Positions 1 to 64,000 of a stretch of 64,000 nt of DNA are shown one piece after another. The stretch comes from Archangium gephyra (GTDB taxonomy: Bacteria > Myxococcota > Myxococcia > Myxococcales > Myxococcaceae). The notes below the pieces were generated by a model, which was not told the origin of the DNA, ran no database searches, and was given only the letters and a program-made list of their open reading frames with translations. A program made the translations under genes and the position numbers. Each line of letters opens with the position of its first letter. Position 1 is the stretch's first letter. The stretch lies in the NCBI RefSeq assembly GCF_001027285.1, contig NZ_CP011509.1:8580501-8644500 (forward strand). Reading direction: 5' to 3'.

Positions 1-305
1 TTGGGGTTGGCCTCGGCGACATCCCGGAGCGCCGCATCCGCCAGCCGGCGATCGGTCAGACCGGCGACCTTCTGGGCCGCCAACGTCTGCGCGAGCGTCC
101 GGACCGGCATGAACGCGGCGTCGAGCTCCGAGTTGACCAGGCGCGCATGGCGCTCGGCCATCTGCGTGACCAGTTGATTCGCCTGCTCCTCGGCGACCCG
201 CGAGGACTGGTGGCTGACGACGAGAACGAGGATGCCCAGTGAGATGCTGATGACGCTGCAAAGAGCGACGAGGAGCTTCGTCGCGAGGCTCTTGCTGAAT
301 CCCAT
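1..305 (-). CDS. Methyl-accepting chemotaxis-type sensor, N-terminal part (cut by window edge)
   Basis: The reading frame opens with ATG at 305 and runs off the left edge, giving about 100 residues. Residues 8-36 form a hydrophobic transmembrane segment (LLVALCSVISISLGILVLVV). A helical extracellular region follows, with the composition of the start of a Cache-type sensor (VTQMAERHARLVNSELDAAF). This is the usual opening of a bacterial chemoreceptor or sensor kinase that detects small molecules outside the membrane. The output domain lies outside the window, so chemoreceptor versus histidine kinase or cyclase cannot be decided. It is divergent from the methyltransferase-like gene at 431. Confidence 0.6.
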   Translation of the reverse strand, partial: MGFSKSLATKLLVALCSVISISLGILVLVVSHQSSRVAEEQANQLVTQMAERHARLVNSELDAAFMPVRTLAQTLAAQKVAGLTDRRLADAALRDVAEANP

Positions 306-430
306 GGGCTCCCAGTAGCACGGGCCTGCCCGGATGAGAGCGAACGGTCCCTGGGACAGCGCTCGGCCGCCCCCTCGCCCCAGGTGCTCCCTCGCACTTG
401 TTGGACCCAAACATAGGTGGGGCGCGTAGC

Positions 431-997
431 ATGCGCGGCGTGAGCACGGCTGGCACCCTCCTCTTCCTGCTCCTGTTGGCCCTGCTCCTGGCGGGGATGC
501 TGTCCATCGTCTTCCACACGCTGAGGACAGGCATCTCCCCCATGCCCACCTCGGGGAAGGTGCGCCGCCCCTTGCTCTCGCTGCTGCCCGAGGAGCTCGA
601 GGGCACGCTGCTGGAGCTCGGCTCCGGCTGGGGCAGCCTGGCCTTCGCGCTGGCGGACCACTGCCCTCGCGCCCGGGTGGTGGCCTTCGAGCTGTCCCCG
701 CTTCCCCATGCCTTCTCGCGGCTGCGCCAGCGGCTCGCCCCGCGCCCCAACCTCCAGCTCGTGCGCGAGGACTTCTTCCGGGCCTCCTTCGCCGAGGCCT
801 CGGCCGTGGTCTGCTACCTCTACCCCGGGGCCATGAGCCGCCTGGCGCCCAAGCTGTCCCAGGAGCTCGCTCCCGGCACCCGCATCCTCAGTCACACCTT
901 CGCGCTCCGCGGGTGGAAGCCCCTGCGCACGCTCGTCGTCGACGACCTGTACCGCACCCCCATCTACCTCTACGAGGTGCCGGCCCGAGAGGGCTGA
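431..997 (+). CDS. Membrane-anchored class I SAM-dependent methyltransferase-like protein
   Basis: The protein has 188 residues from ATG 431; an in-frame TTG at 398 would add 11 residues without family support. Residues 9-29 are a single hydrophobic N-terminal segment that should anchor the protein in the inner membrane. The catalytic fold starts with a good motif I, LELGSGWGSLA (about 61-71), and an acidic end of strand 2 (VVAFELSP). The enzyme should bind S-adenosylmethionine; the substrate is not evident. The sequence is short for a complete methyltransferase and keeps mainly the Rossmann core. Its 3' end is 128 bases before the DNA ligase start, and no shared function is implied. Confidence 0.65.
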   Translation: MRGVSTAGTLLFLLLLALLLAGMLSIVFHTLRTGISPMPTSGKVRRPLLSLLPEELEGTLLELGSGWGSLAFALADHCPRARVVAFELSPLPHAFSRLRQRLAPRPNLQLVREDFFRASFAEASAVVCYLYPGAMSRLAPKLSQELAPGTRILSHTFALRGWKPLRTLVVDDLYRTPIYLYEVPAREG

Positions 998-1125
998 GCC
1001 CCCCTCCTTTCCTCGGAAGTCATACCGAGGACCCGCCCTGTGAGGTCCTCCGCACCCGTCAGACCCACCGGATACGATTCCCCTCGTCGCCGCGAGACAC
1101 CCGCGGCGCCTCAAGGGAGGGACTC

Positions 1126-2223
1126 GTGGCGGACATCGCGGACGGCGCCCAGGTCGAGGTGCAGGGCTCTGGCTCCAAGCCGTACATCCTGAAGAACACC
1201 GGTGGCGTGTACTCGTGCTCGTGCCCGGCGTGGCGCAACCAGTCCATCGCCATCGAGCGGCGCACGTGCAAGCACCTGCGCAAGGTCCGGGGGGATGCGG
1301 CGGAGGACGCCCGCGTGGGCGGCTCGGACGCCAGTGCTCCGGCGAAGCCGGCGGCGCGCAACGTCCGCCCCAAAGCCGGAGCGAACACGATCGTCGGCGC
1401 GGAGTCCGACGCCGCCACCGCCCCGCCGCTGCTGCTGGCCCACTCGTGGGAGAACGACGTCGATCTGACGGGCTGGTGGATGAGCGAGAAGCTCGACGGC
1501 GTGCGCGCCTACTGGGACGGCAAGCAGTTCTTCTCCCGCCAGGGCAATCCGTTCTTCGCGCCCGACTGGTTCACCGCGAAGCTGCCGGATCATCCGCTCG
1601 ATGGAGAGCTGTTCGGCGGGCGCAAGAAGTTCCAGCGCACGGTGAGCATCGTGCGGCGGCAGGACCGGAGCGATGACTGGAAGGAGGTGGCCTTCGTCAT
1701 CTTCGACGCGCCGAAGCTGGACGCGCCCTTCGAGGAGCGGCTCGCGCACTGCCAGCGGTACGTGGAGGACGTGGCGCCCCCGTACGCCGAGTGGCTGGAG
1801 CACCAGCCCTGCAAGGGCGTGACGCACCTGCGCGAGGAGCTGGCGCGGGTGGAGGGCCTGGGCGGCGAGGGGCTGATGCTGCGCAAGCCGGGCTCGCGCT
1901 ACGAGTCGGGCCGCTCGCACACGCTGCTGAAGGTGAAGAGCTTCAAGGACGACGAGGCGCGCGTGGTGGGGCACGCGGCGGGCGCGGGCAGGCACAAGGG
2001 CCGGCTGGGAGCGCTCGAGGTGGAACTGCGCGACGGCACCCGCTTCTCCGTGGGCACCGGCCTCTCGGACCAGGAGCGGGAGAACCCACCTGCGGTGGGC
2101 ACCATCATCACCTTCCGCTACCAGGAGCTGTCCAACGACGGCGTGCCGCGCTTCCCCTCGTATGTGGGCGTGCGCATCGACGCCGCGCCCTTCGAGCCCA
2201 CCACCCGGCGCAAGCGCGCCTGA
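1126..2223 (+). CDS. ATP-dependent DNA ligase with N-terminal SWIM zinc finger
   Basis: I start this protein (365 residues) at GTG 1126 because an AAGGGAGG ribosome site lies immediately upstream at 1113-1120; the open frame extends further 5' but is low-complexity there. Residues 31-50 form a SWIM zinc finger (C31, C33, C48, H50). The adenylation domain follows: motif I EKLDGVRAYWDG with the AMP-accepting lysine, a DGELF motif, EGLMLRKP (motif IV) and LLKVK (motif V). A C-terminal OB-like segment ends the protein. It seals nicks using ATP, unlike the essential NAD-dependent LigA, and probably works in repair. The SWIM finger probably adds DNA or protein binding. The gene appears monocistronic. 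Confidence 0.9.
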   Translation: MADIADGAQVEVQGSGSKPYILKNTGGVYSCSCPAWRNQSIAIERRTCKHLRKVRGDAAEDARVGGSDASAPAKPAARNVRPKAGANTIVGAESDAATAPPLLLAHSWENDVDLTGWWMSEKLDGVRAYWDGKQFFSRQGNPFFAPDWFTAKLPDHPLDGELFGGRKKFQRTVSIVRRQDRSDDWKEVAFVIFDAPKLDAPFEERLAHCQRYVEDVAPPYAEWLEHQPCKGVTHLREELARVEGLGGEGLMLRKPGSRYESGRSHTLLKVKSFKDDEARVVGHAAGAGRHKGRLGALEVELRDGTRFSVGTGLSDQERENPPAVGTIITFRYQELSNDGVPRFPSYVGVRIDAAPFEPTTRRKRA

Positions 2224-2315
2224 GCCGGGATTTAACCTTCCGCGGGCTCCGGGGTTTCTCCGGACAGATGACGCCGGGAAGCCGTCCCGGCGCGTCACCC
2301 GAAGGAGCTTCCGCC

Positions 2316-2708
2316 ATGCGTCTGAACCTCGCCCTGTCCGCCGCCGTTGCCTCGCTGCTGTTCTCCGCTCCCGTGCTCGCCCAGCAGCCCGCCGCTCCCA
2401 CCGGCCACGAGGAGCACCCTGGAAAGCACAAGGGCAAGAACAGGGACGAGCGGATGCTCCGCAAGCTCGAGCGCATGGAGCACCGGCTCACCCGCGCCGT
2501 CGAGCGCGGACGCCTCACGCAGCAGCAGGCGGACGCGTTCCTCACCGAGGCCCGGCAGCTCCGTGATGACGCTCGCGCGCAGCTCCAGGCCGGCGGTGGC
2601 CAGTTCACCGAGGAGCAGAAGCAGCAGCTCCGGGAGCGCAAGCAGGCCCTGCGCGAGAAGATCCACGCGGCCATGAAGGCCACCCAGCCCCAGCCGCAGC
2701 CCCAGTAG
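2316..2708 (+). CDS. Small exported helical protein (periplasmic, unknown function)
   Basis: The protein has 130 residues, starting at ATG 2316 with GAAGGAG at 2301-2307. Residues 1-22 are a clear signal peptide ending SAPVLAQQ. The mature part is highly charged and helical, with heptad-like runs of Arg, Glu, Gln and Leu (RLTQQQADAFLTEARQL, EEQKQQLRERKQALREK) and a Gln/Pro tail. The composition resembles small periplasmic metal- or stress-sensing chaperones of the Spy/CpxP type, but no LTxxQ pair is seen, so this is only a shape similarity. The gene has its own strong terminator at 2751-2784. Confidence 0.7.
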   Translation: MRLNLALSAAVASLLFSAPVLAQQPAAPTGHEEHPGKHKGKNRDERMLRKLERMEHRLTRAVERGRLTQQQADAFLTEARQLRDDARAQLQAGGGQFTEEQKQQLRERKQALREKIHAAMKATQPQPQPQ

Positions 2709-2750
2709 CCCACCCGGCCCCAGGAGGGCCCCGAGCGGCACCTTCGAGCC

Positions 2751-2784
2751 GGGGAGCCCACCGGATGGACCGGGCGGGCTCCCC
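2751..2784 (+). terminator. Stem-loop terminator between convergent genes
   Basis: A perfect 9-base stem (GGGGAGCCC at 2751-2759 with GGGCTCCCC at 2776-2784) encloses a smaller CGG/CCG pair. A TTCCCT stretch follows. It lies 43 bases past the small exported protein and 28 bases before the end of the opposing cytochrome gene, so it can serve both directions. Confidence 0.65.
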
Positions 2785-2811
2785 TTCCCTCCCTTCAACA
2801 GCGGAGGAGGC

Positions 2812-5223
2812 TCACTCGTTGGCGTCGAGGACGCCGTCGGCATCGCGATCGATGCCCATGCGCACGCCCGTCCCCGGCGGCACGCCCAGCAACGTGAAGA
2901 GCGAGCTGCCCGAGGCGGCCGAGGACTGGAGCTGCGACCAGCTCAGGCTGGAGGCGCCGGCCGCGTCCACGTCGTACACGCGGGTGAGCGGGTTGTAGTA
3001 GAGGCCGCGCACCACGCCATTCACCTTGCCCTTGATGACGAGATCGATCTTCCCGGCGCGGGCCTGGGCCTCGAGCAGGGTGACGTCGGAGGACACCGCC
3101 GTGCTGCTGGCGTTGGCGGAGCTGACGGTGCGCGAGTAGCCCACGGCCGGAGCCATGCCGGTGGGGAAGCACAGCAGGTAGGCGGTGAGGTTCGCGCGGC
3201 GCGTCGGGTCCGTGGAGAAGGTGCCGAAGACGGGCTGCGCGAGGAACTCGTCCAGCGTGGCGATGGCGCCGTCGTGCGTGAAGCCGAAGCCGCCCAGGCT
3301 GGTGCCGCCCACCGTCTTCCGGAAGTTGTTCTTCTGGTAGAGGTTGCGCAGGTGCGCCGTCTTCATGTCCTGCGGCTCCTGCAGCACGTTGGCGGGGATG
3401 AGGGCGCGGTTGGTGCCGCCCGCGGTGGCGGTGTGGCAGCCATTGCAAGTAATCCCCGAGCGGAACTGCTCGGTGAGGAAGGTGTTCTCTCCGGCGATCG
3501 GGTTACCCCCGCCGAAGGTCGCGGGCAGTGTGTCGTCCCGGTTGCGGTGGGGGTTGGGCGCCAGGCGCACCGTGTTGATGAAGTCGGTGTAGGCCTGCAT
3601 GTCCGCGGAGGCCAGCTGCGAGCCGCCCATCAGCGCGGCGAAGGCGCCGTTGAAGTCGTTGAAGCTCGCCTTGTCCCCGCGCCAGTGCAGGGGATTCTGG
3701 CCCTTCACGCCCTTGAGCGTCTGCGTCGTCATGGGGCCCTTCATCGGGTGCAGCGAGAAGGTGCCGGTGTTCGGGTCCACCACCGTCTGCATGCTGCCTC
3801 CCGGGTTGCCCAGGTCCCACGCGAGCTGGTCCAGGTCCGCGTCGATGTGGCACGAGGCGCACGAGGCGGTGCCGTTGCCAGACAGCTTGGCGTCATACAG
3901 GAAGCCGCGGCCCTGGCGGATGGCGGTGGGGCTGGGGTCGAAGCCCACGGCCACCTCGCGCACCACGGCGGCAGTGGAGGTATTCACCACGGAGAGCGTG
4001 TTGGAGATGCGGTTGACGACGTAGAGCGAGCCGGAGGCGGCGTGCAGCGCCAGGCCGCGCGGGCCGCGCTTGGTGCGCGGGTTGACGGTCGCTCCGATGG
4101 AGGGGCCCACCTCCACCCGGGCCACCACGGTGCCGTTGGCGTCGATGCGTGCCACCCGGTCCGTGCCGAAGGAGGCCACCCAGGCGTTGGCGCCGGAGGC
4201 CTCGAAGACGATGTCCGTGGGCTGGGCCAGCGCGGTGCTCTTCGCGGTGGCGTTGGGCAGCACCGAGTAGTCGAGGCCCGGGTTGAGCTCCACCGGGGTG
4301 ATGACGGGCGTGCTGCCGGTGGTGATGCGCGTCACCCGGTTGTCCACGATGTGGCCGCGCAGCGTGGGCTCGAAGCGCACCAGGTTGCGGGCGTCCGTGT
4401 TGGCCACGTACAGGTTGCCGGTGGTGGGCTGCACCGCCAGGCCCAGGTTCACGGTGCCCACGCGCGAGAAGTAGCGCGTCACCGTCTGGGTGCCGGCGTT
4501 GATCTCCACCACGTCGTTGTCCGGCATCGTGTAGCGGACCACCGTGGACCAGTTCGGGTCCTTGGCGTCCACGATGAGGCCGGAGTCCGGCGCGGGCGGC
4601 AGGCTGGTGTTGGTGGGAGCGGGCTGGGCCGGGGCGGCCGCCGCCGGAATGAGGGTGGTGCGGTTGCCGGACAGCGCGAAGGCCGCGTACACGCTGCCGC
4701 CGCTCGGGCTCACCGCCAGCGCACGCGGGTGCTCGCCCTGGAGGGCGATCGTCTTCACCAGCGCGCGCGTGGCCGGGTCGTACACGCGCACCTCGTTGCG
4801 GCGCGCCACCGAGACGAAGGCCCGCTGCGGCGAGCCCGCGAACACCACGTCCGCCGGCTCGTCCCCCACCTGGAGGGTGTCCACCACGAGGCCCTGCGAC
4901 AGCGAGACGATGCTGATGCTGTCGGAGACGTGGTTGACGACCCACACCTCGTCGTTGGTGCGCGCGTTGACGGACACCGGCTCCAGGCCCACCGGAATCT
5001 CCGCCAGCAGCGTGGGCGACTGGGGACTGGACAGGCTGAACACGGACAGCCGCGAGTCGGCCGTGTTGGTCACCAGCAGCTTCGTCCCGTCCGGCGTCAG
5101 CCGCGCCGGGTGGACCTGCGGACTCTCGAAATGCTCATAGGCGGTCTGGGCCACGGCACGGCCGGCCCCGCTCAACACCAGCAGCGCTGACAGCAGCAGC
5201 GCTGCCCCATTGTTTCGATGCAT
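2812..5223 (-). CDS. Exported YVTN-type beta-propeller protein with two c-type haem sites
   Basis: The protein has 803 residues and a signal peptide (residues 1-25, ending AGRAVAQ). The N-terminal two thirds carry repeated blades of the type KLLVTNTADSRLSVFSL, VYAAFALSGN, LYVANTDARNL and LYVVNRISNTLSVV, which build a seven-bladed propeller. The C-terminal third has two haem c attachment sites, CASCH and CNGCH, with surrounding sequence like di-haem cytochrome c peroxidase/MauG relatives (HPMKGPMTTQTL, LHWRGDKASFNDF). The end, GIDRDADGVLDANE, is a calcium-binding type 3 repeat. It is a periplasmic or surface redox protein; the substrate is unknown. It sits alone on the minus strand. Confidence 0.85.
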   Translation of the reverse strand: MHRNNGAALLLSALLVLSGAGRAVAQTAYEHFESPQVHPARLTPDGTKLLVTNTADSRLSVFSLSSPQSPTLLAEIPVGLEPVSVNARTNDEVWVVNHVSDSISIVSLSQGLVVDTLQVGDEPADVVFAGSPQRAFVSVARRNEVRVYDPATRALVKTIALQGEHPRALAVSPSGGSVYAAFALSGNRTTLIPAAAAPAQPAPTNTSLPPAPDSGLIVDAKDPNWSTVVRYTMPDNDVVEINAGTQTVTRYFSRVGTVNLGLAVQPTTGNLYVANTDARNLVRFEPTLRGHIVDNRVTRITTGSTPVITPVELNPGLDYSVLPNATAKSTALAQPTDIVFEASGANAWVASFGTDRVARIDANGTVVARVEVGPSIGATVNPRTKRGPRGLALHAASGSLYVVNRISNTLSVVNTSTAAVVREVAVGFDPSPTAIRQGRGFLYDAKLSGNGTASCASCHIDADLDQLAWDLGNPGGSMQTVVDPNTGTFSLHPMKGPMTTQTLKGVKGQNPLHWRGDKASFNDFNGAFAALMGGSQLASADMQAYTDFINTVRLAPNPHRNRDDTLPATFGGGNPIAGENTFLTEQFRSGITCNGCHTATAGGTNRALIPANVLQEPQDMKTAHLRNLYQKNNFRKTVGGTSLGGFGFTHDGAIATLDEFLAQPVFGTFSTDPTRRANLTAYLLCFPTGMAPAVGYSRTVSSANASSTAVSSDVTLLEAQARAGKIDLVIKGKVNGVVRGLYYNPLTRVYDVDAAGASSLSWSQLQSSAASGSSLFTLLGVPPGTGVRMGIDRDADGVLDANE

Positions 5224-5339
5224 GGCTCAACCCTCGGGAAAGAAAGGTTCAGCCAGCTTAAACAGAAAATCCTCGAAATTTCAAAACACGAGAAATACCG
5301 GAACACCAAGCTTTTCAGCTCAAACCATCTGAAAGGAAC

Positions 5340-5380
5340 CGGGCCCGCGGAACCGGGAGCCCTCCCGTTCCACGGGCCCG
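5340..5380 (-). terminator. Long GC stem-loop downstream of the subtilisin gene
   Basis: The arms CGGGCCCG (5340-5347) and CGGGCCCG (5373-5380), plus inner pairs GGAA/TTCC and CGGGAG/CTCCCG, make a long imperfect hairpin. It lies between the protease stop (5425) and the cytochrome start (5223). There is no clear T tract, so it may be a factor-assisted or structural terminator. The rest of this 201-base gap is unusually A+T-rich and should hold the cytochrome gene promoter; no exact hexamers are convincing. Confidence 0.45.
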
Positions 5381-5424
5381 TCGAGCCCGAGCCGGCCTTC
5401 ACCGGCGCCCCGTCACGAGGTGCC

Positions 5425-6717
5425 CTACTTCGCGTCCTGGGCCGTGCCGTTGCGCAGCGTGGGATCGCCGAGGAAGCCGGAGAACATCAGCCGGTTGGGC
5501 GAGCACCGGCCCGCGTCGGCCACCTTGCCGGGCGTGGAGTGGGTGACGAGCGCGGAGGTGACGGCGTTGGGGACGGCGGTGGGGTTGCGCTCCAGGAAGA
5601 GCGCGGCGAGCCCCGCGACGTGCGGCGAGGCCATGGACGTCCCACTGAGCGGGCGGGAGGCGCTGTCATCGGAGATCCACGCCGAGGTGATCTTCTCGCC
5701 CGGAGCGAAGACATCCACGCAGGTCCCCCAGTTGGAGAAGGAGGCGCGCTTGTCGGCGTCGGTGGTGGCGCCCACGGTGACGGCGTTGGGGCTGCGAGCC
5801 GGAGAGCGCCCGCAGGCATCCTGGTTCTCGTTGCCCGCGGCGACGACGAAGGTGACACCCGAGGCGATGGCCTTGGCCACGGCCTCATCGAGCGCATCGC
5901 TCTTGCCACCGCCCAGGCTCATGTTGGCCACGGCGGGGAGCTGCCGGTTGTTGGTCACCCAGTCCACGCCGGCGATCACCCCCGCGGTCGAGCCGGAGCC
6001 GCTGCAGTTGAGCACGCGCACCGCGTGGAGCTGGACGCTCTTGGCGACACCGTAGACCTGACCACCCACGGTGGCGGCCACGTGCGTGCCATGGCCATTG
6101 CAGTCATTGCCCTTCTGCCCATCCGAGAAGGAGTCGTAGTCGGCCCGCGCGCGCCCACCGAACTCGGCATGCGAGACGCGGATGCCGGTGTCGATGATGT
6201 AGGCATGCACGCCCTTGCCACTGGCGCTGTAGAGGTAGGTCTGGTCCAGGGGCAGGTCGCGCTGATCGACCCGGTCGATGCCCCAGGTGGCCTCGGGCTG
6301 GCGCTCACCGATGGCGCGCATCACCCCGTTCTCCTCCACGTACTCCACCGACGGGTCCGCGGACATGGCCCGGGCCTGCTCCGGGGTCATCCGGGTGGCG
6401 AACCCGCGCAGCGCGTGCTCGTACATGAGGAAGGAGCTGCCGCCGTAGCGCGCCGAGAGGCTCTCCGCGGCCATGGCGGGGGCGATCCCCTTCTCCCCCG
6501 GACGAGGGGCCTTGAGGACGACGATGTACTCGCCCTGCACGGGCTGGTCGGCGGTGAGGAACTTCCCGTCGCGGGCCATGGACGTCACGGAGGCCGTGGG
6601 ACAAGGCGCCTCGGGGGGTGGCGCGGGCGGCTTGGGAAGAGTCGCGGCCGGGCACCCCAGCAGCATGGATACGGACACAGCGGACACGGCCATCCACGAC
6701 ACGGTACGGAGACGCAT
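5425..6717 (-). CDS. Subtilisin-like serine protease lipoprotein (S8 family)
   Basis: The protein has 430 residues. The signal peptide ends in a lipobox (SMLLGC, Cys22), so the enzyme should be tethered to a membrane. Residues about 63-135 match an I9 propeptide inhibitor (YIVVLKAP ... VEYVEENGVM). The peptidase domain has the complete triad: Asp176 in IIDTGIRVSH, His209 in NGHGTHVAA and Ser361 in SGTSMASPHVAG. The domain resembles proteinase K-type enzymes. The product probably matures by removing its propeptide and degrades extracellular protein, which fits a predatory or saprophytic lifestyle. A 144-base gap separates it from the PKD gene upstream; no shared transcript can be proved. Confidence 0.93.
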   Translation of the reverse strand: MRLRTVSWMAVSAVSVSMLLGCPAATLPKPPAPPPEAPCPTASVTSMARDGKFLTADQPVQGEYIVVLKAPRPGEKGIAPAMAAESLSARYGGSSFLMYEHALRGFATRMTPEQARAMSADPSVEYVEENGVMRAIGERQPEATWGIDRVDQRDLPLDQTYLYSASGKGVHAYIIDTGIRVSHAEFGGRARADYDSFSDGQKGNDCNGHGTHVAATVGGQVYGVAKSVQLHAVRVLNCSGSGSTAGVIAGVDWVTNNRQLPAVANMSLGGGKSDALDEAVAKAIASGVTFVVAAGNENQDACGRSPARSPNAVTVGATTDADKRASFSNWGTCVDVFAPGEKITSAWISDDSASRPLSGTSMASPHVAGLAALFLERNPTAVPNAVTSALVTHSTPGKVADAGRCSPNRLMFSGFLGDPTLRNGTAQDAK

Positions 6718-6861
6718 CGCTTCCCCCTGTTGCTTGGAAATAGAAGCCTACCTGTTTCAGTTTAATGGGACGTCTGACGCCCCATTTCCTGTCCACACAA
6801 ACCACGGCCTGTTCAACACCAGACAAGCGGTGGATGTCGGATGGCTGTCTGCCATTGGCCG

Positions 6862-8154
6862 CTACTTCCGGGGCGGTGGCTCCACGGTGCGGGGGGCCTC
6901 CGGGGAAGGCTCGCGTTTGAAGGGGCTCCAGGAGACGACCACCTCCTGGCCCGCCGCGTCATGGCCATACAACTGATCGAGGATCTGTTTGATCTCGGGC
7001 AAGGCCTCGGAGGGGCGCACCGTCACGTAGCCGCGGAAGCCACCCTGGCCGAGCTCCTCCTCCACCTGGAGCACCTCGCGCCAGGGCCGCATGGAGGTGT
7101 CCGCCTGACCATCCCAGTGGAGGGAGATGCGCTCGAGCCGCTCCCAGGTGACGCTCTTGCCTTCCGGGACACGGAGCACCACGTCGCTGCGCCAGCCGCC
7201 CTCGGGAAGCGGGCGCCAGCGGGAGACGCGCAGCTCGACAGGAGGAGGCTCGGAGGGAGGCTGGCCGCGCGTGAGCGCGAACGCCGTGGCCTCCAGGGGC
7301 CCACCCCGGTCGAGGCGGGCCTGGAGCCGCACGGTGAAGCTCTTGATCTCCTGGGCGTCGAGCCCCTGGAGGGGATAGGCGTGCTCGACGCGGGGCTCCG
7401 AGGTGGTGGAGGTGGTGCCATCCCCGAAGTCCCACGCGTACGCCGTGATGCGCGCACCGCCCTGGTAGAGGGCCTCGAACGCGAAGCTCCCCTGCCCTCT
7501 CTGGGAGACCGTGATGCGCAGGGGCTCGTTGCGCTGGGCCTGCTGCTCGCCGCACCGGCGCACGTCGAGCTCCACTTCGCGCTCGGCCAGCACGCCGACG
7601 CGCCGTCCGCCGAGGTCCTTGCAGACCTGGAAACGCACCCGGTACCTGCCCGCCGTCTCCGGCGCCCGCCACTGGAGCGCCGGCCCGGGATGCAGCTCGG
7701 CGCCGCTGCCGGCCACGGGCCAGACCCACCGGTAGACCGCGCCCGGCTCGGGCTCCCCTCCAAGACGGGCGGACAGGTTGATCGCTTCGCCCGCGCACAC
7801 CCACGGACGATCCGTGTCGATTCCCTCGATCACCACACTGGACGTCAACGACACCCGCTCTTCGTGGAGGGCGGCGGAGAGCGCCTCGCCCGAGGCCGCC
7901 AGGGAAGCGGGCACGGGTTGCACGGGAGGCGGTGGCGACGGAGCGGGAGGCGCCGGAGGCCGGGCCTCCGTGGCGGGGAGACGGCGCTCGGGGACAGCGG
8001 GAGCCGGGGACGGCGCCTCGCTGACGGGCCGGGGCCACAGGGTGACGACGAGCGCGAGCACCAGCGCCGTGGCGGCGAGTCCCACGACGACACGAGCACG
8101 CGCCCTGGCACCAGGACGCTCCGGGGCTGCGGGGGGCACGGGGGCGTTGGACAC
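6862..8154 (-). CDS. Membrane-anchored PKD-domain protein
   Basis: The protein has 430 residues, starting at GTG 8154, only 6 bases after the stop of the Vps62-like gene, so translation is probably coupled. Residues 22-42 are one transmembrane helix, followed by a Pro/Ala-rich linker (about 45-85) that should lie outside the inner membrane. Around residue 225-260 there is a PKD signature (AYAWDFGDGTTSTTSEPRVEHAY). The preceding part (about 100-200) looks like another Ig-like sandwich. No catalytic motif is visible. A role in binding or surface display is plausible, possibly together with its operon partner. Confidence 0.75.
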   Translation of the reverse strand: MSNAPVPPAAPERPGARARARVVVGLAATALVLALVVTLWPRPVSEAPSPAPAVPERRLPATEARPPAPPAPSPPPPVQPVPASLAASGEALSAALHEERVSLTSSVVIEGIDTDRPWVCAGEAINLSARLGGEPEPGAVYRWVWPVAGSGAELHPGPALQWRAPETAGRYRVRFQVCKDLGGRRVGVLAEREVELDVRRCGEQQAQRNEPLRITVSQRGQGSFAFEALYQGGARITAYAWDFGDGTTSTTSEPRVEHAYPLQGLDAQEIKSFTVRLQARLDRGGPLEATAFALTRGQPPSEPPPVELRVSRWRPLPEGGWRSDVVLRVPEGKSVTWERLERISLHWDGQADTSMRPWREVLQVEEELGQGGFRGYVTVRPSEALPEIKQILDQLYGHDAAGQEVVVSWSPFKREPSPEAPRTVEPPPRK

Positions 8155-8160
8155 GGAGGA

Positions 8161-8967
8161 CTAGAACCCGAAGTCGTTCAGGTGGCGGCGGTAGCCCTGC
8201 GAGTTGGGCCGGTACCACTGGTCATCCCAGCCCTTGAACTCCACATCATCGAGCAGACGCTCGGTCTTGCTGTTGAGGGTGACGGAGTTGATGAGCTGCA
8301 CCGTGGTGGAGCCCACGTTCCGGGAGACGAGCCGGTTCGTGGTGGCGGTATCGAGATACTGATAGGTCGTGCGGCTGCAATAGTCCTGGGAGAGACAACC
8401 ACTGTCACAGGTGCTCAGGTTGTTATAGGTGGCGTGTTTGTCTTCAGCGACGTAGAGCGTGGGCCAGCCACGGGAGCCATTGCGCGAGTCGATCGCCGTG
8501 TCGTACTCGAGCTGTCCATACGAGTACCAGGCGGACGAGTCACAGCTGCTCTTGCGATGGGCGGACAGGTAGGCCCAGTCGAGGTACCACCTGCCACCAG
8601 AGAAGTGGACCTCGAGGATCTGGAACTCGGGGTCTCCGTCGTGGCCGGTGGTGACACCGGAGTCCTCGAAGAAGGTGTCCATGTAGAACACCTGGAGCGT
8701 GCGGGTGGAGAAGCTGGTGCTCTTCACGGCGTAGTAGGGGCGCCGGGCGTGGCCGCTCTCGCCGCTGTCGAACCAGAAGAGGGGCATGAACCAGAAGGCG
8801 ACCTGGTACTCACAGTCGTCATTGAGCCCATCTTTGTCGGCGTCGGTGCCGGTGCCCCAGCAGTTGTCGCCATAGGGGATGGTGGCGAGCCCCTCGGCGC
8901 GGGCCGGGCCCTGCGGGAAGAGGAACAACCCCAATGACAAGACGGCGATTCGGGTGAAGCGGTTCAT
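8161..8967 (-). CDS. Secreted Vps62-like protein, unknown function
   Basis: The protein has 268 residues, starting at ATG 8967 (an AAGG site lies upstream); a longer in-frame extension to 9081 lacks a signal peptide and overlaps the divergent DUF3703 gene. Residues 1-24 are a signal peptide ending GPARAEG. A calcium-type [12 protein letters not shown] motif follows. The central sequence ([45 protein letters not shown]) resembles the Vps62-related family, which shares the YVAxxKHxxY motif and Cys-rich ends. Several Cys pairs suggest disulfides and export. The function is not known. It is the first gene of a pair with the PKD protein. Confidence 0.6.
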
Positions 8968-9017
8968 TCGAACCTTCCGGGGAAAGGAGGGACGAGTATG
9001 GTACACCGCCGAGGACG

Positions 9018-9362
9018 ATGACGCCCAAGCTGCGACAACACTTCGAGCACGAGTTGCGACAGTCCAGGGAAGCCGAGACACGGGGAGACCCGGGCTCGGC
9101 GTGGACGTTCCTCGAGCGCGCGCACATCCTCAGCCAGGCCCATGCCGGACCGCACCTCCGGGTGCACTGCGCGATGTTCGCGTTCGCCTGGCGTACCCGG
9201 AACCCGCGCGAGCTCCTGGGTCAGCTTCCGCGAATCCTGCTCGCCGGGCCGGGTTCCATGTTCGGCCGAGCCCCCCTGGGCAACACGGGCGGCGCGAACG
9301 TGGGCATCTTCACCCCCATGCCCATCCCCGAGGAGCTTCAGGCCCTGCTGCGCGACTCGTGA
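9018..9362 (+). CDS. DUF3703 family protein
   Basis: The protein has 114 residues, is cytoplasmic, and fits the DUF3703 family over its whole length: helical start ([16 protein letters not shown]), [15 protein letters not shown], and the conserved end [11 protein letters not shown]...[20 protein letters not shown]. Family members are often found near metal-resistance or transport genes, but here the neighbours are secreted proteins and an aldehyde dehydrogenase, so no role can be inferred. The start ATG follows a GAGG site, and the gene is divergent from the Vps62-like gene with a 50-base gap. Confidence 0.85.
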
Positions 9363-9375
9363 GAACGCTCGAAGC

Positions 9376-10809
9376 TCACGCCTGGCGCAGCACGAGCAGC
9401 CGCAGCTCGGTCATGTCCTCGATGGCGTACTTCACGCCCTCGCGCCCCAGCCCTGAGCCCTTCACGCCACCGTAGGGCATCGTGTCGACGCGGAAGCTCG
9501 GCACGTCGCCCACGACGACGCCGCCCACTTCCAGCTCGTCCCATGCCCGCATCGCCCGCGACAGGTCGTTCGTGAAGACACCGGCCTGCAGCCCGTAGCG
9601 CCCGGCGTTCACCTCGCTCAGCGCGTCCTCGAAGGAGCCGAAGGGCTGGAGCAGCACGACGGGCCCGAACGCCTCCTCCGCGCACAGCGGCTCGTCGGCG
9701 GGCACGCCCTCCAGCACGGTGGCCTCGAGCAACGCACCGCGCCGCCCTCCCCCGGCCAGCACGCGGGCCCCCCGCTCCACCGCGCGGTGGATCCACCCCT
9801 CCAGCCGTCGCGCGGCGGCCTCGTCGATCATTGGTCCGAGCGTGGTGGCCTCGTCCCGGGGGTTCCCCGCGCGCAGCGCCCGCGCCCGGGCGATGAGCCG
9901 CTCGCGCAGGGCCCCATACAGCTCCTCGTGGACGAGCACGCGCTGCACCGAGATGCAGCTCTGCCCCGCCTGGAAGAAGGCACCGTGGGCGATGCGGTCC
10001 GCGACGAAGTCCAGGCGCTCGCCCTGGTCCCGGTCCACCACGCAGGCCGCGTTGCCGCCGAGCTCCAGCACCACCTTCTTGCGTCCAGCGCGGGCCTTGA
10101 GCTCCCAGCCCACCTTCTCCGAGCCGGTGAACGAGAGCAGCTTGAGCCGGTCATCCTCGATGAAGGGCCCCACGTCCTCGAGACGCGTCGGGAGGACCGA
10201 GAAGGCGCCCTCGGGGAGGTCCGTCTCGGCGAGCACCTCGGCCATGATCATCGCGCTCACGGGGGTGCGGTCCGAGGGCTTGAGCACGAACGGGCAGCCC
10301 GCGGCGATGGCGGGAGCCACCTTGTGCGCCACCAGGTTGAGCGGGAAGTTGAAGGGCGTGATGAACGAGCACGGCCCCACGGGGACGCGCTGGGTGAAGC
10401 CCCGGTAGCCCTCGGCGCGCTTGGACACCTCCAGGTTCAGCACCTCTCCCCCGCCCCGCACGGCCTCCTCGGCCGCCGCCTTGAACGTGTCGATCAGCCG
10501 GGTGACCTCTCCCCGTGCGTCGCGCAGGGGCTTGCCCGCCTCGATGCAGAGCGCGAGCGCGAGCTCCTCGGACCGCTCGCGGAAGCGGCGCACGCAGTGC
10601 TCGAGGACCTCCTGCCGCGCGTAGGGAGCCAGCCGCCGCATCGGGCCGGCCGCGCGCACCGCGGCGGCGATGGCCTCCTCCACGGCGGCCGCATCCGCGA
10701 GCGCGACGCGCGTCACGAGCTCACCTGAATATTTGTCGGTCACGGCCAGCTCCGCGTTGGGCTGCCGGGGGCGGTTGGCCAGGTAATAGGGGTAGCGTTC
10801 TGCCAGCAT
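9376..10809 (-). CDS. NAD(P)-dependent aldehyde dehydrogenase
   Basis: The protein has 477 residues, the normal length of the ALDH superfamily. Key residues are present: Asn154 (TPFNFPLN), Lys177 (LKPSDRTP), the FTGSEKVG cofactor loop (228-235), Glu249 (LELGGN) and the nucleophile Cys285 (GQSCIS). It oxidises an aldehyde to the acid. It closely follows the TPP enzyme gene (33 bases), so the pair is probably one transcript. A reasonable reading is that the TPP enzyme releases or makes an aldehyde or ketol that this enzyme oxidises, but the substrate is not determined. GAGG precedes the ATG. Confidence 0.88.
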   Translation of the reverse strand: MLAERYPYYLANRPRQPNAELAVTDKYSGELVTRVALADAAAVEEAIAAAVRAAGPMRRLAPYARQEVLEHCVRRFRERSEELALALCIEAGKPLRDARGEVTRLIDTFKAAAEEAVRGGGEVLNLEVSKRAEGYRGFTQRVPVGPCSFITPFNFPLNLVAHKVAPAIAAGCPFVLKPSDRTPVSAMIMAEVLAETDLPEGAFSVLPTRLEDVGPFIEDDRLKLLSFTGSEKVGWELKARAGRKKVVLELGGNAACVVDRDQGERLDFVADRIAHGAFFQAGQSCISVQRVLVHEELYGALRERLIARARALRAGNPRDEATTLGPMIDEAAARRLEGWIHRAVERGARVLAGGGRRGALLEATVLEGVPADEPLCAEEAFGPVVLLQPFGSFEDALSEVNAGRYGLQAGVFTNDLSRAMRAWDELEVGGVVVGDVPSFRVDTMPYGGVKGSGLGREGVKYAIEDMTELRLLVLRQA

Positions 10810-10842
10810 GGGGATCCTCGTTTTCTCTCTCAGGGTCTTGGC

Positions 10843-12480
<1,638 letters not shown>

Positions 12481-12556
12481 GGGCTCTCTCCTCCGGTACG
12501 AGAGAAGATTTACGCGCGGCGGTCGATTCGTACATTCGTTTGTTCCCATGGAGCCG

Positions 12557-12571
12557 ATAGGCATTGCCTAT
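12557..12571. promoter_or_regulatory. Perfect LysR-type operator (T-N11-A palindrome)
   Basis: ATAGGCATTGCCTAT is a perfect 7-base inverted repeat around one base, and its inner T(12558)-N11-A(12570) fits the LysR-type box. It lies in the 100-base gap between the acetolactate synthase-like operon and the LysR gene, 9 bases before the LysR start. This placement suggests autoregulation and control of the divergent operon. Confidence 0.7.
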
Positions 12572-12580
12572 GATGGAGGA

Positions 12581-13465
12581 ATGGAGCTCCGCCACCTCCG
12601 CTACTTCTCCGCCGTCGCCGACACGCTGCACTTCGGACGTGCCGCGCGGCGCATCCACGTCTCGCAGCCCACGCTGTCGCAGCAGATCCGCCAGCTCGAG
12701 GAGGAGCTCGGCTCACCGCTCTTCGAGCGCGCGCGCGGTGGCGTGCGGCTGACGCAGGCGGGAGAGCTCTTCCGCACCTATGCCTCACGGGCGCTGGAGG
12801 ACGTGGATGCTGGCCGGGTGGCGGTGAGCGCACTGCGTGGACTGACCACAGGTGCACTGCGCGTGGGCTACCCGCCGAGCATGCGAGGGGTGGTGGTGCC
12901 CGCGCTGGCCGCCGTGCTGCGCAGACACCCGGGCCTCGCGCTGAGCGCCGAGGAGGCAGTCGTGCGGCGGTTGGAGCGGCGGCTCTCGGACGGCAAGCTG
13001 GACGTGGGGCTGGGGTATGCGCCCGCGCGCTCACCGGACCTCGACGCCGAACCCGTCTTCGACAGCAGGCTGGCGCTCTTCGTCGCGAAGGGGCACCCCC
13101 TTGCGGGAGCGGAGTCCGTGGCCTTGCGGCAGCTCAAGGACGAGCCGTTCGCGCTGCTCTCGCCGGGGCTGCGCGTACGCGCGCGCGTGGACGTCTGGTT
13201 CGATGCCATGCGGTTCACACCGAACATCACACTGGAGTCGAACGCGGTGGCCACCGTGCTGGCCATCGTGCGCGCGGGCCTGGCCATCACCGTGCTCCCC
13301 GAACCCCGGCTGGCGGACGCCGAGCGGCTGGTGGTGAAGCGGCTCGCCCCCGCGCCGCGCTCCGAGCTGGCGGCGCTCCTGTGGCGCAAGGGCGCGCCCC
13401 GCACGCCCGCGGCGGAGCTGTTCGCCGCGGAGGTACGCGAGCGCGCGAAGGAAGTCGGAGCCTGA
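12581..13465 (+). CDS. LysR-family transcriptional regulator
   Basis: The protein has 294 residues, starting at ATG 12581 directly after GGAGGA; an in-frame ATG at 12548 is less likely because family members begin MELRHLRYF. The winged helix-turn-helix covers residues 1-60 (AVADTLHFGRAARRIHVSQPT). The rest is a LysR substrate-binding domain that should sense a small co-inducer. It is divergent from the TPP enzyme/aldehyde dehydrogenase operon, with a perfect LysR box between them, so it probably activates that operon when the substrate is present. Its stop and the stop of the CoA-transferase share the palindrome CTGAGCGCTCAG at 13462-13473. Confidence 0.92.
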   Translation: MELRHLRYFSAVADTLHFGRAARRIHVSQPTLSQQIRQLEEELGSPLFERARGGVRLTQAGELFRTYASRALEDVDAGRVAVSALRGLTTGALRVGYPPSMRGVVVPALAAVLRRHPGLALSAEEAVVRRLERRLSDGKLDVGLGYAPARSPDLDAEPVFDSRLALFVAKGHPLAGAESVALRQLKDEPFALLSPGLRVRARVDVWFDAMRFTPNITLESNAVATVLAIVRAGLAITVLPEPRLADAERLVVKRLAPAPRSELAALLWRKGAPRTPAAELFAAEVRERAKEVGA

Positions 13466-13469
13466 GCGC

Positions 13470-14999
13470 TCAGCCGCCCTTGGGGAACTTGCGGCAGGCC
13501 TCGTCGTAGTCCCGCCACCAGCCCTCCAGGGCCTTCATGTCGGTGGGCCGGGGCTCGTCACCCGCGCCCGCCATGTCCAGGTAGGCGTGCAGCAGCGGGC
13601 GGAAGTACGGGTGCGCGCACTTCTCGATGATGTCCACCGCGCGCCGCTTGGGCGAGCGGATGTCCATGTTGAGCGCGTACCCGTGCTCGGTGACCACGCA
13701 CTTGATGTCGTGCTCGGTGTGGTCGATGTGCCGCACGTACGGCATCACGCAGCTCACGATGCGCCCGTCCTTCAGCGGCCGGGTGGACGGCGTGTGCACG
13801 ATGCTCAGGTAGGCGTTGCGGAAGAAGTCCCCCGAGCCGCCCAGCCCGTTGACGATGCGCGAGCCGTCGATGTGCGTGGAGTTCACGTGCCCGTAGATGT
13901 CCACCTCGATGGGGGTGTTCATCGCGATGACGAACAGCCGCGAGATGATCTCCGGGTTGTTGGACAGCCACATGGGCCGCAGCACCAGCTTGTCCCGGCA
14001 GCGCTCGAACAGCTCCATGAAGCGCCGGCGTCCCTCGGCGGAGAAGGAGACCGCGGTGGCCGAGGCGTTCTCGAACTTCGCGTCGTCCTCCACGTAGCGC
14101 AGCATCCCGTCCTGGAAGACCTCGGTCCAGAAGCGGATCTTCTGGAAGGGAGACGCGTAGAGCTCGCCGATGATGGCGTTGGCCACGTTGCCCACGCCGG
14201 ACTGGATGGGGGGCAGCCGCTTGCCCCAGTCGAACTGCTGGCGGCACTGCAGGAGGAAGTCGATGACGTTCTGCGCGATGCGGCGGTCCGTCTCGCTCAC
14301 GGCCTTGAAGGCCACCGGGTGGTCGGGCGTGACGGACTCGATGACGGCCACCACCTTGCTGCGGTCGAACTCCACATAGGGGGTGCCGATGCGGTCGCGC
14401 ACGTTCACCACCGGCAGCGGCCAGCCCACCTTGGGGTGGACGGTCGGCAGGACGATGTCATGGAAGCCCGTGTAGTCCGGCACCGCGGTGTTCACCTCGA
14501 GGATGATCTTCCGGGCCCGGGCGAGCGCCTCGGCGGAGATGCCCACCGAGGAGGAGAGGACGACGCTGCCGTCCGGGCGGATGCGCGACACCTCGACGAC
14601 GGCGACGTCGATCTCCCCGTAGAACCCATACATCAGGTTGCGCGCGAAGGCGGACAGGTGGACGTCGGTGAAGTCCATCTCGCCCGAGTGGATGAGCTTG
14701 CGCGAGACGGCCGAGGACATGTACGGCCCGCGCTTGCGGATGAAGGGGGCCATGGGGCCCTCGACGTCGTCCGAGAGCGAGGCACCGCTGAGCAGGGTGA
14801 TGCGGGCCTGGGGCGCCGTCTGGGCGAGGTGGCGGGCGAGCGCCGGGAAGAAGGTCTTCGGCTCGCCGGACTTGGTGAAGCCGCTGATGGCCACCGTGCT
14901 GCCATCGGTGACGTGCTTCACCGCCTCTTCCACCGGAACGACCTTGGCCAGCAGTTCAGCGTTCTCGATTCGGTCCCGCAGTGTGGTCATGCCCCTCAT
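13470..14999 (-). CDS. Acetyl-CoA hydrolase / succinyl-CoA:acetate CoA-transferase family
   Basis: The protein has 509 residues, starting at ATG 14999 with GGAGG seven bases upstream; a second ATG at 14990 is possible. The sequence carries the class I CoA-transferase features of the Ach1/AarC group: VAISGFTKSGEPKTFF near the N-terminus, the SGVGNVANAI glycine loop, and FWTEVFQDGML with the expected catalytic Glu at about residue 292. The enzyme should move CoA between acetate and succinate, or hydrolyse acetyl-CoA slowly, and so links acetate handling to the TCA cycle. It follows the terpene cyclase by 32 bases on the same strand and may be co-transcribed, though the functions are not obviously linked. 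Confidence 0.9.
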   Translation of the reverse strand: MRGMTTLRDRIENAELLAKVVPVEEAVKHVTDGSTVAISGFTKSGEPKTFFPALARHLAQTAPQARITLLSGASLSDDVEGPMAPFIRKRGPYMSSAVSRKLIHSGEMDFTDVHLSAFARNLMYGFYGEIDVAVVEVSRIRPDGSVVLSSSVGISAEALARARKIILEVNTAVPDYTGFHDIVLPTVHPKVGWPLPVVNVRDRIGTPYVEFDRSKVVAVIESVTPDHPVAFKAVSETDRRIAQNVIDFLLQCRQQFDWGKRLPPIQSGVGNVANAIIGELYASPFQKIRFWTEVFQDGMLRYVEDDAKFENASATAVSFSAEGRRRFMELFERCRDKLVLRPMWLSNNPEIISRLFVIAMNTPIEVDIYGHVNSTHIDGSRIVNGLGGSGDFFRNAYLSIVHTPSTRPLKDGRIVSCVMPYVRHIDHTEHDIKCVVTEHGYALNMDIRSPKRRAVDIIEKCAHPYFRPLLHAYLDMAGAGDEPRPTDMKALEGWWRDYDEACRKFPKGG

Positions 15000-15031
15000 G
15001 CTGCATCCTCCAGCGGCCCACGCAAGCGCTC

Positions 15032-16678
15032 TTAGCAGGCCTCCAGGCCCATGGTGGGGAACCGGCGCGCGGCCACCTTCCAGGCGGGCATGGCCACCAC
15101 CGGGCGCGCGGCCAGCACGTGACCGAACGCCAGCAGGGCGAAGATGTCGGAGAGGATCGGAACATTCCACGCGATGGGCCGCGGACCCGCCTGATCGGGA
15201 ATGGACAGGAACCGGCCATCCGCCTGCTGCTGGCGCAGGAGGTACCTCACGCCGCACTCGAGCGTGGCCGGCTCGTCGAAGTGGCTGAGGGCAATCAGCG
15301 CGTACGACGTGCTGATCGGATCGCTGGCGTCACCGGCCCGCTGCCCCCAACCGCCGTCCACGTTCTGCGAGCGCCGCAGGTAGTCCAGGGAGTACTCCTC
15401 GGCGAGCTCCACCGTCATCCGCAGCCCGGCGGCGCTCTCGGGCAGCTGCCGCATCGCCAGCAGGGCGCGGAAGATGGCGTTCGTCTCGCTCAGGCTCCAG
15501 CTCCGCTCGAAGGTCCCATCCGCCTTCTGGTGGGTGATGATGTAGCGGATGCCCTGCGTGATGAGCTCGGCGTGCTGCTCGCGGTTGGGCGCCAGGGCGT
15601 TGAGCGCGCCCGCCGTCATGGCGATCTCCGGCTTGCTCCCCGCGACGAACGTCGGAAAGCCCCCATCACTGCCCTGGATGTCCACCAGGTACTCCTCGGC
15701 CTGGGAGATGGCGTGGGCATAGCGCTGCGGATCCAGGGCCCGCAGGAACTCCAGGCAGTACGCCGTGTCGTCCACGTCCGTCTGGTGCACGTCCTCGGCG
15801 TAGGCCCAGCCCCCATTGGGCTGCTGCTCGCCCACGAGGTAGTCCGCCATGCGGTACAGCAGGGATTTCCGGGCTCCGGCCTCCACCAGCGCCAGACCCG
15901 CCGTGGCCGTGCAGAAGATCTCCAGCCCGGCGATGAAGGGGATGCCTCCATCCGCGTTCTGCACCGACATCAGCAGGCCGATGCCGTTCTGGAGGGACTC
16001 GCGGTGCCGCGGGAAGTAACGCAGCGCCAGCAGCGCGAGGATGTTGGCCAGCAGGTGCTTCTCCCAGGCCCCTTCCGTGCTCTGGGTGGCCGTCAGCAGC
16101 TCCACGTCCTCGGCGCGGATCCACTCGGGGTAGCCGCTTCCCACCGCATGGAGGATGCGCAGCGAGGCCACCGTCACGGTCACCCAGCTCTGGTACTTCT
16201 CCTCGCCGCTGTTCGCGAAGTCCTCCGGCGTGAGCTCGGAGTCGAACGGTGCCAGCCCCAGCTCCGCCATGAGCACGCTGAACATCATCCGCTTGCGCCG
16301 GTTGGTGAAGTGATCGAAGCGCGCCAGGTACGCCCTGACCGTCTCCGCGTCCATGGGCGTGCTCTCGCCCAGCGCATGCCGGCGCAGCACGGCGTGCAGG
16401 GGATCCTCCCGCTCGTCGATGCACTGGGCCCGCAGGTAGCCTTCGAGCTGCCCCCGCACCTCCGCGAACAGGCCCAACTGCTGCAGCAGGTGCAGGGTCA
16501 GCACCGACTCCAGGACGCGGCTCTCACACTGGCCCCGCACACACCCGTCCTCACCCACCTGCGCCTCCAGGTACTCCTGGAGCTGCTCCCTCGCGACCAC
16601 CGCACCGCGCTCCCAGGAGCGCTTTGCCGGCTGGCCACTCTCAAACGCGGAGACATTCATGTACGGGGAGGTGCGCAT
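15032..16678 (-). CDS. Class II terpene cyclase (prenyltransferase/squalene-oxidase repeat protein)
   Basis: The protein has 548 residues, clearly shorter than squalene-hopene cyclases (about 630 or more) and closer to bacterial class II di- or sesquiterpene cyclases. The catalytic general-acid motif DVDDT is at 301-305. Repeats with QW-like ends occur at QQPNGGWAYAE (285-295), QGSDGGFP (335-342), QKADGTFE and QNVDGGWGQ (438-446), as expected for the beta-gamma alpha-barrel fold. No class I DDxxD site is visible, so protonation-initiated cyclisation of a prenyl diphosphate or a linear terpene is expected. A HAD phosphatase gene lies upstream on the same strand, which could remove a diphosphate or monophosphate from the product. 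The substrate is unknown. Confidence 0.8.
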   Translation of the reverse strand: MRTSPYMNVSAFESGQPAKRSWERGAVVAREQLQEYLEAQVGEDGCVRGQCESRVLESVLTLHLLQQLGLFAEVRGQLEGYLRAQCIDEREDPLHAVLRRHALGESTPMDAETVRAYLARFDHFTNRRKRMMFSVLMAELGLAPFDSELTPEDFANSGEEKYQSWVTVTVASLRILHAVGSGYPEWIRAEDVELLTATQSTEGAWEKHLLANILALLALRYFPRHRESLQNGIGLLMSVQNADGGIPFIAGLEIFCTATAGLALVEAGARKSLLYRMADYLVGEQQPNGGWAYAEDVHQTDVDDTAYCLEFLRALDPQRYAHAISQAEEYLVDIQGSDGGFPTFVAGSKPEIAMTAGALNALAPNREQHAELITQGIRYIITHQKADGTFERSWSLSETNAIFRALLAMRQLPESAAGLRMTVELAEEYSLDYLRRSQNVDGGWGQRAGDASDPISTSYALIALSHFDEPATLECGVRYLLRQQQADGRFLSIPDQAGPRPIAWNVPILSDIFALLAFGHVLAARPVVAMPAWKVAARRFPTMGLEAC

Positions 16679-17053
16679 TGGGGGGCCCTATCGAAGCGGG
16701 AGCGCGGCTGCTCGGCGACAATGTAACTGGATAATTTCAATAAACTAGAAAAGGGTATGAGGCAACCCTCTTGAGTCACTTTCTACTCAGTGACGACCTC
16801 ACTCATTGAGAAATGGGCACGGCGTTGGATCAATGTTCTGAAAAGCCCAGTCATTGAGAGCGTTTACGGCATGAATGGCTCCCGGCCGCACGGCGAAAAA
16901 AGGCCATGAGGCAAAACTCCTGCGGAAGAGGTGGGTCCTGACGCACCCAGTCCTGACGAAGCCGAGCTCCAACGGCTGGCCGCACGAAGGCAGACGCGTG
17001 GCGGCAGGCCCGCTGGGAGCGGCCCGGCATACCTGAGAGGTCGAGTGGAAAGG
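16679..17053. other. 375-base gap: A+T-rich promoter region of the terpene cyclase with short repeats
   Basis: No gene is supported here. The stretch 16715-16870 is far richer in A+T than the surroundings. It contains repeated words: TCATTGAGA at about 16803 and 16852, a related ACTCAGTGA near 16793, and ATGAGGCAA at 16757 and 16907. These could be binding sites for a regulator of the cyclase gene. The part from 16920 to 17053 is G+C-rich with no clear feature. No sigma-70 or sigma-54 promoter could be assigned with confidence. Confidence 0.4.
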
Positions 17054-17794
17054 TCAGCCCCTGGGCGGGGACTCGGGAGAGGACACCGCGAGCAGCCTCC
17101 GGGTGCGCTCGAGCACATCCTCCCGGGTGGCCACGGCCCAACCGCGCTGCTGGGCGAGCACCTGAAGGGCGGGCTCGGGCTCGAAGGCCAGGGGCAGGCC
17201 CATGCGCTCGAAGAGGGCTGAATCGGTGATCGAGTCACCCAGGGCGAAGCACCGCTCCAGGCGCACGTCCTGCCCGCGCGTCACCGCGTCGAAGATCCGG
17301 CTCTTCTCGCCCAGGGCGCCCGAGGACAGATCCACGCTCCCGGTGTAGTGGCCCTCGCGGCGGGTGAACAGGGCGCCACGGACCTGGGAGATGCCGAGCT
17401 CGTCGGCGACGCATTGGACCATCTCCTGGGGACTGCCCGAGATGATCAGGCTCCAGTAGCCCGCCTCCCGCAGCAGGGCGACCAGGGGCCGCACGAAGCC
17501 GAAGAGCTTGTGCCGCTCCCCTTCCCACACCTTCCGGGCCAGCGCGTCGACGGTGTCACACCGGACGCCTTCGAGGGCCTGGGCGTAGAGGGTGTAGGCG
17601 CGAGCGGCCATGGTGGGAAAGTCGATGGCTGCCTGCTTGTACTGGCGGAGGACCTCGAACACTCCCTCTGCCCGGGTGCGGTGGCAGGCGCCCTCAGCCA
17701 TCAGGGCCCGGAGAAGCTCGACGCCCAGGGCTCCCGGGTAGAGCGTTCCATCGACATCGAGAACCGCGGCCTTCGACTCGTTGCTCATCCCCAT
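17054..17794 (-). CDS. HAD-family phosphatase (SerB/HAD-IB-like)
   Basis: The protein has 246 residues, starting at ATG 17794 (AGAGG upstream); ATG 17788 is equally possible. HAD motifs are complete: motif I DVDGTLY (nucleophile Asp near residue 13), motif II IISGSPQEM, motif III Lys in LGEKSRIFD, and motif IV ALGDSITD. The helical cap between motifs I and II is of the type found in phosphoserine phosphatase-like enzymes. It hydrolyses a small phosphate ester. Its position upstream of a class II terpene cyclase suggests a prenyl phosphate or terpenyl phosphate substrate, but this is inference; a housekeeping substrate is the alternative. The gene is divergent from a chemoreceptor. Confidence 0.85.
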   Translation of the reverse strand: MGMSNESKAAVLDVDGTLYPGALGVELLRALMAEGACHRTRAEGVFEVLRQYKQAAIDFPTMAARAYTLYAQALEGVRCDTVDALARKVWEGERHKLFGFVRPLVALLREAGYWSLIISGSPQEMVQCVADELGISQVRGALFTRREGHYTGSVDLSSGALGEKSRIFDAVTRGQDVRLERCFALGDSITDSALFERMGLPLAFEPEPALQVLAQQRGWAVATREDVLERTRRLLAVSSPESPPRG

Positions 17795-17913
17795 CGCGCC
17801 TCTGCGGCGGTTATACCCGAATCCAGCGGACGAGCCCACCCGCCGGGCCAGACCTCGGAGGTCATCTCCCTTCATTGACACCCCGGTGGCCAACTGACTA
17901 CCGTCGCGGGAAC

Positions 17914-19692
17914 ATGCCGGACACATCGACGCGCGGGCTGTTCAAGAAGTTGTTCCTGCTGCAGCAGCTCAACAGTGCTTCGACCATGCCGGTCGTGGCC
18001 TGGCTGGTGCCGTTGGTGATGGGCCTGACGCCGGACCAGGCGTTGCGAACGGCGGCCGTGCTGCTGCCTCCCGCGGCGTTGCTCTTCGGGTTCATCCTGC
18101 CCCTGACGCTCATCTCCTCCACCTGCAAGTGGGCCCTCGCCGAGCGCCCGGGTGAAGCCCCCGGTGCGCGGCTGGCGAGGATCCTCAAGGTGCCGCGGGT
18201 GTTGGAGATGGGGTGCCTGCTCATCTACATGGTGGGAGCCGCCACCTACAGCGGGCTGCCCAGCCTCTATTACGACAAGGGGCTGGTGCCCATGCCGGTG
18301 GCCATGATCGTCATCGGGTTGATGGCCAGCCTCAACATGGTGTGGACGCGCATCGCCTTCGAGCGGGAGCTGCGGCCGCTGGCCCTGGCGGAGTTCACCC
18401 GGTATCCGAACCTGGAGCTGAAGGAGCGGGGCCTGCTGTGGCCGCGCTATGGCTGGTACCTGCCCTTCGTCTTCGGGCTGTTCGTGGCCACCACGCTCAC
18501 CACCACGGTGGTCATCATCTGGAAGATCGCCGAGGAGAACGTCAGCCTCCTGCTGGCGAGCATCTACACCGTCTCGGACCCGGGGGTGGCCATCCGGGAG
18601 ACGGTGACCCAGCTGACCGAGCAGCTCGGCCTTCCGCTGCTGCTGGTGGGCACGTTCCTGGTGGGCATCGCCGCGCTGGGCGCCTGGAGCGTGGCCAAGC
18701 ACCTGGAGACCGGAGCCAACGCCGTGCGGAGCGCCATCGAGGGCCTGGCCTCGGGCAACCCCCGCTTCCCCGAGTGGGTGACGACCGACGAGGTGGGAGA
18801 TCTCTCCCAGGCGACGGCCCGCGCCTTCGAGCGGCTCAAGCTGCTGACGCAGACGCTCGGTAAGTCCGCCCAGCAGTTGGGCACCTCGGCACGGGAGCTG
18901 GGCAGCTCGAGCCAGCATCAGAACGAGACCATCACCCGGCAGGCGGCGGCCCTGCACGAGACGCATGTGACGGCGCAGGAGCTCAAGGACACGTCGCAGC
19001 TGGCCTCCAAGCGGGCCGAGACGATCCTCCAGCAGATGGTCGAGGCGGAGTCCATCGCCCAGACGGGCGAGGCGGTGCTCGATGGCAGCCTCAAGGGGCT
19101 GGAGGAGATCCGCACGCAGGTGGCGGCGATGGCCGAGCGCATCCGGTCGCTCGACTCGCATACGCGGCAGATCGCCCACATCACCACCACGGTGAAGGAC
19201 CTGGCGGACCGGTCGAACATGCTGGCGCTCAACGCGGCCATCGAGGCGGTGCGCTCGGGAGAGCACGGCAAGGGGTTTGGCGTGGTGGCGCGGGAGATCC
19301 GCTCGCTGGCGGACCAGTCCATCCAGTCCACCCACCGCGTCCGCCAGCTGCTCGAGGACATCAGCGAGTCCATCCGGACGACGGCGACCATGACGGACCA
19401 GGGCTCGGAGAAGGTGGGAGAGAGCCTCGAGCAGATCCGCGCCTTCGGCCACAACATGCGCCAGCTGTCCAACCTGGTGCAGAACAACGCGGCGTCGGTG
19501 AAGCAGATCTCCGCCGCGGTCGGCCAGCAGGGCACGGGCATCGAGCAGCTCTTCACCGCGGTGACGGCCCTGACGGAGATGATGGAGGAGACCATCACCC
19601 GCATCCGCGCCACGGACCAGTCGATCAACGTGGTGAGCGACGTGGCGAACAACGTGGGCACCTTCGTCGACAGCTACAACTGGAAGGCGTGA
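17914..19692 (+). CDS. Methyl-accepting chemotaxis protein
   Basis: The protein has 592 residues from ATG 17914. The first 260 residues contain about six hydrophobic segments (for example VVAWLVPLVMGL, LLPPAALLFGFILPL, VLEMGCLLIYMVG, VAMIVIGLMASL, FVFGLFVATTLTTTV, LPLLLVGTFLVGIAAL), an unusual multi-pass sensor without a large periplasmic domain. A HAMP-like linker follows. The cytoplasmic signalling domain is a long coiled coil with the conserved hairpin tip at about 430-470 (LADRSNMLALNAAIEAVRSG, GKGFGVVAREIRSLADQS). It should form receptor arrays that control a CheA kinase; no che genes are nearby. The multi-pass input may sense membrane state or lipids. Confidence 0.92.
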   Translation: MPDTSTRGLFKKLFLLQQLNSASTMPVVAWLVPLVMGLTPDQALRTAAVLLPPAALLFGFILPLTLISSTCKWALAERPGEAPGARLARILKVPRVLEMGCLLIYMVGAATYSGLPSLYYDKGLVPMPVAMIVIGLMASLNMVWTRIAFERELRPLALAEFTRYPNLELKERGLLWPRYGWYLPFVFGLFVATTLTTTVVIIWKIAEENVSLLLASIYTVSDPGVAIRETVTQLTEQLGLPLLLVGTFLVGIAALGAWSVAKHLETGANAVRSAIEGLASGNPRFPEWVTTDEVGDLSQATARAFERLKLLTQTLGKSAQQLGTSARELGSSSQHQNETITRQAAALHETHVTAQELKDTSQLASKRAETILQQMVEAESIAQTGEAVLDGSLKGLEEIRTQVAAMAERIRSLDSHTRQIAHITTTVKDLADRSNMLALNAAIEAVRSGEHGKGFGVVAREIRSLADQSIQSTHRVRQLLEDISESIRTTATMTDQGSEKVGESLEQIRAFGHNMRQLSNLVQNNAASVKQISAAVGQQGTGIEQLFTAVTALTEMMEETITRIRATDQSINVVSDVANNVGTFVDSYNWKA

Positions 19693-19808
19693 GCGGGACC
19701 GGTTTCCCGTACGCCTTCACGCGGACGACCTCCCTCGACACCGAGCGGCTGGACTTGCTGGGTTCATGCCGGGCCCGGTACACCTACCTCAAGAAGCTGG
19801 TGGGGTGA
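19689..19808 (+). other. Possible 39-residue open frame or gene remnant after the chemoreceptor
   Basis: A GTG at 19689 overlaps the chemoreceptor stop and opens 39 codons ending at TGA 19806-19808, with a protein-like end (ARYTYLKKLVG). No ribosome site or family was recognised. It could be a coupled small gene or the tail of a gene lost when the neighbouring lower-GC block arrived. Confidence that it is translated is low. Confidence 0.2.
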
Positions 19809-19824
19809 GAGGCATCGGCGATCA

Positions 19825-21888
19825 TCACACGCAGAGCCGCCGGTTGAGCAACTCGAGGTCCTTGCGCGCGCCGCGAAGGACCTCCTCTGCGAAACTCTGC
19901 TCGCTGTAGCCCGCTTCATCGTCGAGCGATGGGACACCGCCGAGCAGCAACCCGAAGGCGTTGATGCGCTGCCTCATGATGCCGACGGCCTTCTCGTCGC
20001 GTGTGCCGCCGAACGTCGGGTACGCGTAGCAGATCGGCTGACCCGTGAGCGCCGCCCACGAACCGACGCGACGCACGCGGCCGTTGCGCTGCAATGTGCG
20101 CACGGGGCTGGGATCGAGTTCGTAGTGGATCAGGTATCGGCAGCAGCGATGCAGATCGACGCCCTCGCTCAGGCGGTCGGTGGTGACCAGTACGTCGGGC
20201 CCGAACGGGCTATTGAAGAGCGCGAGCACGATGTCGGGCTTGCCCGTGTACAGCGTCTTCGGCGGCTCGCCGTGACCATCGTGTTTCCATGCGCCCATTG
20301 CTCGAAGGCCGTCATCGAGGCGCCCCGGGAAATGCGAGGTCTTGCCGCCGAAGGTGTGCGTCCCCTTCACAATGCTCTTCAAGAGAGCGCGCGTCGACTT
20401 CGACTGCGTGTCGAGGAGAGACTCCGTCAGCGTCGTCGCCGCCTCGAGAATCGTCGGCACGCCGGAGGGCGCATTGCGCGGTCTGACTGTCGCGAACTGG
20501 TCCGCCAAACCCTTCGCGGTGCTCGCCGGCTTGCCGAGCCAGCCACCGATCTGCCACCGCAGACCAGGCGTGCTGAGCCAATCGATGATCGGTGCCACGA
20601 GGGCATCCTTGCCGGGCAGCAACGACTCCCACGCTGCACGCCACACCTTCTCGGGTGGACCGCTCCGCGAATCGCTCGCTACCTTCAGGGATCGCTCCAG
20701 CGCGTCGAGCAGCTCGCTTGCGGTCGCGCGGTGGTGGCAGAACACGAGCACCTTCTCGCCAGCGTCCAGCAGCGGCCGGATGGCCTCGCTGACCGCCGCA
20801 ATCTTTGGGTGGGGCTTCGCGCGCCTGACGCTCAGCGCTTTCGTCGCAGCCTTGATGTGCCGGAGAGCAGCGTGGTCGGAGTCGTCTTTGGCCCGCTCCG
20901 TGGCTCGCTCGAGCTCGGTGCCGACGTGCTGCCAGCCGATGTGGAAGCGCGGGTCGTTCCGCCGTTCGCCCTTCCGCGCCGGTGTGAGCTGGAGGAGGCG
21001 GTCCATCCGTAGGAGCAGCGCGAGCTCCTCCTGCGTCGCCGGTGCCGTTGGGATCTCCCACCGCCCTGAACTGACGGCACCGAAGTGCTTCCGCTCTGAC
21101 GCCGACAGGTCGTCGATGCCGTGACGGATGAGGTATGGCTGCAGCTCTTCTATCGCCGCCCTCGCGGCGCTCACGAGCCGCTTGGACTCGGCGGTGACGT
21201 CGTGGCCAGCACCGAGGGTGTAGAGTCGCGTCAACTCTCCCGCGTAGCGTCGCACCGCCTCGAGTTGGGTTGCGCCGACGAACTGCAGCAGTTGCTCCAG
21301 CTCAGCGAGCTTGATGCTAAACGGCGTGGCGGTGAGAATCAGCTTCCGCTTCGCGCGGTCGCCGAGGTTTCGGAGCGCCTCGTTGAAGGCGCTGCCGTCC
21401 CCCTTCGCACGGTGCGCCTCGTCGATGATCATGAGGTCGCACGCGGTGCGCTGCTCATTGTTACCGTGGCTCTTGACCAGTGCGTCATGGGTCGCGATCT
21501 GGATGCGCCCCGCGTTCAGCTTCCCGACGCCGCCTTGCTTGATGCGGTCGTAGCTCGCGCCGAGCTGCCAGAGCATGGGCACGTGGCGCTCGAGCTCCTC
21601 GGCCCAGCGCCGACGCAGGACCTCATTGGGCGCGTAGATTCGCACGCGCTTGTTCTGGCAGGCGACGACCCACGCGACGAGCGCGCCGACGGTCGTCTTG
21701 CCGAGCCCAACGTCGTCGGCCAGCAGCACACCACTTCCGCCCGCGAGTCGAGAGAGGATCTCCTTCGCTGTCTTGAACTGTCTCGCGAGCGGCTCAACCT
21801 GGAGGCCGCCCGTCTCGCGTTCGATGTACCGGGCAGGGTTGTCGAGGAAGCGCCACCTCCGGGCGTCGATCTGAAAGTCGTCCATCAT
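19825..21888 (-). CDS. Superfamily 2 (SNF2/DEAH-type) helicase of a three-gene island
   Basis: The protein has 687 residues. N-terminal ATPase core: Walker A DDVGLGKTT (58-66), DEAH box (156-159) and TATPF (186-190). The C-terminal helicase lobe has VLVFCHHRATASELL (about 370-385), TTDRLSEGVDLH (about 560-572) and the arginine-finger region QRNGRVRRVG (about 592-601). An insertion of roughly 150 residues separates motif IV from motif V. This is a nucleic-acid translocase like those in defence systems. Its start overlaps the stop of the PLD gene by 4 bases (ATGA), so the two are translationally coupled. The gene is less G+C-rich than its neighbours, which suggests horizontal acquisition. Confidence 0.88.
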   Translation of the reverse strand: MMDDFQIDARRWRFLDNPARYIERETGGLQVEPLARQFKTAKEILSRLAGGSGVLLADDVGLGKTTVGALVAWVVACQNKRVRIYAPNEVLRRRWAEELERHVPMLWQLGASYDRIKQGGVGKLNAGRIQIATHDALVKSHGNNEQRTACDLMIIDEAHRAKGDGSAFNEALRNLGDRAKRKLILTATPFSIKLAELEQLLQFVGATQLEAVRRYAGELTRLYTLGAGHDVTAESKRLVSAARAAIEELQPYLIRHGIDDLSASERKHFGAVSSGRWEIPTAPATQEELALLLRMDRLLQLTPARKGERRNDPRFHIGWQHVGTELERATERAKDDSDHAALRHIKAATKALSVRRAKPHPKIAAVSEAIRPLLDAGEKVLVFCHHRATASELLDALERSLKVASDSRSGPPEKVWRAAWESLLPGKDALVAPIIDWLSTPGLRWQIGGWLGKPASTAKGLADQFATVRPRNAPSGVPTILEAATTLTESLLDTQSKSTRALLKSIVKGTHTFGGKTSHFPGRLDDGLRAMGAWKHDGHGEPPKTLYTGKPDIVLALFNSPFGPDVLVTTDRLSEGVDLHRCCRYLIHYELDPSPVRTLQRNGRVRRVGSWAALTGQPICYAYPTFGGTRDEKAVGIMRQRINAFGLLLGGVPSLDDEAGYSEQSFAEEVLRGARKDLELLNRRLCV

Positions 21889-23681
21889 GCTTCCTCGTCC
21901 AGGCGCCAGCCGAGCTCCTCGACCACGAGTCCAGCGGCGGGGCCCTCGCGCCGCGCGTAGAGCGCGCGCAGTTCCTCGCCGTCCAAGCGCACACGTTTGA
22001 GAAGCACGGGTTCAATCACCGCCTCCGCGAGCGCTGCTCGCCACTGGTCGACCACGTTGAACGCCGCACGTGCGTCGAGCCATGCTTGAACCGAATAGTC
22101 GGCGGCGGGCGCACCGACGGTCGGCGGCCTGTGGCCGCCTCCGAGACCGGGAATGGACTCGGGATCGACGACCGGACCACCGTAACGCTGAAGTAGGAAC
22201 GCCTCACGCAGGGCCTTCGCGACGGCGGGATCGACCTCGGGCAAGGGCGTCTGGGCGAACTCGGCAGGAGGGCGAAGGTCGACGACAGCGACCTCCAGCG
22301 TCTCAGCGCCCTGAGTGAATCGTGCGGAGATCGGCGTGTGCTCCGGGTCCTTCCACGGTATGGCGGCAGCGCCATCAACGAGCGAGATGCTTTCCTCCGA
22401 GCTGCCCGTGAAGGTGACGAGGGTGGTGATCGGCGTGTCGAGGTCGGAGCTGCGTGCGCGCAGCTCAATCCGCTTCCCGTCCCAACTGGCTTCTGCCCAT
22501 TCGAGCGCCGAATTGGGCTGCTCGTCGTCGGCGCGATCGACGCAGAACGGAATCGTGTCCGGCGAATCGAACGGCTCGCCGAGCGCTTCGAGGTCCGTCC
22601 ACTCGGACTCGAAGACGACGCCGAGCTCGAAGTTGCGAGGCGACGTCTTTCCTGCGCCCCACGCCGCGACACTCCAGTTCGCCGACGTCACGAGCAGCCA
22701 CCGCTTTCGCCGACTGCGCAGCAGGTACAGCTTGGCGTGACTCCAGCGCGGGTCACCGTCGCGATGCTGCTCGGTGAACCTTGCCTCGATCGGAAGGCAC
22801 TCGAGCTGCACACCGTTGCTCTCCAGCTTCTCGCTGGCGGCAGTGGAGAGCGTCCAGCCCGACGTCGCGGCCCATGGGTGCTTCTCCGAGATCCACTTGA
22901 GGTGGATTTTGCCCGGGACGACTCCCACATCGGCGCTCCACGCCGACAGAGTTCGATCTTTCCACTCGCCGATGGTCGGCGTGAGCACGTGAAGCTCGGA
23001 CGGTTCGAACTGCTTGAGCTGTCGAGCGGCGCTCCCCTGACCGGGGATGCTCGCGACGAACGTGACGTCCGCCGGGCACTCCACGCGACCGAGCAACGTG
23101 ATGAGGCGCTGGACTCGCGTCGCCGCGACCTCTCCCGCGGAGGCGCCGAGTGACTCGAGAAACGGAACCAGGTCCCCCCAGGTTTGACGCGTGCTCTGGG
23201 TGGTGCGATCGCCCAGCGGCAACGTCACCTGCCAGCCAGCCTGCAACTGGCCCTTGAATGCCGAGGCTGTGAGGTTCGTGGACGAGACGTGCAGTTCGAG
23301 GTGCTCCTTGTCGTCGACCTTCCAGTGGAAAGCCCAGAGCTTGGCGTGTTGCACGGCGCGCGCCGCTGCACCGACGATAAAGTGGCTCACGTAACACCAG
23401 AGCCACGGGTATTGAGAATCCTCCCTCGCTGCGCGCGGCGGCGACGAGATAACGGTGAGCCGGCCGTGCAGCGCTTCGAGGGCCGTGCCCAGCTCGCCGA
23501 AGAACATCGTGCGCTCCTGCACCTCCTGCGAGAGCGAGTGGCTCGCGCCGAGCAGCGACGGCAGCAGGTGCTCGACCAAGAGACCGGCGTCGGGCTGCTC
23601 GAAGCTCGTCATCCACGCCTCGTGGAGCCGGCCTCCGGGAGGGGGAGTGGGAAGGACGTCTTTCCAACTCGGAGTGGTCAC
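21885..23681 (-). CDS. Phospholipase D-superfamily phosphodiesterase resembling Tdp1
   Basis: The protein has 598 residues and two HxK...N half-sites, as in tyrosyl-DNA phosphodiesterase: His112/Lys114 (QHAKLWAF) with Asn136 (SSTNLT), and His315/Lys317 (SHAKLYLL) with Asn335 (VTSANWSVAAWG). The second resembles the Tdp1 signature TSANLSKAAWG. The aspartate of typical PLD HKD motifs is not present, again as in Tdp1. The activity expected is cleavage of a phosphodiester or DNA-protein link through a covalent histidine intermediate. A C-terminal region of about 200 residues has no recognised domain. The gene overlaps both partners by 4 bases, so helicase, phosphodiesterase and the third protein are made together. 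Confidence 0.8.
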   Translation of the reverse strand: MTTPSWKDVLPTPPPGGRLHEAWMTSFEQPDAGLLVEHLLPSLLGASHSLSQEVQERTMFFGELGTALEALHGRLTVISSPPRAAREDSQYPWLWCYVSHFIVGAAARAVQHAKLWAFHWKVDDKEHLELHVSSTNLTASAFKGQLQAGWQVTLPLGDRTTQSTRQTWGDLVPFLESLGASAGEVAATRVQRLITLLGRVECPADVTFVASIPGQGSAARQLKQFEPSELHVLTPTIGEWKDRTLSAWSADVGVVPGKIHLKWISEKHPWAATSGWTLSTAASEKLESNGVQLECLPIEARFTEQHRDGDPRWSHAKLYLLRSRRKRWLLVTSANWSVAAWGAGKTSPRNFELGVVFESEWTDLEALGEPFDSPDTIPFCVDRADDEQPNSALEWAEASWDGKRIELRARSSDLDTPITTLVTFTGSSEESISLVDGAAAIPWKDPEHTPISARFTQGAETLEVAVVDLRPPAEFAQTPLPEVDPAVAKALREAFLLQRYGGPVVDPESIPGLGGGHRPPTVGAPAADYSVQAWLDARAAFNVVDQWRAALAEAVIEPVLLKRVRLDGEELRALYARREGPAAGLVVEELGWRLDEEA

Positions 23682-25078
23682 AGGGCGTCGCCTTCCTCGT
23701 CGTCGGGCTCGTGCCGTGCAACGTCATCGAGCTCGTTCCGCGCAACGGTGTCGAGCACGTCGTTCATCTTCGCGACTCCGCACTGGGCCGCCAGACGGCT
23801 CAACGGCCGTAGGCGGAAGCGGTAGTCGCTCGCGGCGATGCCGGTGTCCGCCACGAGCGGGACCATCTTGCCGGCTTGTTCACGGAACCAGCGTCGACCT
23901 CCGCCATGTTCGTGGTGATGCCGCGCCAGCGCCCGCAGTTGGTCGACCGGACTCATTGCGTCTCGCATGGCCTCGGCGAGCTTCGTAATCACGTGATCGT
24001 GAGGGAACACACTCCTGCCGGGCACGCGAAGCCATGCCGCGCCAGCGCCTCGAACCGAGTCGAACCTCGAACGCAGCTCCGCCGATCGCGCCAGCTTCTC
24101 GACGGCGGGCGCCTGCTTCGCTTCGTCGTGGTTGAGCTCGCTCCAGAGCCCTCGCATCGCGTGCATTGCCGCGTCAGCGAAGCGCGAAAAGGCAGGGAGC
24201 GGCGCAAGGGATGCGGGCTCAACTTTCTTCGAGAGCACGCTAGAGTTGGCGAGCGCGTCGCACAGATCGGCGTGCGACCTCGCGCCTTTCGCGCTGGCCA
24301 GCGCCTCGGCCGTGACGCGGCGAGTCGACTCCGCGCTGAACAACACGGGCTCGAGCAATCGGCGTTCTTCCACGGGGAGCCGCTTGCTTACGGCCTCGTC
24401 GGGCGTGGGCAAGAAGCCACCGACCTTCGCCCAGGACATTTGCCACCCGCGCTCTACCCAGTAGCGCGCCTCGCCACCAGCGCTCCAGTGGCCCCATTTC
24501 GTGCCGTTCTCGAAGTGCTCCTGCTTGAGCTGTACATCATGAGGGAGGCTGTCGTTCACGAGGTTCGCGAGCGCAAGACTGGTGGCGCCGGGCGTCCACC
24601 CGTCGCCCATCGTCAGCCCTGGGATGGTACGCATGACCACGCGGTACGCGCCGTACGTTCCGACCTGTCGGTACCGACGGAACTGCTCCGGGCTCATCGC
24701 GAAGTTGGGAAGCTGGCGGTCGGTCTTGCGCCAGCGCTCGATGCTTCGTCGCCCACGAAGCTGGCCAGTGGTCTGCCCGGACTCCAGCGTGCGGTCCACC
24801 CAGAGAAGCTCAAGGGGGCGAAGCCACGCGTACCGCGCGCGTTGATCGTCACGTCGAGACAGGTCACCGCCGCCGGCGTTCCGCCACGCGACGTGCGACC
24901 ACTTCAGACACCACGAGAGGAGGGTAATCCATCTCGCGTCGGAGGCGGCATTGCTCAAGCCGGGAGCCAGCAGGTCCGCGAAGTAGTCCGCGCCTGCGCG
25001 GAGGCCGAGCGCGTCGCCGCGCCGAATCGGCACTGGGTCCCAGGGTGCGGTGAAGTACCAACCGCGCTGCTCGATCAT
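23678..25078 (-). CDS. Unknown protein, DUF6361-like, first gene of the helicase/PLD island
   Basis: The protein has 466 residues from ATG 25078 (GTGAGAGA upstream); a GTG six codons earlier is possible. It is soluble, Arg/Trp-rich and without membrane segments. Residues 25-50 (YFADLLAPGLSNAASDARW and ITLLSW) recall the LFPGTSTIQTRARYFLFVPW signature I associate with DUF6361; this is a resemblance only. Repeated HHHEH (about 392) and a very acidic tail (ARHEPDDEEGD) stand out. No catalytic motif is recognised. As the promoter-proximal gene of a coupled three-gene operon with a helicase and a Tdp1-like enzyme, it may be the sensor or specificity subunit. The operon starts near tRNA-Leu. Confidence 0.7.
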   Translation of the reverse strand: MIEQRGWYFTAPWDPVPIRRGDALGLRAGADYFADLLAPGLSNAASDARWITLLSWCLKWSHVAWRNAGGGDLSRRDDQRARYAWLRPLELLWVDRTLESGQTTGQLRGRRSIERWRKTDRQLPNFAMSPEQFRRYRQVGTYGAYRVVMRTIPGLTMGDGWTPGATSLALANLVNDSLPHDVQLKQEHFENGTKWGHWSAGGEARYWVERGWQMSWAKVGGFLPTPDEAVSKRLPVEERRLLEPVLFSAESTRRVTAEALASAKGARSHADLCDALANSSVLSKKVEPASLAPLPAFSRFADAAMHAMRGLWSELNHDEAKQAPAVEKLARSAELRSRFDSVRGAGAAWLRVPGRSVFPHDHVITKLAEAMRDAMSPVDQLRALARHHHEHGGGRRWFREQAGKMVPLVADTGIAASDYRFRLRPLSRLAAQCGVAKMNDVLDTVARNELDDVARHEPDDEEGDAL

Positions 25079-25145
25079 TCTCTCACCGCTCTGCACGTCG
25101 TGGCTCCCGCGCGGCCGCCCGCCGTCATCCTTGCCGCGACCGCCG

Positions 25146-25172
25146 CGCGCTCTTCCATCGAGCTACAGTCCG
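25146..25172 (-). pseudogene. 5' half of a tRNA gene (remnant)
   Basis: Reading the minus strand from 25172, the sequence gives a tRNA-like acceptor strand CGGACTG, then TA, a D stem GCTC, loop GATGGAA, and the closing GAGC. This is nearly identical to the start of common bacterial tRNAs (GGACTGTAGCTC...). No anticodon stem, T loop (GGTTCGA) or matching CAGTCCG 3' strand follows. The fragment lies between the tRNA-Leu terminator and the start of the helicase/PLD operon, so the island may have been inserted into or next to a second tRNA gene. Confidence 0.6.
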
Positions 25173-25184
25173 GACCCAGAAACG

Positions 25185-25218
25185 AAAAAAGCCCCCGAGT
25201 CACTTGGACTCGGAGGCT
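25185..25218 (-). terminator. Rho-independent terminator of the tRNA-Leu transcript
   Basis: On the minus strand, AGCCTCCGAGT pairs with ACTCGGGGGCT (one G-T pair) around the loop CCAAGTG and is followed by six T residues. It ends the secG-side tRNA-Leu transcript and so separates it from the helicase/PLD operon, which must use its own promoter in the 105 bases before 25078. Confidence 0.85.
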
Positions 25219-25228
25219 CATTTCGGAG

Positions 25229-25310
25229 TGCCCAGGGCGGGATTCGAACCCGCACACCTTTCGGCGCCACCCCCTCAAGATGGTGTGTCTACCAGTTCCA
25301 CCACCTGGGC
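25229..25310 (-). tRNA. tRNA-Leu (anticodon GAG)
   Basis: 82 bases on the minus strand. Acceptor GCCCAGG pairs with CCTGGGC, discriminator A, no encoded CCA. D arm with TGGTAGA, anticodon stem CCATC/GGTGG with loop TTGAGGG (anticodon GAG, reading CUC/CUU), a long class II variable arm CGCC-GAAA-GGTG, and T arm GCGGG-TTCGAAT-CCCGC. It lies 134 bases after secG, the usual secG-tRNA-Leu order, and is followed by a strong terminator. Confidence 0.97.
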
Positions 25311-25443
25311 ATTTCCGGCGCGGTCTCGACTGAGTGAGTCGCCCCGGAAACAACGCGGCCTCTAGTACCACGAACCGCGCTGTCTGCAACAACGAATTTT
25401 CAACTGCCTCGCCACCCGCTTTCTTCCGCGAGTGGCTGCCCGC

Positions 25444-25902
25444 CTACTGCCCGGGCGCCGGGGCAGGAGCCGGAGCGTCAGCCGGACGCGGCTGCTCCAC
25501 GCTGCCCGGAGCCGCCGGAGCCGCACCCGAGGGAGGCGCCGCCTCCTGCGGATTGGCCGGAGGAATCTGGCCCGCCGGAGGAGCCCCAGCACCCGGCGCC
25601 GCCGTGCCCTGCTGCGGCGCGGGAGCCGGCTGCGTCGCCGCCGGCTTGTTCGCCAGCGAGCCCGCCACCGACGTGCGCATGCCCACGAAGGACAGGCCCA
25701 GCGACGTCAGGAAGAACATCGCCGCGCAGATGCCGGTGATCTTGGTCAGGAAGGTCGTCGCGCCGCGGCCACCGAAGGCGCTCGTCGCGGCACCGCCACC
25801 CAGGGCCGAACCCATTCCGGCGTCCTTCCCGGGCTGCAACAGGATGACGAAGATCATGAACACGCACAGGAGGACGTGCACGATCGTCACGAAGGTCAAC
25901 AT
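25444..25902 (-). CDS. secG: SecG, protein-export membrane subunit
   Basis: The protein has 152 residues. Residues 1-23 are the first membrane helix (VTIVHVLLCVFMIFVILLQ), followed by the conserved Gly-rich loop (GKDAGMGSALGGG, FGGRGATTFLTKIT) and a second helix (CAAMFFLTSLGLSFVG). SecG assists SecYEG-SecA translocation of preproteins. The last 75 residues are an Ala/Pro/Gln-rich tail, longer than in E. coli SecG, as is common in G+C-rich delta-group bacteria. The gene ends the gap-pgk-tpiA-secG block, 82 bases after tpiA, and is followed by tRNA-Leu. Confidence 0.93.
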   Translation of the reverse strand: MLTFVTIVHVLLCVFMIFVILLQPGKDAGMGSALGGGAATSAFGGRGATTFLTKITGICAAMFFLTSLGLSFVGMRTSVAGSLANKPAATQPAPAPQQGTAAPGAGAPPAGQIPPANPQEAAPPSGAAPAAPGSVEQPRPADAPAPAPAPGQ

Positions 25903-25984
25903 GCTTTAAGCTCTTCTTTCCGGTCCTGGATGAAAGGCCGCGCAGCCTAACCGAACGGGCTGGCCGGTGACAATCTTCCTGCGA

Positions 25985-26758
25985 TCACACCCCGCCCTTC
26001 GCGATCGCCGCGAAGTCGCCCGCCTTCAGGCTCGCCCCACCCACCAGCGCCCCGTCCACGTCCGGCTGGCCCAGCAATTCCGCCGCGTTGTCCGGCTTCA
26101 CGCTCCCACCGTACTGGATGAGCACCCGGTCCGCCGTCCCCCGGTCGTACAGCCGCACGAGCTGCTCGCGGAGGGCCCGGTGCACCTCCTGCGCCTGGGC
26201 ACTGGTGGCCGTCCGGCCCGTCCCAATCGCCCACACCGGCTCATACGCCAGGACGAAGCCCGCCACCTCGGCCGCCTGGAAGCCCTTCAGCGCCCCCGCC
26301 ACCTGCCGCTCCACCACCTCCAGGGTGCGGTTGGCCTCGCGCTCGGCCAACGTCTCGCCCACACAGATGATGGGCGACATCCCCGCCCCCACCACCGCCC
26401 GGGTCCGCTTGTTCACCGTCTCGTCCGTCTCGCCGAAGTACTGCCGGCGCTCGGAGTGGCCCACGATGACGTAGGCACACCCCACGTCCTTCAACATCTG
26501 CGCGGACACCTCACCGGTGTACGCACCGCTGGCCTCCCAGTGGCAGTTCTGGGCGGCCAGCTTCACGGCGGAGCCCTCGAGCTCCTTCGCCACGGCCTGC
26601 AACGACAGGAACGGCGGCGCCACGGCCAGCTCCACCCGGTCCCCCGGAAGCGAGGCCACCAGCCCCTTCAGCTCCCGCACCAACGCGAGCCCCTCGGGGA
26701 TGGTCTTGTTCATCTTCCAGTTGCCGGCGATGAGCTTGCGTCGCGCCTGTGCCGCCAT
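25985..26758 (-). CDS. tpiA: Triosephosphate isomerase
   Basis: The protein has 257 residues, the standard TIM length. Catalytic residues are present: Lys15 (AGNWKMNK), His101 (IVGHSERR) and Glu173 ([11 protein letters not shown]), along with the phosphate loops ALVGGAS and IQYGGSVKP. It interconverts dihydroxyacetone phosphate and glyceraldehyde 3-phosphate in the cytoplasm. It lies 33 bases after pgk in a glycolytic operon, so its supply should follow that of gap and pgk. Confidence 0.98.
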
Positions 26759-26791
26759 GAGGACTGCCTCCGTGGTGTTGGGTACGGCCGA

Positions 26792-27979
26792 CTACTTCGT
26801 CTCCAGCGCCTTCACGCCCGGCAGCTCGCGCCCCTCGAGGAACTCCAGCGAGGCACCACCGCCGGTGGACACGTGGCTCAGCTTGGGCGCCAGCCCCATC
26901 TGCGTCACGGCCGCGGCGCTGTCTCCGCCGCCGACAATCGTGATGGCGTCCTTGTTGATGGCCATGGACTCGGCCACCGTGCGCGTGCCCGCGGCGTACT
27001 TCTCGATCTCGAACATGCCCATGGGGCCGTTCCACACCACCGTCTTGGCGCTCTTGATGTGCTCGGAGTACATGGCCCGCGTCTTGGGGCCGATGTCCAG
27101 GCCCATCAGGTCCGCGGGGATGGCGCGGTCGGCCACCTCGCGCACGGGGCCCTTGTCCGTGGGCTCGGTGCTGCAGACGTGGTCCACGGGCAGCACCAGC
27201 GACGTCTTCAGCCGCTGCGCCGCCTCGAGCATGCGCGTGGCCAGGGACAGCTTGTCCTCCTCCACGCGGCTCTTGCCCACTTCAATCCCCTGCGCCTTGA
27301 GGAAGGTGTAGGCCATGGCGCCACCGATGAGCAGCGCGTCCACCTTGGGCAGCAGGCTCTCGATGACCTTGATCTTGTCGCTCACCTTGGAGCCGCCCAG
27401 GATGGCCACGAAGGGCTTGGTCGGGTTCTTCAGCGCCCCGCCCAGGTACTCCAGCTCCTTGCGCATCAGGAGGCCGGCGCCCTTCTCCTTCACGTGCGGC
27501 ACCATGCCGGCGGTGGAGGCATGGGCGCGGTGCGCGGTACCGAAGGCGTCGTTGATGTAGACGTCGGCGAAGGTGGCCAGCTCGCGCGCGAAGGCGTCGT
27601 CGTTGGCCTCCTCCTCCTTGTGGAAGCGCAGGTTCTCGAGCATGAGCACCTGGCCGTCCTTGAGGTCCTTCACCAGCTTGCGCACGCCGTCACCCACGCA
27701 GTCGTCGGCGAGGATGACCTCGTGCTTGGCACCGAGCAGCTCGCTGAGGCGGCTGGCGGCCGGCTCCAGCGAGAGCTTCGGGTCGGGGCCCTTGGGGCGC
27801 CCGAGGTGGGAGGCCAGAATCACCTTGCCACCCAGCTCCAGGGCGCGCCGGATGGTCGGCAGCGCCTCGCGGATGCGGGTGTCGTCGGTGATGCGCTTGC
27901 CTTCCAGGGGAACGTTGAAGTCCACCCGGATGAAGACGCGCTTGCCGGTGAGCTGCATGTCGTCGATGTAGCGGATCAT
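26792..27979 (-). CDS. pgk: Phosphoglycerate kinase
   Basis: The protein has 395 residues, starting at ATG 27979 after GGGAGGACC. The substrate site is visible at the N-terminus ([12 protein letters not shown]) and in [10 protein letters not shown]; the nucleotide site appears near the C-terminus ([23 protein letters not shown]). It moves the phosphate of 1,3-bisphosphoglycerate to ADP. It is the second gene of the gap-pgk-tpiA operon, 35 bases after gap. Confidence 0.98.
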
Positions 27980-28014
27980 CTCGGTCCTCCCACTCGGAAC
28001 GCCCGTTGAACGGA

Positions 28015-29025
<1,011 letters not shown>

Positions 29026-29146
29026 GTCTCAGTCTCCTTAGAGAAAGTGGAAAGACGAGGTTGGAAAGCTCACAGGCACACGACGGGCCGTACGGCCTCC
29101 CGTCGTGGGAAAGGGCGGCCGACCGTAGGCATGTGACGCACGCGAG

Positions 29147-32012
29147 TCAACGCTCTGTGAAGAGAGAACGACGCCGCGTCCGCCGTAGCTGAACAGTGGA
29201 CAGGAGCAATAGCCACGCAACGGACGCGGCACCGCCGCCCGCTCGGCAGCCACAGCCCGTCTCCGCGTTTTCGTAGGAGCCGGGAATGCGCTCCACCACG
29301 GTGGGCTCCGGGGGCGGGGGGGTGGAGGAGGAGGCGGCGGCGGGGGATCCGCCTTCGTCTCGGCTTCCCACTGGTTGGGCGCCCCGAGGACGGGAGCTGG
29401 CGGATCCTCGGCCGGTGGCGCAGGAGCCATGGCCAGCACGCCCGTGCGTGAGAGGAAGGACCCCATCAGCCAGGCCCGCCGCGAAGGGCTGACGAGGCCC
29501 TCGAAGGGCATGCCCAGGAAGAGCACCTGGCCGCCCGGAGCCGAGGCCACGCCGGCCACCTGACTCGTTCCCGTGTAGCTCAATACCGGAGTTCCACCCG
29601 TCAGCGGGGTCAGGGCATCGGTCGTCCCCACGGGGAAGGAGCCGAAGGTCCCATTGTCGAGCACCCCGCCCGAGAGCGCCTTCAGCCACCCGTCCGGCAG
29701 GCCGTCCACCGAAAGAATGGAGGCCGAGCCGCCCAGCGAGGCCTGGAGCACTTCCGACAGGAAGGACTGTTCCGCCGTACCTCCCACGGAGAGGGCGGAA
29801 GCCACATGGCTGCCCGACAGCAGCAGATGGCCCCCCCGGTGACGAAGGTGCGCATCAGATCCAACTCGGCGGCCCCAGGTCCCGCGCCCCCCTCCCCGCC
29901 GCGTCCGGTGAACCAGTCCAGCACCCGGTAGCCCACGGGCGTGAGGAGGCCCTGCGCGAGCGCCGGGCTGGTGGCTCCATCGAAGGCCACTCCGTGCTGA
30001 GCCACCGCTTCTCCGTGACGGCGCAGGCTCGTGCCGTCGTTCATGGCCTCCAGCAACTGGCGCCAAGGGGAACCCAGCGCGTACGCCGAGAGATCGTCCA
30101 CTCGCGCGAGCCCCTCGTCCATGCGGCGGAAGGCGTTGATCACCAGCACTTGCGACACACTGCCCGCCTCCGGCAAGCGCACGCCCACCACGTCCGAGGG
30201 GAACGACTCACCTCCGGCATTGAGGGATGCCACCCGGAAGTAGCGGGTGGTGCCCGGTGCCAGCGTGACGGAGAAGGAGGTGGAATCCGCCTCCGTCCCA
30301 TCGTCCCAGGCCAGCCCGTCCGCGCTCTGGTAGAGGCGGTAGCGGGTGGCCGCATGGCCCCCCAGGTCGAGTGTGTCCGTGGCCGGCATGGCCCACTTCA
30401 CCTCTACCCGTCCACTGCCAGCGTTGCGCGCCACCAACGCGGAGGGAGGTTCGGGCGGCAGATGCACGTCCTTGCCGTCCCGCGTGGCGAAGTACTTGAT
30501 GAGGCCCTGGAGCATGGCGCGTGCGGCCACCCGGCGGAACTCCGGCCGCTTCAGGAACGCGGCGTCCGCGGGATGGTCGTGGTAGGCGACCTCCAGGAGG
30601 ACCGAGGGCATCTCCGGGTTGTGAGCCGGGTTCACCTCCCCCAGGTTGGCCGAGCGCAACGAGCGCACCCGCCAGGTCGGCTCTATCGCGTTGCGGATGT
30701 CCTGCGTCAGTTCCCCCAGCAGACTGCGCGCGAGCACGTCGCTGCCGGGCACGCCGGTGAAGTTCAGTGTTCCGTCCACGGGATTGGGCCCGTAGACGTA
30801 GGCCTCGGTGCCGCGGAACCTGTCATCGGGCGTCGACAGTCCGGAGGCATTCGTGTGCCAGGCGACGTAGACGGCGTCCTCCCCGTCCTCGTGCAGCCAG
30901 GCGGCGAACCGGGGGCGCGAGGAGACGTCATCGTTGCGCTCGTTGGAGAGCGCGTTGACACCCGAGGGCGCGAAGACCGAGGGCGGCGCGCCACTGAACT
31001 GGGTGTGATAGCGCGCACACTCCTCGAAGCGCGGCCGGGACAGGGGCGCGAGCGTCCCGTCACCGATGGCACCACTGCCCCCGCCGAAGCGCACCGCGTC
31101 CAGGGACACGTTGCCCGAAGCCGTCGAGTCATTGAGCGCCACCACCGAGCCCGTCTCGGGGTGCAGGCCCGCCCGGAAGTAGAAGCGGCCCAGCAGTACC
31201 CACGTGCCCCCGTGGCGGCGCTGATTCACCCGGAAGTGGCTCTCGCCGCCCGCGTGCCGCACCACGTAGTGCGCGTCCGGCACACGGGCCGAGTACGCGC
31301 TGTAGGCGACATACACGTGGTAGGCGCCATCCGCCGGAATCGTGGGCGCCCAGGTGGCCTGCGCCGTGGCCGTGGGCGCGGCATTCATCAGCCGGTTGCC
31401 TCCCAGCTCGAAGGGCCGCACGGCGTTCCCCATCGGCACCGGCGGCGGACCCCAGCCCGCCAGCGTGGAGGTGGAGAAGAGCGCCGAGGGCCCCTGCTCC
31501 GAGTAGCCCGCCCCTCCATTGTTGAGGATGACCATGCGCGGGTTGAGGTCCGACTCGCGCACGGGAATCACCGTGGCGCCCGCCCCCGTGAGCATCGGCA
31601 GCAGGTACTGGTTGAGCGTCTCGATGGAGATCAGGTCCTCGACGACGTCGTTCGTGTTGCCCCGCTGGGTGGCCCACCGGCCCAGGGGCGAGCTGCGATA
31701 GAAGCCGTGCCCCGGGCTCAGGTAGATCGTCTTTCCCGACAGGGCCCCGGTGCGGAGGCGCGTCTGCGGCACGCCCGCGAGCGCCGACACGGCTCCCGTG
31801 GGCTCTTCGCGGCGCACCAGGGGTGGCTCGGAAGACAGCCAGCGTGTCTCGTGGGGCCTCGGGCCGGGGAGCGGCACATAGACGGCACCCGGCGGCTCCA
31901 GGCCGCAATCTTGGGAGAAGGAGCCATCGTCCTGGGCCTGGCTGATGCCCGGCAGGCAGAGCAGCGAGACCAGCACCCAGGCGGTGGCACGTACGTGAGC
32001 AGGAAGGGCCAT
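29147..32012 (-). pseudogene. N-acetylmuramoyl-L-alanine amidase with MYXO-CTERM tail, two frame breaks
   Basis: From ATG 32012 a signal peptide (ending GISQAQ) is followed by a zinc-amidase domain: LSPGHGFYRSS, IETLNQYLLPML, AWHTNASG and PSVLLEVAYHDH with the catalytic Glu. A fibronectin type III domain follows (PPSALVARNAGSGRVEVKW, YRLYQSADG). The frame breaks at a run of seven C (29831-29837); the continuation (HLLLSGSHVASAL) is in a second frame. It breaks again near a run of seven G (29316-29322), and the third frame ends with a MYXO-CTERM tail: GCGC, a hydrophobic helix and RRTRRR. Each break is repaired by one added base. If intact, the enzyme would cleave peptidoglycan stem peptides at the cell surface. 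Confidence 0.8.
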
Positions 32013-32098
32013 GAGGGGGCGGACGTTAGGCCCCGGCGCGAGGGCACGCCAATCAAACCGTGAGTGCCTGCCTGCTCTCCCGCTAACCTGTCTCCGCG

Positions 32099-32782
32099 AT
32101 GAGCTCTCCCGCCCTATCACCTCCGCTTCCGCCCTCTCCCGAGAAGCAGCCGCCGCCCCATCCTCCTCGGGGCGGCTCCGGCATGCTCGCCTCCTTCCTG
32201 CACGCGTGGAACGGGCTCATCCACACCGTCGTCCACCAGCGCAACATGCGCGTCCACCTCGTCTCCGCGCTCCTCGTGGGCCTGGTGGGCAGCGGCATCG
32301 AGCTGGGGCTCGCCGAGAAGGTGACGCTCATCTTCTGCGTCCTCCTCATCTTCTTCGCGGAGATCCTCAACAGCGCGCTCGAGCACCTGGTGGACCTCGC
32401 CACCCGCCACTTCGACGAGAAGGCCCGCCTCACCAAGGACGCGGCCGCCGCTGGCGTGCTGGTGCTCGCCACCGGCACCGTCGTCATCTTCGCCGCCATC
32501 CTCGTGCACAACTGGCAGACGGTGCTCGACAGCGGGCCTCAAATCGCCCGCCAGGTGGCGCTCGGCCTGCCGCTGGCCCTGTGCGTGCTGGTGCTGGTGC
32601 TCCCCCGGCCCCGCTCCGTCTGGGTGGACCGGGTGGCCGTCGTGGGAGGTGCCGTCCTGCTCGCCGCGCTCGCCCCGCGCACCGCCAGCTCCGTCTTCAC
32701 CGCCATGAACGCCGGGTTGCTCGTCGTCGCCGGGGCCGCGGCCCGCCAGCGGCGCCTCGAGCGCGCCCGCCAACACCGCTAG
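32099..32782 (+). CDS. dgkA: Diacylglycerol kinase-type membrane enzyme (DgkA family)
   Basis: The protein has 227 residues. After a Pro-rich start, residues 29-130 contain the DgkA core: SFLHAWNGL, three membrane helices, the catalytic ILNSALEHLVDL helix and KDAAAAGV. The family phosphorylates diacylglycerol or undecaprenol using ATP. Two or three further hydrophobic segments (LGLPLALCVLVLVL, VVGGAVLLAALA) after the core make it longer than the usual 120 residues. The start is 86 bases from the divergent amidase gene, and a link to peptidoglycan lipid recycling is plausible. A bidirectional terminator follows. Confidence 0.88.
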   Translation: MSSPALSPPLPPSPEKQPPPHPPRGGSGMLASFLHAWNGLIHTVVHQRNMRVHLVSALLVGLVGSGIELGLAEKVTLIFCVLLIFFAEILNSALEHLVDLATRHFDEKARLTKDAAAAGVLVLATGTVVIFAAILVHNWQTVLDSGPQIARQVALGLPLALCVLVLVLPRPRSVWVDRVAVVGGAVLLAALAPRTASSVFTAMNAGLLVVAGAAARQRRLERARQHR

Positions 32783-32800
32783 GCGCGGCGGAACGCGGGC

Positions 32801-32830
32801 AAAAAAAAACCGGCTCCAGGCCGGTTTCTT
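32801..32830. terminator. Bidirectional terminator between dgkA and a small hypothetical gene
   Basis: A perfect 8-base stem, AAACCGGC (32807-32814) and GCCGGTTT (32820-32827), encloses the loop TCCAG. A run of nine A precedes the C (giving U on the minus transcript) and TTTCTTCC follows on the plus strand. It is suited to end dgkA and the opposite-strand gene at 32913-33158. Confidence 0.85.
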
Positions 32831-32912
32831 CCTCGCCACCTGGAGGGATGCTCGAACCCCGGGACCTGCCCGGAGCCCGGCTACCCGCCAGGGACAGCGC
32901 CAGTCTACCTGC

Positions 32913-33158
32913 TCAGGCTTCCTTGCGGAACTCCGGCCGGGCCTCGGACGTCGCCTGGGCAACGTTCTCTCCCTTGATGTCCTCCGTCACCAGGTCCAGC
33001 AGCTCCGTGGCGATGCCGATGATCTGCATGGGGGTGTAGCCGCTCGCGCGCAGCTGGTTGAAGAAGGTACGGGCGAGAATCCGGGTGCCCTGCTTGTCAG
33101 TACTCAAGGACGTGTCCTCCGAGAAGCGGTTGGACCGCGTAATCACTGGCGGTTCCAT
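32913..33158 (-). CDS. Small hypothetical cytoplasmic protein
   Basis: The protein has 81 residues from ATG 33158; a TTG two codons upstream is possible. It has no signal peptide or membrane segment. The middle (ILARTFFNQLRASGYTPMQIIGIATELLDLVTEDIKG) predicts two amphipathic helices. No family is recognised. The 256 bases upstream to the divergent oxidoreductase at 33421 hold no other gene. The downstream terminator at 32801-32830 supports its expression. Confidence 0.6.
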   Translation of the reverse strand: MEPPVITRSNRFSEDTSLSTDKQGTRILARTFFNQLRASGYTPMQIIGIATELLDLVTEDIKGENVAQATSEARPEFRKEA

Positions 33159-33420
33159 CTTCAACCCGCGTGCCAGCAGTCACCTTCCTGACGAATTCTC
33201 CATGCACTTCGGGCGGTTGAGAGAATCCAGGGGCTGGCTGGGTTGTCCGGAGATGCGAAGGGGCCTTCGCACCCCACGCGCAGCCCAGGGGGAGGGCATG
33301 CGAGGGGTGCATCGTCAAGTTCGCACCCGCTCCCTCTCGGGTGTTCAATAGCTTGCATTCGGGGGCCTGGGTGACGCACATACGCGCCCCCTGTCCCCGG
33401 CTTCAGGAGAAGAGCAGCGC

Positions 33421-35016
33421 ATGGCGTATCGCGTGAACAACATCGGGCTGTGGTTGGACGAGCCGGAAGAGCTGCTCGGCCAGCGGGCAGCCGAGAAGCT
33501 CGGAGTGACACGCGCGGACCTCGCGTCCGTGCGGGTCGTGCGCGCGGTGCTGGATGCTCGCAAGAAGGGCAGCCCCCGCTACATCTATACGCTGGAGGTG
33601 GAACTCGCCCCGGGACGCGCGCCCAAGCGGCTGCCGCCGGACGTCGGGGAGACGGCGCCTGCGCCCGAGCCTCCGCAACGCGTGAAGGAGCCGGAGCGCA
33701 TGCCGCTCATCATCGGCACCGGGCCCGCCGGCCTCTTCGCCGCGCTGGGCCTGCTGGAACGCGGCGTTCGCACCATCCTCATCGAGCGCGGCCGCGAAGT
33801 CGTGGCCCGGCGGAAAGATGTGGCGAAGCTGATGCGGGATGGCTCGCTGGACCCGGAGAGCAACATGAACTTCGGGGAGGGTGGGGCCGGCGCTTATACC
33901 GACGGCAAGCTGTCCACGCGCATCAACCACCCCATGGTGCGCAAGGTCATCGAGACGTTCGCCCGCTGCGGCGCGCCGGACCACATCCTCATCGAGGGCA
34001 AGCCGCACATCGGCTCGGACCTGCTGCCCGGCGCGGTGGCGAAGCTGCGGGACGAGCTCATCGCCGGAGGCTGCCAGGTGCTCTTCGAGCACAAGGTGGA
34101 GGACGTGCTCTACCGCGACGGCCGGGTGTCCGGCGTGCGGCTGACGGACGGGCGCACGCTGGAGAGCGACCGGGTGGTGCTCGCCCCGGGCAACTCGGCG
34201 CGCGAGCTGTATGAGCGCTTCGCCGCGGACGGGCGCGTGGTCATCGAGCCCAAGCCCTTCGCGCTCGGCTTCCGGGCCGAGCACCCGCAGGGGCTCATCA
34301 ACTCCATCCAGTACGGGAGCGCGGCGAAGAATCCGCGGCTGCCCCCCGCCGACTACAAGCTGGCGGAGAACCTGGACGTGGACGGAGAGGTGCGCGGCAT
34401 CTACTCGTTCTGCATGTGCCCGGGCGGCATCGTGGTGCCCACGCCCACCCAGGACGGGCTGCAGTGCACCAACGGCATGAGCAACTCGCGCCGCAACGCG
34501 AAGTACGCCAACGCGGGCATCGTCGTCACCGTGTCCGTGCAGGACTTCGAGCGCGAGGGCTTCACTGGTCCGCTCGCCGGCCTGGAGTTCCAGCGCCACT
34601 GGGAGTCCAAGGCGTACGAGCTGGGCGGTGGGAAGTTCTACGCTCCCGCGCAGACCATCCCCGACTACCTCGCCGGGCGCGTGAAGAAGGATCCGGGCGG
34701 CACCAGCTACCGGCCGGGGCTCGCGCACACGGACCTCAACACGCTCTTCCCGGAGCGCCTCACGCAGTCGCTGAAGCAGGCGCTCAAGGCGTTCGACCGG
34801 AAGATGCGTGGCTTCGTCAGCGACGAGGGCAAGCTCATCGGCATCGAGAGCCGCACCAGCTCGCCGGTGCGCATCACGCGCGGCGAGGACATGCAGTCCG
34901 TTTCCATGCGGGGGCTCTACCCCGCGGGCGAGGGCTGCGGTTACGCTGGTGGCATCGTCTCCTCGGCCATTGATGGACTGCGCGTGGCTGAGCAGATTGC
35001 GAGCGAGCTCGCCTGA
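33421..35016 (+). CDS. FAD-dependent oxidoreductase (COG2509-type)
   Basis: The protein has 531 residues; AGGAG precedes the ATG. An N-terminal extension of about 90 residues (YRVNNIGLWLDEPEELL) precedes the FAD-binding domain: LIIGTGPAGLFAALGLLE (about 98-115), the acidic end of strand 2 (IERGREVVARR), GGAGAYTDGKL and GYAGGIVSSAIDGL near the C-terminus, which binds FAD. CMCPGGIVV matches the conserved cysteine region of this uncharacterised family. The enzyme probably transfers electrons from NAD(P)H to an unknown acceptor. A small membrane-protein gene follows after 16 bases. Confidence 0.85.
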   Translation: MAYRVNNIGLWLDEPEELLGQRAAEKLGVTRADLASVRVVRAVLDARKKGSPRYIYTLEVELAPGRAPKRLPPDVGETAPAPEPPQRVKEPERMPLIIGTGPAGLFAALGLLERGVRTILIERGREVVARRKDVAKLMRDGSLDPESNMNFGEGGAGAYTDGKLSTRINHPMVRKVIETFARCGAPDHILIEGKPHIGSDLLPGAVAKLRDELIAGGCQVLFEHKVEDVLYRDGRVSGVRLTDGRTLESDRVVLAPGNSARELYERFAADGRVVIEPKPFALGFRAEHPQGLINSIQYGSAAKNPRLPPADYKLAENLDVDGEVRGIYSFCMCPGGIVVPTPTQDGLQCTNGMSNSRRNAKYANAGIVVTVSVQDFEREGFTGPLAGLEFQRHWESKAYELGGGKFYAPAQTIPDYLAGRVKKDPGGTSYRPGLAHTDLNTLFPERLTQSLKQALKAFDRKMRGFVSDEGKLIGIESRTSSPVRITRGEDMQSVSMRGLYPAGEGCGYAGGIVSSAIDGLRVAEQIASELA

Positions 35017-35032
35017 GCCACGGGAGGGTGTC

Positions 35033-35404
35033 ATGGGCTACCGCGTACGCACACCGGAGGGAGAGCTGGCCTACCCCACGTTGAGAGACGTGGAGGTGGC
35101 GTACATCCAGGGGCTGGTGGAGCCCACCGACGAAGTGCTCGAGGATGGACACTCCACCTGGCGCAAGGCGGCGAGCATCCCGGCGTTGGCCCGGGCCCGT
35201 CCCGAGACCCAGGGGCTCATGGGGCGGACCCAGATGTTGAGTGTCATCGCCGCGGTGGCCCTGGGGGCCGGAGCGCTGGCCCTCATCATGAGCGACTCGT
35301 GGCCCCGGCGCGGGCTGGGCATCGTCCTGGCGCTGGCCATGAGCGTGCTGCTTACCCGGATGACGGCCAAGGCCCACAAGCGGCCCGCTCCGACGAAGGA
35401 CTGA
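35033..35404 (+). CDS. Small membrane protein with N-terminal GYF-like domain
   Basis: The protein has 123 residues, starting at ATG 35033 with GGGAGGG upstream. Residues 1-55 (YRVRTPEGELAYPTLRDVEV, VLEDGHSTWRKAASIPALA) resemble the GYF_2-type domain that occurs at the start of many bacterial membrane proteins. Two hydrophobic helices follow (MLSVIAAVALGAGALALIM and LGIVLALAMSVLLT) and the tail is basic. It probably sits in the inner membrane with the GYF-like part in the cytoplasm. The substrate or partner is unknown. It is probably co-transcribed with the FAD enzyme. Confidence 0.7.
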   Translation: MGYRVRTPEGELAYPTLRDVEVAYIQGLVEPTDEVLEDGHSTWRKAASIPALARARPETQGLMGRTQMLSVIAAVALGAGALALIMSDSWPRRGLGIVLALAMSVLLTRMTAKAHKRPAPTKD

Positions 35405-35440
35405 GCGCCCCCACCCCGACCTCCCTGGGCCCCCTACCTC

Positions 35441-35473
35441 CCCTCTCCCCTCGGGAGAGGGACGGGGTGAGGG
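35441..35473 (+). repeat. Dispersed palindromic repeat, copy 1
   Basis: CCCTCTCCC, TC, GGGAGAGGG and a GGGGTGAGGG tail. It stands in the 364-base gap 35405-35768 between the GYF-like gene and the RlmI-like gene, which holds copy 2 in inverted orientation and no gene. The same element occurs at 41109 and 54736, so it is a genome-wide mobile-type repeat. Confidence 0.8.
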
Positions 35474-35560
35474 TTTCGCGTGTACCCGGGTTGCCCCTCA
35501 CACTGTCCTGCACTCGGGGACTCCGTTCTGACGTACGGGTCAGGAGAACCGGGGCAGGCA

Positions 35561-35594
35561 CCCTCACCCCGTCCCTCTCCCGGAGGGCGAGGGG
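35561..35594 (-). repeat. Dispersed palindromic repeat, copy 2 (inverted)
   Basis: CCCTCACCCC then CCCTCTCCCGGAGGGCGAGGG, reading as the reverse complement of copy 1. Together with copy 1 it gives a facing pair about 90 bases apart, so the intergenic transcript could form a large hairpin. Confidence 0.75.
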
Positions 35595-35768
35595 AAATTG
35601 ACGGATATCGGCACAGGGGATGGGGGTTGAGTGCTCCCCCGCTCCCCTGCTCCACGAGCGAGCACTCCCGCCCTCCCCGCACCTGTTCCCCACCCGCCGC
35701 ATGTTTCCCCCCATTGAGGGCACATGGCGCGCGGCCGGCACGGCGTCCGCGCAGAGGGGAGGACGGCC

Positions 35769-36908
35769 TTGTTCAACACCTATCTGTCCCGCGAGGCGGC
35801 ACGAAGGCTGAAGCACGGCGCCCCCTGGGTGCGCCGCGAGGACATCGTCTCCATGGAGGGCACCCCCTCCGCTGGTGAGGCCGTGCAGCTCCGGGACGAG
35901 GACGGGCACGTGCTCGGGCTCGCCGACGTGGACCTCGAGTCCTCCTATGCCGTGCGCCGGCTGGGCCTGCCCGATGAGTCCGCCGAGGGCATCATCCCCC
36001 GCCACGTCCGCCACGCCTTCGAGCGCCGCGCCCGCATGGTCGACGATCCGCGCTTCTGCCGCTCCATCAACGACGACGGCGACGCCCTCCCCGGCCTTAT
36101 CGTGGACCGCTACGACACGCACCTCGTCGTCCAGACGCTCACGCGCGCCATGGACGCCCGGCTGCAGGAGATCACCCGCGCCCTCGTGGAGGTCTCCGGC
36201 GCCGAGTCCGTGCTGCTGCGCAACGACACCGCCCGGCGCCGCCAGCTCGGCCTGCCCGTGCAACGGCCCCACGCCCTCTACGGCAACCCGCCCCGCTGGA
36301 GCCGCGTGCTGGAGCTCGGCGCCCGCTTCACCGTGGACCTCACCTACGGCCCGGGCGTGGGCTACCCGTACGACCAGCGCGAGCTGCGCCGCTTCCTCGC
36401 CCGCCTCTCCCAGGGCGCGCGGGTGCTCGACCCGAGCTGCCACGTGGGAGGCCTCTTCGTCCACGCCGGACGCCACGGCGCCCGCTCCGTCCTCGCCTTC
36501 GACAGCGACGCGGACACGGCGGACCTCGCCCGCGAGAATGGCGAGGCCAACGGCCTGCTGGGGCGCCTCCAGGTCGAGCGCGGGGACGCCCTCACCGTGC
36601 TGCGAAACATCCATGACACCTTCGACCTGGTGCTCCTGGACACCCCGGAGGCCACCTCCCCGCAGACCTTCATCGAGCAGGTGCGCCTGGGCCTGCACGC
36701 CACCCGCCACGGCGGCACCCTGCTCGTCGTCGGCTACCACCCGCCCCTGCCCACCGGCGGCTTCGACGACCTGATCGCCGAGGCCTGCGAGCAGGAGGGA
36801 CGCATGGGCTTCCGCTTCTCCCGGCTCGGCCTGCCCCCGGACCACCCGACCCTCGTGGGCTTCCCCGGCACGGACTACCTGTCGGGCATCGTCATCGAGG
36901 CCAGCTGA
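35769..36908 (+). CDS. RlmI/RlmK-like SAM methyltransferase homologue with altered active site
   Basis: I start the protein (379 residues) at TTG 35769 because GGGGAGG lies just upstream; ATG 35724 would add 15 residues. A PUA-like N-terminal part (SREAARRLKHGAPWVRREDI) is followed by the methyltransferase core: SAM loop LDPSCHVGGLFVHA, FDSDADTADLARENGEANG and FDLVLLDTPEA. The family's YFxDqR element is present as PYDQRELRRFL. Unlike 23S rRNA m5C methyltransferases, motif IV is DTPEA rather than DPP, and the region where the nucleophilic cysteine should stand reads LLVVGYHPP without Cys. It may be a catalytically altered rRNA-binding paralogue. It is convergent with the START-like gene. Confidence 0.8.
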   Translation: MFNTYLSREAARRLKHGAPWVRREDIVSMEGTPSAGEAVQLRDEDGHVLGLADVDLESSYAVRRLGLPDESAEGIIPRHVRHAFERRARMVDDPRFCRSINDDGDALPGLIVDRYDTHLVVQTLTRAMDARLQEITRALVEVSGAESVLLRNDTARRRQLGLPVQRPHALYGNPPRWSRVLELGARFTVDLTYGPGVGYPYDQRELRRFLARLSQGARVLDPSCHVGGLFVHAGRHGARSVLAFDSDADTADLARENGEANGLLGRLQVERGDALTVLRNIHDTFDLVLLDTPEATSPQTFIEQVRLGLHATRHGGTLLVVGYHPPLPTGGFDDLIAEACEQEGRMGFRFSRLGLPPDHPTLVGFPGTDYLSGIVIEAS

Positions 36909-36923
36909 GCACCCGGCTGCCCC

Positions 36924-37541
36924 CTACTTCTTCGCGGCGGTGGCGTGCTTGCGCACCGCCCGGAGCACGTCCGGCACCGACGTCTTGTTCGCCTTGTCGG
37001 CGATCCACTTGGGCAGCGAGCCGCCCGGATCCGTGTAGAGGTAGTAGGTGACGAACGTCTTCTTCCCCTCCTCGCGCGGCTCCAGCAGCCAGTAGCCCGT
37101 GTTCAGCTTCACCCGCACCACGCCCTGCCGCTCGGGAGGCGCCCCCTCCGTGGCCGCCGTCCAGGCCGTCTTCAGGAAGCCCTTCCCCTCCTTCCAATCC
37201 GACTCGTCCCGGATGCGGATGATGAAGTCCCGCTTGTCCACCAGCGGGGCGTTCACCAGGCAATAGAACACGGTGATCTTCCCCTCCTGCTCCGAGGACA
37301 GCACCCGGCTCTCCTCCGTGTAGGGCATGGTCTTCGTGTAGTTCGTGTAGTCACGGATGACCCGCCAGACGTCGTGGGCGGGGGCGTCCACGAGGGTGGT
37401 GGCCTTCACCTCGGAGACGGAGCCCCCCTCGGGAGTCCGGGCCAGCACGGAGATACCGTCGTCACGGGCCACCTGCTGCCAGGCCGGTTCACTCGCACCA
37501 GTCAACAGCACGAGCAGGGAGAGAGCGGGAAGTAGGGACAT
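36924..37541 (-). CDS. Exported START/SRPBCC-domain protein
   Basis: The protein has 205 residues with a short signal peptide (MSLLPALSLLVLLTGASEP). The remainder matches the SRPBCC/START fold: VKATTLVDAPAHDVWRVIRDY, MPYTEESRVL, DKRDFIIRIRDESD, a hydrophobic cavity region and a C-terminal long helix (ADKANKTSVPDVLRAVRKH). Such proteins bind a hydrophobic ligand such as a lipid. No enzyme is nearby to suggest the ligand. The gene is divergent from the YhaM-like gene, separated by 46 bases. Confidence 0.75.
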   Translation of the reverse strand: MSLLPALSLLVLLTGASEPAWQQVARDDGISVLARTPEGGSVSEVKATTLVDAPAHDVWRVIRDYTNYTKTMPYTEESRVLSSEQEGKITVFYCLVNAPLVDKRDFIIRIRDESDWKEGKGFLKTAWTAATEGAPPERQGVVRVKLNTGYWLLEPREEGKKTFVTYYLYTDPGGSLPKWIADKANKTSVPDVLRAVRKHATAAKK

Positions 37542-37587
37542 GAATCCATCCTAACCGCCTGGGTGGTGGTAGTGTCGCCGCCCGCGT

Positions 37588-39138
37588 ATGACGACCGATA
37601 ACCCGTCCGACAATTCCCCCACTTCCTCTCCCACCGACGCCGATGCCTCCGTGGAGCAGGTGCGCAAGGTGTATGCGAAGGACCTGCGCGAGAAGGATCC
37701 CGTCAACACCGTCTTCCGCGTCACGAAGAAGGAGCGCGTGACCGCGCGCAGCGGCAAGGTGTTCCTCTCCGTGGTGCTCGTCGACAAGAGCGGGGAGATC
37801 GACGCCCGCGTCTTCGACAAGGTCGAGGCACTCGAGCCCACCTTCTCCACCGGTGACTACGTGCTCGTGCGTGGCAACGTCATCGGTTTCCACGGCAAGT
37901 CGCAGGTGGTCATCGAGGCCCTCGAGAAGCTGGACCCCGAGCCGCTCGATCCCAAGGAGTTCGAGCCGCCCGCCCGTGAGGAGCAGCCCGCTGCCCCCAA
38001 GGCCGCCGCCCCCACCCCCGCCCGCGAGGAGCAGCCCGCCGCGCCCAAGGCCGCCCCCGCCCGTGAGGAGCATGCCGCGCCCAAGCCGGGCGGAGATGGC
38101 CACGGTGGCGCCCGCGCCGTGGGGCAGATTCGCGAGCTCATCGCCGAGCGCGTGAACGATCCGAACGTGAAGGCACTGCTGCTGGCCTTCCTGGATGACC
38201 CGCAGATCGCCGCGGGACTGCCGCACGCGCCGGCCGCCAAGGGCATCCACCACGCCTACCGTGGCGGCCTCGCCGACCACCTGCTGTCGGTCATGCGGCT
38301 CACCCTCCGCGTGGCGGACCACTACCCCATGGCGGACAGGGATCTGCTGCTCGCCGGCGCCTTCCTCCACGACGTGATGAAGGTGGCGGAGATCTCCCCG
38401 GACAAGGGCTTCGAGTACACCGACGAGGGCAAGCTGGTGGGCCACCTCGTCATGACGGCGCAGAAGATCCGCGAGAAGACGCTCGCGATTCCCCACTTCC
38501 CGCCGCTGCTGGAGCAGCACCTCACCCACCTCGTGCTCGCGCACCACGGGCGGCTGGAGTACGGCTCGCCCAAGCTGCCGATGACCATCGAGGCGCACAT
38601 CGTCCACGCGCTCGACTCGCTGGACTCGCGCATCGCCTCGTGGGTGGAGGCCATGCAGCGCGACCCCAACGATCGGTGGACGGAGAACCTCAAGCTCTAC
38701 GACCGCCAGCTGTGGAAGGGCCCCGTGCCCACGTCCCGGGGCCGGGCGCCGGTGGAGGGGGGTGGCCGCAGGAAGAACAAGGACGGCAAGAAGCCCAAGG
38801 AGCGGCCGGAGAGGGCCCCGGGCGCCACCGCGGGCGAGGGGCAGCAGGCTCCGCACGCCGAGCGTACCGAGAGGCCCGAGCGGCAGGAGAAGCAGCGCGA
38901 GCCCCGGCCGCCGCGCGAGCCCCGGCCGCCGCGTGAGCAGCGGGAGCCGCGTGAGCAGCGGGAGCCTCGCGAGCAGCGGGAGCCTCGGGAGGCGCGCGAG
39001 CCGCGTGAGGCCAAGCCGCCGCGCGAGCGGGTGGACGTTCCCAAGGAGCTGACGTTCAAGCCGTTCAGCGTGCTGACGGCGCCGAAGACGGAGCCCGCCG
39101 ACAAGTCCGGTGGGGAGGGCTCGGACACGGAAGGCTGA
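37588..39138 (+). CDS. YhaM-like OB-fold/HD-domain exoribonuclease homologue with charged tail
   Basis: The protein has 516 residues. Residues 25-115 form an OB fold (FLSVVLVDKSGEIDARVF, YVLVRGNVIGFHGKSQVVIE) as in YhaM. An Ala/Pro/Glu linker (about 130-170) follows. The HD domain begins IHHAYRGGLADHLLSVM (about 220-236), with LHDVMK near 260 and LVLAHHGRLEYG near 317. The family are 3'-5' exoribonucleases acting on RNA and on DNA. The C-terminal 120 residues are a low-complexity tail of Arg-Glu-Pro repeats (38898-39012), uncommon in Bacillus YhaM and probably binding nucleic acid or scaffolding. The signalling protein gene starts 3 bases downstream, so the two are coupled. Confidence 0.85.
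   Translation: MTTDNPSDNSPTSSPTDADASVEQVRKVYAKDLREKDPVNTVFRVTKKERVTARSGKVFLSVVLVDKSGEIDARVFDKVEALEPTFSTGDYVLVRGNVIGFHGKSQVVIEALEKLDPEPLDPKEFEPPAREEQPAAPKAAAPTPAREEQPAAPKAAPAREEHAAPKPGGDGHGGARAVGQIRELIAERVNDPNVKALLLAFLDDPQIAAGLPHAPAAKGIHHAYRGGLADHLLSVMRLTLRVADHYPMADRDLLLAGAFLHDVMKVAEISPDKGFEYTDEGKLVGHLVMTAQKIREKTLAIPHFPPLLEQHLTHLVLAHHGRLEYGSPKLPMTIEAHIVHALDSLDSRIASWVEAMQRDPNDRWTENLKLYDRQLWKGPVPTSRGRAPVEGGGRRKNKDGKKPKERPERAPGATAGEGQQAPHAERTERPERQEKQREPRPPREPRPPREQREPREQREPREQREPREAREPREAKPPRERVDVPKELTFKPFSVLTAPKTEPADKSGGEGSDTEG
38898..39012 (+). repeat. In-frame Arg-Glu-Pro tandem repeat in the HD protein tail
   Basis: Units encoding PREPRP, then REQREPREQREP, are repeated with slight drift (GCGTGAGCAGCGGGAGCC-type units). 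The repeat keeps the frame and gives a highly charged tail. It can change length by slippage. Confidence 0.7.
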
Positions 39139-39141
39139 GAC

Positions 39142-41103
39142 ATGGCGAAGAAACTGGGCGAGCGCCTCGTCGAGGCGGGGCTCGTCACCTCGGATTCCAT
39201 CCAGAAGGCGCTGGAGCACCAGAAGATCACCGGCCACCGGCTGGGGGACTGCCTGGTGGAGATTGGCCTGCTCCAGGAGGCGGCGCTGCTGCGCTTCCTG
39301 GCGGCCGAGTTCCAGACGCGCTTCGTCTCCGCGGAGAAGCTGGCCAAGGCCCGCATTCCCACGGAGGTGCTGGACAAGGTGCCGGTGCGGCTGGCGGAGG
39401 CGCAGAACGTGCTTCCGCTGGCGATCGACCCGGAGCGCCAGCTGCTCTCGGTGGTGGCGGCCGAGCCGCAGAACAAGAAGCTGCTGGACGAGATCGCCCT
39501 GGTGACGGGGATGACCGAGGTCTACGCGTACGTGGGCCTGCGCAGCACCATCGCCGCCGCCATCCGCAAGCACTACTACGGGGACACCACGGCCTTCGCC
39601 TCGCTGGAGGTAGTGACCGCTCAGATTCGAGCGGACGTGTCCACGATGGCCACCGCCTACGAGAGCACCGCGGGGATGGTGCCCAGGCCCAGCATCCAGC
39701 TGCGGCTCGAGTCGGACACCCGGCTGCGGCCACAGCGTCCGGGCACGCAGGGGCGGAACAAGACGTCCAGTGGCGACACCTTCCCGGGCTCACGCGGGAC
39801 GGTGAGCGACAAGGACTACATCGAGACGCTGAGCATCCTGGTGACGATGCAGGAGCGGGACCGCAAGCACCACCGGGGGCACTCGGCGCAGCTGGCGCGG
39901 CAGGCCACGGTGGTGGCGCGACGGCTGGGAATGCTGCCCCGGGACGTGGCGGCGGTGGCCATCGCGGGCTACCTGCACGACCTGGGCAAACCGGCCGAGC
40001 GCCACTTCTGCCTGGCGAGCAACGCGGTGAACCCGGAGTGGATGGCCGATGCCAAGCGCTACTGCCGGGTGCCCACGAAGCTCTTCGAGTCGGTGAACCT
40101 GCCGGTGCAGGTGAACACCATGCTCGCGCAGCTCTACGAGGCCTATGACGGCTCGGGGACGCCGCAGGGAGCCAAGGGTGATGACATCACCCTGGGGGCG
40201 CGGATTCTCGCGGCGGTGGACAGCTACCTGGAGCTGACGAAGAACCCGGCCAACGCCCTCGGGAAGCTGCTGACGAAGGAGCAGGCGCTGGAGCACCTGC
40301 GGGAGCACTCGGGCAAGCTGTATGACCCGCTGGTGGCGGACATCGTCATGCAGGTACAGACGGGCGAGCTGCTGCGCCAACGCATCATCAACGACGGGCG
40401 GCAGATCCTCATCGTGGAGCCCGAGGAGGGCACGCGGACGGACCTGCTGGAGTCCTCGCAGAAGCAGGGGCTGGTGGTGCATGCCCTGTCCTCGCTGGAC
40501 GGGGCGTACGACGCGCTGGGGTACCAGGACTGCGACGTGCTGGTGGTGGGGCTGAAGTTCGGGATGGACGAGGTGCTGGGGCTGTTGCAGGCGACCCGCG
40601 CCTCGCCGGAGCACGCGGGCCTGCCGGTGGTGGTGCTCGGAGACCCGGACGCGGGCACGCGCGAGCGGTTGATGATGGGCGGAGCCTCGGCGGTGCTGCC
40701 TCCCACGCAGCCGGACGAGGCGGCGAAGACGATCCGCACCCTGTACGACGATCGCATCCAGCACAACGGCCCGGCCCGGACGGTGCGCGGCAGCCTGGAC
40801 GAGTTGCCGGCGGCACAGCTGCTCAAGCTGCTGGGAACGGGCAAGAAGTCGGGGCGGCTGTACCTGAAGCAGAACGCGCACGAGGGCTACCTGCACCTGG
40901 AGCAGGGAAAGCTCGTGTACGCGACGGTGGCGACCCAGAACGGCGAGCAGGCCATGCAGACGCTGCTGGGCTTCCAGCAAGCGGACTTCCGCTACGACCC
41001 GGATTCGCTGCTGCTGGACACGCCGCAGATGGACAAGGACCTGGAAGTGCTCGCCCAGCAGGTGGCGATGCGCAGACCGACCATGTCCATGCCTGCTGTG
41101 TGA
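39142..41103 (+). CDS. Multi-domain signalling protein: MshEN, degenerate HD-GYP, receiver-like, DUF4388
   Basis: The protein has 653 residues. Residues 1-150 resemble the MshEN/GspE-N domain, which binds c-di-GMP in some ATPases (KKLGERLVEAGLVTSDSIQKAL, EALARAxI-like motifs). An HD-GYP domain follows (HHRGHSAQ, LHDLGKP about 277-283), but the GYP signature is GTPQG and the usual HHE is replaced by QLYEAYDG. A receiver-like domain (ILIVEPEEGTRTDLLE ... VVLGDPDAGTRERL) lacks a clear phosphoacceptor set. The C-terminus is DUF4388/PATAN (LPAAQLLKLLGTGKKSGRLYL). The protein probably reads c-di-GMP rather than hydrolysing it, perhaps in motility or development. It follows the HD protein by 3 bases. 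Confidence 0.8.
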   Translation: MAKKLGERLVEAGLVTSDSIQKALEHQKITGHRLGDCLVEIGLLQEAALLRFLAAEFQTRFVSAEKLAKARIPTEVLDKVPVRLAEAQNVLPLAIDPERQLLSVVAAEPQNKKLLDEIALVTGMTEVYAYVGLRSTIAAAIRKHYYGDTTAFASLEVVTAQIRADVSTMATAYESTAGMVPRPSIQLRLESDTRLRPQRPGTQGRNKTSSGDTFPGSRGTVSDKDYIETLSILVTMQERDRKHHRGHSAQLARQATVVARRLGMLPRDVAAVAIAGYLHDLGKPAERHFCLASNAVNPEWMADAKRYCRVPTKLFESVNLPVQVNTMLAQLYEAYDGSGTPQGAKGDDITLGARILAAVDSYLELTKNPANALGKLLTKEQALEHLREHSGKLYDPLVADIVMQVQTGELLRQRIINDGRQILIVEPEEGTRTDLLESSQKQGLVVHALSSLDGAYDALGYQDCDVLVVGLKFGMDEVLGLLQATRASPEHAGLPVVVLGDPDAGTRERLMMGGASAVLPPTQPDEAAKTIRTLYDDRIQHNGPARTVRGSLDELPAAQLLKLLGTGKKSGRLYLKQNAHEGYLHLEQGKLVYATVATQNGEQAMQTLLGFQQADFRYDPDSLLLDTPQMDKDLEVLAQQVAMRRPTMSMPAV

Positions 41104-41108
41104 CGACG

Positions 41109-41143
41109 CCCCCTCTCCCTCTGGGAGAGGGCTGGGGTGAGGG
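41109..41143 (+). repeat. Dispersed palindromic repeat, copy 3
   Basis: GCCCCCTCTCCC, TCT, GGGAGAGGG and a GGGGTGAGGG tail, between the stop of the signalling gene and the tatD stop. It probably also acts as a terminator-like stem between these convergent genes. Confidence 0.8.
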
Positions 41144-41160
41144 TCATCCCCTCCCCCGTC

Positions 41161-41952
41161 TCACACCGTGAAGCCGAACAACGCCGCCGCGTTGGCCGTG
41201 GTCACCTCGGCCACGCGCTCGAGCGTCACGCCCTTCAGCTCGGCGACCTTCTTCGCCGTCTCGATGACGTACGAGGGCTCGTTCTTCTTGCCGCGATACG
41301 GAATGGGCGCCAGGTACGGGCTGTCCGTCTCCACCATCAGCCGCTCCAGCGGCGCGAAGCGCACCGCGTCCTGCAACGCCTCGGTCTTCTTGTAGGTGAC
41401 CACTCCCGACAGCGACAGCAGGAAGCCCAGGTCCAGGTAGCGCCGGGCCGCCTCGGTGTCCCCCGTGAAGCAGTGGATGACGCCCCGGCTCATGCCCTCC
41501 TCCTTCAGGATGGCCTCGCACTCGGGATGCGCGTCCCCGCCCTTCGTCGACTCGCGCACGTGCACCACGAGCGGCTTGCCCAGGCGCTTCGCCAACGCGC
41601 ACTGCCGCCGGAACACCTCTCGCTGCACGTCCCGCGCGGAGTGCTCGTAGTAGTAGTCCAGCCCCGCCTCGCCCACCGCGTGGATCTCCGGGCGCGCGCA
41701 GGTGCGCTCCAGGTGCTCGAAGTCCGCCTCGGTGGCGCGAGCCGCCTCGTGCGGATGGATGCCGAGCGTGGCCGTGAGGAACTCCGGATGCGCGGCGGCG
41801 ACCTCCAGGGCAATGCCCCAGTCTCCCGGGCCCTGGAACTGGCCGACGATGACGGCATGCACCAGTCCAGCGGCACGGGCGCGCTCCAGCGCGGCGTTCA
41901 CGTACGCGGAGTCGGCACGATCGAAGTGGCAGTGGGAATCAACGAGCCTCAT
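41161..41952 (-). CDS. tatD: TatD-family metal-dependent deoxyribonuclease
   Basis: The protein has 263 residues, starting at ATG 41952, which overlaps the HEAT gene stop by 4 bases. Metal-site motifs are present: SHCHFDR at the N-terminus, GIHPHEA, GEAGLDYYY with the bridging Glu, VVHVREST, IHCFTG and ETDSPYLAP. The family are cytoplasmic Mg2+-dependent 3'-5' exonucleases or esterases. It is the third gene of the coupled metG-HEAT-tatD unit; the metG-tatD neighbourhood is common in bacteria. Confidence 0.93.
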   Translation of the reverse strand: MRLVDSHCHFDRADSAYVNAALERARAAGLVHAVIVGQFQGPGDWGIALEVAAAHPEFLTATLGIHPHEAARATEADFEHLERTCARPEIHAVGEAGLDYYYEHSARDVQREVFRRQCALAKRLGKPLVVHVRESTKGGDAHPECEAILKEEGMSRGVIHCFTGDTEAARRYLDLGFLLSLSGVVTYKKTEALQDAVRFAPLERLMVETDSPYLAPIPYRGKKNEPSYVIETAKKVAELKGVTLERVAEVTTANAAALFGFTV

Positions 41953-42935
41953 GGCATCTCCTGGATGAGCTCGGAGAGCTCGGCACGGGCTTCCTGCGAC
42001 AACGAGGGCAGCACCGCCCGGACGCGCTCCCTGCCCTCGGGAACACCGAGCAGCCACAGGCCCTCGGCGGCATCGAGCCGGTAGTCCTCGGGAACTCCGG
42101 GCTCGTCAATCAACGCCATCAACCACGGCAGGGCCTTCGGGTCCGCCAGGCGGCCCAGTCCCCGTGCCGCCGCTCCCCGGCAGTCGTCCTTTGGATCCAT
42201 GATGATGCTGTGCAGCCGCTCGAGCGCACCCGAGGCCTTCACCTCGCCACACAGTTCCACGGCGAGGGCCCGATCCTGCGCCCAGTTCCACCGCCGCCGC
42301 TGCGTCCGCTTGAGGAGCCAGGCGGCCCCCTCCGCATCCCCCAGCTTCGCGAGCACTCCCGCCGCCTGCGTCTTGTCGAAGGCGGGCAACATCCAGCGGC
42401 GGAACAACCGCTGCACGGCCGGCAGCGCACGCTCATCCCCCAACTCCGCCAGCGCCCCGAGCGCACGGAAGCGGAGCAGATCCTCGTCGAGCGCCTCCAC
42501 GAGGACTTCCAGCCCCGCGGGGTGCTTGAGGGAGGCCATGCCCCGGGCGGCTTCGAAGCGGACCTCGAAGACAGGATCCTCCAGGGCCCGCGCCAACAAC
42601 CCCCGGCAATCCGGCCGGCCGAGGTCCGCGAGGCGCCCGGCGGCCTCCAGGCGCACGAGGCTCTCCTCATCGGCGAGCTGCGTGGCGAAGAAACCGGGGA
42701 GCTCCTCGGCGGAGAGCACCGCGGTGGCCATGCCCACGCCCGTGCGGCGCACGATCACCTGCTTGTCGGCGAGCAACCGCTGGAACGACGCGGACATCTC
42801 GGACGCACGTGAAGCGTCCTCGGCGGCGATGTGGAAGAGCGTCTCCGCCGCCTCGGCCCGCAGACCCGGGTGCTTCTCGCGCTCGAGGGCGAGCAGCGCC
42901 CGGTCCCGTTCGACCCGCCAGTCCGTCACGCTCAC
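41949..42935 (-). CDS. HEAT-repeat protein
   Basis: The protein has 328 residues built of about eight helical pairs with HEAT motif spacing, for example DEESLVRLEAAGRLADLGRP, DPVFEVRFEAARGMASLK, LLRFRALGALAELGDERALP and DCRGAAARGLGRLADPKALPWL. No catalytic motif is present, so it should be a protein-binding scaffold. It overlaps both metG (stop at 42932) and tatD (start at 41952) by 4 bases. Coupling to methionyl-tRNA synthetase suggests a housekeeping partner, but none is known. Confidence 0.85.
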   Translation of the reverse strand: MSVTDWRVERDRALLALEREKHPGLRAEAAETLFHIAAEDASRASEMSASFQRLLADKQVIVRRTGVGMATAVLSAEELPGFFATQLADEESLVRLEAAGRLADLGRPDCRGLLARALEDPVFEVRFEAARGMASLKHPAGLEVLVEALDEDLLRFRALGALAELGDERALPAVQRLFRRWMLPAFDKTQAAGVLAKLGDAEGAAWLLKRTQRRRWNWAQDRALAVELCGEVKASGALERLHSIIMDPKDDCRGAAARGLGRLADPKALPWLMALIDEPGVPEDYRLDAAEGLWLLGVPEGRERVRAVLPSLSQEARAELSELIQEMP

Positions 42936-45043
42936 TTCACCTCGGAGCCGGGAGGCATGTCCCCCGGATCCAGCAAGGAGAGGTCCTTCCCGCCAGGTCC
43001 AGCGGTGAGGATCATCCCGCGCGATTCGATGCCCCGCAGCATGCGGGGCTTGAGGTTGGCCACCACTACCACGTTGCGGCCCTGCACCTGCTCGGGCTGG
43101 AAGGCCTCCGCGATGCCGGAGCAGATGGTGCGCGGCTGACCCTCACCCAGGTCCACCGTGAGCTTCAGCAGCTTGTCCGCCTTGGGCACGCGCTCGGCGG
43201 CGAGCACCTTGCCCACCTTGAGCACCACCTTGCCGAAGTCACCGATCTCGATCTCTCCCGGCGCGGCCTCGGCGGCGGGCGCGGCGGCCTTGGCCTCGGC
43301 GGGCTTGGGCTCCGCGGCCTTCTTCTCGCCCTTGTCCCCCTTGCCCTTCTTCTCCTCCTTGGCCGGCTCGGCGGCGGGAGCGGGCTGGCCGCCGAGGATG
43401 GCGTTGACGCGCTCCTCCTCCAGACGCGGCAGGAGCGGCTCGGGGGTGCCCACGGGCCGGCTGCGGTCGAGCAGCGGGTAGCGCGCGGTGGCGAGCGCCT
43501 CGAAGGTGAGCGGCGGCGCGTTGAGCTGCGCGAACAGCTTCTCCGTCACGCGCGGAATCACCGGCGTGAGCAGCGCGCCCAGCAGGTAGGCCACCTCGGC
43601 GGCATCGCTCAGGTCGGCGCGAGCGGCCTCGGGGTCCGTCTTCACCTTGGCCCACGGGGCCGCGGTCTGGAGGAAGCCGTTCGCCGACTGGGAGATCTCC
43701 GTGATGACGCGGATGGCGGTGCGGAACTCGAGCTTCTCGAACGCCTCGCGCACCTCGGGGACGCGAGCGAGCGCGGCCTCCACCAGCGCCTTGCCAGGGC
43801 CCTCCTTCGTGGCGGGAGCCAGACGCTTCTCCAGCACCCCGCCCGCCAGCATGGACAGGCTGCGGTTGGCCAGGTTGCCGATGTTGTTCACCAGCTCGCC
43901 ATTCACCCGCAGGCGGAAGTCCTTGAGGCTCAGGTCGAGGTCCTCGACTCCAGCGCCCAGCATGGCCGCGTAGAAGTAGCGCAGGTAGCTCGGGTCCAGG
44001 TGCTCCAGGTAGGAGCGCACGGGGATGAGCGTGCCGCGGCTCTTGCTCATCTTCTCGCCGTTGACCGTGAGGTGGCCGTGCACCTTCACGCTCTCGGGCC
44101 GCTTGAGTCCGGCCTCCTTGAGCACGGCGGGCCAGAAGAGCGCGTGGAAGTAGACGATGTCCTTGCCGATGAAGTGGATGATGCGGGCGTCACTGCCCTC
44201 GGCCCAGTAGTCCAGGGCGTCCTTGGCCTTGCCCGTCGTCTTCGCCCACTTCTCCGTGGTGGCGATGTACCCGATGGGGGCGTCCAGCCAGACGTAGAAG
44301 TACTTGTCCGTCTCTCCCGGGATGGCGAAGCCGAAGTAGGGACCATCGCGGCTGATGTCCCAGTCCGCCAGCCCCTGCTCGAAGAAGCCCTGGAGCTGGG
44401 TGGCGAGACCCGGGTGGAGGAACCCGGGCTTGCGCAGCGTCTCCTGCAAGAAGTCCGCGTGGCGCGACAGCTTGAAGAACAGGTGCGAGGACTTGCGGCG
44501 CACCGGCGGGGTGCCACACAGAGCGCACCGGGGCTCGATGAGGTCCGTGGGGGCGTAGGCCTTGCCGCACTTCTCACAGGCGTCACCGTACTGGTCGGGC
44601 GCCTTGCAGTTGGGACAGGTGCCCTTGATGAAGCGGTCCGGCAGGAAGCGCTTGTCCGTCTCGCAGTAGGCCTGCTCGATCTCGCGCTTCTCGATGTCGC
44701 CCTGCTCCTTCAACTTGCCGTAGATGAACTCGGCGTAGTGCTTGTTCTCGGGCGAGTTGGTCGAGTGGAAGTAGTCGACGCTGACGCCGAGGTCGCGGAA
44801 GTCCGCCTGGTGCGAGTCGTACCAGCGGGCGACGAAGTCCTCGGGCTTGAGACCCTGCTTCGCGGCGTTGATCTCGATGGGCGTGCCGTGGGTGTCGTCG
44901 GCGCAGAAGTAGACGACGTCCTTGCCGCAGGAGCGCAGGAAGCGCACGAAGATGTCGGTCTGGACGTACTCGACGGCATGACCGATGTGGATGGGGCCGT
45001 TGGCATACGGCAGCGCGCTGGTGACGAGGATTCTCTCCGCCAT
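42932..45043 (-). CDS. metG: Methionyl-tRNA synthetase with C-terminal tRNA-binding domain
   Basis: The protein has 703 residues, starting at ATG 45043; the frame continues further upstream but without family similarity. HIGH motif: YANGPIHIGH (residues about 11-20); KMSKSRG near 335. The zinc knuckle CPNC...CEKC and CALC lies in the connective domain. The C-terminal OB-fold tRNA-binding domain (about 590-703, GDFGKVVLKVGKVL) follows a linker of Ala/Lys/Pro/Glu. It charges tRNA-Met for initiation and elongation. Two small genes follow with 4-base overlaps, so it heads an operon. Confidence 0.97.
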   Translation of the reverse strand: MAERILVTSALPYANGPIHIGHAVEYVQTDIFVRFLRSCGKDVVYFCADDTHGTPIEINAAKQGLKPEDFVARWYDSHQADFRDLGVSVDYFHSTNSPENKHYAEFIYGKLKEQGDIEKREIEQAYCETDKRFLPDRFIKGTCPNCKAPDQYGDACEKCGKAYAPTDLIEPRCALCGTPPVRRKSSHLFFKLSRHADFLQETLRKPGFLHPGLATQLQGFFEQGLADWDISRDGPYFGFAIPGETDKYFYVWLDAPIGYIATTEKWAKTTGKAKDALDYWAEGSDARIIHFIGKDIVYFHALFWPAVLKEAGLKRPESVKVHGHLTVNGEKMSKSRGTLIPVRSYLEHLDPSYLRYFYAAMLGAGVEDLDLSLKDFRLRVNGELVNNIGNLANRSLSMLAGGVLEKRLAPATKEGPGKALVEAALARVPEVREAFEKLEFRTAIRVITEISQSANGFLQTAAPWAKVKTDPEAARADLSDAAEVAYLLGALLTPVIPRVTEKLFAQLNAPPLTFEALATARYPLLDRSRPVGTPEPLLPRLEEERVNAILGGQPAPAAEPAKEEKKGKGDKGEKKAAEPKPAEAKAAAPAAEAAPGEIEIGDFGKVVLKVGKVLAAERVPKADKLLKLTVDLGEGQPRTICSGIAEAFQPEQVQGRNVVVVANLKPRMLRGIESRGMILTAGPGGKDLSLLDPGDMPPGSEVK

Positions 45044-45158
45044 GGGTTCTCCTGAGGGGGGGCGGACATTAGCCGCTCGAAGGGCTCCGGTCATCGGGAA
45101 CTAACGAAGGAACGCACCTGATGCACCGGGGCCCCGGAGCTGTTATCGACCCCACACG

Positions 45159-45953
45159 ATGTGCACCATCGTCATCCTCCGCCACATCCACCCCGAGTGG
45201 CCGCTCGTACTGGCCGCCAACCGCGACGAGTTCTACGCCCGCCCGGCCGCTGGTCCCCAGGTCCTGTCCCTGACTCCCCGGGTCGTCGGAGGCCGCGACC
45301 TGGAGCGCCAGGGAACGTGGATGGGACTGACGGACGGGGGCTTTTTCGTGGGCCTGACGAATCAGCGCGGCTCCGCCAACCTGACCCGGGCCCCTCGCTC
45401 GCGGGGCGAGGTGGTGATGCGCGCCCTCCAGGCCCACAGCGTGGAGGGAGTCGAGCGCTACCTCGCGGAGCTGGACGCCCGGGAGTACAACCCCTTCAAC
45501 CTCCTCTATGGGGATGCCGGGGTGCTCCGGGTGGCGTACGCCCGCCCGGACTCCGAGCGGATTCTCCAGGAGGACGTCCCCCCGGGCGTCCACGTGCTGC
45601 CCAACGACGTGCTCGACACCCCGGCCCTGCCCAAGGTGGCGAGGGCCCGGAAGCTGGCCGAGAAGGCCGCCCGGAAGCCCTGGCCCGAGGCCGTCCAGGA
45701 GCTCCAGACGCTGCTGGCGGACCACCTGCTGCCCGAGCGCGTGCCGGAGCTGCTCCTCGAGGAGTTCCCTCCGGAGCTGCACGAGCGCATCCGCCAGTAC
45801 CAGGCGCTCTGCATCCATACGCCGGAATATGGGACGCGCTCGTCGGCCATCGTCGCGCTGGCGCCTGGACGGGTGGCCCACTACCTCGCGGCCGACGTGG
45901 CCCCGTGCCAGGGGCCCTACCAGGACGTCACGCCCCTGCTCTACCCCAGGTGA
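45159..45953 (+). CDS. NRDE/TANGO2-family protein
   Basis: The protein has 264 residues. It begins MCTIVILRHIHPEWPLVLAA and carries the signature ANRDEFY, GGRDLERQGTWMG and FVGLTNQR; the N-terminal Cys2 and NRDE are the family hallmarks. In eukaryotes the relative TANGO2 is implicated in haem and lipid handling, but the bacterial role is not established. It has no signal peptide. The gene is divergent from metG with a 115-base gap, and downstream genes are separate. Confidence 0.85.
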   Translation: MCTIVILRHIHPEWPLVLAANRDEFYARPAAGPQVLSLTPRVVGGRDLERQGTWMGLTDGGFFVGLTNQRGSANLTRAPRSRGEVVMRALQAHSVEGVERYLAELDAREYNPFNLLYGDAGVLRVAYARPDSERILQEDVPPGVHVLPNDVLDTPALPKVARARKLAEKAARKPWPEAVQELQTLLADHLLPERVPELLLEEFPPELHERIRQYQALCIHTPEYGTRSSAIVALAPGRVAHYLAADVAPCQGPYQDVTPLLYPR

Positions 45954-46042
45954 CGGCCCGGGTCGGGTGCTGGACCTGACCGAAGAAGTCTCGACTTCCC
46001 ACGGGAGAAGTAGCATCCTCGCCTCGACCTGGGAGGTAGAGC

Positions 46043-46585
46043 ATGGACTTGAAGGTGAGACAGGAGTTGGAGCGGGCGGGGCTCGAGTTGGACTGGCCTG
46101 AGCGGCTTCAGGTGCCCATCGAGTTCGGGGAGCAGGGACAAGCGCTCCCACTGGGCGAGGAGGTGCCGGTGGTGGACGAGTCGTGGACGATGGCGCATGT
46201 CAAGCTCGCGCCCATCTCGCGGCTCTGGACGGCAACGGACATGACGCCGTTGCCACTGAAGACTCCCGCCCATCACGAGCCCTTCCTCCTCCTGTTGGAG
46301 TCGACGGCGGGCATCTACTGCACGGCGATGAACCAGTCCGAGACGGATGACGAGTTCGAGCGGCTCTACCGCCTGCTGCGGCACAATCCGGATGGAGAGG
46401 ACGCCCACCCGCTCTTCTCGTACCTCCAAGGGGCGGCGCGCCTGTACCTGTCACTGCGCAGCGTGAGCCGGACCGAGTACGAGGCCCTGACCTACCGGCT
46501 CGGCAGGATGGCCCGGGGCGTCCGCTCGCACGAGCACAGCACCAACTACCACCGCAGGGTGGTCATTTCCGTGCTCGGCCCCTGA
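46043..46585 (+). CDS. Hypothetical cytoplasmic protein
   Basis: The protein has 180 residues from ATG 46043 with GGGAGG upstream. It has no signal peptide or membrane segment. The sequence is amphipathic and charged, with EFERLYRLLRHNPDGEDAH and SRTEYEALTYRLGRMARGV predicting helices. No family is recognised. It stands 9 bases before the DUF2381 gene, so it may be in the same transcript. Confidence 0.6.
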   Translation: MDLKVRQELERAGLELDWPERLQVPIEFGEQGQALPLGEEVPVVDESWTMAHVKLAPISRLWTATDMTPLPLKTPAHHEPFLLLLESTAGIYCTAMNQSETDDEFERLYRLLRHNPDGEDAHPLFSYLQGAARLYLSLRSVSRTEYEALTYRLGRMARGVRSHEHSTNYHRRVVISVLGP

Positions 46586-46594
46586 GAGGCGGAC

Positions 46595-47524
46595 ATGCGC
46601 GCACTCTCCTTCTTCCGCTCCGCCCTTGTCCTGCTCCTCCTGACCTCCGTTGCGGTGGCCCGGGAGCCCGACGCGAAGACAGAGATCAGGACCCTGTTGA
46701 TGTCGGACCACCCGGACCAGGCGACGAGCAACATCTACGTGTCCGGGCAGGTGTCCACCGTGCTGCGCTTCGAGCAGGAGTGCGATCCGGCCAGAACCAG
46801 GCTCCTGGGGTGGGAAGGCAAGTTCGAGCCCCCGCTCGTGGGCGGCAAGAAGGTGGTGCTGGAACCGCTGCGGGACCTCGGCGAGGACGAGCGGGTTCCA
46901 CTGCTCGTGACGCTCGCGGATGGGACCGAGTTCGCCTTCCTCGTGAGACCTCCGCGTCGTGAGACGTGGGGGTGGACGGACCTTCAAGTGAACGTCTTCA
47001 AGGACCACGAGAGCTACAACGCGGTGCTCTCGGCCCTCAACGACTCACGAAAGAGGGAGCTCGAGCTGCGGGAGGAACTCGAGCGCCTCAAGAAGGAAGA
47101 GAACTCGGTGGACCACGCCTTCGCCACGCTTCTCGTCAATGGTCAGGTGGAGAAGACGCCTTTTCGTAGTGAGCAAGCCGCAATGCTGAAGGACGGGGAT
47201 ATGGACATCATGGTCGAGGTCTTCTCAGGTCCAGGGAAGGCAGCGGCCTTGATTCGCCTGACCAACACGTACAACGACGAGCCGTGGAGATTCATGCAGG
47301 CCCGGCTCACCTCCGACTCGACGCCCCAAACAACCCGACCCTTCGCGCTTCGCATGGAACGGGCCGAGCTCGTCCCCGGTCAATCGGGAAGAATCGCGGT
47401 GGTGGCGGACAAGAGCGCATTCATGTCAAAGGAGGGCCTTGTTGATCTGGCCCTGGAGATCTACCGCGAAGACGGGAACCGGCAGGTGCTCGTGAACCTG
47501 GATCACTCACTGATTCGCAAGTAG
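46595..47524 (+). CDS. DUF2381 (TIGR02268) exported protein
   Basis: The protein has 309 residues with a signal peptide ending SVAVAREP. The body fits the myxobacterial DUF2381 family: IYVSGQVSTVLRFEQEC, LLGWEGKFEPPLVGGKKVVLEP, FLVRPPRRETWGWTDLQVNVF, a charged coiled coil (LRDxELRxxLE-type, about 150-170), then MLKDGDMDIMVEVF and a beta-rich end. The family is almost confined to myxobacteria and often lies near Ser/Thr kinases, but none is adjacent here. Role unknown, envelope location likely. A lipoprotein gene follows 11 bases later. Confidence 0.85.
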   Translation: MRALSFFRSALVLLLLTSVAVAREPDAKTEIRTLLMSDHPDQATSNIYVSGQVSTVLRFEQECDPARTRLLGWEGKFEPPLVGGKKVVLEPLRDLGEDERVPLLVTLADGTEFAFLVRPPRRETWGWTDLQVNVFKDHESYNAVLSALNDSRKRELELREELERLKKEENSVDHAFATLLVNGQVEKTPFRSEQAAMLKDGDMDIMVEVFSGPGKAAALIRLTNTYNDEPWRFMQARLTSDSTPQTTRPFALRMERAELVPGQSGRIAVVADKSAFMSKEGLVDLALEIYREDGNRQVLVNLDHSLIRK

Positions 47525-47535
47525 AGGTGCTGTTC

Positions 47536-48033
47536 ATGCCCATGACCAAAGCGCTCTTCATCGGCTCCGTTGTTCTCCTCGGTACGTCCTCTGGCTGCAT
47601 GGCGACCAACGCCGGAGTGGTGGCTCTGCGGCCAGATGGAACCCCAGGTCCTCAGGACTGCCCAGAGGAGTCCAAGAAGGCAATGCGCTACATGAAGCTG
47701 CGCGTCGGAGACGCAGCATGGGTGGAGCTCGACGCGAACCAGATCAAATCAAAGCCCATCACGCTCTACGATGGGCCGATCGAGAGCATGCTGAAAAATG
47801 ACCTCGGGATACTCGAAGCCACTACCCGTCTGTACGGGCAGGTCTGGACGGGAGGCCCCCAGGTGGTCATCCGCTACTACGAGGCCCACCCGCCCGAGAG
47901 CGAGAAGGTGCCCATCTGCGCGGTGGCCCGGCTGAGCGAGAATCAGCTCCGGAAGCGGCCTGAATCGCTGCCAGGGACCGCCATCCTCGACTTCTCCATC
48001 TCGGGCGTGAACATCGTCGACTCGTTCCGCTGA
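47536..48033 (+). CDS. Predicted lipoprotein, unknown function
   Basis: I start at ATG 47536 (165 residues); GTG 47527 and ATG 47542 are alternatives. The lipobox is LGTSSGC, giving an acylated Cys near residue 21. Residues 40-160 have no known domain; Cys pairs and an Arg/Tyr-rich stretch (VVIRYYEAHPPE) suggest an exported binding protein. It follows the DUF2381 gene closely and is likely co-expressed. A 7-base stem lies just after the stop. Confidence 0.65.
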   Translation: MPMTKALFIGSVVLLGTSSGCMATNAGVVALRPDGTPGPQDCPEESKKAMRYMKLRVGDAAWVELDANQIKSKPITLYDGPIESMLKNDLGILEATTRLYGQVWTGGPQVVIRYYEAHPPESEKVPICAVARLSENQLRKRPESLPGTAILDFSISGVNIVDSFR

Positions 48034-48038
48034 GGGCT

Positions 48039-48056
48039 GGCGCGGCCTACCGCGCC
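48039..48056 (+). terminator. Short stem-loop after the lipoprotein gene
   Basis: GGCGCGG pairs with CCGCGCC around CCTA, six bases past the stop at 48033. There is no T tract, so it may terminate only weakly. The following 150 bases to 48205 hold no recognised feature beyond a weak ATCGT/ACGAT inverted repeat. Confidence 0.5.
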
Positions 48057-48205
48057 CCCTCCGCACCCAATGCCGCGTCCGTTGTCAGGATTTTCCGCGG
48101 CATTTCGTCCTTATGGGTAGCTGCCCGGCCGGAGATGCCGAACACGCACTGGTAATCGTCTGAAAAACGATCGCGGTTCAACTCCGCCCTAGGCCTTGGA
48201 AAAGG

Positions 48206-49452
48206 TCACCCAACCAAAACGGCGTCTCCACTCGGGCAGCGACTTTTCTCACTCCCCTCCCCCCCTCCGTGGCCGAGCAACCGCACCCCCTCCAGGGCGC
48301 GCTGCAGGTCGGCCCAGAGGTCCTCGGGGCTCTCCAGTCCCACGCTGACCCGGAGCATGCCCGCGGAGATGCCACTGGCCTCGCGGAGCTTCTCGTCCAC
48401 CACACGGTGCGTGAGGCTCGCCGGGTGCTGGATGAGCGAGTCCACCGAGCCGAGGCTCACCGCCGGCGTGAGCAGCTCCACCCGCTCCATCACCTGGGCC
48501 GCCGCCTTCGCGCCTCCCACCACCTCGAAGGACAGCAGGCACCCGGGCCCGCGCATCTGCCGCCCGAGGAGGCCCTCGGCGTCCCCCCGGGGAGTCCCGG
48601 GTACCACGTGCGCGACACGGCCGGGTGCGAGGCCAGCCGCTTCGCGAGGAACATGGCGCCGCGCTGCGACTCGCGGACACGCACGGGCAGCGTCGCGAGG
48701 CCCCGGTGCAGCATGTAGCCCGCCTCGGGGTGGAGCACGCCGCCGGTGGCGATGCGCACCTGGCGCAGCCTCGCCGCCCAGCCCGCGTTCGTGGCCACCA
48801 CTCCGCCCATGACGTCGCCGTGCCCCCCGAGGAACTTCGTCGCGCTGTGCAGCACCAGCGAGGCCCCGAGCGCCAGCGGGTTCTGCAGCACGGGCGTGGC
48901 GAAGGTGGAGTCCACCAGCACCGGCACCTCGCCCGCCTGCGCCACCACCCGGGCGATGTCGATGAGCGCCAGCGTGGGGTTGGCCGGCGTCTCCACCACC
49001 ACGAGCGCCGTGTCCGGACGCAGCGCCCTGCTCACGTGGTGCGGATGCGTCCAGGTGACCTCCACGCCCAGCAGGCCGCTGTCCAGCAGATGGTCCGTGC
49101 CGCCGTAGACGGGACGGCACGCCACCACGTGCTTGCCGCCCTGGCGCGCCGCGAGCAGCACCGCCGTCAGCGCGGCCATGCCCGAAGCAAAGGCCACCGC
49201 CTCCTCGGCTCCCTCCAACGCGGCCAGCGCCTTCTCGAAGCGCACCACGGTGGGGTTGTGCAGCCGGGCATAGATGGGGTTGTCGCGCAGGGGACCTCCC
49301 TGGGCGAGCGCGTCGAAGCACTCGCCAATGCCTCCCATGCTGCCCACGGGATAGGTGGTGGAGAGATCGATCGGCGGCGCATGGACACCGAGTCCGGCGA
49401 GATCCTCCCGGCCAGAGTGGACCGCACGCGTTTCGAAACCGGGCTTCTTCAT
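48206..49452 (-). pseudogene. PLP-dependent cystathionine gamma-synthase/lyase family, one frame break
   Basis: From ATG 49452 the sequence gives the family pattern: GFETRAVHSG, the PLP-binding ASGMAALTAVLLAA region, VYGGTDHLLD, VETPANPTL and Lys206 of LHSATKFLGGHGD. At 48583-48588 (a run of six C) the frame slips; the continuation in another frame reads LLGRQMRGPGCLLSFEVVGG, VSLGSVDSLIQHPASL and a normal C-terminus to 48206. One added base repairs it. The intact enzyme would act in trans-sulfuration: gamma-lyase or gamma-synthase, not decided. It is a real gene damaged by mutation or by a sequencing error. Confidence 0.85.
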
Positions 49453-49580
49453 CCGAATTTCCTCCCGTCCAAAGGGCACGGGAAGAAATTACGCATCCCT
49501 CCGGCGAAGAGACATCGAATAGGCTGCGGAACCATTCGGCACAACGGGCAGGAGACCGAATTGGCTTCGGCGGAAGCCCG

Positions 49581-50783
49581 TCACTGCCGCAAGGGCAGCA
49601 ACAGGGTGAACCGGGTTCCGCGCCCCGGCTCCGACTCGACCGAGATGGAGCCATTGTGGTTCTCCACCACCTTGCGGCAGATGGCCAGACCGATGCCCTG
49701 CCCCGGGCTGTTCGGATCCAGCTTCTTCAGCGCCTCGAACACGTAGTCGCTGTAGCGGTTGTCGAACCCCATCCCGTTGTCCGCGAAGATGATCCGCGCG
49801 AAGTCGGTGTAGTGGTACCTGCCCGTGTTCGCCCGGTAGGTGTTGTGCTGGATCAGGCGGCACTCGATGTCGATGCGCGGGCTCACCTCGGGCCTGCGGA
49901 ACTTCACCGAGTTGTCGATCAACTGGAAGAACAACATCATCAGCTGCCGGCGCCGGCCCTGGAGCATGGGGAGCGGCTCGCAGTGCAGCTCCATTCCCAT
50001 CCCCGCCCTCTCGGTCACGAGCTGCCGGGCGCCGCCCACCACCTCTCCCAGCTCCACGTCCTCGAGCGGCTCCTGGGTGTCGTCCAGCGACACGAACTCC
50101 TGGAGCGCCATCACCAGCTGCTCCATCCTCGCGCTCTGGACCTTGATCCGCTCCAACGAGCGCTGGCCCGTCGCCGACAGCACCTCGCGGTCCTGCTGGG
50201 TGAAGAGACTCGAGAACATGGAGAGCTTGCGGATGGGCTCTCGCAGATCATGCGACAGGATGGTGCTGATGCGGGTGAGCTCCTGGTTCTTCTGCTCCAG
50301 CCGGCTGAGCTTCTGGTCGAGCGCCCGGGCATGCAGCTCCAGCTCCTGCCGGGCCCGGCTCAGCTCCTCGTTGTTGCGCAGCGCCTCTTCCGCCATCCGC
50401 TTCGCCGCCAGCAGCTCGTCCTCGTACTTGCCGCGGTTGCGCACCGGGATGAGCGCGCACTGATTGAGGCTTCCCCCCTCGCGCTCCTTGCGGACGGCGT
50501 TGAGGAGCACGGGGATGCTTTCCCCGCTCCTGGAGCGCAGCGAGAGGAAGATCTCCTCCGCCTTGCCCTGCATCCGGATCATCGGGAAGAGATGCGTCTG
50601 GTAGAACATGCGGCTGGCCAGCGTCAGGAGCGACTCCACGCGGCTGCCCACCAGCTCTCCCGAGGCGTACCCCAGCAGGTCCGCCAGCGTGGCGTTGACG
50701 GCCACGAGGGCACCGTCATCGGTGAACGAGAAGAAGCCACAGGGCGCGGTGTTCAACGAGTCGTCCACGGGGTGCGTCGCCAA
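49581..50783 (-). CDS. PAS-domain histidine kinase, partner of the RsbQ-type hydrolase
   Basis: I choose TTG 50783 (AGGGAAG upstream), giving 400 residues. Residues 10-120 are a PAS domain (APCGFFSFTDDGALVAVN, LADLLGYASGELVG). A coiled coil (LARQELELHARALDQKLSRLEQK-type, about 140-175) leads to the phospho-acceptor motif SHDLREPIRKL and a C-terminal ATPase with N box (LIDNSVKF), FADNGMGFDNRYSDYVFE and GIGLAICRKVVENHNG. No membrane segment is present, so it is a cytoplasmic sensor. It follows the hydrolase by 20 bases; RsbQ makes or modifies a ligand for a PAS domain in Bacillus, which suggests the same here with a kinase output. No adjacent response regulator exists. Confidence 0.85.
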   Translation of the reverse strand: MATHPVDDSLNTAPCGFFSFTDDGALVAVNATLADLLGYASGELVGSRVESLLTLASRMFYQTHLFPMIRMQGKAEEIFLSLRSRSGESIPVLLNAVRKEREGGSLNQCALIPVRNRGKYEDELLAAKRMAEEALRNNEELSRARQELELHARALDQKLSRLEQKNQELTRISTILSHDLREPIRKLSMFSSLFTQQDREVLSATGQRSLERIKVQSARMEQLVMALQEFVSLDDTQEPLEDVELGEVVGGARQLVTERAGMGMELHCEPLPMLQGRRRQLMMLFFQLIDNSVKFRRPEVSPRIDIECRLIQHNTYRANTGRYHYTDFARIIFADNGMGFDNRYSDYVFEALKKLDPNSPGQGIGLAICRKVVENHNGSISVESEPGRGTRFTLLLPLRQ

Positions 50784-50803
50784 GACTGCTTCCCTACGAG
50801 GCC

Positions 50804-51619
50804 TCAGGACAGGGAGGCCTGCTCCAGGTAGTCCTTGATGAGGGAGATAGTCTCCTCGGGAGCGCTCATGTGCGGACAGTGTCCCGTGGCACGAGTGATC
50901 CGCAGCGTGCTGCGCGCCAGGTTCCGGTGGAGATACTCGCCCACCTGCCTGGGGGCAATCAGATCCTCGGAGCACTGGATGATGAGGGAGGGCACCGTCA
51001 GCTTGGGCAGATCCTTGCGGTTGTCGGAGAAGAACGTCACCTCCGCGAACCGCCGGGCGATGGTCGGATCCGTGGAGCAGAAGCTCTCCGTCAGCTCCTG
51101 GTTCAGCTCCGGCCGGTCTGGCCTGTTCATCACCATGGGCGCCAGGAAGTTCGCCCAGCCGATGTAGTTCTTGTCCATCGTCTGCAGCAGCTCCTCGATG
51201 TCCTGCCGCTCGAAGCCGCCCACGTAGCCGGGAGCCTCGTTGAGGTAACGGGGCGAGGGACTCACGAAGACGAGCCGATGGAAGCGCTCGGGCTCGCGGA
51301 TGGCGGCCAGCAGTCCGATCATGCTGCTCACCGAGTGCCCGACGAAGATGACGTCCTTCAGGTCGAGCGCCTGGCAGATGTCGAGGATGTCCTCCGCGTA
51401 GCCGTTCAGACTGGAGTAACGCTCGCGGTTGTACGCGCGAAGGTCCGACCTGCCCGAGCCGACGTAGTCGAACAGGACGACCCGGTAGTCCGCCTCGAAG
51501 GCCGGGGCCACGAAGCGCCACATGTGCTGATCGCAGCCGAAGCCATGCGCGAAGAGCAGGGTCTGGGTTCCCCGTCCCCTCACCTGGACGTTGTTGCGCG
51601 AGAGGATGTCCTGGGCCAT
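50804..51619 (-). CDS. rsbQ: RsbQ-type alpha/beta hydrolase
   Basis: The protein has 271 residues, close to B. subtilis RsbQ, and strongly resembles it by eye ([58 protein letters not shown]). The triad Ser96 (VGHSVSS), Asp219 (SEDLI) and His247 (TGHCPH) has the positions known from RsbQ. In Bacillus RsbQ activates the PAS-containing phosphatase RsbP during energy stress, probably by producing a hydrophobic ligand. Here the next gene is a PAS histidine kinase, so the output differs. The hydrolase probably comes first and is transcribed with the kinase. Confidence 0.88.
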
Positions 51620-51827
51620 GGGCTTCGAAACCCGGAGAGACGTGTCTTCACGGTGGAGCATGACTTCATGCGTTACCGGTTGAGCGCGCTCCCCACCAGG
51701 GCCGATGGCGGCTTCGCCGGACCCGCCCCGGCTTTCTGTTCGGTGGACTGGAATTCCGTCCGGAACGGGTTCGAAGTTCGACACTTCAGCCGGGCGAATC
51801 CACCCCGAACGGAATACGGTTCCATAC

Positions 51828-52382
51828 ATGGAAGGAACCTCGAAACTGGACCCCATCGACTTCGCCATCCTGGAGGCGCTGCAGAAGAACGCGCGGCTGT
51901 CGAACAAGGAGCTGGCCGCCGAGGTGGGGCTCGCGCAGTCGAGCTGTCTGGCGCGGGTGACGCGGCTGCGCGAGGCGGGCGTGCTCAAGTCCTTCCACGC
52001 CGAGGTGGACCCCCGCGCGGTGGGCATCGGGCTGCAGGCGATGATCGCCGTGCGGTTGCGGCAGCACTCGCGGGAGATGGTGGAGGAGTTCCGCCACCAC
52101 GCGCTCTCGCTGCCGCAGGTGCTGGCCGTCTACCACGTGGCCGGAGCCAACGACTTCCTCGTGCACGTGGCGGTGCGGGACGCGGACCACCTGAGGGACC
52201 TGGGCATGGACGCCTTCACCACCCGGCCCGAGGTGGCGCACCTGGAGACGTCCCTCATCTTCGAGTACGTCCGCAGCCCCGGGCTTCCGCTCTACGGGCC
52301 CAAGGGAGCCGAGCAGCGCGCGGCCCCCAGTGCCGGGCCCGTCAAGCGCTCCCGCAAACGGTCCAGAGCAGCCGCTCGATGA
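51828..52382 (+). CDS. Lrp/AsnC-family transcriptional regulator
   Basis: The protein has 184 residues from ATG 51828. A helix-turn-helix ([40 protein letters not shown]) is followed by an AsnC ligand-binding (RAM) domain ([35 protein letters not shown]). A basic, disordered C-terminal tail of about 25 residues ([12 protein letters not shown]) is uncommon in the family. The gene is divergent from the RsbQ gene. The intergenic sequence has short inverted repeats (TTCCG-TC-CGGAA at 51754-51765) that could be a site for this regulator. Its 3' end overlaps holA, on the other strand, by 41 bases. Confidence 0.88.
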
Positions 52383-53658
52383 CGAGCTTGCCGCTCGCGG
52401 AGGACTTGAGGGCCAGGTCCGCGTCGGCGCACGCCACCAGCGCGTCGAGCAGCTCGCGCCGCTTGTAGCGCGCCGCCCCCTGCATCGCGAGGAACGCCGC
52501 GTACGGGTGCGGGGCCTTGCCCTTGGCCGCCTTGGCCTCCTCCTCGACCCGGGGGAACACCCGCGACTTGAAGTCCGGGTACGAGCGCGGCAGCGAGCCT
52601 CCCGCGTACTTCTCCAGCCGCTCGTGGTTCTCCAGCATTCCGCGCGTGATGGAGGCCACCGCGCCCAGCAGCTGCAGGCCGTGCACGCCCTGCCCCATCG
52701 CGTCCATCGTGTAGTCCAGCGCCGCCTTGAAGTTGCGGTTCTGCAGCGCCTCGGACAGCTCGAAGAACTCCTCCTCGCGCGTGTGCGCCACCAGCAGTGC
52801 CACGTCCTGGGCCTCGATCGTCGGGCCCTGCGCGTACGTGGCCAGCTTCTCCAGCTCCGATTGCAGGAGCCGCACGTTGCCGCCGATGCGCTCCTTGAGC
52901 TGCTCCGCCGCGCCCTTGCCCAGCTTCTTCTTGAAGGGCCGCAGGAACTCCTCGGCGAGTGGCTCGAGCTCGAAGTCCTTGTGGCGCGCCGCCACCTTGC
53001 GCTCGACGACGCGGCCCTTCTCCGCCGCCAGCTTCACCAGCGGATTCTTCGCGTCCACCTCCGAGGCCGCCAGCACCAGCGCGTGCCCCGAGGGTACGCC
53101 CTTCTGGAACAGCTCCAGCAGCGCGCTCGCGTCACCCTCGGGCGCGGAGATGCGCTCCTCGCGGCAGAACGTGGCCACCTCCTTGAGGAAGACCAGGTCC
53201 GCCTCGGCGAGGTCCACGTTCAGCTCGTCCTTCCACTGGTCCACCGACGGCGCGCCCGGAGCCCCCGGGTCGAGCTGATCCGCGCCCCACCCCGCCCGCG
53301 CCGCCAGCGCCAGCAGCCGCCGCGCGCCCTCCTTGCGCTTGCCCGCCTTCCACGCCTCGCGCGCCTTGCCCAACGCGTCCCCGCGGCCCTTCTTGGGCGC
53401 GAGGAACTCCGGGTCGCGCACCAGCACCACCTTGCGCCCGGGGAAGAGCGGCAACGTGGCCAGCTCCTGCGCCACCTCGCGCGGCGAGCCCGCGTCCAGC
53501 ACCGCGAAGTTCAACCCCGCCGACGCGTCCGGCAGCAGCACCTTCACCAGGTCGTCCGCGCCCCGGCGCACCAGGTACTCCTCGCCCCACAGCAGGTAGA
53601 GCGGCGCCACCTTGCCGGCCTTCGCCTCGTCCAGCACGTCCTCGATGTCCGCGCTCAT
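52342..53658 (-). CDS. holA: DNA polymerase III delta subunit
   Basis: The protein has 438 residues, starting at ATG 53658, which overlaps the holB stop by 4 bases; the longer frame upstream is an accidental extension into holB. It fits the DNA polymerase III delta family: LYLLWGEEYLVRRGADDLVK, ELATLPLFPGRKVVLVRDPEFL, ELKERIGGNVRLLQSELEKLATYA and the C-terminal collar (EEEFFELSEALQNRNFKAAL). An insertion of about 100 residues in the middle (AWKAGKRKEGARR, VDQWKDELNVDLAEAD) lengthens it over E. coli delta. It opens the sliding clamp in the clamp loader. Adjacent holA-holB is a rare but known arrangement. Confidence 0.9.
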   Translation of the reverse strand: MSADIEDVLDEAKAGKVAPLYLLWGEEYLVRRGADDLVKVLLPDASAGLNFAVLDAGSPREVAQELATLPLFPGRKVVLVRDPEFLAPKKGRGDALGKAREAWKAGKRKEGARRLLALAARAGWGADQLDPGAPGAPSVDQWKDELNVDLAEADLVFLKEVATFCREERISAPEGDASALLELFQKGVPSGHALVLAASEVDAKNPLVKLAAEKGRVVERKVAARHKDFELEPLAEEFLRPFKKKLGKGAAEQLKERIGGNVRLLQSELEKLATYAQGPTIEAQDVALLVAHTREEEFFELSEALQNRNFKAALDYTMDAMGQGVHGLQLLGAVASITRGMLENHERLEKYAGGSLPRSYPDFKSRVFPRVEEEAKAAKGKAPHPYAAFLAMQGAARYKRRELLDALVACADADLALKSSASGKLVIERLLWTVCGSA

Positions 53659-54683
53659 CGCCCCTCCAGCAGCTCGATGAGCATCCGCTCCAGCTGCAGC
53701 CTCGGCGCCGCGTTGCGCTCCACGATGGTCGCCCTCGTCTTCTCCAGCAGCGCGTGCCGGCGGTGCAGCACCGTCTCGTGCGTGCGCGCCGCCACCTCCT
53801 GCGCCAGCGGGAGCAGGTCCTGGTTGGCCAGCCGCTCCACGCCCGCCTTCGCCAAGGACACGTCCCGCGTCCACATGGAGAGGATGGAGAGCGCCTGCTC
53901 GGCCTCCTCGCGCGAGGCCCCGAACGTCTCGGCCCAGCGCAACAGGGCGCCCACCTCGCCGGGCTTGAGGGCCTCGAAGCCGCTGATGACGTCCTTGCGC
54001 GCCGCGAGCGCATCGAGGTCCAACGCCAGGGCCCGTCCCAGGCTGCCGCCGGCCATCACCGCCGCGAGCTCCGCCGTCTGGGCGTCCAGCTTGCGCTCCT
54101 TCTGGAGCCGCTCGGCGACGAGCGCCACGGGCAGCGGGCCGAAGTGCACCTTGCTGCAGCGGCTGCGGATGGTGGGCAGCATCTTGTCCGGCGCCGAGGC
54201 CAGGAGGATGAGCGTGGTGTCCGAGGGCGGCTCCTCGAGCGTCTTGAGGAAGGCGTTCTGCGCCTGCGGGTTCATCATGTGCGCATCCACCACGATGGCC
54301 ACCTTGCGCTTGGACTCGAGCCCGCGCAGGGTGATGCGCTCGAGCAGCCCGCGGATCTGCTCCACGCGGATTTCGCGGCTGGGCGTGCCCTGGATGTCCG
54401 AGCGCCCCGCGAGCCCCCGCTCGACGCGCTGGGCATCGGGCATGAGCCAGGAGACGTCCGGGTGGGCGCCCTTGGAGATGCGGGTGCAGCTGGAGCAGGT
54501 GCCACAGCCCTCATTGGGCTTCTCCGGACACGTGAGGGCCTGGGCAAGCCCCACGGCGGCGAGCTCCTTGCCGACGCCCTCGGGCCCGGCGAAGAGATAG
54601 GCGTGATGAACGGAGCCGCCGCGCAGCGCCGAGAGGAGCGCGTCGATGGCGCGAGGCTGTCCGACGACCGAGGCCAACGTCAT
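53655..54683 (-). CDS. holB: DNA polymerase III delta' subunit
   Basis: The protein has 342 residues. N-terminal clamp-loader ATPase-like domain: VGQPRAIDALLSAL, AYLFAGPEGVGKELAAVGLAQAL, the zinc-binding CGTCSSCTRI motif, HPDVSWL, then KVAIVVDAHMMNPQAQNAFLKTLEEPP and the arginine-sensor region TIRSRCSKV. As in delta', the P-loop (GPEGVGKE) is degenerate and the subunit probably does not hydrolyse ATP. It is the stator of the clamp loader. Its stop overlaps holA. Confidence 0.92.
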   Translation of the reverse strand: MTLASVVGQPRAIDALLSALRGGSVHHAYLFAGPEGVGKELAAVGLAQALTCPEKPNEGCGTCSSCTRISKGAHPDVSWLMPDAQRVERGLAGRSDIQGTPSREIRVEQIRGLLERITLRGLESKRKVAIVVDAHMMNPQAQNAFLKTLEEPPSDTTLILLASAPDKMLPTIRSRCSKVHFGPLPVALVAERLQKERKLDAQTAELAAVMAGGSLGRALALDLDALAARKDVISGFEALKPGEVGALLRWAETFGASREEAEQALSILSMWTRDVSLAKAGVERLANQDLLPLAQEVAARTHETVLHRRHALLEKTRATIVERNAAPRLQLERMLIELLEGR

Positions 54684-54728
54684 GGCGCGTGTATCCCCGC
54701 TCGGAGCGTCCCCGTCAACTCTCAGGGG

Positions 54729-55733
54729 TCACCTTCCCCTCTCCCGCCGGGAGAGGGTCGGGGTGAGGGTATCGGACCCCTTGGGTTGCCCCCGTGTCTG
54801 GTCCCCTCTCCCTCGGCTCCGTGCCTTCACCGTCTTCTGTCCCACGGAGCAAGCGGGGAGCAACTTGCACCGGGAGCAGTTGTCCGGAATGGGCTTCGTG
54901 GGGCACACGCCGCTCATGCCGTAGTGGCACAGGGCGAAGTCGAAGCGCACGGGGTCCGCGGAGTCCAGGGCACGCAGCGAGGCCGTCACCTCCTCGGCGG
55001 TGCGCCAGCTCAAGTCATTGCGGCGGGTCAGCCCCAGGTGTTTCGAAATCCGTCCGATGTGCGTATCCAGCGGAATGAGCAGCGCCGAGGGGCTCACCCG
55101 CTTCCAGATGCCGAGATCCACCCCATCCGGCCCGCGCACCATCCACCGGAGGAACAGGTTGAGCCGCTTGGCCGCACCGGCCCCGAGAGGCGAGGGCAAC
55201 AGGTGCTGCAGCCCGCGCTCGGGCCCGAGCACCTTGCGCAGTGGCTCCATGGGCACGTCCCGCAGAGCGGAGGTGAACGCATCCAGCGCGCCGTGCCAGG
55301 AGCCACGGGCCTCCAGCCCCTGGACGAAGAGCGCCTCCAGGCTCCCGAGCTCACGCAAGGCCCGGCCCATGCCCAGCAGCAGCACCGCCACGTCCGTGCC
55401 CACGTTGAAGCGGTAGACGAAGCCCGAGAGCAGCTCGCGTGCCCCGTCCACGTCCAGCGCGCGCACGAAGGCGGCAGGCGACGGGCCCATGCGCTTGAGC
55501 AACGCATCCACCTTGGGCCGGAACAGGTCCGCGCGCCCGTACGCCAGGGCCGCGGCCAGCAGCGCGCTCACCTCGATATCCCTGGGGTCGCGGTAGCGGT
55601 GCGGGAACTCCAGCGGATCGAACGCGATGCGTGCCTGACTGTCCGTGGACGCCAGGAAGGCATCCAGGCAGGGGCGCAGGCGCTCAGCGTCTCGCGGGCT
55701 CAGTCCTGTAGGTCCTCGAGCTCTCGGGGGCAT
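54729..55733 (-). CDS. TIGR02757 (DUF2400) family protein with Cys cluster
   Basis: The protein has 334 residues. It matches TIGR02757 over most of its length (DPLEFPHRYRDPRDIEVSA, LLAAALAYGRADLFRPKVDALL, RLNLFLRWMVRGPDGVDLGIW). Residues 223-296 contain LDTHIGRISKHLGLTRR and a Cys pattern C277-x8-C286-x2-C289-x5-C295, which recalls the HhH-GPD glycosylase fold with its iron-sulfur loop. DNA or nucleic-acid binding is plausible, but unproved. The last 15 residues are encoded by a dispersed palindromic repeat (54736-54770), a recent extension of the C-terminus. It is divergent from the alpha/beta hydrolase gene. Confidence 0.85.
   Translation of the reverse strand: MPPRARGPTGLSPRDAERLRPCLDAFLASTDSQARIAFDPLEFPHRYRDPRDIEVSALLAAALAYGRADLFRPKVDALLKRMGPSPAAFVRALDVDGARELLSGFVYRFNVGTDVAVLLLGMGRALRELGSLEALFVQGLEARGSWHGALDAFTSALRDVPMEPLRKVLGPERGLQHLLPSPLGAGAAKRLNLFLRWMVRGPDGVDLGIWKRVSPSALLIPLDTHIGRISKHLGLTRRNDLSWRTAEEVTASLRALDSADPVRFDFALCHYGMSGVCPTKPIPDNCSRCKLLPACSVGQKTVKARSRGRGDQTRGQPKGSDTLTPTLSRRERGR
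54736..54770 (+). repeat. Dispersed palindromic repeat, copy 4, inside the 3' end of a gene
   Basis: CCCTCTCCC, GCC, GGGAGAGGG and GGGGTGAGGG, as at 35441, 35561 and 41109. Read on the minus strand it codes TLTPTLSRRERG at the C-terminus of the TIGR02757 protein. Confidence 0.85.
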
Positions 55734-55887
55734 GGTTCAGACACTCCGTAGCCTGGAGCAACCCGCTCCGCCACGGAGTTCATCCACCGCGACGACGTGG
55801 CGCTGGGCGAGCGCCGCTGGGCTGAAATTTGGAAAGCTACCTCTGAAAGGACTCTGTTCCGCTCGTCCTTGGGGCCATCCTTCGGGA

Positions 55888-56784
55888 ATGTCGAGCCCCT
55901 CCCCGTTTCGCAGTGAAGCCGCTCGGAGCAGGTACCTGGCCGCCTATGACGGGTGGAGTCAGCAGTGGCCCGGGCCCGCGGACACGCGGCTCGTGCAGAC
56001 GTCCTATGGCGCGACGTTCGTGCGGGGCTCGGGCCCGGCGGATGCGCCTCCCCTCGTGCTGTTGCCAGGCGCCGGGGCTACCTCCCTCATGTGGGCACCC
56101 AATGTCCCCGCGCTCGCCGTTCATCACCGCGTGTGGGCGGTGGACAGCATCGCGGACCATGGACGCAGCGAGCCCTCCCGCCCGGTGAGCACGGCTCGGG
56201 ATTTCGTGACCTGGCTGGACGAGCTCACCACGGTGTTGGCGCCCGGACGGTCCTTCGGCCTCGCGGGCGTCTCCTATGGAGCGTGGATCGCCGCGCAGTA
56301 CGCGCTGGCGCATCCCGAGCGGCTCTCGGCCCTGGCACTCATCGCGCCCGCCGGAACGGTGATGCCCCTCGGCCTGGGCTTCGTCCTGCGGGCGGTATCG
56401 TGCGCCCTGCCCTCACCCTCCTTCACCCGCCGCTTCATGAGCTGGCTCGCCAGCGATCTGGCCACGAAAGAAGACGCAGCGAGCCGGGCGCTGTTCGAGG
56501 AGCGCGTCGAACAGGGCTACCTCGCGCTTCGCAGCTACAAGGCACGCCGGCTGGTCGAGCCCTCGGTCCTGAACGACGAGCAGTTGTGCGCGCTGCCTTC
56601 ACCCACGCTTTTCCTGGTGGGGGAGAACGAGCGAATCTTCTCCGCCTCGGCCGCGCTCGAGCGTCTGCGCCGTGTGGCCCCCGGCATCGAGCTGGAGCTC
56701 GTCGCCGGAGCGGGGCACGACGTCACCCTCGTGCAGGCCGAGCGCGTCAACGCCCGCCTCAGGGCCCTGTTCGGCCGGAAATGA
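55888..56784 (+). CDS. Alpha/beta hydrolase
   Basis: The protein has 298 residues, starting at ATG 55888. The alpha/beta hydrolase fold is clear: LVLLPGAGATSLMW (oxyanion HG-like replaced by GAG), VWAVDSIADHGRSEPS, the nucleophile elbow GVSYGAW (Ser near residue 134), LVGENERIF with the acid and GAGHDVTL with His near 280. Substrate unknown; esterase, lipase-like or lactonase activity are all possible. It is convergent with the P450 gene and has 36 bases between the stops. Confidence 0.85.
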   Translation: MSSPSPFRSEAARSRYLAAYDGWSQQWPGPADTRLVQTSYGATFVRGSGPADAPPLVLLPGAGATSLMWAPNVPALAVHHRVWAVDSIADHGRSEPSRPVSTARDFVTWLDELTTVLAPGRSFGLAGVSYGAWIAAQYALAHPERLSALALIAPAGTVMPLGLGFVLRAVSCALPSPSFTRRFMSWLASDLATKEDAASRALFEERVEQGYLALRSYKARRLVEPSVLNDEQLCALPSPTLFLVGENERIFSASAALERLRRVAPGIELELVAGAGHDVTLVQAERVNARLRALFGRK

Positions 56785-56820
56785 GGCGGACGCCCGAGGG
56801 TGAAGGCGGACGCGCCGCGC

Positions 56821-58047
56821 CTACAGCTCCACGGGGAGCGCGCGCAGCTCCCGGTTGAGCGGAAGCCGCGGCTCCCAGGTGGGCTGGGTGCCTGGCGCGG
56901 GCCTCACGTGAGGGAAGCGGCGCAGCAGCGTCTCGAAGAAGACCTGGGCCTCCAGCCGCGCCAGCGCCGCACCCAGGCAATAGAACGAGCCGAATCCAAA
57001 CGCCACGTGCTTGCTCGGCTTGCGGTTGATGTCGAACCGGTCCGGCTCGGCGAAGACCTCCGGATCCCGGTTCGCCGCGGCGAGCGCCAGGTACACCATC
57101 TGGTACTGCTGCATCGCCTGCCCGCCGAGCTCCACCGGCGCCACCGTGAGCCGGGTGATGAAGCCCACCACGTCGCCGTAGCGCAGCACCTCTTCCACCG
57201 CCTGGGGGATGAGCGAGGCGTCCTCGCGCAGCTTCGCGAGCTGCTCCGGGTGCTGGAACAGGAGCCACATTCCCTTGCTGATGAGCCGCGCGGTGGTCTC
57301 GTGGCCGGCGAACAGCAGCAGCACGCAGTTGGAGAGGATCTCCTCCTCACTGACCAGCCCCTCGGCCTGGGCGCGCACGAAGACCTCGAGGATGTTCTCG
57401 CTCGGGGCACGGCGATGCTGGGCGAGCGCGTCGCGCATGTAGTTCATCATCTCCATCACGCTCTTCTGGCTCCGCAGCAGTTGCGGCACGTCGAAGGCAC
57501 TGAAGATGGCGGTCAGATCCCTCGACCAGCGCTGGAGCATGTACTCGTCCGTGAGGGGCACCCCGAGCATCTCGGCGATGACGCTCGAGGGCAGCGGAAT
57601 GGCGAGCTCCTGCACCAGGTCGATGGAGCCGCCCTTCGCCGCGGCGGCGTCGAGCAACGCATCGGTGATGGACTGAATCCGCGGACGGAGGTTGTCCACG
57701 GTGCGCGGGGTGAAGTAGCGCTTGAGCAACGATTGGAAGCGGAGGTGGCCCTCGTGGGTGGTGTGCCCCATCCACATGTTGACGGCGTCACGCAGCGGCA
57801 GGAGCTGCTTCCGGGCCGCCTCGGGGAGACGCTCGAACTGCCCCGTCATCGGTCCCGCGACCATGCGGGGATCCCTCAGCGCGTTGGAGATGTCGGCGTG
57901 ACGGGTGAGCAGCCAGCCCTGGAGCTGCGGGCTCCAATGAATGGGCTCCTGGGCGCGAAGCCGATGGTAGAGCGAATGTGAATCCTGGGCGGCCTTGAGG
58001 CTGAGAAGGTCGAAAACGAGGGGTGGGTGACTCACTGCCTGGCTCAT
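56821..58047 (-). CDS. Cytochrome P450 (soluble bacterial type)
   Basis: The protein has 408 residues with no membrane anchor, as in class I bacterial P450s. The I-helix motif AGHETT (247-252), ExxR (Glu286-Arg289, EEVLR) and the haem loop [11 protein letters not shown] with Cys357 are present. The haem loop has Ser-Phe-Tyr where FGxGxHxC is usual; the usual His is lacking. It hydroxylates or otherwise oxidises a small molecule and needs ferredoxin partners not in the window. The 218-base gap 58048-58265 between this gene and the EEP gene contains only promoter sequence and no gene. Confidence 0.93.
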
Positions 58048-58265
58048 GAAATCCTCTCCGAGTGCGGCGAAAGGAGACCCCTTCGCTCAGCTCCGGTCGC
58101 GGTAGGTATGAACCACGCGGGGATCGAAGAAGGCAAGCCGGTCCGCTCCTCGAGCACCTGACCGCCATTGCCCACAGTCCCGCACAAGGGCCCCAGGACG
58201 CGCCGCGGGCATACCAGGCGCATTCCCCGAGGAGACCTGCCAGTGACTCGGCGCCCGCACGAGCT

Positions 58266-59435
58266 TCAGCAGCCAGGCGTTACCTTCAACCAGCGGCCGT
58301 AGTGGTCGGAGTGGGTGTAATAGGGCCACTTCCGCTGGCCTGAATCGAGCGTCATCCAGACAGGAGCCCAACCGCTGTATTGGATGTCGCCGAACGAGCA
58401 GGTGCCGAAGTGACCGGGCTTGCCGATCAGCATGACATCGAGGTCTCCCGTGAGGCCGGTGGCCATGCCGTTCGGACCGGTGTCGATGGCGGTGCCCACC
58501 CAGTTGGACTTGAAGCCAACGGTCTCCTGGCTGCTCATGACGGCATCCATGTAGCGATAGTCCGCCGGGTCGAAGAAGGCCGTGCTGGCGGAGGACTGCT
58601 CCAGCAGTTGATGACCCCTGGAAGGCCGGGTGACGGGGTCGAAGTCGGCGTTGAGATCGCCACCGAGGATGACGAGCGCGGGTGGGTAGCTGGCCTGGTT
58701 GGCGGAGACCTCGTCCTGGATGAGCTCCAGCGACTGCTTCATGTTGGAGATGCGAGAGTTGTCGGAGGTGGTGTCCCCATCGAGGTGGCTGTTGCCGCCG
58801 TAGGTGAAATGGGTGTTGAAGACGTAGTAATACCTCCCCTCCTTCGAGAAGATCGCCCCCCAGACGCCCTTCTCCTTGTGCACGTCGGGGCCATTCACGG
58901 TGGTGAAGGCACGGAAGCCGAGCTCCTTCATCAGCCGGGTGCCCCGCTTGTAGAACATCACCAGACCGCTGCAGTCGTTCTCGATGGCACCGAGGGAATC
59001 ATCGCAATACTGCCCGGAGGGGGTCAGCATGCTGTAGCCGCGTGCGGCCAGCGCGGTCCGGGGACCATCTCCGATGATGTCATCGTAGTCCCAGGCTTCC
59101 TGGAACAGGAGGACGTCGGCGCACCGGGTCACCTCGCCGAGGCTCTGCTCCATCTCATCGCCGAAGTCGGTGACGAACGGGACGTTGTGGAAGATGTTGT
59201 AGGACACGATGCTGAGCGCACCGGAGTCGTCGCAGGTCTCGTTGATCCGCCAGGAGGGGGTGGCGGAAGGATTGAAGTATTCGTTCGGGCCGACCTCGTC
59301 GAACCATGCCTTGGGGTGGTTCGAATGGTAGTCATCGAGTCTGGCCGTGGGCCCCTCCTGGGACGAGCAGGCGAGGGTCAGGCATGACACGAGGGTGAGC
59401 ACGGCCCAGCCGGCCTGGAGTTTGAGATTTTTCAT
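58266..59435 (-). CDS. Lipoprotein endonuclease/exonuclease/phosphatase (sphingomyelinase-like)
   Basis: The protein has 389 residues from ATG 59435. The lipobox LTLAC (Cys23) predicts attachment to the envelope. The EEP metallo-phosphodiesterase fold is visible: IVSYNIFHNVPF, LLFQEAWDYDD with the metal-binding Glu, FNTHFTYGG, GGDLNADFDPV, DLDVMLIG and the C-terminal HSDHYGRW. The closest look is to bacterial neutral sphingomyelinase-type phospholipase C enzymes, so it could cleave a phospho-lipid head group or nucleic acid. It overlaps the upstream foldase-like gene by 4 bases, so the pair should be made together. Confidence 0.85.
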   Translation of the reverse strand: MKNLKLQAGWAVLTLVSCLTLACSSQEGPTARLDDYHSNHPKAWFDEVGPNEYFNPSATPSWRINETCDDSGALSIVSYNIFHNVPFVTDFGDEMEQSLGEVTRCADVLLFQEAWDYDDIIGDGPRTALAARGYSMLTPSGQYCDDSLGAIENDCSGLVMFYKRGTRLMKELGFRAFTTVNGPDVHKEKGVWGAIFSKEGRYYYVFNTHFTYGGNSHLDGDTTSDNSRISNMKQSLELIQDEVSANQASYPPALVILGGDLNADFDPVTRPSRGHQLLEQSSASTAFFDPADYRYMDAVMSSQETVGFKSNWVGTAIDTGPNGMATGLTGDLDVMLIGKPGHFGTCSFGDIQYSGWAPVWMTLDSGQRKWPYYTHSDHYGRWLKVTPGC

Positions 59436-60451
59436 TGCAGGTCGTACTTCTCGAACAGGTGTTGATCCACCGCGAGCATCCGTTGGCGCAGTTGCTCCGG
59501 GCTCGACTCGCTGGCCCATTGCTTCAGCATCGACTCCCGCTCCTGGTTGAAAGCCTTCAGGCGCTCGCTCAGGGACTGCTGTTCCTGGTGGTAGTCCAGG
59601 TAGCGCCGGGCGTACTCGGGGCCGGTGTAGCGCTCGAGCACTTCCCTCCGCTGCTCCGCTCCGAGCACCTCGGCCGACTGCCGGAGGCTCAGCTCGTGCT
59701 TCGCCAGTTCCACGGGCTCCATGACGGACACGAGCCGCACCTGGTGCTCCTCCTCGATCCGATGGAGCGCGTCCTGATAGACGGCGAGCTTCTGCTCGAG
59801 TGGCATGCGGGAGTCCCTGGCGAGCTCACCCACCCGCTGGGGCAGTTGGAGGAGCTCGTCGGACAAGCCGAAGAGCCGTCGATCCAATTCCAGACCGATG
59901 AGCTCACGACGCGCCTCCCGGAAGCGCGCATGAACGGCGAGGAATTCATCATCCGAGTGGGACCGCGGGTTGCTCGTCACCCGCTGGTCGAACTCCGCGT
60001 CGATCCGCTCCAGCAGGCTCCAGAAAGCCGCGGACGTGAGCTCCTCGGGAAGGGCGAGGCGCTCCTGGAGGTGGGCGAAGAGAAGAGCACGGCACTCGCC
60101 GGCCCGCTGCCGCGGATTCCCACAGTGCCTGTCGAGGAGGCTCGCCAGGATGCGGCCAGGAGCCATCCCGAAGTCACCTCTCGCGGCGGCACGCTCATAG
60201 GCCTGGACCAGCGTGCGGGGAGTCCGCTCCGCCAGGAACCCGGCCTCGGGCTCTCGAGGAGGGGCGGTGGCGACCGTTGGCGCTCCGGCCCTCCCGGCCA
60301 CGACAGGGGCGCTCGAGGTAGCGAGGGCCGTGCTCGCCCCACCCGCGGGCTCGACGGGACTCGCGAGGTTCCACCAGGTGCAAAGGCCCAGCAAGACGAG
60401 GCACAGCGAGAATCCCGAGGCTTTCGTGCGGCCGCGCATGACGAGCCGCAT
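59432..60451 (-). CDS. Lipase-chaperone-like (steric foldase) membrane protein
   Basis: The protein has 339 residues. Residues 13-35 are one N-terminal transmembrane helix (SGFSLCLVLLGLCTWW), then an Ala/Pro/Ser linker, then a long all-helical body with EFDQRV, REARRELIGLELDRRLFGL and GPEYARRYLDYHQEQQSL, LSERLKAFNQERESML. The length, architecture and end resemble lipase-specific foldases (Lif), which fold a secreted lipase in the periplasm. Here the partner gene is the EEP phosphodiesterase, translationally coupled by a 4-base overlap, so this foldase may serve that enzyme. The classical RxxFDY motif is not seen, and the assignment is tentative. Confidence 0.6.
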   Translation of the reverse strand: MRLVMRGRTKASGFSLCLVLLGLCTWWNLASPVEPAGGASTALATSSAPVVAGRAGAPTVATAPPREPEAGFLAERTPRTLVQAYERAAARGDFGMAPGRILASLLDRHCGNPRQRAGECRALLFAHLQERLALPEELTSAAFWSLLERIDAEFDQRVTSNPRSHSDDEFLAVHARFREARRELIGLELDRRLFGLSDELLQLPQRVGELARDSRMPLEQKLAVYQDALHRIEEEHQVRLVSVMEPVELAKHELSLRQSAEVLGAEQRREVLERYTGPEYARRYLDYHQEQQSLSERLKAFNQERESMLKQWASESSPEQLRQRMLAVDQHLFEKYDLQ

Positions 60452-60548
60452 CTTGTCACGGCGGCCCCCCTGCCCGCCTGGGCCGGTGCGTCATCCCCGC
60501 GCGGGCCGTGCGCTGGTGCGGAGGCCTCCCTGCCCGCGTCTCACCGCC

Positions 60549-63059
60549 TCAGGCCGGCCGCCAGGGCTCCGGGTCCAGCGCGACGATCCGGAACTCGCTC
60601 GTGTACGTGTGGCCCTCGGCATCCGGCAGCCAGGTGTGATCGATCGCCGGGAGCATCTCCGAGACGAACACCGACTCCGAGCTCTGGAGCATCCGCAGGA
60701 AGTTGTCCACAGTGTGGGGGCTCTCCAGGTCCAGGTAGCTGGGCTTGCGCTCCGAGGAGGCCTTGAAGAAGAGGAAGCGGGGCAGGCCCTGCTCGCGGGC
60801 CCAGCGGCGCACGCCGATGAAGCGCTCCACGGTGGTGGGGGCCTGGACGAAGGGCATCTCCGCCACCTGGAAGCGCCACGCCTCACGCGCCACCACGAGG
60901 CCGTCGAGGGTGACGCGCGGCATGTACTGCAGCCGGGGCAGCAGCGGGACGGCGATGGAGATGACCGGGAGGATGACCTGCACCAGTTGCAGGATGTCCC
61001 AGCTCCGGGAGCCATCGCGGGTGCTGACCGTGAGCCGCCCGTCCACCAGCCGTATCACCTGGTCGCTGAGCGGCACCACCTGGGAGCGCGGGCGCCAGGA
61101 GCGTGAGGCGTCGTACTCGATGGCGACGTCCTCGGGGTGCTCCGCGAGGGGCGTGACGCCGCGGCCGCTGTAGATGTCGCCCTTCGACACGGTGGGGGTG
61201 CAGCGCGGCCCCACGTCCTCGGCGATGGCGTTCCGAAGCCGCGCGGGCTCCGGGTGCGTGTTCATGAAGGCTTCCTGCTCGAGCGAATTGACCGCGAAGT
61301 GGAGCTCTCCCAGGACGACTTGATAGTCGCCGCGCTGGACGGCCTCCAGGCTCCTGGCGCTGATCATCAGATCCGGCGAGTGGTAGCGGGCACCGGGCCA
61401 GCCGGGATGGGGGGCGGCGAAGAGCTCGCGAACCAGGGGCTCGACCGCGTCCGAGGTGAGCTCGATCGCACGCTGCCCACCGGACTGGGGCAGGCCGAAG
61501 ACACGCGCCCAGCGGGCCGGGTAGTCGGCCATCAGGGCTTCGGCGAAGGCGGGGGGCTTGCTACCCCCCTCGGGGAAGAGCTCGGCGGCGGTGGGCCAGA
61601 ACAGGACGCCCTCCACGGTGTCCGTCCCCAGGCCCTCGCACAGCGAGCGGAAGACCCCGAGCAGGGCCTCATGGCACTGGCGGCCAATCTGGTAGCTGTA
61701 CCAGCGCCCGCCGAGCATCAGCAGCGAGAGGGGACGCCGGAGGCGGTCGATCAGCTCGGGTCCCAACGTCATGGCGAGGCCCCGGCGGCAGTCCTCGTAG
61801 AGCGGGGTGCGCCCGCCGTACGTCATGCCGGCGTTGCGGGTGGCATCCCGGGACGTCAGGCGGCTGAAGCGGCTCTCCACCTCGCCGAGGGCCCGGTCCA
61901 ACGCCTCCGGGTCTCCGGACGCGCGGATGACGGCCTCGCGGGCCTCCTCCAGCTCCGCGAGCTGGGCGAGCGCGTCCGAGCGCGCGGCCTCATCGCCCAC
62001 CCGCTCCAGCAGTTGCCGCAGGACCACCTCGCGCCCATGCGCCCGGGTGGGCAGCTCCAGCTCCCAGACGAGCACGTCGCGGGACCGCAGCTCCTCCAGC
62101 GCGGCGTAGACGTCCGCCTCCGAGGAGAACAGCCCCTCGGCGATCACCGTGGTGGCGAGCTCCCGGGCCAGCCGCACGCCATCACACAACGTGAGCAGGC
62201 GCAGCGGCGTGGGGGCCAGCTCGTCGCTGCCCACGGGCAGGTGCAGGGTCCGCCCCTCGAGGCGCGCATAGGGCTGGAGGCGGGGGGCGAGCCACGGCTG
62301 GATGCCGGGGTGCTTGGAGAACTTCTGGGCCAGGGCCTCGATGGGCCAGAAATCGAAGGACACCCAGCGGTGCTCGATGAGCGAGGGGCCGGGCCGGGCC
62401 GTGACGCCGGGGCCCTCCTCGGAGAAGGTGCCCCAGCCGAACGGGCCGAAGAAGCCGATGGAGTCGTTCTTGACGGTGTAGCGCTGGAGGTAGTTGGCGA
62501 CGAGCTGCTCCCTGGCGCGGCTCTTGGTGCTGCGCTCATCCGGGGGGCTGCGCAGCAGCGGCTCGATGGCCGAGTGGACCGCGGCGCGGTTCTGCCACAC
62601 GAGGGCCTCGCGGAACCGGCTGTCGCGCGCCTGGGCCCGGAGGACCTCGCCGAGCCGGGTGCCCTCGCGCTCGAACAGCGCGTCCAGGCGGGCCCGGGTG
62701 GCCTCCAGCTCCGCCAGGCTGGAGCGCAGGGCCTCGAAGCGCGTGCGGGCCTCGCCCTCGGCCTGGATGTCCTGGGGCAGTCCTCCCCGGGCCAGACGTT
62801 TGATGGCGCCGTTGAGCGCGCGGGCCTCGTCTGGAGGCAGCGCTTGCCGGACACGCTCGAGGGCGGCGATGAGCTCCTCGCGGAGCGTGCGGATGCGCTC
62901 CTCGAGGTCCAGACACGCGTCCACCGCCGAGGCCAGCTCCCGGCTGGCGAGCCGCAGGACATCCGAAGCGGGGAAGCCCGCGCCACGAACGCAGAAGTCC
63001 TTCCAGAGAGACCAGCCATTCGCGAGGGGGACCAGATGTCCGGGAGCTTTGTTCGGCAT
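60549..63059 (-). CDS. LanB-like (lantibiotic dehydratase-family) protein, stand-alone
   Basis: The protein has 836 residues. Its fold features match full-length lantibiotic dehydratase N-terminal enzymes: NYLQRYTVKNDSIGFFGPFG (about 190-210) and NAGMTYGGRTPLYEDCRRG (about 395-415), then HFAVNSLEQEAF and the PRVTLDGLVVAREAWRF region near 690-710. Such enzymes transfer glutamate from glutamyl-tRNA to Ser/Thr and eliminate it. No short precursor gene, LanC cyclase or separate SpaB_C gene was found in the adjoining sequence, so it is an orphan here. The gene is divergent from a lipoprotein gene at 63229. Confidence 0.8.
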   Translation of the reverse strand: MPNKAPGHLVPLANGWSLWKDFCVRGAGFPASDVLRLASRELASAVDACLDLEERIRTLREELIAALERVRQALPPDEARALNGAIKRLARGGLPQDIQAEGEARTRFEALRSSLAELEATRARLDALFEREGTRLGEVLRAQARDSRFREALVWQNRAAVHSAIEPLLRSPPDERSTKSRAREQLVANYLQRYTVKNDSIGFFGPFGWGTFSEEGPGVTARPGPSLIEHRWVSFDFWPIEALAQKFSKHPGIQPWLAPRLQPYARLEGRTLHLPVGSDELAPTPLRLLTLCDGVRLARELATTVIAEGLFSSEADVYAALEELRSRDVLVWELELPTRAHGREVVLRQLLERVGDEAARSDALAQLAELEEAREAVIRASGDPEALDRALGEVESRFSRLTSRDATRNAGMTYGGRTPLYEDCRRGLAMTLGPELIDRLRRPLSLLMLGGRWYSYQIGRQCHEALLGVFRSLCEGLGTDTVEGVLFWPTAAELFPEGGSKPPAFAEALMADYPARWARVFGLPQSGGQRAIELTSDAVEPLVRELFAAPHPGWPGARYHSPDLMISARSLEAVQRGDYQVVLGELHFAVNSLEQEAFMNTHPEPARLRNAIAEDVGPRCTPTVSKGDIYSGRGVTPLAEHPEDVAIEYDASRSWRPRSQVVPLSDQVIRLVDGRLTVSTRDGSRSWDILQLVQVILPVISIAVPLLPRLQYMPRVTLDGLVVAREAWRFQVAEMPFVQAPTTVERFIGVRRWAREQGLPRFLFFKASSERKPSYLDLESPHTVDNFLRMLQSSESVFVSEMLPAIDHTWLPDAEGHTYTSEFRIVALDPEPWRPA

Positions 63060-63228
63060 TCTCAGGACTTTCTAGCCTCTCGGAGACAGGGCTGACAATG
63101 CGGCGGTGCACGGATGGACAGCCGCGCGGGGGCTTCGCCGTTTCGTCTCCCCTTCCGATGGACTTTCAGCGAGAGTCCGGCCTTCACCGGGGCAGCGGCC
63201 GGCAGACCCTGGCAATCGGGGGATCTCC

Positions 63229-64000
63229 ATGTCACGCCTCTGCCTACCGCGCGCGGTGCTCGCGCTTTCGTTGCTTCTTGCTGGGACGACCGGCTGCAAA
63301 CGGGAGGATCCGCCCCCACCAGGAGGCGAGGAGAAGGCCCCCGTGTGCCCCACGGCCGCGGAGTTGGACGCCCTCCCCCTTCCGGCTTCGGTCCCCACCA
63401 CCGGCACCCGCCTGTGCCGCGACGGCTGGTGCTGGGTGAGTCATGAGCCCCAGGGCCACGATCTTCATGCCGTCTGGTCGCACCCCACCGAGGGCGCCTG
63501 GCTGGTGGGACAGGCCGGCACGGTGCTGCACTGGAAGCTGGACACCTGGACATGGCAGTCCACGCCCACCCGGAACACGCTCCGCGGCGTCTGGGGTGCG
63601 AGTCCGGACGACATCTGGGCCGTAGGCGACGAGGGGACGCTGCTGCACTTCGATGGCACCGGGTGGACCACCGTCCCGGCTCCCGGGGACACCGTGGACC
63701 TGCTCTCCATCGAGGGCCTTTCGTCCCGTGAGGTGTGGGCCGCGGGCAAGGGCGGGCGCCTGTTGCGTTGGGACGGCAGCGCGTGGGCCCTGGTGCCCAG
63801 CGGAACCTCGGCGGAGCTGAAGGAGGTGTCGGTCCTGTCGGCCGACGACGTGTGGGTCAGTGCCCAGGGCGTCGGGCTGCTGCGCTGCACGCCCGGGGGC
63901 TGTACGGCCCAGGCCGGGCCTTCCGAGGTGGGCGCCACCGAGCTCCCCCGGGACATGTGGGAGCGGGGCTCCGAGCGGTGGGTCGTCTTCGGCCACCCGC
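63229..64000 (+). CDS. Beta-propeller-type lipoprotein, N-terminal part (cut by window edge)
   Basis: ATG 63229 follows GGGGGAT. The frame is open to the window end, giving 257 residues. The lipobox is LAGTTGC (Cys near residue 23). The mature protein has repeated blades of about 45 residues of the type GVWGASPDDIWAVGDEG, TLLHFDGTGWTTVPAP and EVWAAGKGGRLLRWDGSAW, a pattern of WD/Kelch-like propellers common in myxobacteria. It probably binds a ligand or protein at the surface. The remainder, and any further domain, lies outside the window. The 168-base gap to the divergent LanB gene holds no other gene. Confidence 0.8.
   Translation, partial: MSRLCLPRAVLALSLLLAGTTGCKREDPPPPGGEEKAPVCPTAAELDALPLPASVPTTGTRLCRDGWCWVSHEPQGHDLHAVWSHPTEGAWLVGQAGTVLHWKLDTWTWQSTPTRNTLRGVWGASPDDIWAVGDEGTLLHFDGTGWTTVPAPGDTVDLLSIEGLSSREVWAAGKGGRLLRWDGSAWALVPSGTSAELKEVSVLSADDVWVSAQGVGLLRCTPGGCTAQAGPSEVGATELPRDMWERGSERWVVFGHP

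Follow-up and report, generated by a model that had tools for sequence, protein, structure and literature searches.

An RsbQ-type hydrolase and a PAS histidine kinase as a probable bipartite sensing module in Archangium gephyra

In Bacillus subtilis, the alpha/beta hydrolase RsbQ contacts the PAS domain of RsbP, with the F-alpha helix of the PAS domain implicated in this contact, and the catalytic triad of the hydrolase is required (main text of Nadezhdin, Brody and Price, 2011; PMC3183031). According to the same text, loss of the phenylalanine F55 of RsbP breaks the binding of RsbP to RsbQ. The study assembled 45 RsbQ/RsbP-PAS pairs with phosphatase, histidine kinase or diguanylate cyclase outputs, reported the histidine kinase outputs from Gram-negative bacteria, and gave nine positions plus a conserved proline as marks of PAS domains paired with RsbQ. 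Two questions were left open in 2011, namely whether the hydrolase supplies the PAS domain with a product or itself acts as the receptor, and which signal RsbQ-type hydrolases read, which was still unknown (PMC3183031, main text). For plant KAI2, a possible origin by horizontal transfer of a bacterial RsbQ has been proposed; its natural ligand is described as undiscovered (PMC10504578). In the KAI2 structure paper, Ser119 is argued to disturb the catalytic histidine (PMC3548789).

We analyzed a gene pair in a stretch of 64,000 nucleotides (the window) from the Archangium gephyra genome, which is a single contig of 12.49 Mb (Table 1). The kinase gene lies downstream of the hydrolase gene, separated from the hydrolase stop by 20 bases. 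Its translation probably starts at a TTG codon (50781-50783), as judged from the likely ribosome-binding site AGGGAA 6 bases upstream. Judged by the hydrolase, the closest named organism among the best 80 of 449 relatives is Archangium violaceum Cb vi76 (90% identity). An earlier note on this DNA had called the combination a poorly described variant, which does not hold, since the histidine kinase output is one of the three in the main text of PMC3183031. The string “Myxo” is absent from that main text (Figure 2 excluded), and a literature search gave no result on RsbQ in Myxococcus. As the kinase branch is in print and no myxobacterial case was found, we file the pair with the modules known since 2011. 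With these modules it shares the gene order, the N-terminal RsbP-class PAS domain, the helical linker, the kinase output, the triad and the class residues, but the host is a myxobacterium, and members of the window clade carry Ser120 in their hydrolases and Phe where the PAS class has Leu13. Compared with RsbQ-RsbP of B. subtilis, hydrolase family and PAS class are the same, whereas the output is a kinase instead of a PPM phosphatase that acts on the partner switch of a sigma factor.

Table 1. Features of the hydrolase-kinase pair, in window positions.
Feature	Position	Strand	Evidence
RsbQ-type alpha/beta hydrolase, 271 aa	50804-51619	-	Match to 1wom, E 1.5e-114; triad Ser96, Asp219, His247
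Soluble PAS histidine kinase, 400 aa, TTG start	49581-50783	-	HisKA, HATPase_c, PAS_9; structure model
RsbP-class PAS domain, aa 1-113	50445-50783	-	Class residues; profile without myxobacteria, E 1.6e-64
Continuous helix, aa 117-197, from linker into dimerisation helix, H-box His178	50193-50435	-	Alignment, predicted structure
ATP-binding domain of the kinase (N, G1 and G2 boxes), aa 241-400	49584-50063	-	HATPase_c 2.4e-18; alignment; model
AGGGAA, likely kinase ribosome-binding site	50790-50795	-	Sequence
Segment missing from the orthologous site of genus relative G001	49600-51804		Alignment; both genes except the last 19 kinase bases

Among solved structures, the best match of the window hydrolase is B. 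subtilis RsbQ (1wom, 385 bits), followed at a distance by Olei00960 (294 bits) and the best plant KAI2 (221.5 bits). The three residues that the earlier note had named as a conserved triad line up with the RsbQ triad in the alignment with 1wom, and the Ser-Asp-His triad is unchanged in all 95 aligned RsbQ-type rows; seven duplicate rows were aligned and kept out of the residue tabulation. Of the phylogeny proposed in the same note, the part with RsbQ and KAI2 agrees with this placement: in a rooted tree, a branch (bootstrap/SH-aLRT 89/94) sets apart 22 RsbQ-type rows, the window protein among them. D14, which belongs with KAI2 to the same hydrolase superfamily, was compared by search scores; the window protein is closest to RsbQ, not to KAI2 or D14. 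The ligand pocket was judged by six single residues, taken as putative pocket positions of RsbQ: F27, V97, Y125 and F136 are the same in the window hydrolase and B. subtilis RsbQ, whereas S120 and R124 stand against G120 and C124. Ser120 is found in all six hydrolases of the window clade versus 6 of the 79 other named RsbQ-type rows; it occurs in two of three KAI2 rows as well, and Arg124 in three of three. Since just three of 20 bacterial KAI2-type rows have Ser at this position (Gly 11, Lys 6), Ser120 is a weak hint only. Position 222 separates the groups, being Ala in 95/95 RsbQ-type rows but Val in 20/20 bacterial KAI2-type rows and 3/3 KAI2. The window protein has Ala222 and Thr195 like RsbQ-type rows, as opposed to Val and Ile in the three KAI2 rows; B. 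subtilis RsbQ differs from it in having Ala195. The window genome encodes two RsbQ-type hydrolases (at 8631307 and 9161403), and a third family member is KAI2-like.

The earlier note's assignment of the second gene to a soluble PAS histidine kinase was borne out by its coordinates and by Pfam, in which HisKA, HATPase_c and PAS_9 score just over the cut-off or better; the output is made up of HisKA and HATPase_c and is no PPM phosphatase. The predicted structure (mean pLDDT 85.6, pTM 0.58, from a 20-row alignment) has the PAS fold at the very N-terminus, joined to the kinase core by a single helix, and His178 is unchanged across the 20 aligned kinases. Compared with solved folds, the model reaches its lowest E-value (1e-21) with the blue-light PAS kinase 4gcz, with a TM-score of only 0.32-0.35 because the domains are arranged differently; the kinase domain matches the bacteriophytochrome kinase 8f71 (33% identity, TM 0.78 on the target).

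All ten RsbP-PAS positions that were checked fit the class without a gap (numbering from the APCG motif): C15, F18, L53, R58 and F60 of the window PAS correspond to C10, L13, L48, Q53 and F55 of RsbP, and Y61, H64, P67, E77 and P91 to C56, Y59, P62, E72 and P86. The Phe at the L13 position is hydrophobic though not Leu, and F60 is the counterpart of the Phe that RsbP needs for binding RsbQ. The end of the window PAS is without a DIT motif, the region of the last PAS strand reading ALIPVRNRGKYED; this absence is claimed for the window alone, because some DIT-like endings, such as those of L021 and L084, escape the narrow search pattern. In a held-out test, a profile built from 73 non-myxobacterial partners recognized the window partner with high significance (Table 1). 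When a 34-row PAS profile was run against the whole window genome (E ≤ 0.001), four matches were obtained, with 193.6, 112.6, 24.3 and 22.6 bits. The upper two each adjoin an RsbQ-type hydrolase and no other PAS domain exceeds 25 bits; as the top two PAS domains thus adjoin both hydrolases, the association of RsbP-PAS and RsbQ-type hydrolase is one-to-one in this genome.

Based on gene pairing, co-inheritance, class residues and intact catalytic motifs, we consider it very likely that the pair forms a bipartite RsbQ-PAS sensing module whose output is a histidine kinase, which would make the myxobacterial kinase branch a simple two-gene system with phosphorylation as its read-out. That RsbQ contacts the PAS domain directly and that the triad is required was shown by others, in B. 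subtilis only. By homology, the hydrolase would bind a small molecule, a ligand that we infer, and probably hydrolyze it slowly. It would then touch the F-alpha helix of the N-terminal PAS domain (helix 55-72 in the model), a contact presumed for the window organism. The ensuing change in the PAS domain would be carried by the helix 117-197 to the dimerisation domain and would there alter autophosphorylation at His178, in a direction that is conjectural. The phosphate would most likely pass to a single-domain response regulator whose gene lies apart from the pair and whose identity is likewise conjectural. We know of no ligand or target for any member of the kinase branch.

Bacteroidota modules give hints of such a regulator: at least 24 of 34 modules have a lone receiver gene no more than about 700 bases away, on the same strand in 16 and on the opposite strand in 8, and receiver frames of 120-180 aa are present for 23 of the 24. 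These counts are lower bounds, since the receiver profile was made from four seed sequences; some of the 34 loci (L044, L084) end right behind the pair. The same profile detected no receiver gene close to the pair of the syntenic locus L033. Because of this result and the 24 of 34 Bacteroidota modules with a lone receiver, an unlinked single-domain regulator is our best guess. In the window genome, where 150 of 230 candidate receivers were scored, at least 54 reach E ≤ 1e-15 with the Bacteroidota profile, with no clear partner among them.

Which of the two proteins senses the signal is the point on which a second version of the module differs from the favored one. In that version, which is model 1 of the 2011 paper as given in its main text, the hydrolase makes a product or cofactor and hands it to the PAS domain, which is the true sensor. 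The invariance of the triad noted above agrees with it, as do the null phenotypes of B. subtilis triad mutants, but no ligand had been detected in RsbP-PAS (PMC3183031, main text). Further, Ser120 of the window clade occupies the site of KAI2 Ser119, which is proposed to disturb the catalytic histidine (PMC3548789). We rate the supply of a product by the hydrolase as a serious possibility at somewhat less than even chance. As the window clade has the Ser that was proposed in KAI2 to hamper catalysis, we lean slightly towards the hydrolase as a receptor.

The distribution of the pair was surveyed in the loci with named organisms, i.e., the best 80 of 449 relatives found by a genome-wide hydrolase scan. 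The same PAS domain lies directly downstream of the hydrolase in 77 of these 80, as counted with a profile built from most of the same partners (the held-out test above is separate), and the pair is present in nine named phyla. Two of the three other loci (L054, L107) stop at a contig edge and L079, from Pseudanabaena, is genuinely without the PAS domain. Near the 80 hydrolases, 63 histidine kinases and 12 diguanylate cyclases were found and five loci have no output or are cut; the 63 include the kinase without PAS of L079, and phosphatases lie outside the profile set. Within the genus, five of six genomes carry a window-type pair and the sixth (G001) has a 60% copy only. In a second genus, among the matches listed, four genomes have it, with hydrolases at 75-79% identity; both PAS and kinase were verified for G110, G111 and G112, and the PAS for G015. 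The neighbor survey and the conservation in relatives thus both speak for the coupling which the earlier note had proposed. Across the phylum, 43 of 195 genomes have an RsbQ-family match at 1e-45 or better, KAI2-type hydrolases included.

Some loci of this survey deviate in their architecture. In L079 (195-3554), the Pseudanabaena RsbQ without RsbP-PAS is followed after 201 bases by a receiver-kinase gene, possibly a replacement of the partner. In Sporosarcina gallistercoris (L103, 2480-7807), a second RsbQ-PAS-diguanylate cyclase module lies about 1.6 kb from the first. The RsbQ of Paenibacillus cellulositrophicus (L105, 6833-7306) precedes a 157-aa protein of PAS and helix without an output domain, which is possibly truncated or a stand-alone sensor. 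Apparent hydrolase-kinase fusions in L123, L165, L182, L183, L191 and L193 were rejected, as the fused frames cross the hydrolase gene in the wrong frame.

In the window, the pair is flanked by a gene for an enzyme of Cys/Met metabolism (PF01053, E 1.1e-74) and by a divergent Lrp/AsnC-type regulator. Four genus relatives (G001, G002, G003, G005) have the same two flanking genes directly adjacent, the pair being absent there. The G001 alignment covers window positions 48255-49599 and resumes at 51805, and the other three stop at 49531 and restart at 51846; these three have the pair at other sites of their genomes. The simplest reading of these alignments is an insertion of about 2.2 kb in an ancestor shared by the window strain and G004, but separate losses in other members of the genus may have occurred instead. 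The alignments indicate that hydrolase and kinase gene move as a unit. They also bear on the idea that the pair, together with the divergent regulator, controls the adjacent PF01053 gene: it lies between both flanking genes and on the strand of the enzyme gene, but the four relatives keep these genes together without it and three of them carry it elsewhere, so that we regard such a service to the flanks as improbable. Since this PAS immediately follows the hydrolase in 77 of the 80 named loci, chance pairing is excluded, and a metabolic hydrolase coincidentally beside an unrelated kinase, for which the 90 general hydrolase family matches of the window genome could be cited, is extremely unlikely given nine phyla, fitting class residues, movement as a unit and the restriction of PAS domains above 100 bits to the neighborhood of RsbQ-type hydrolases.

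The main frame of the PF01053 gene itself (48206-49479, minus strand) stops at 48490 and the expected C-terminal part is in another frame, which seems to be a frameshift or a sequencing error.

Regarding the origin of the module, the kinase-domain tree places the window clade inside a group of 35 rows that otherwise consists of 29 Bacteroidota rows (SH-aLRT 99), and the PAS tree groups the clade with Bacteroidota modules (93). A transfer of the module from Bacteroidota is suggested only, because in the hydrolase tree the window clade stands next to Bacteroidota and not within.

Besides the RsbQ-type proteins, the scan yielded bacterial hydrolases nearer to plant KAI2. The KAI2-type copy of the window genome (L114, genome position 9401506-9402309) scores 235 bits against plant KAI2 and 226 against RsbQ, and the L178 hydrolase 232 and 202 bits, respectively. 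In an unrooted tree, seven myxobacterial KAI2-type rows are split off together with KAI2 from every RsbQ-type row (SH-aLRT 100, to be read with caution for long branches). In the rooted tree, bacterial KAI2-type rows and plant KAI2 are not one clade, several lines arising from one polytomous node, and the RsbQ-type side alone forms a coherent group; plant KAI2 stands beside the cyanobacterial hydrolase L220 (97/94) on long branches, and kinship is not claimed. Consequently, “nearer KAI2” rests on search scores, the unrooted split and residue 222, not on the rooted tree.

Two partners of such hydrolases, the hybrid kinase of L178 and the class III cyclase of L165 (PF00211, E 4.7e-66), share a PAS domain, here K-PAS (37% identity over 131 aa, E 1.5e-20). 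Searched with a four-row K-PAS profile, 195 Myxococcota genomes gave 11 matches of E ≤ 5e-35, and one further match came from 40 genomes reached through 41 of the 80 named loci, L065 left out. With an 11-row profile and E ≤ 1e-15, six matches were obtained in 386 genomes of the cyanobacterial phylum (weakest 62 bits, the single match from the 40 genomes included), one in 365 genomes of the Bacteroidota phylum and none in 370 of the Chloroflexota phylum, a search with no known positive as control. Each of the 18 matches from the three phyla (E ≤ 1e-15) follows a KAI2-type hydrolase encoded on the same strand, directly in 17 cases and with a kinase gene in between in one (G037); four of the 18 had been chosen for lying by a hydrolase and 14 were not used in the first query. 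A twelfth, partial Myxococcota match (G112, E 4.5e-10, 42.5 bits) was left out of the 18, and no hydrolase match was found inside its 3.1-kb locus. The loci with hydrolase and K-PAS listed are L165, L178, L180, L192, L208, L209, L216-L220 and L222. A Pfam scan of ten partners identified hybrid kinases in L178, L208, L209, L216, L218, L219 and L222, class III cyclases in L165 and L217 and a diguanylate cyclase in L220, the other eight, myxobacterial partners lying outside the scan.

K-PAS has a D-[VI]-T motif at its end, is without the RsbP F-alpha signature and aligns with the RsbP-PAS profile in a 44-column starting stretch only (E 5e-6, probability 86%); for these reasons we place it outside the class of 2011. 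It may be a distant cousin of RsbP-PAS, as far as this profile comparison goes. Its assignment to the PAS fold relies on weak Pfam matches, above the cut-off in L178, L209 and L219 and below it in L208, L216 and L218; no Pfam PAS match was obtained at the place of K-PAS in L165, L217, L220 and L222. Plant KAI2 is not known to have a PAS partner. A literature search found no description of a module of KAI2-type hydrolase and K-PAS, which is weak evidence because most subscription journals lie outside that search.

On balance, we favor a second hydrolase-PAS module, in which a KAI2-type hydrolase (Val222) is paired with K-PAS on soluble or membrane hybrid histidine kinases or on cyclases in Myxococcota, Cyanobacteria and Bacteroidota. 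If so, the bacterial relatives nearest to plant KAI2 would be receptors for signaling enzymes and tractable for the search for KAI2-type ligands. Bacteria would then offer KAI2-like receptors already coupled to kinases and cyclases, and candidate ligands could therefore be screened by cyclic-nucleotide or phosphorylation assays. Among the KAI2-type hydrolases without K-PAS, at least six are located directly upstream of a membrane histidine kinase (L116, L120, L169, L170, L171, L174), these kinases having no match to K-PAS or RsbP-PAS, and others stand alone, the copy of the window genome (L114) included.
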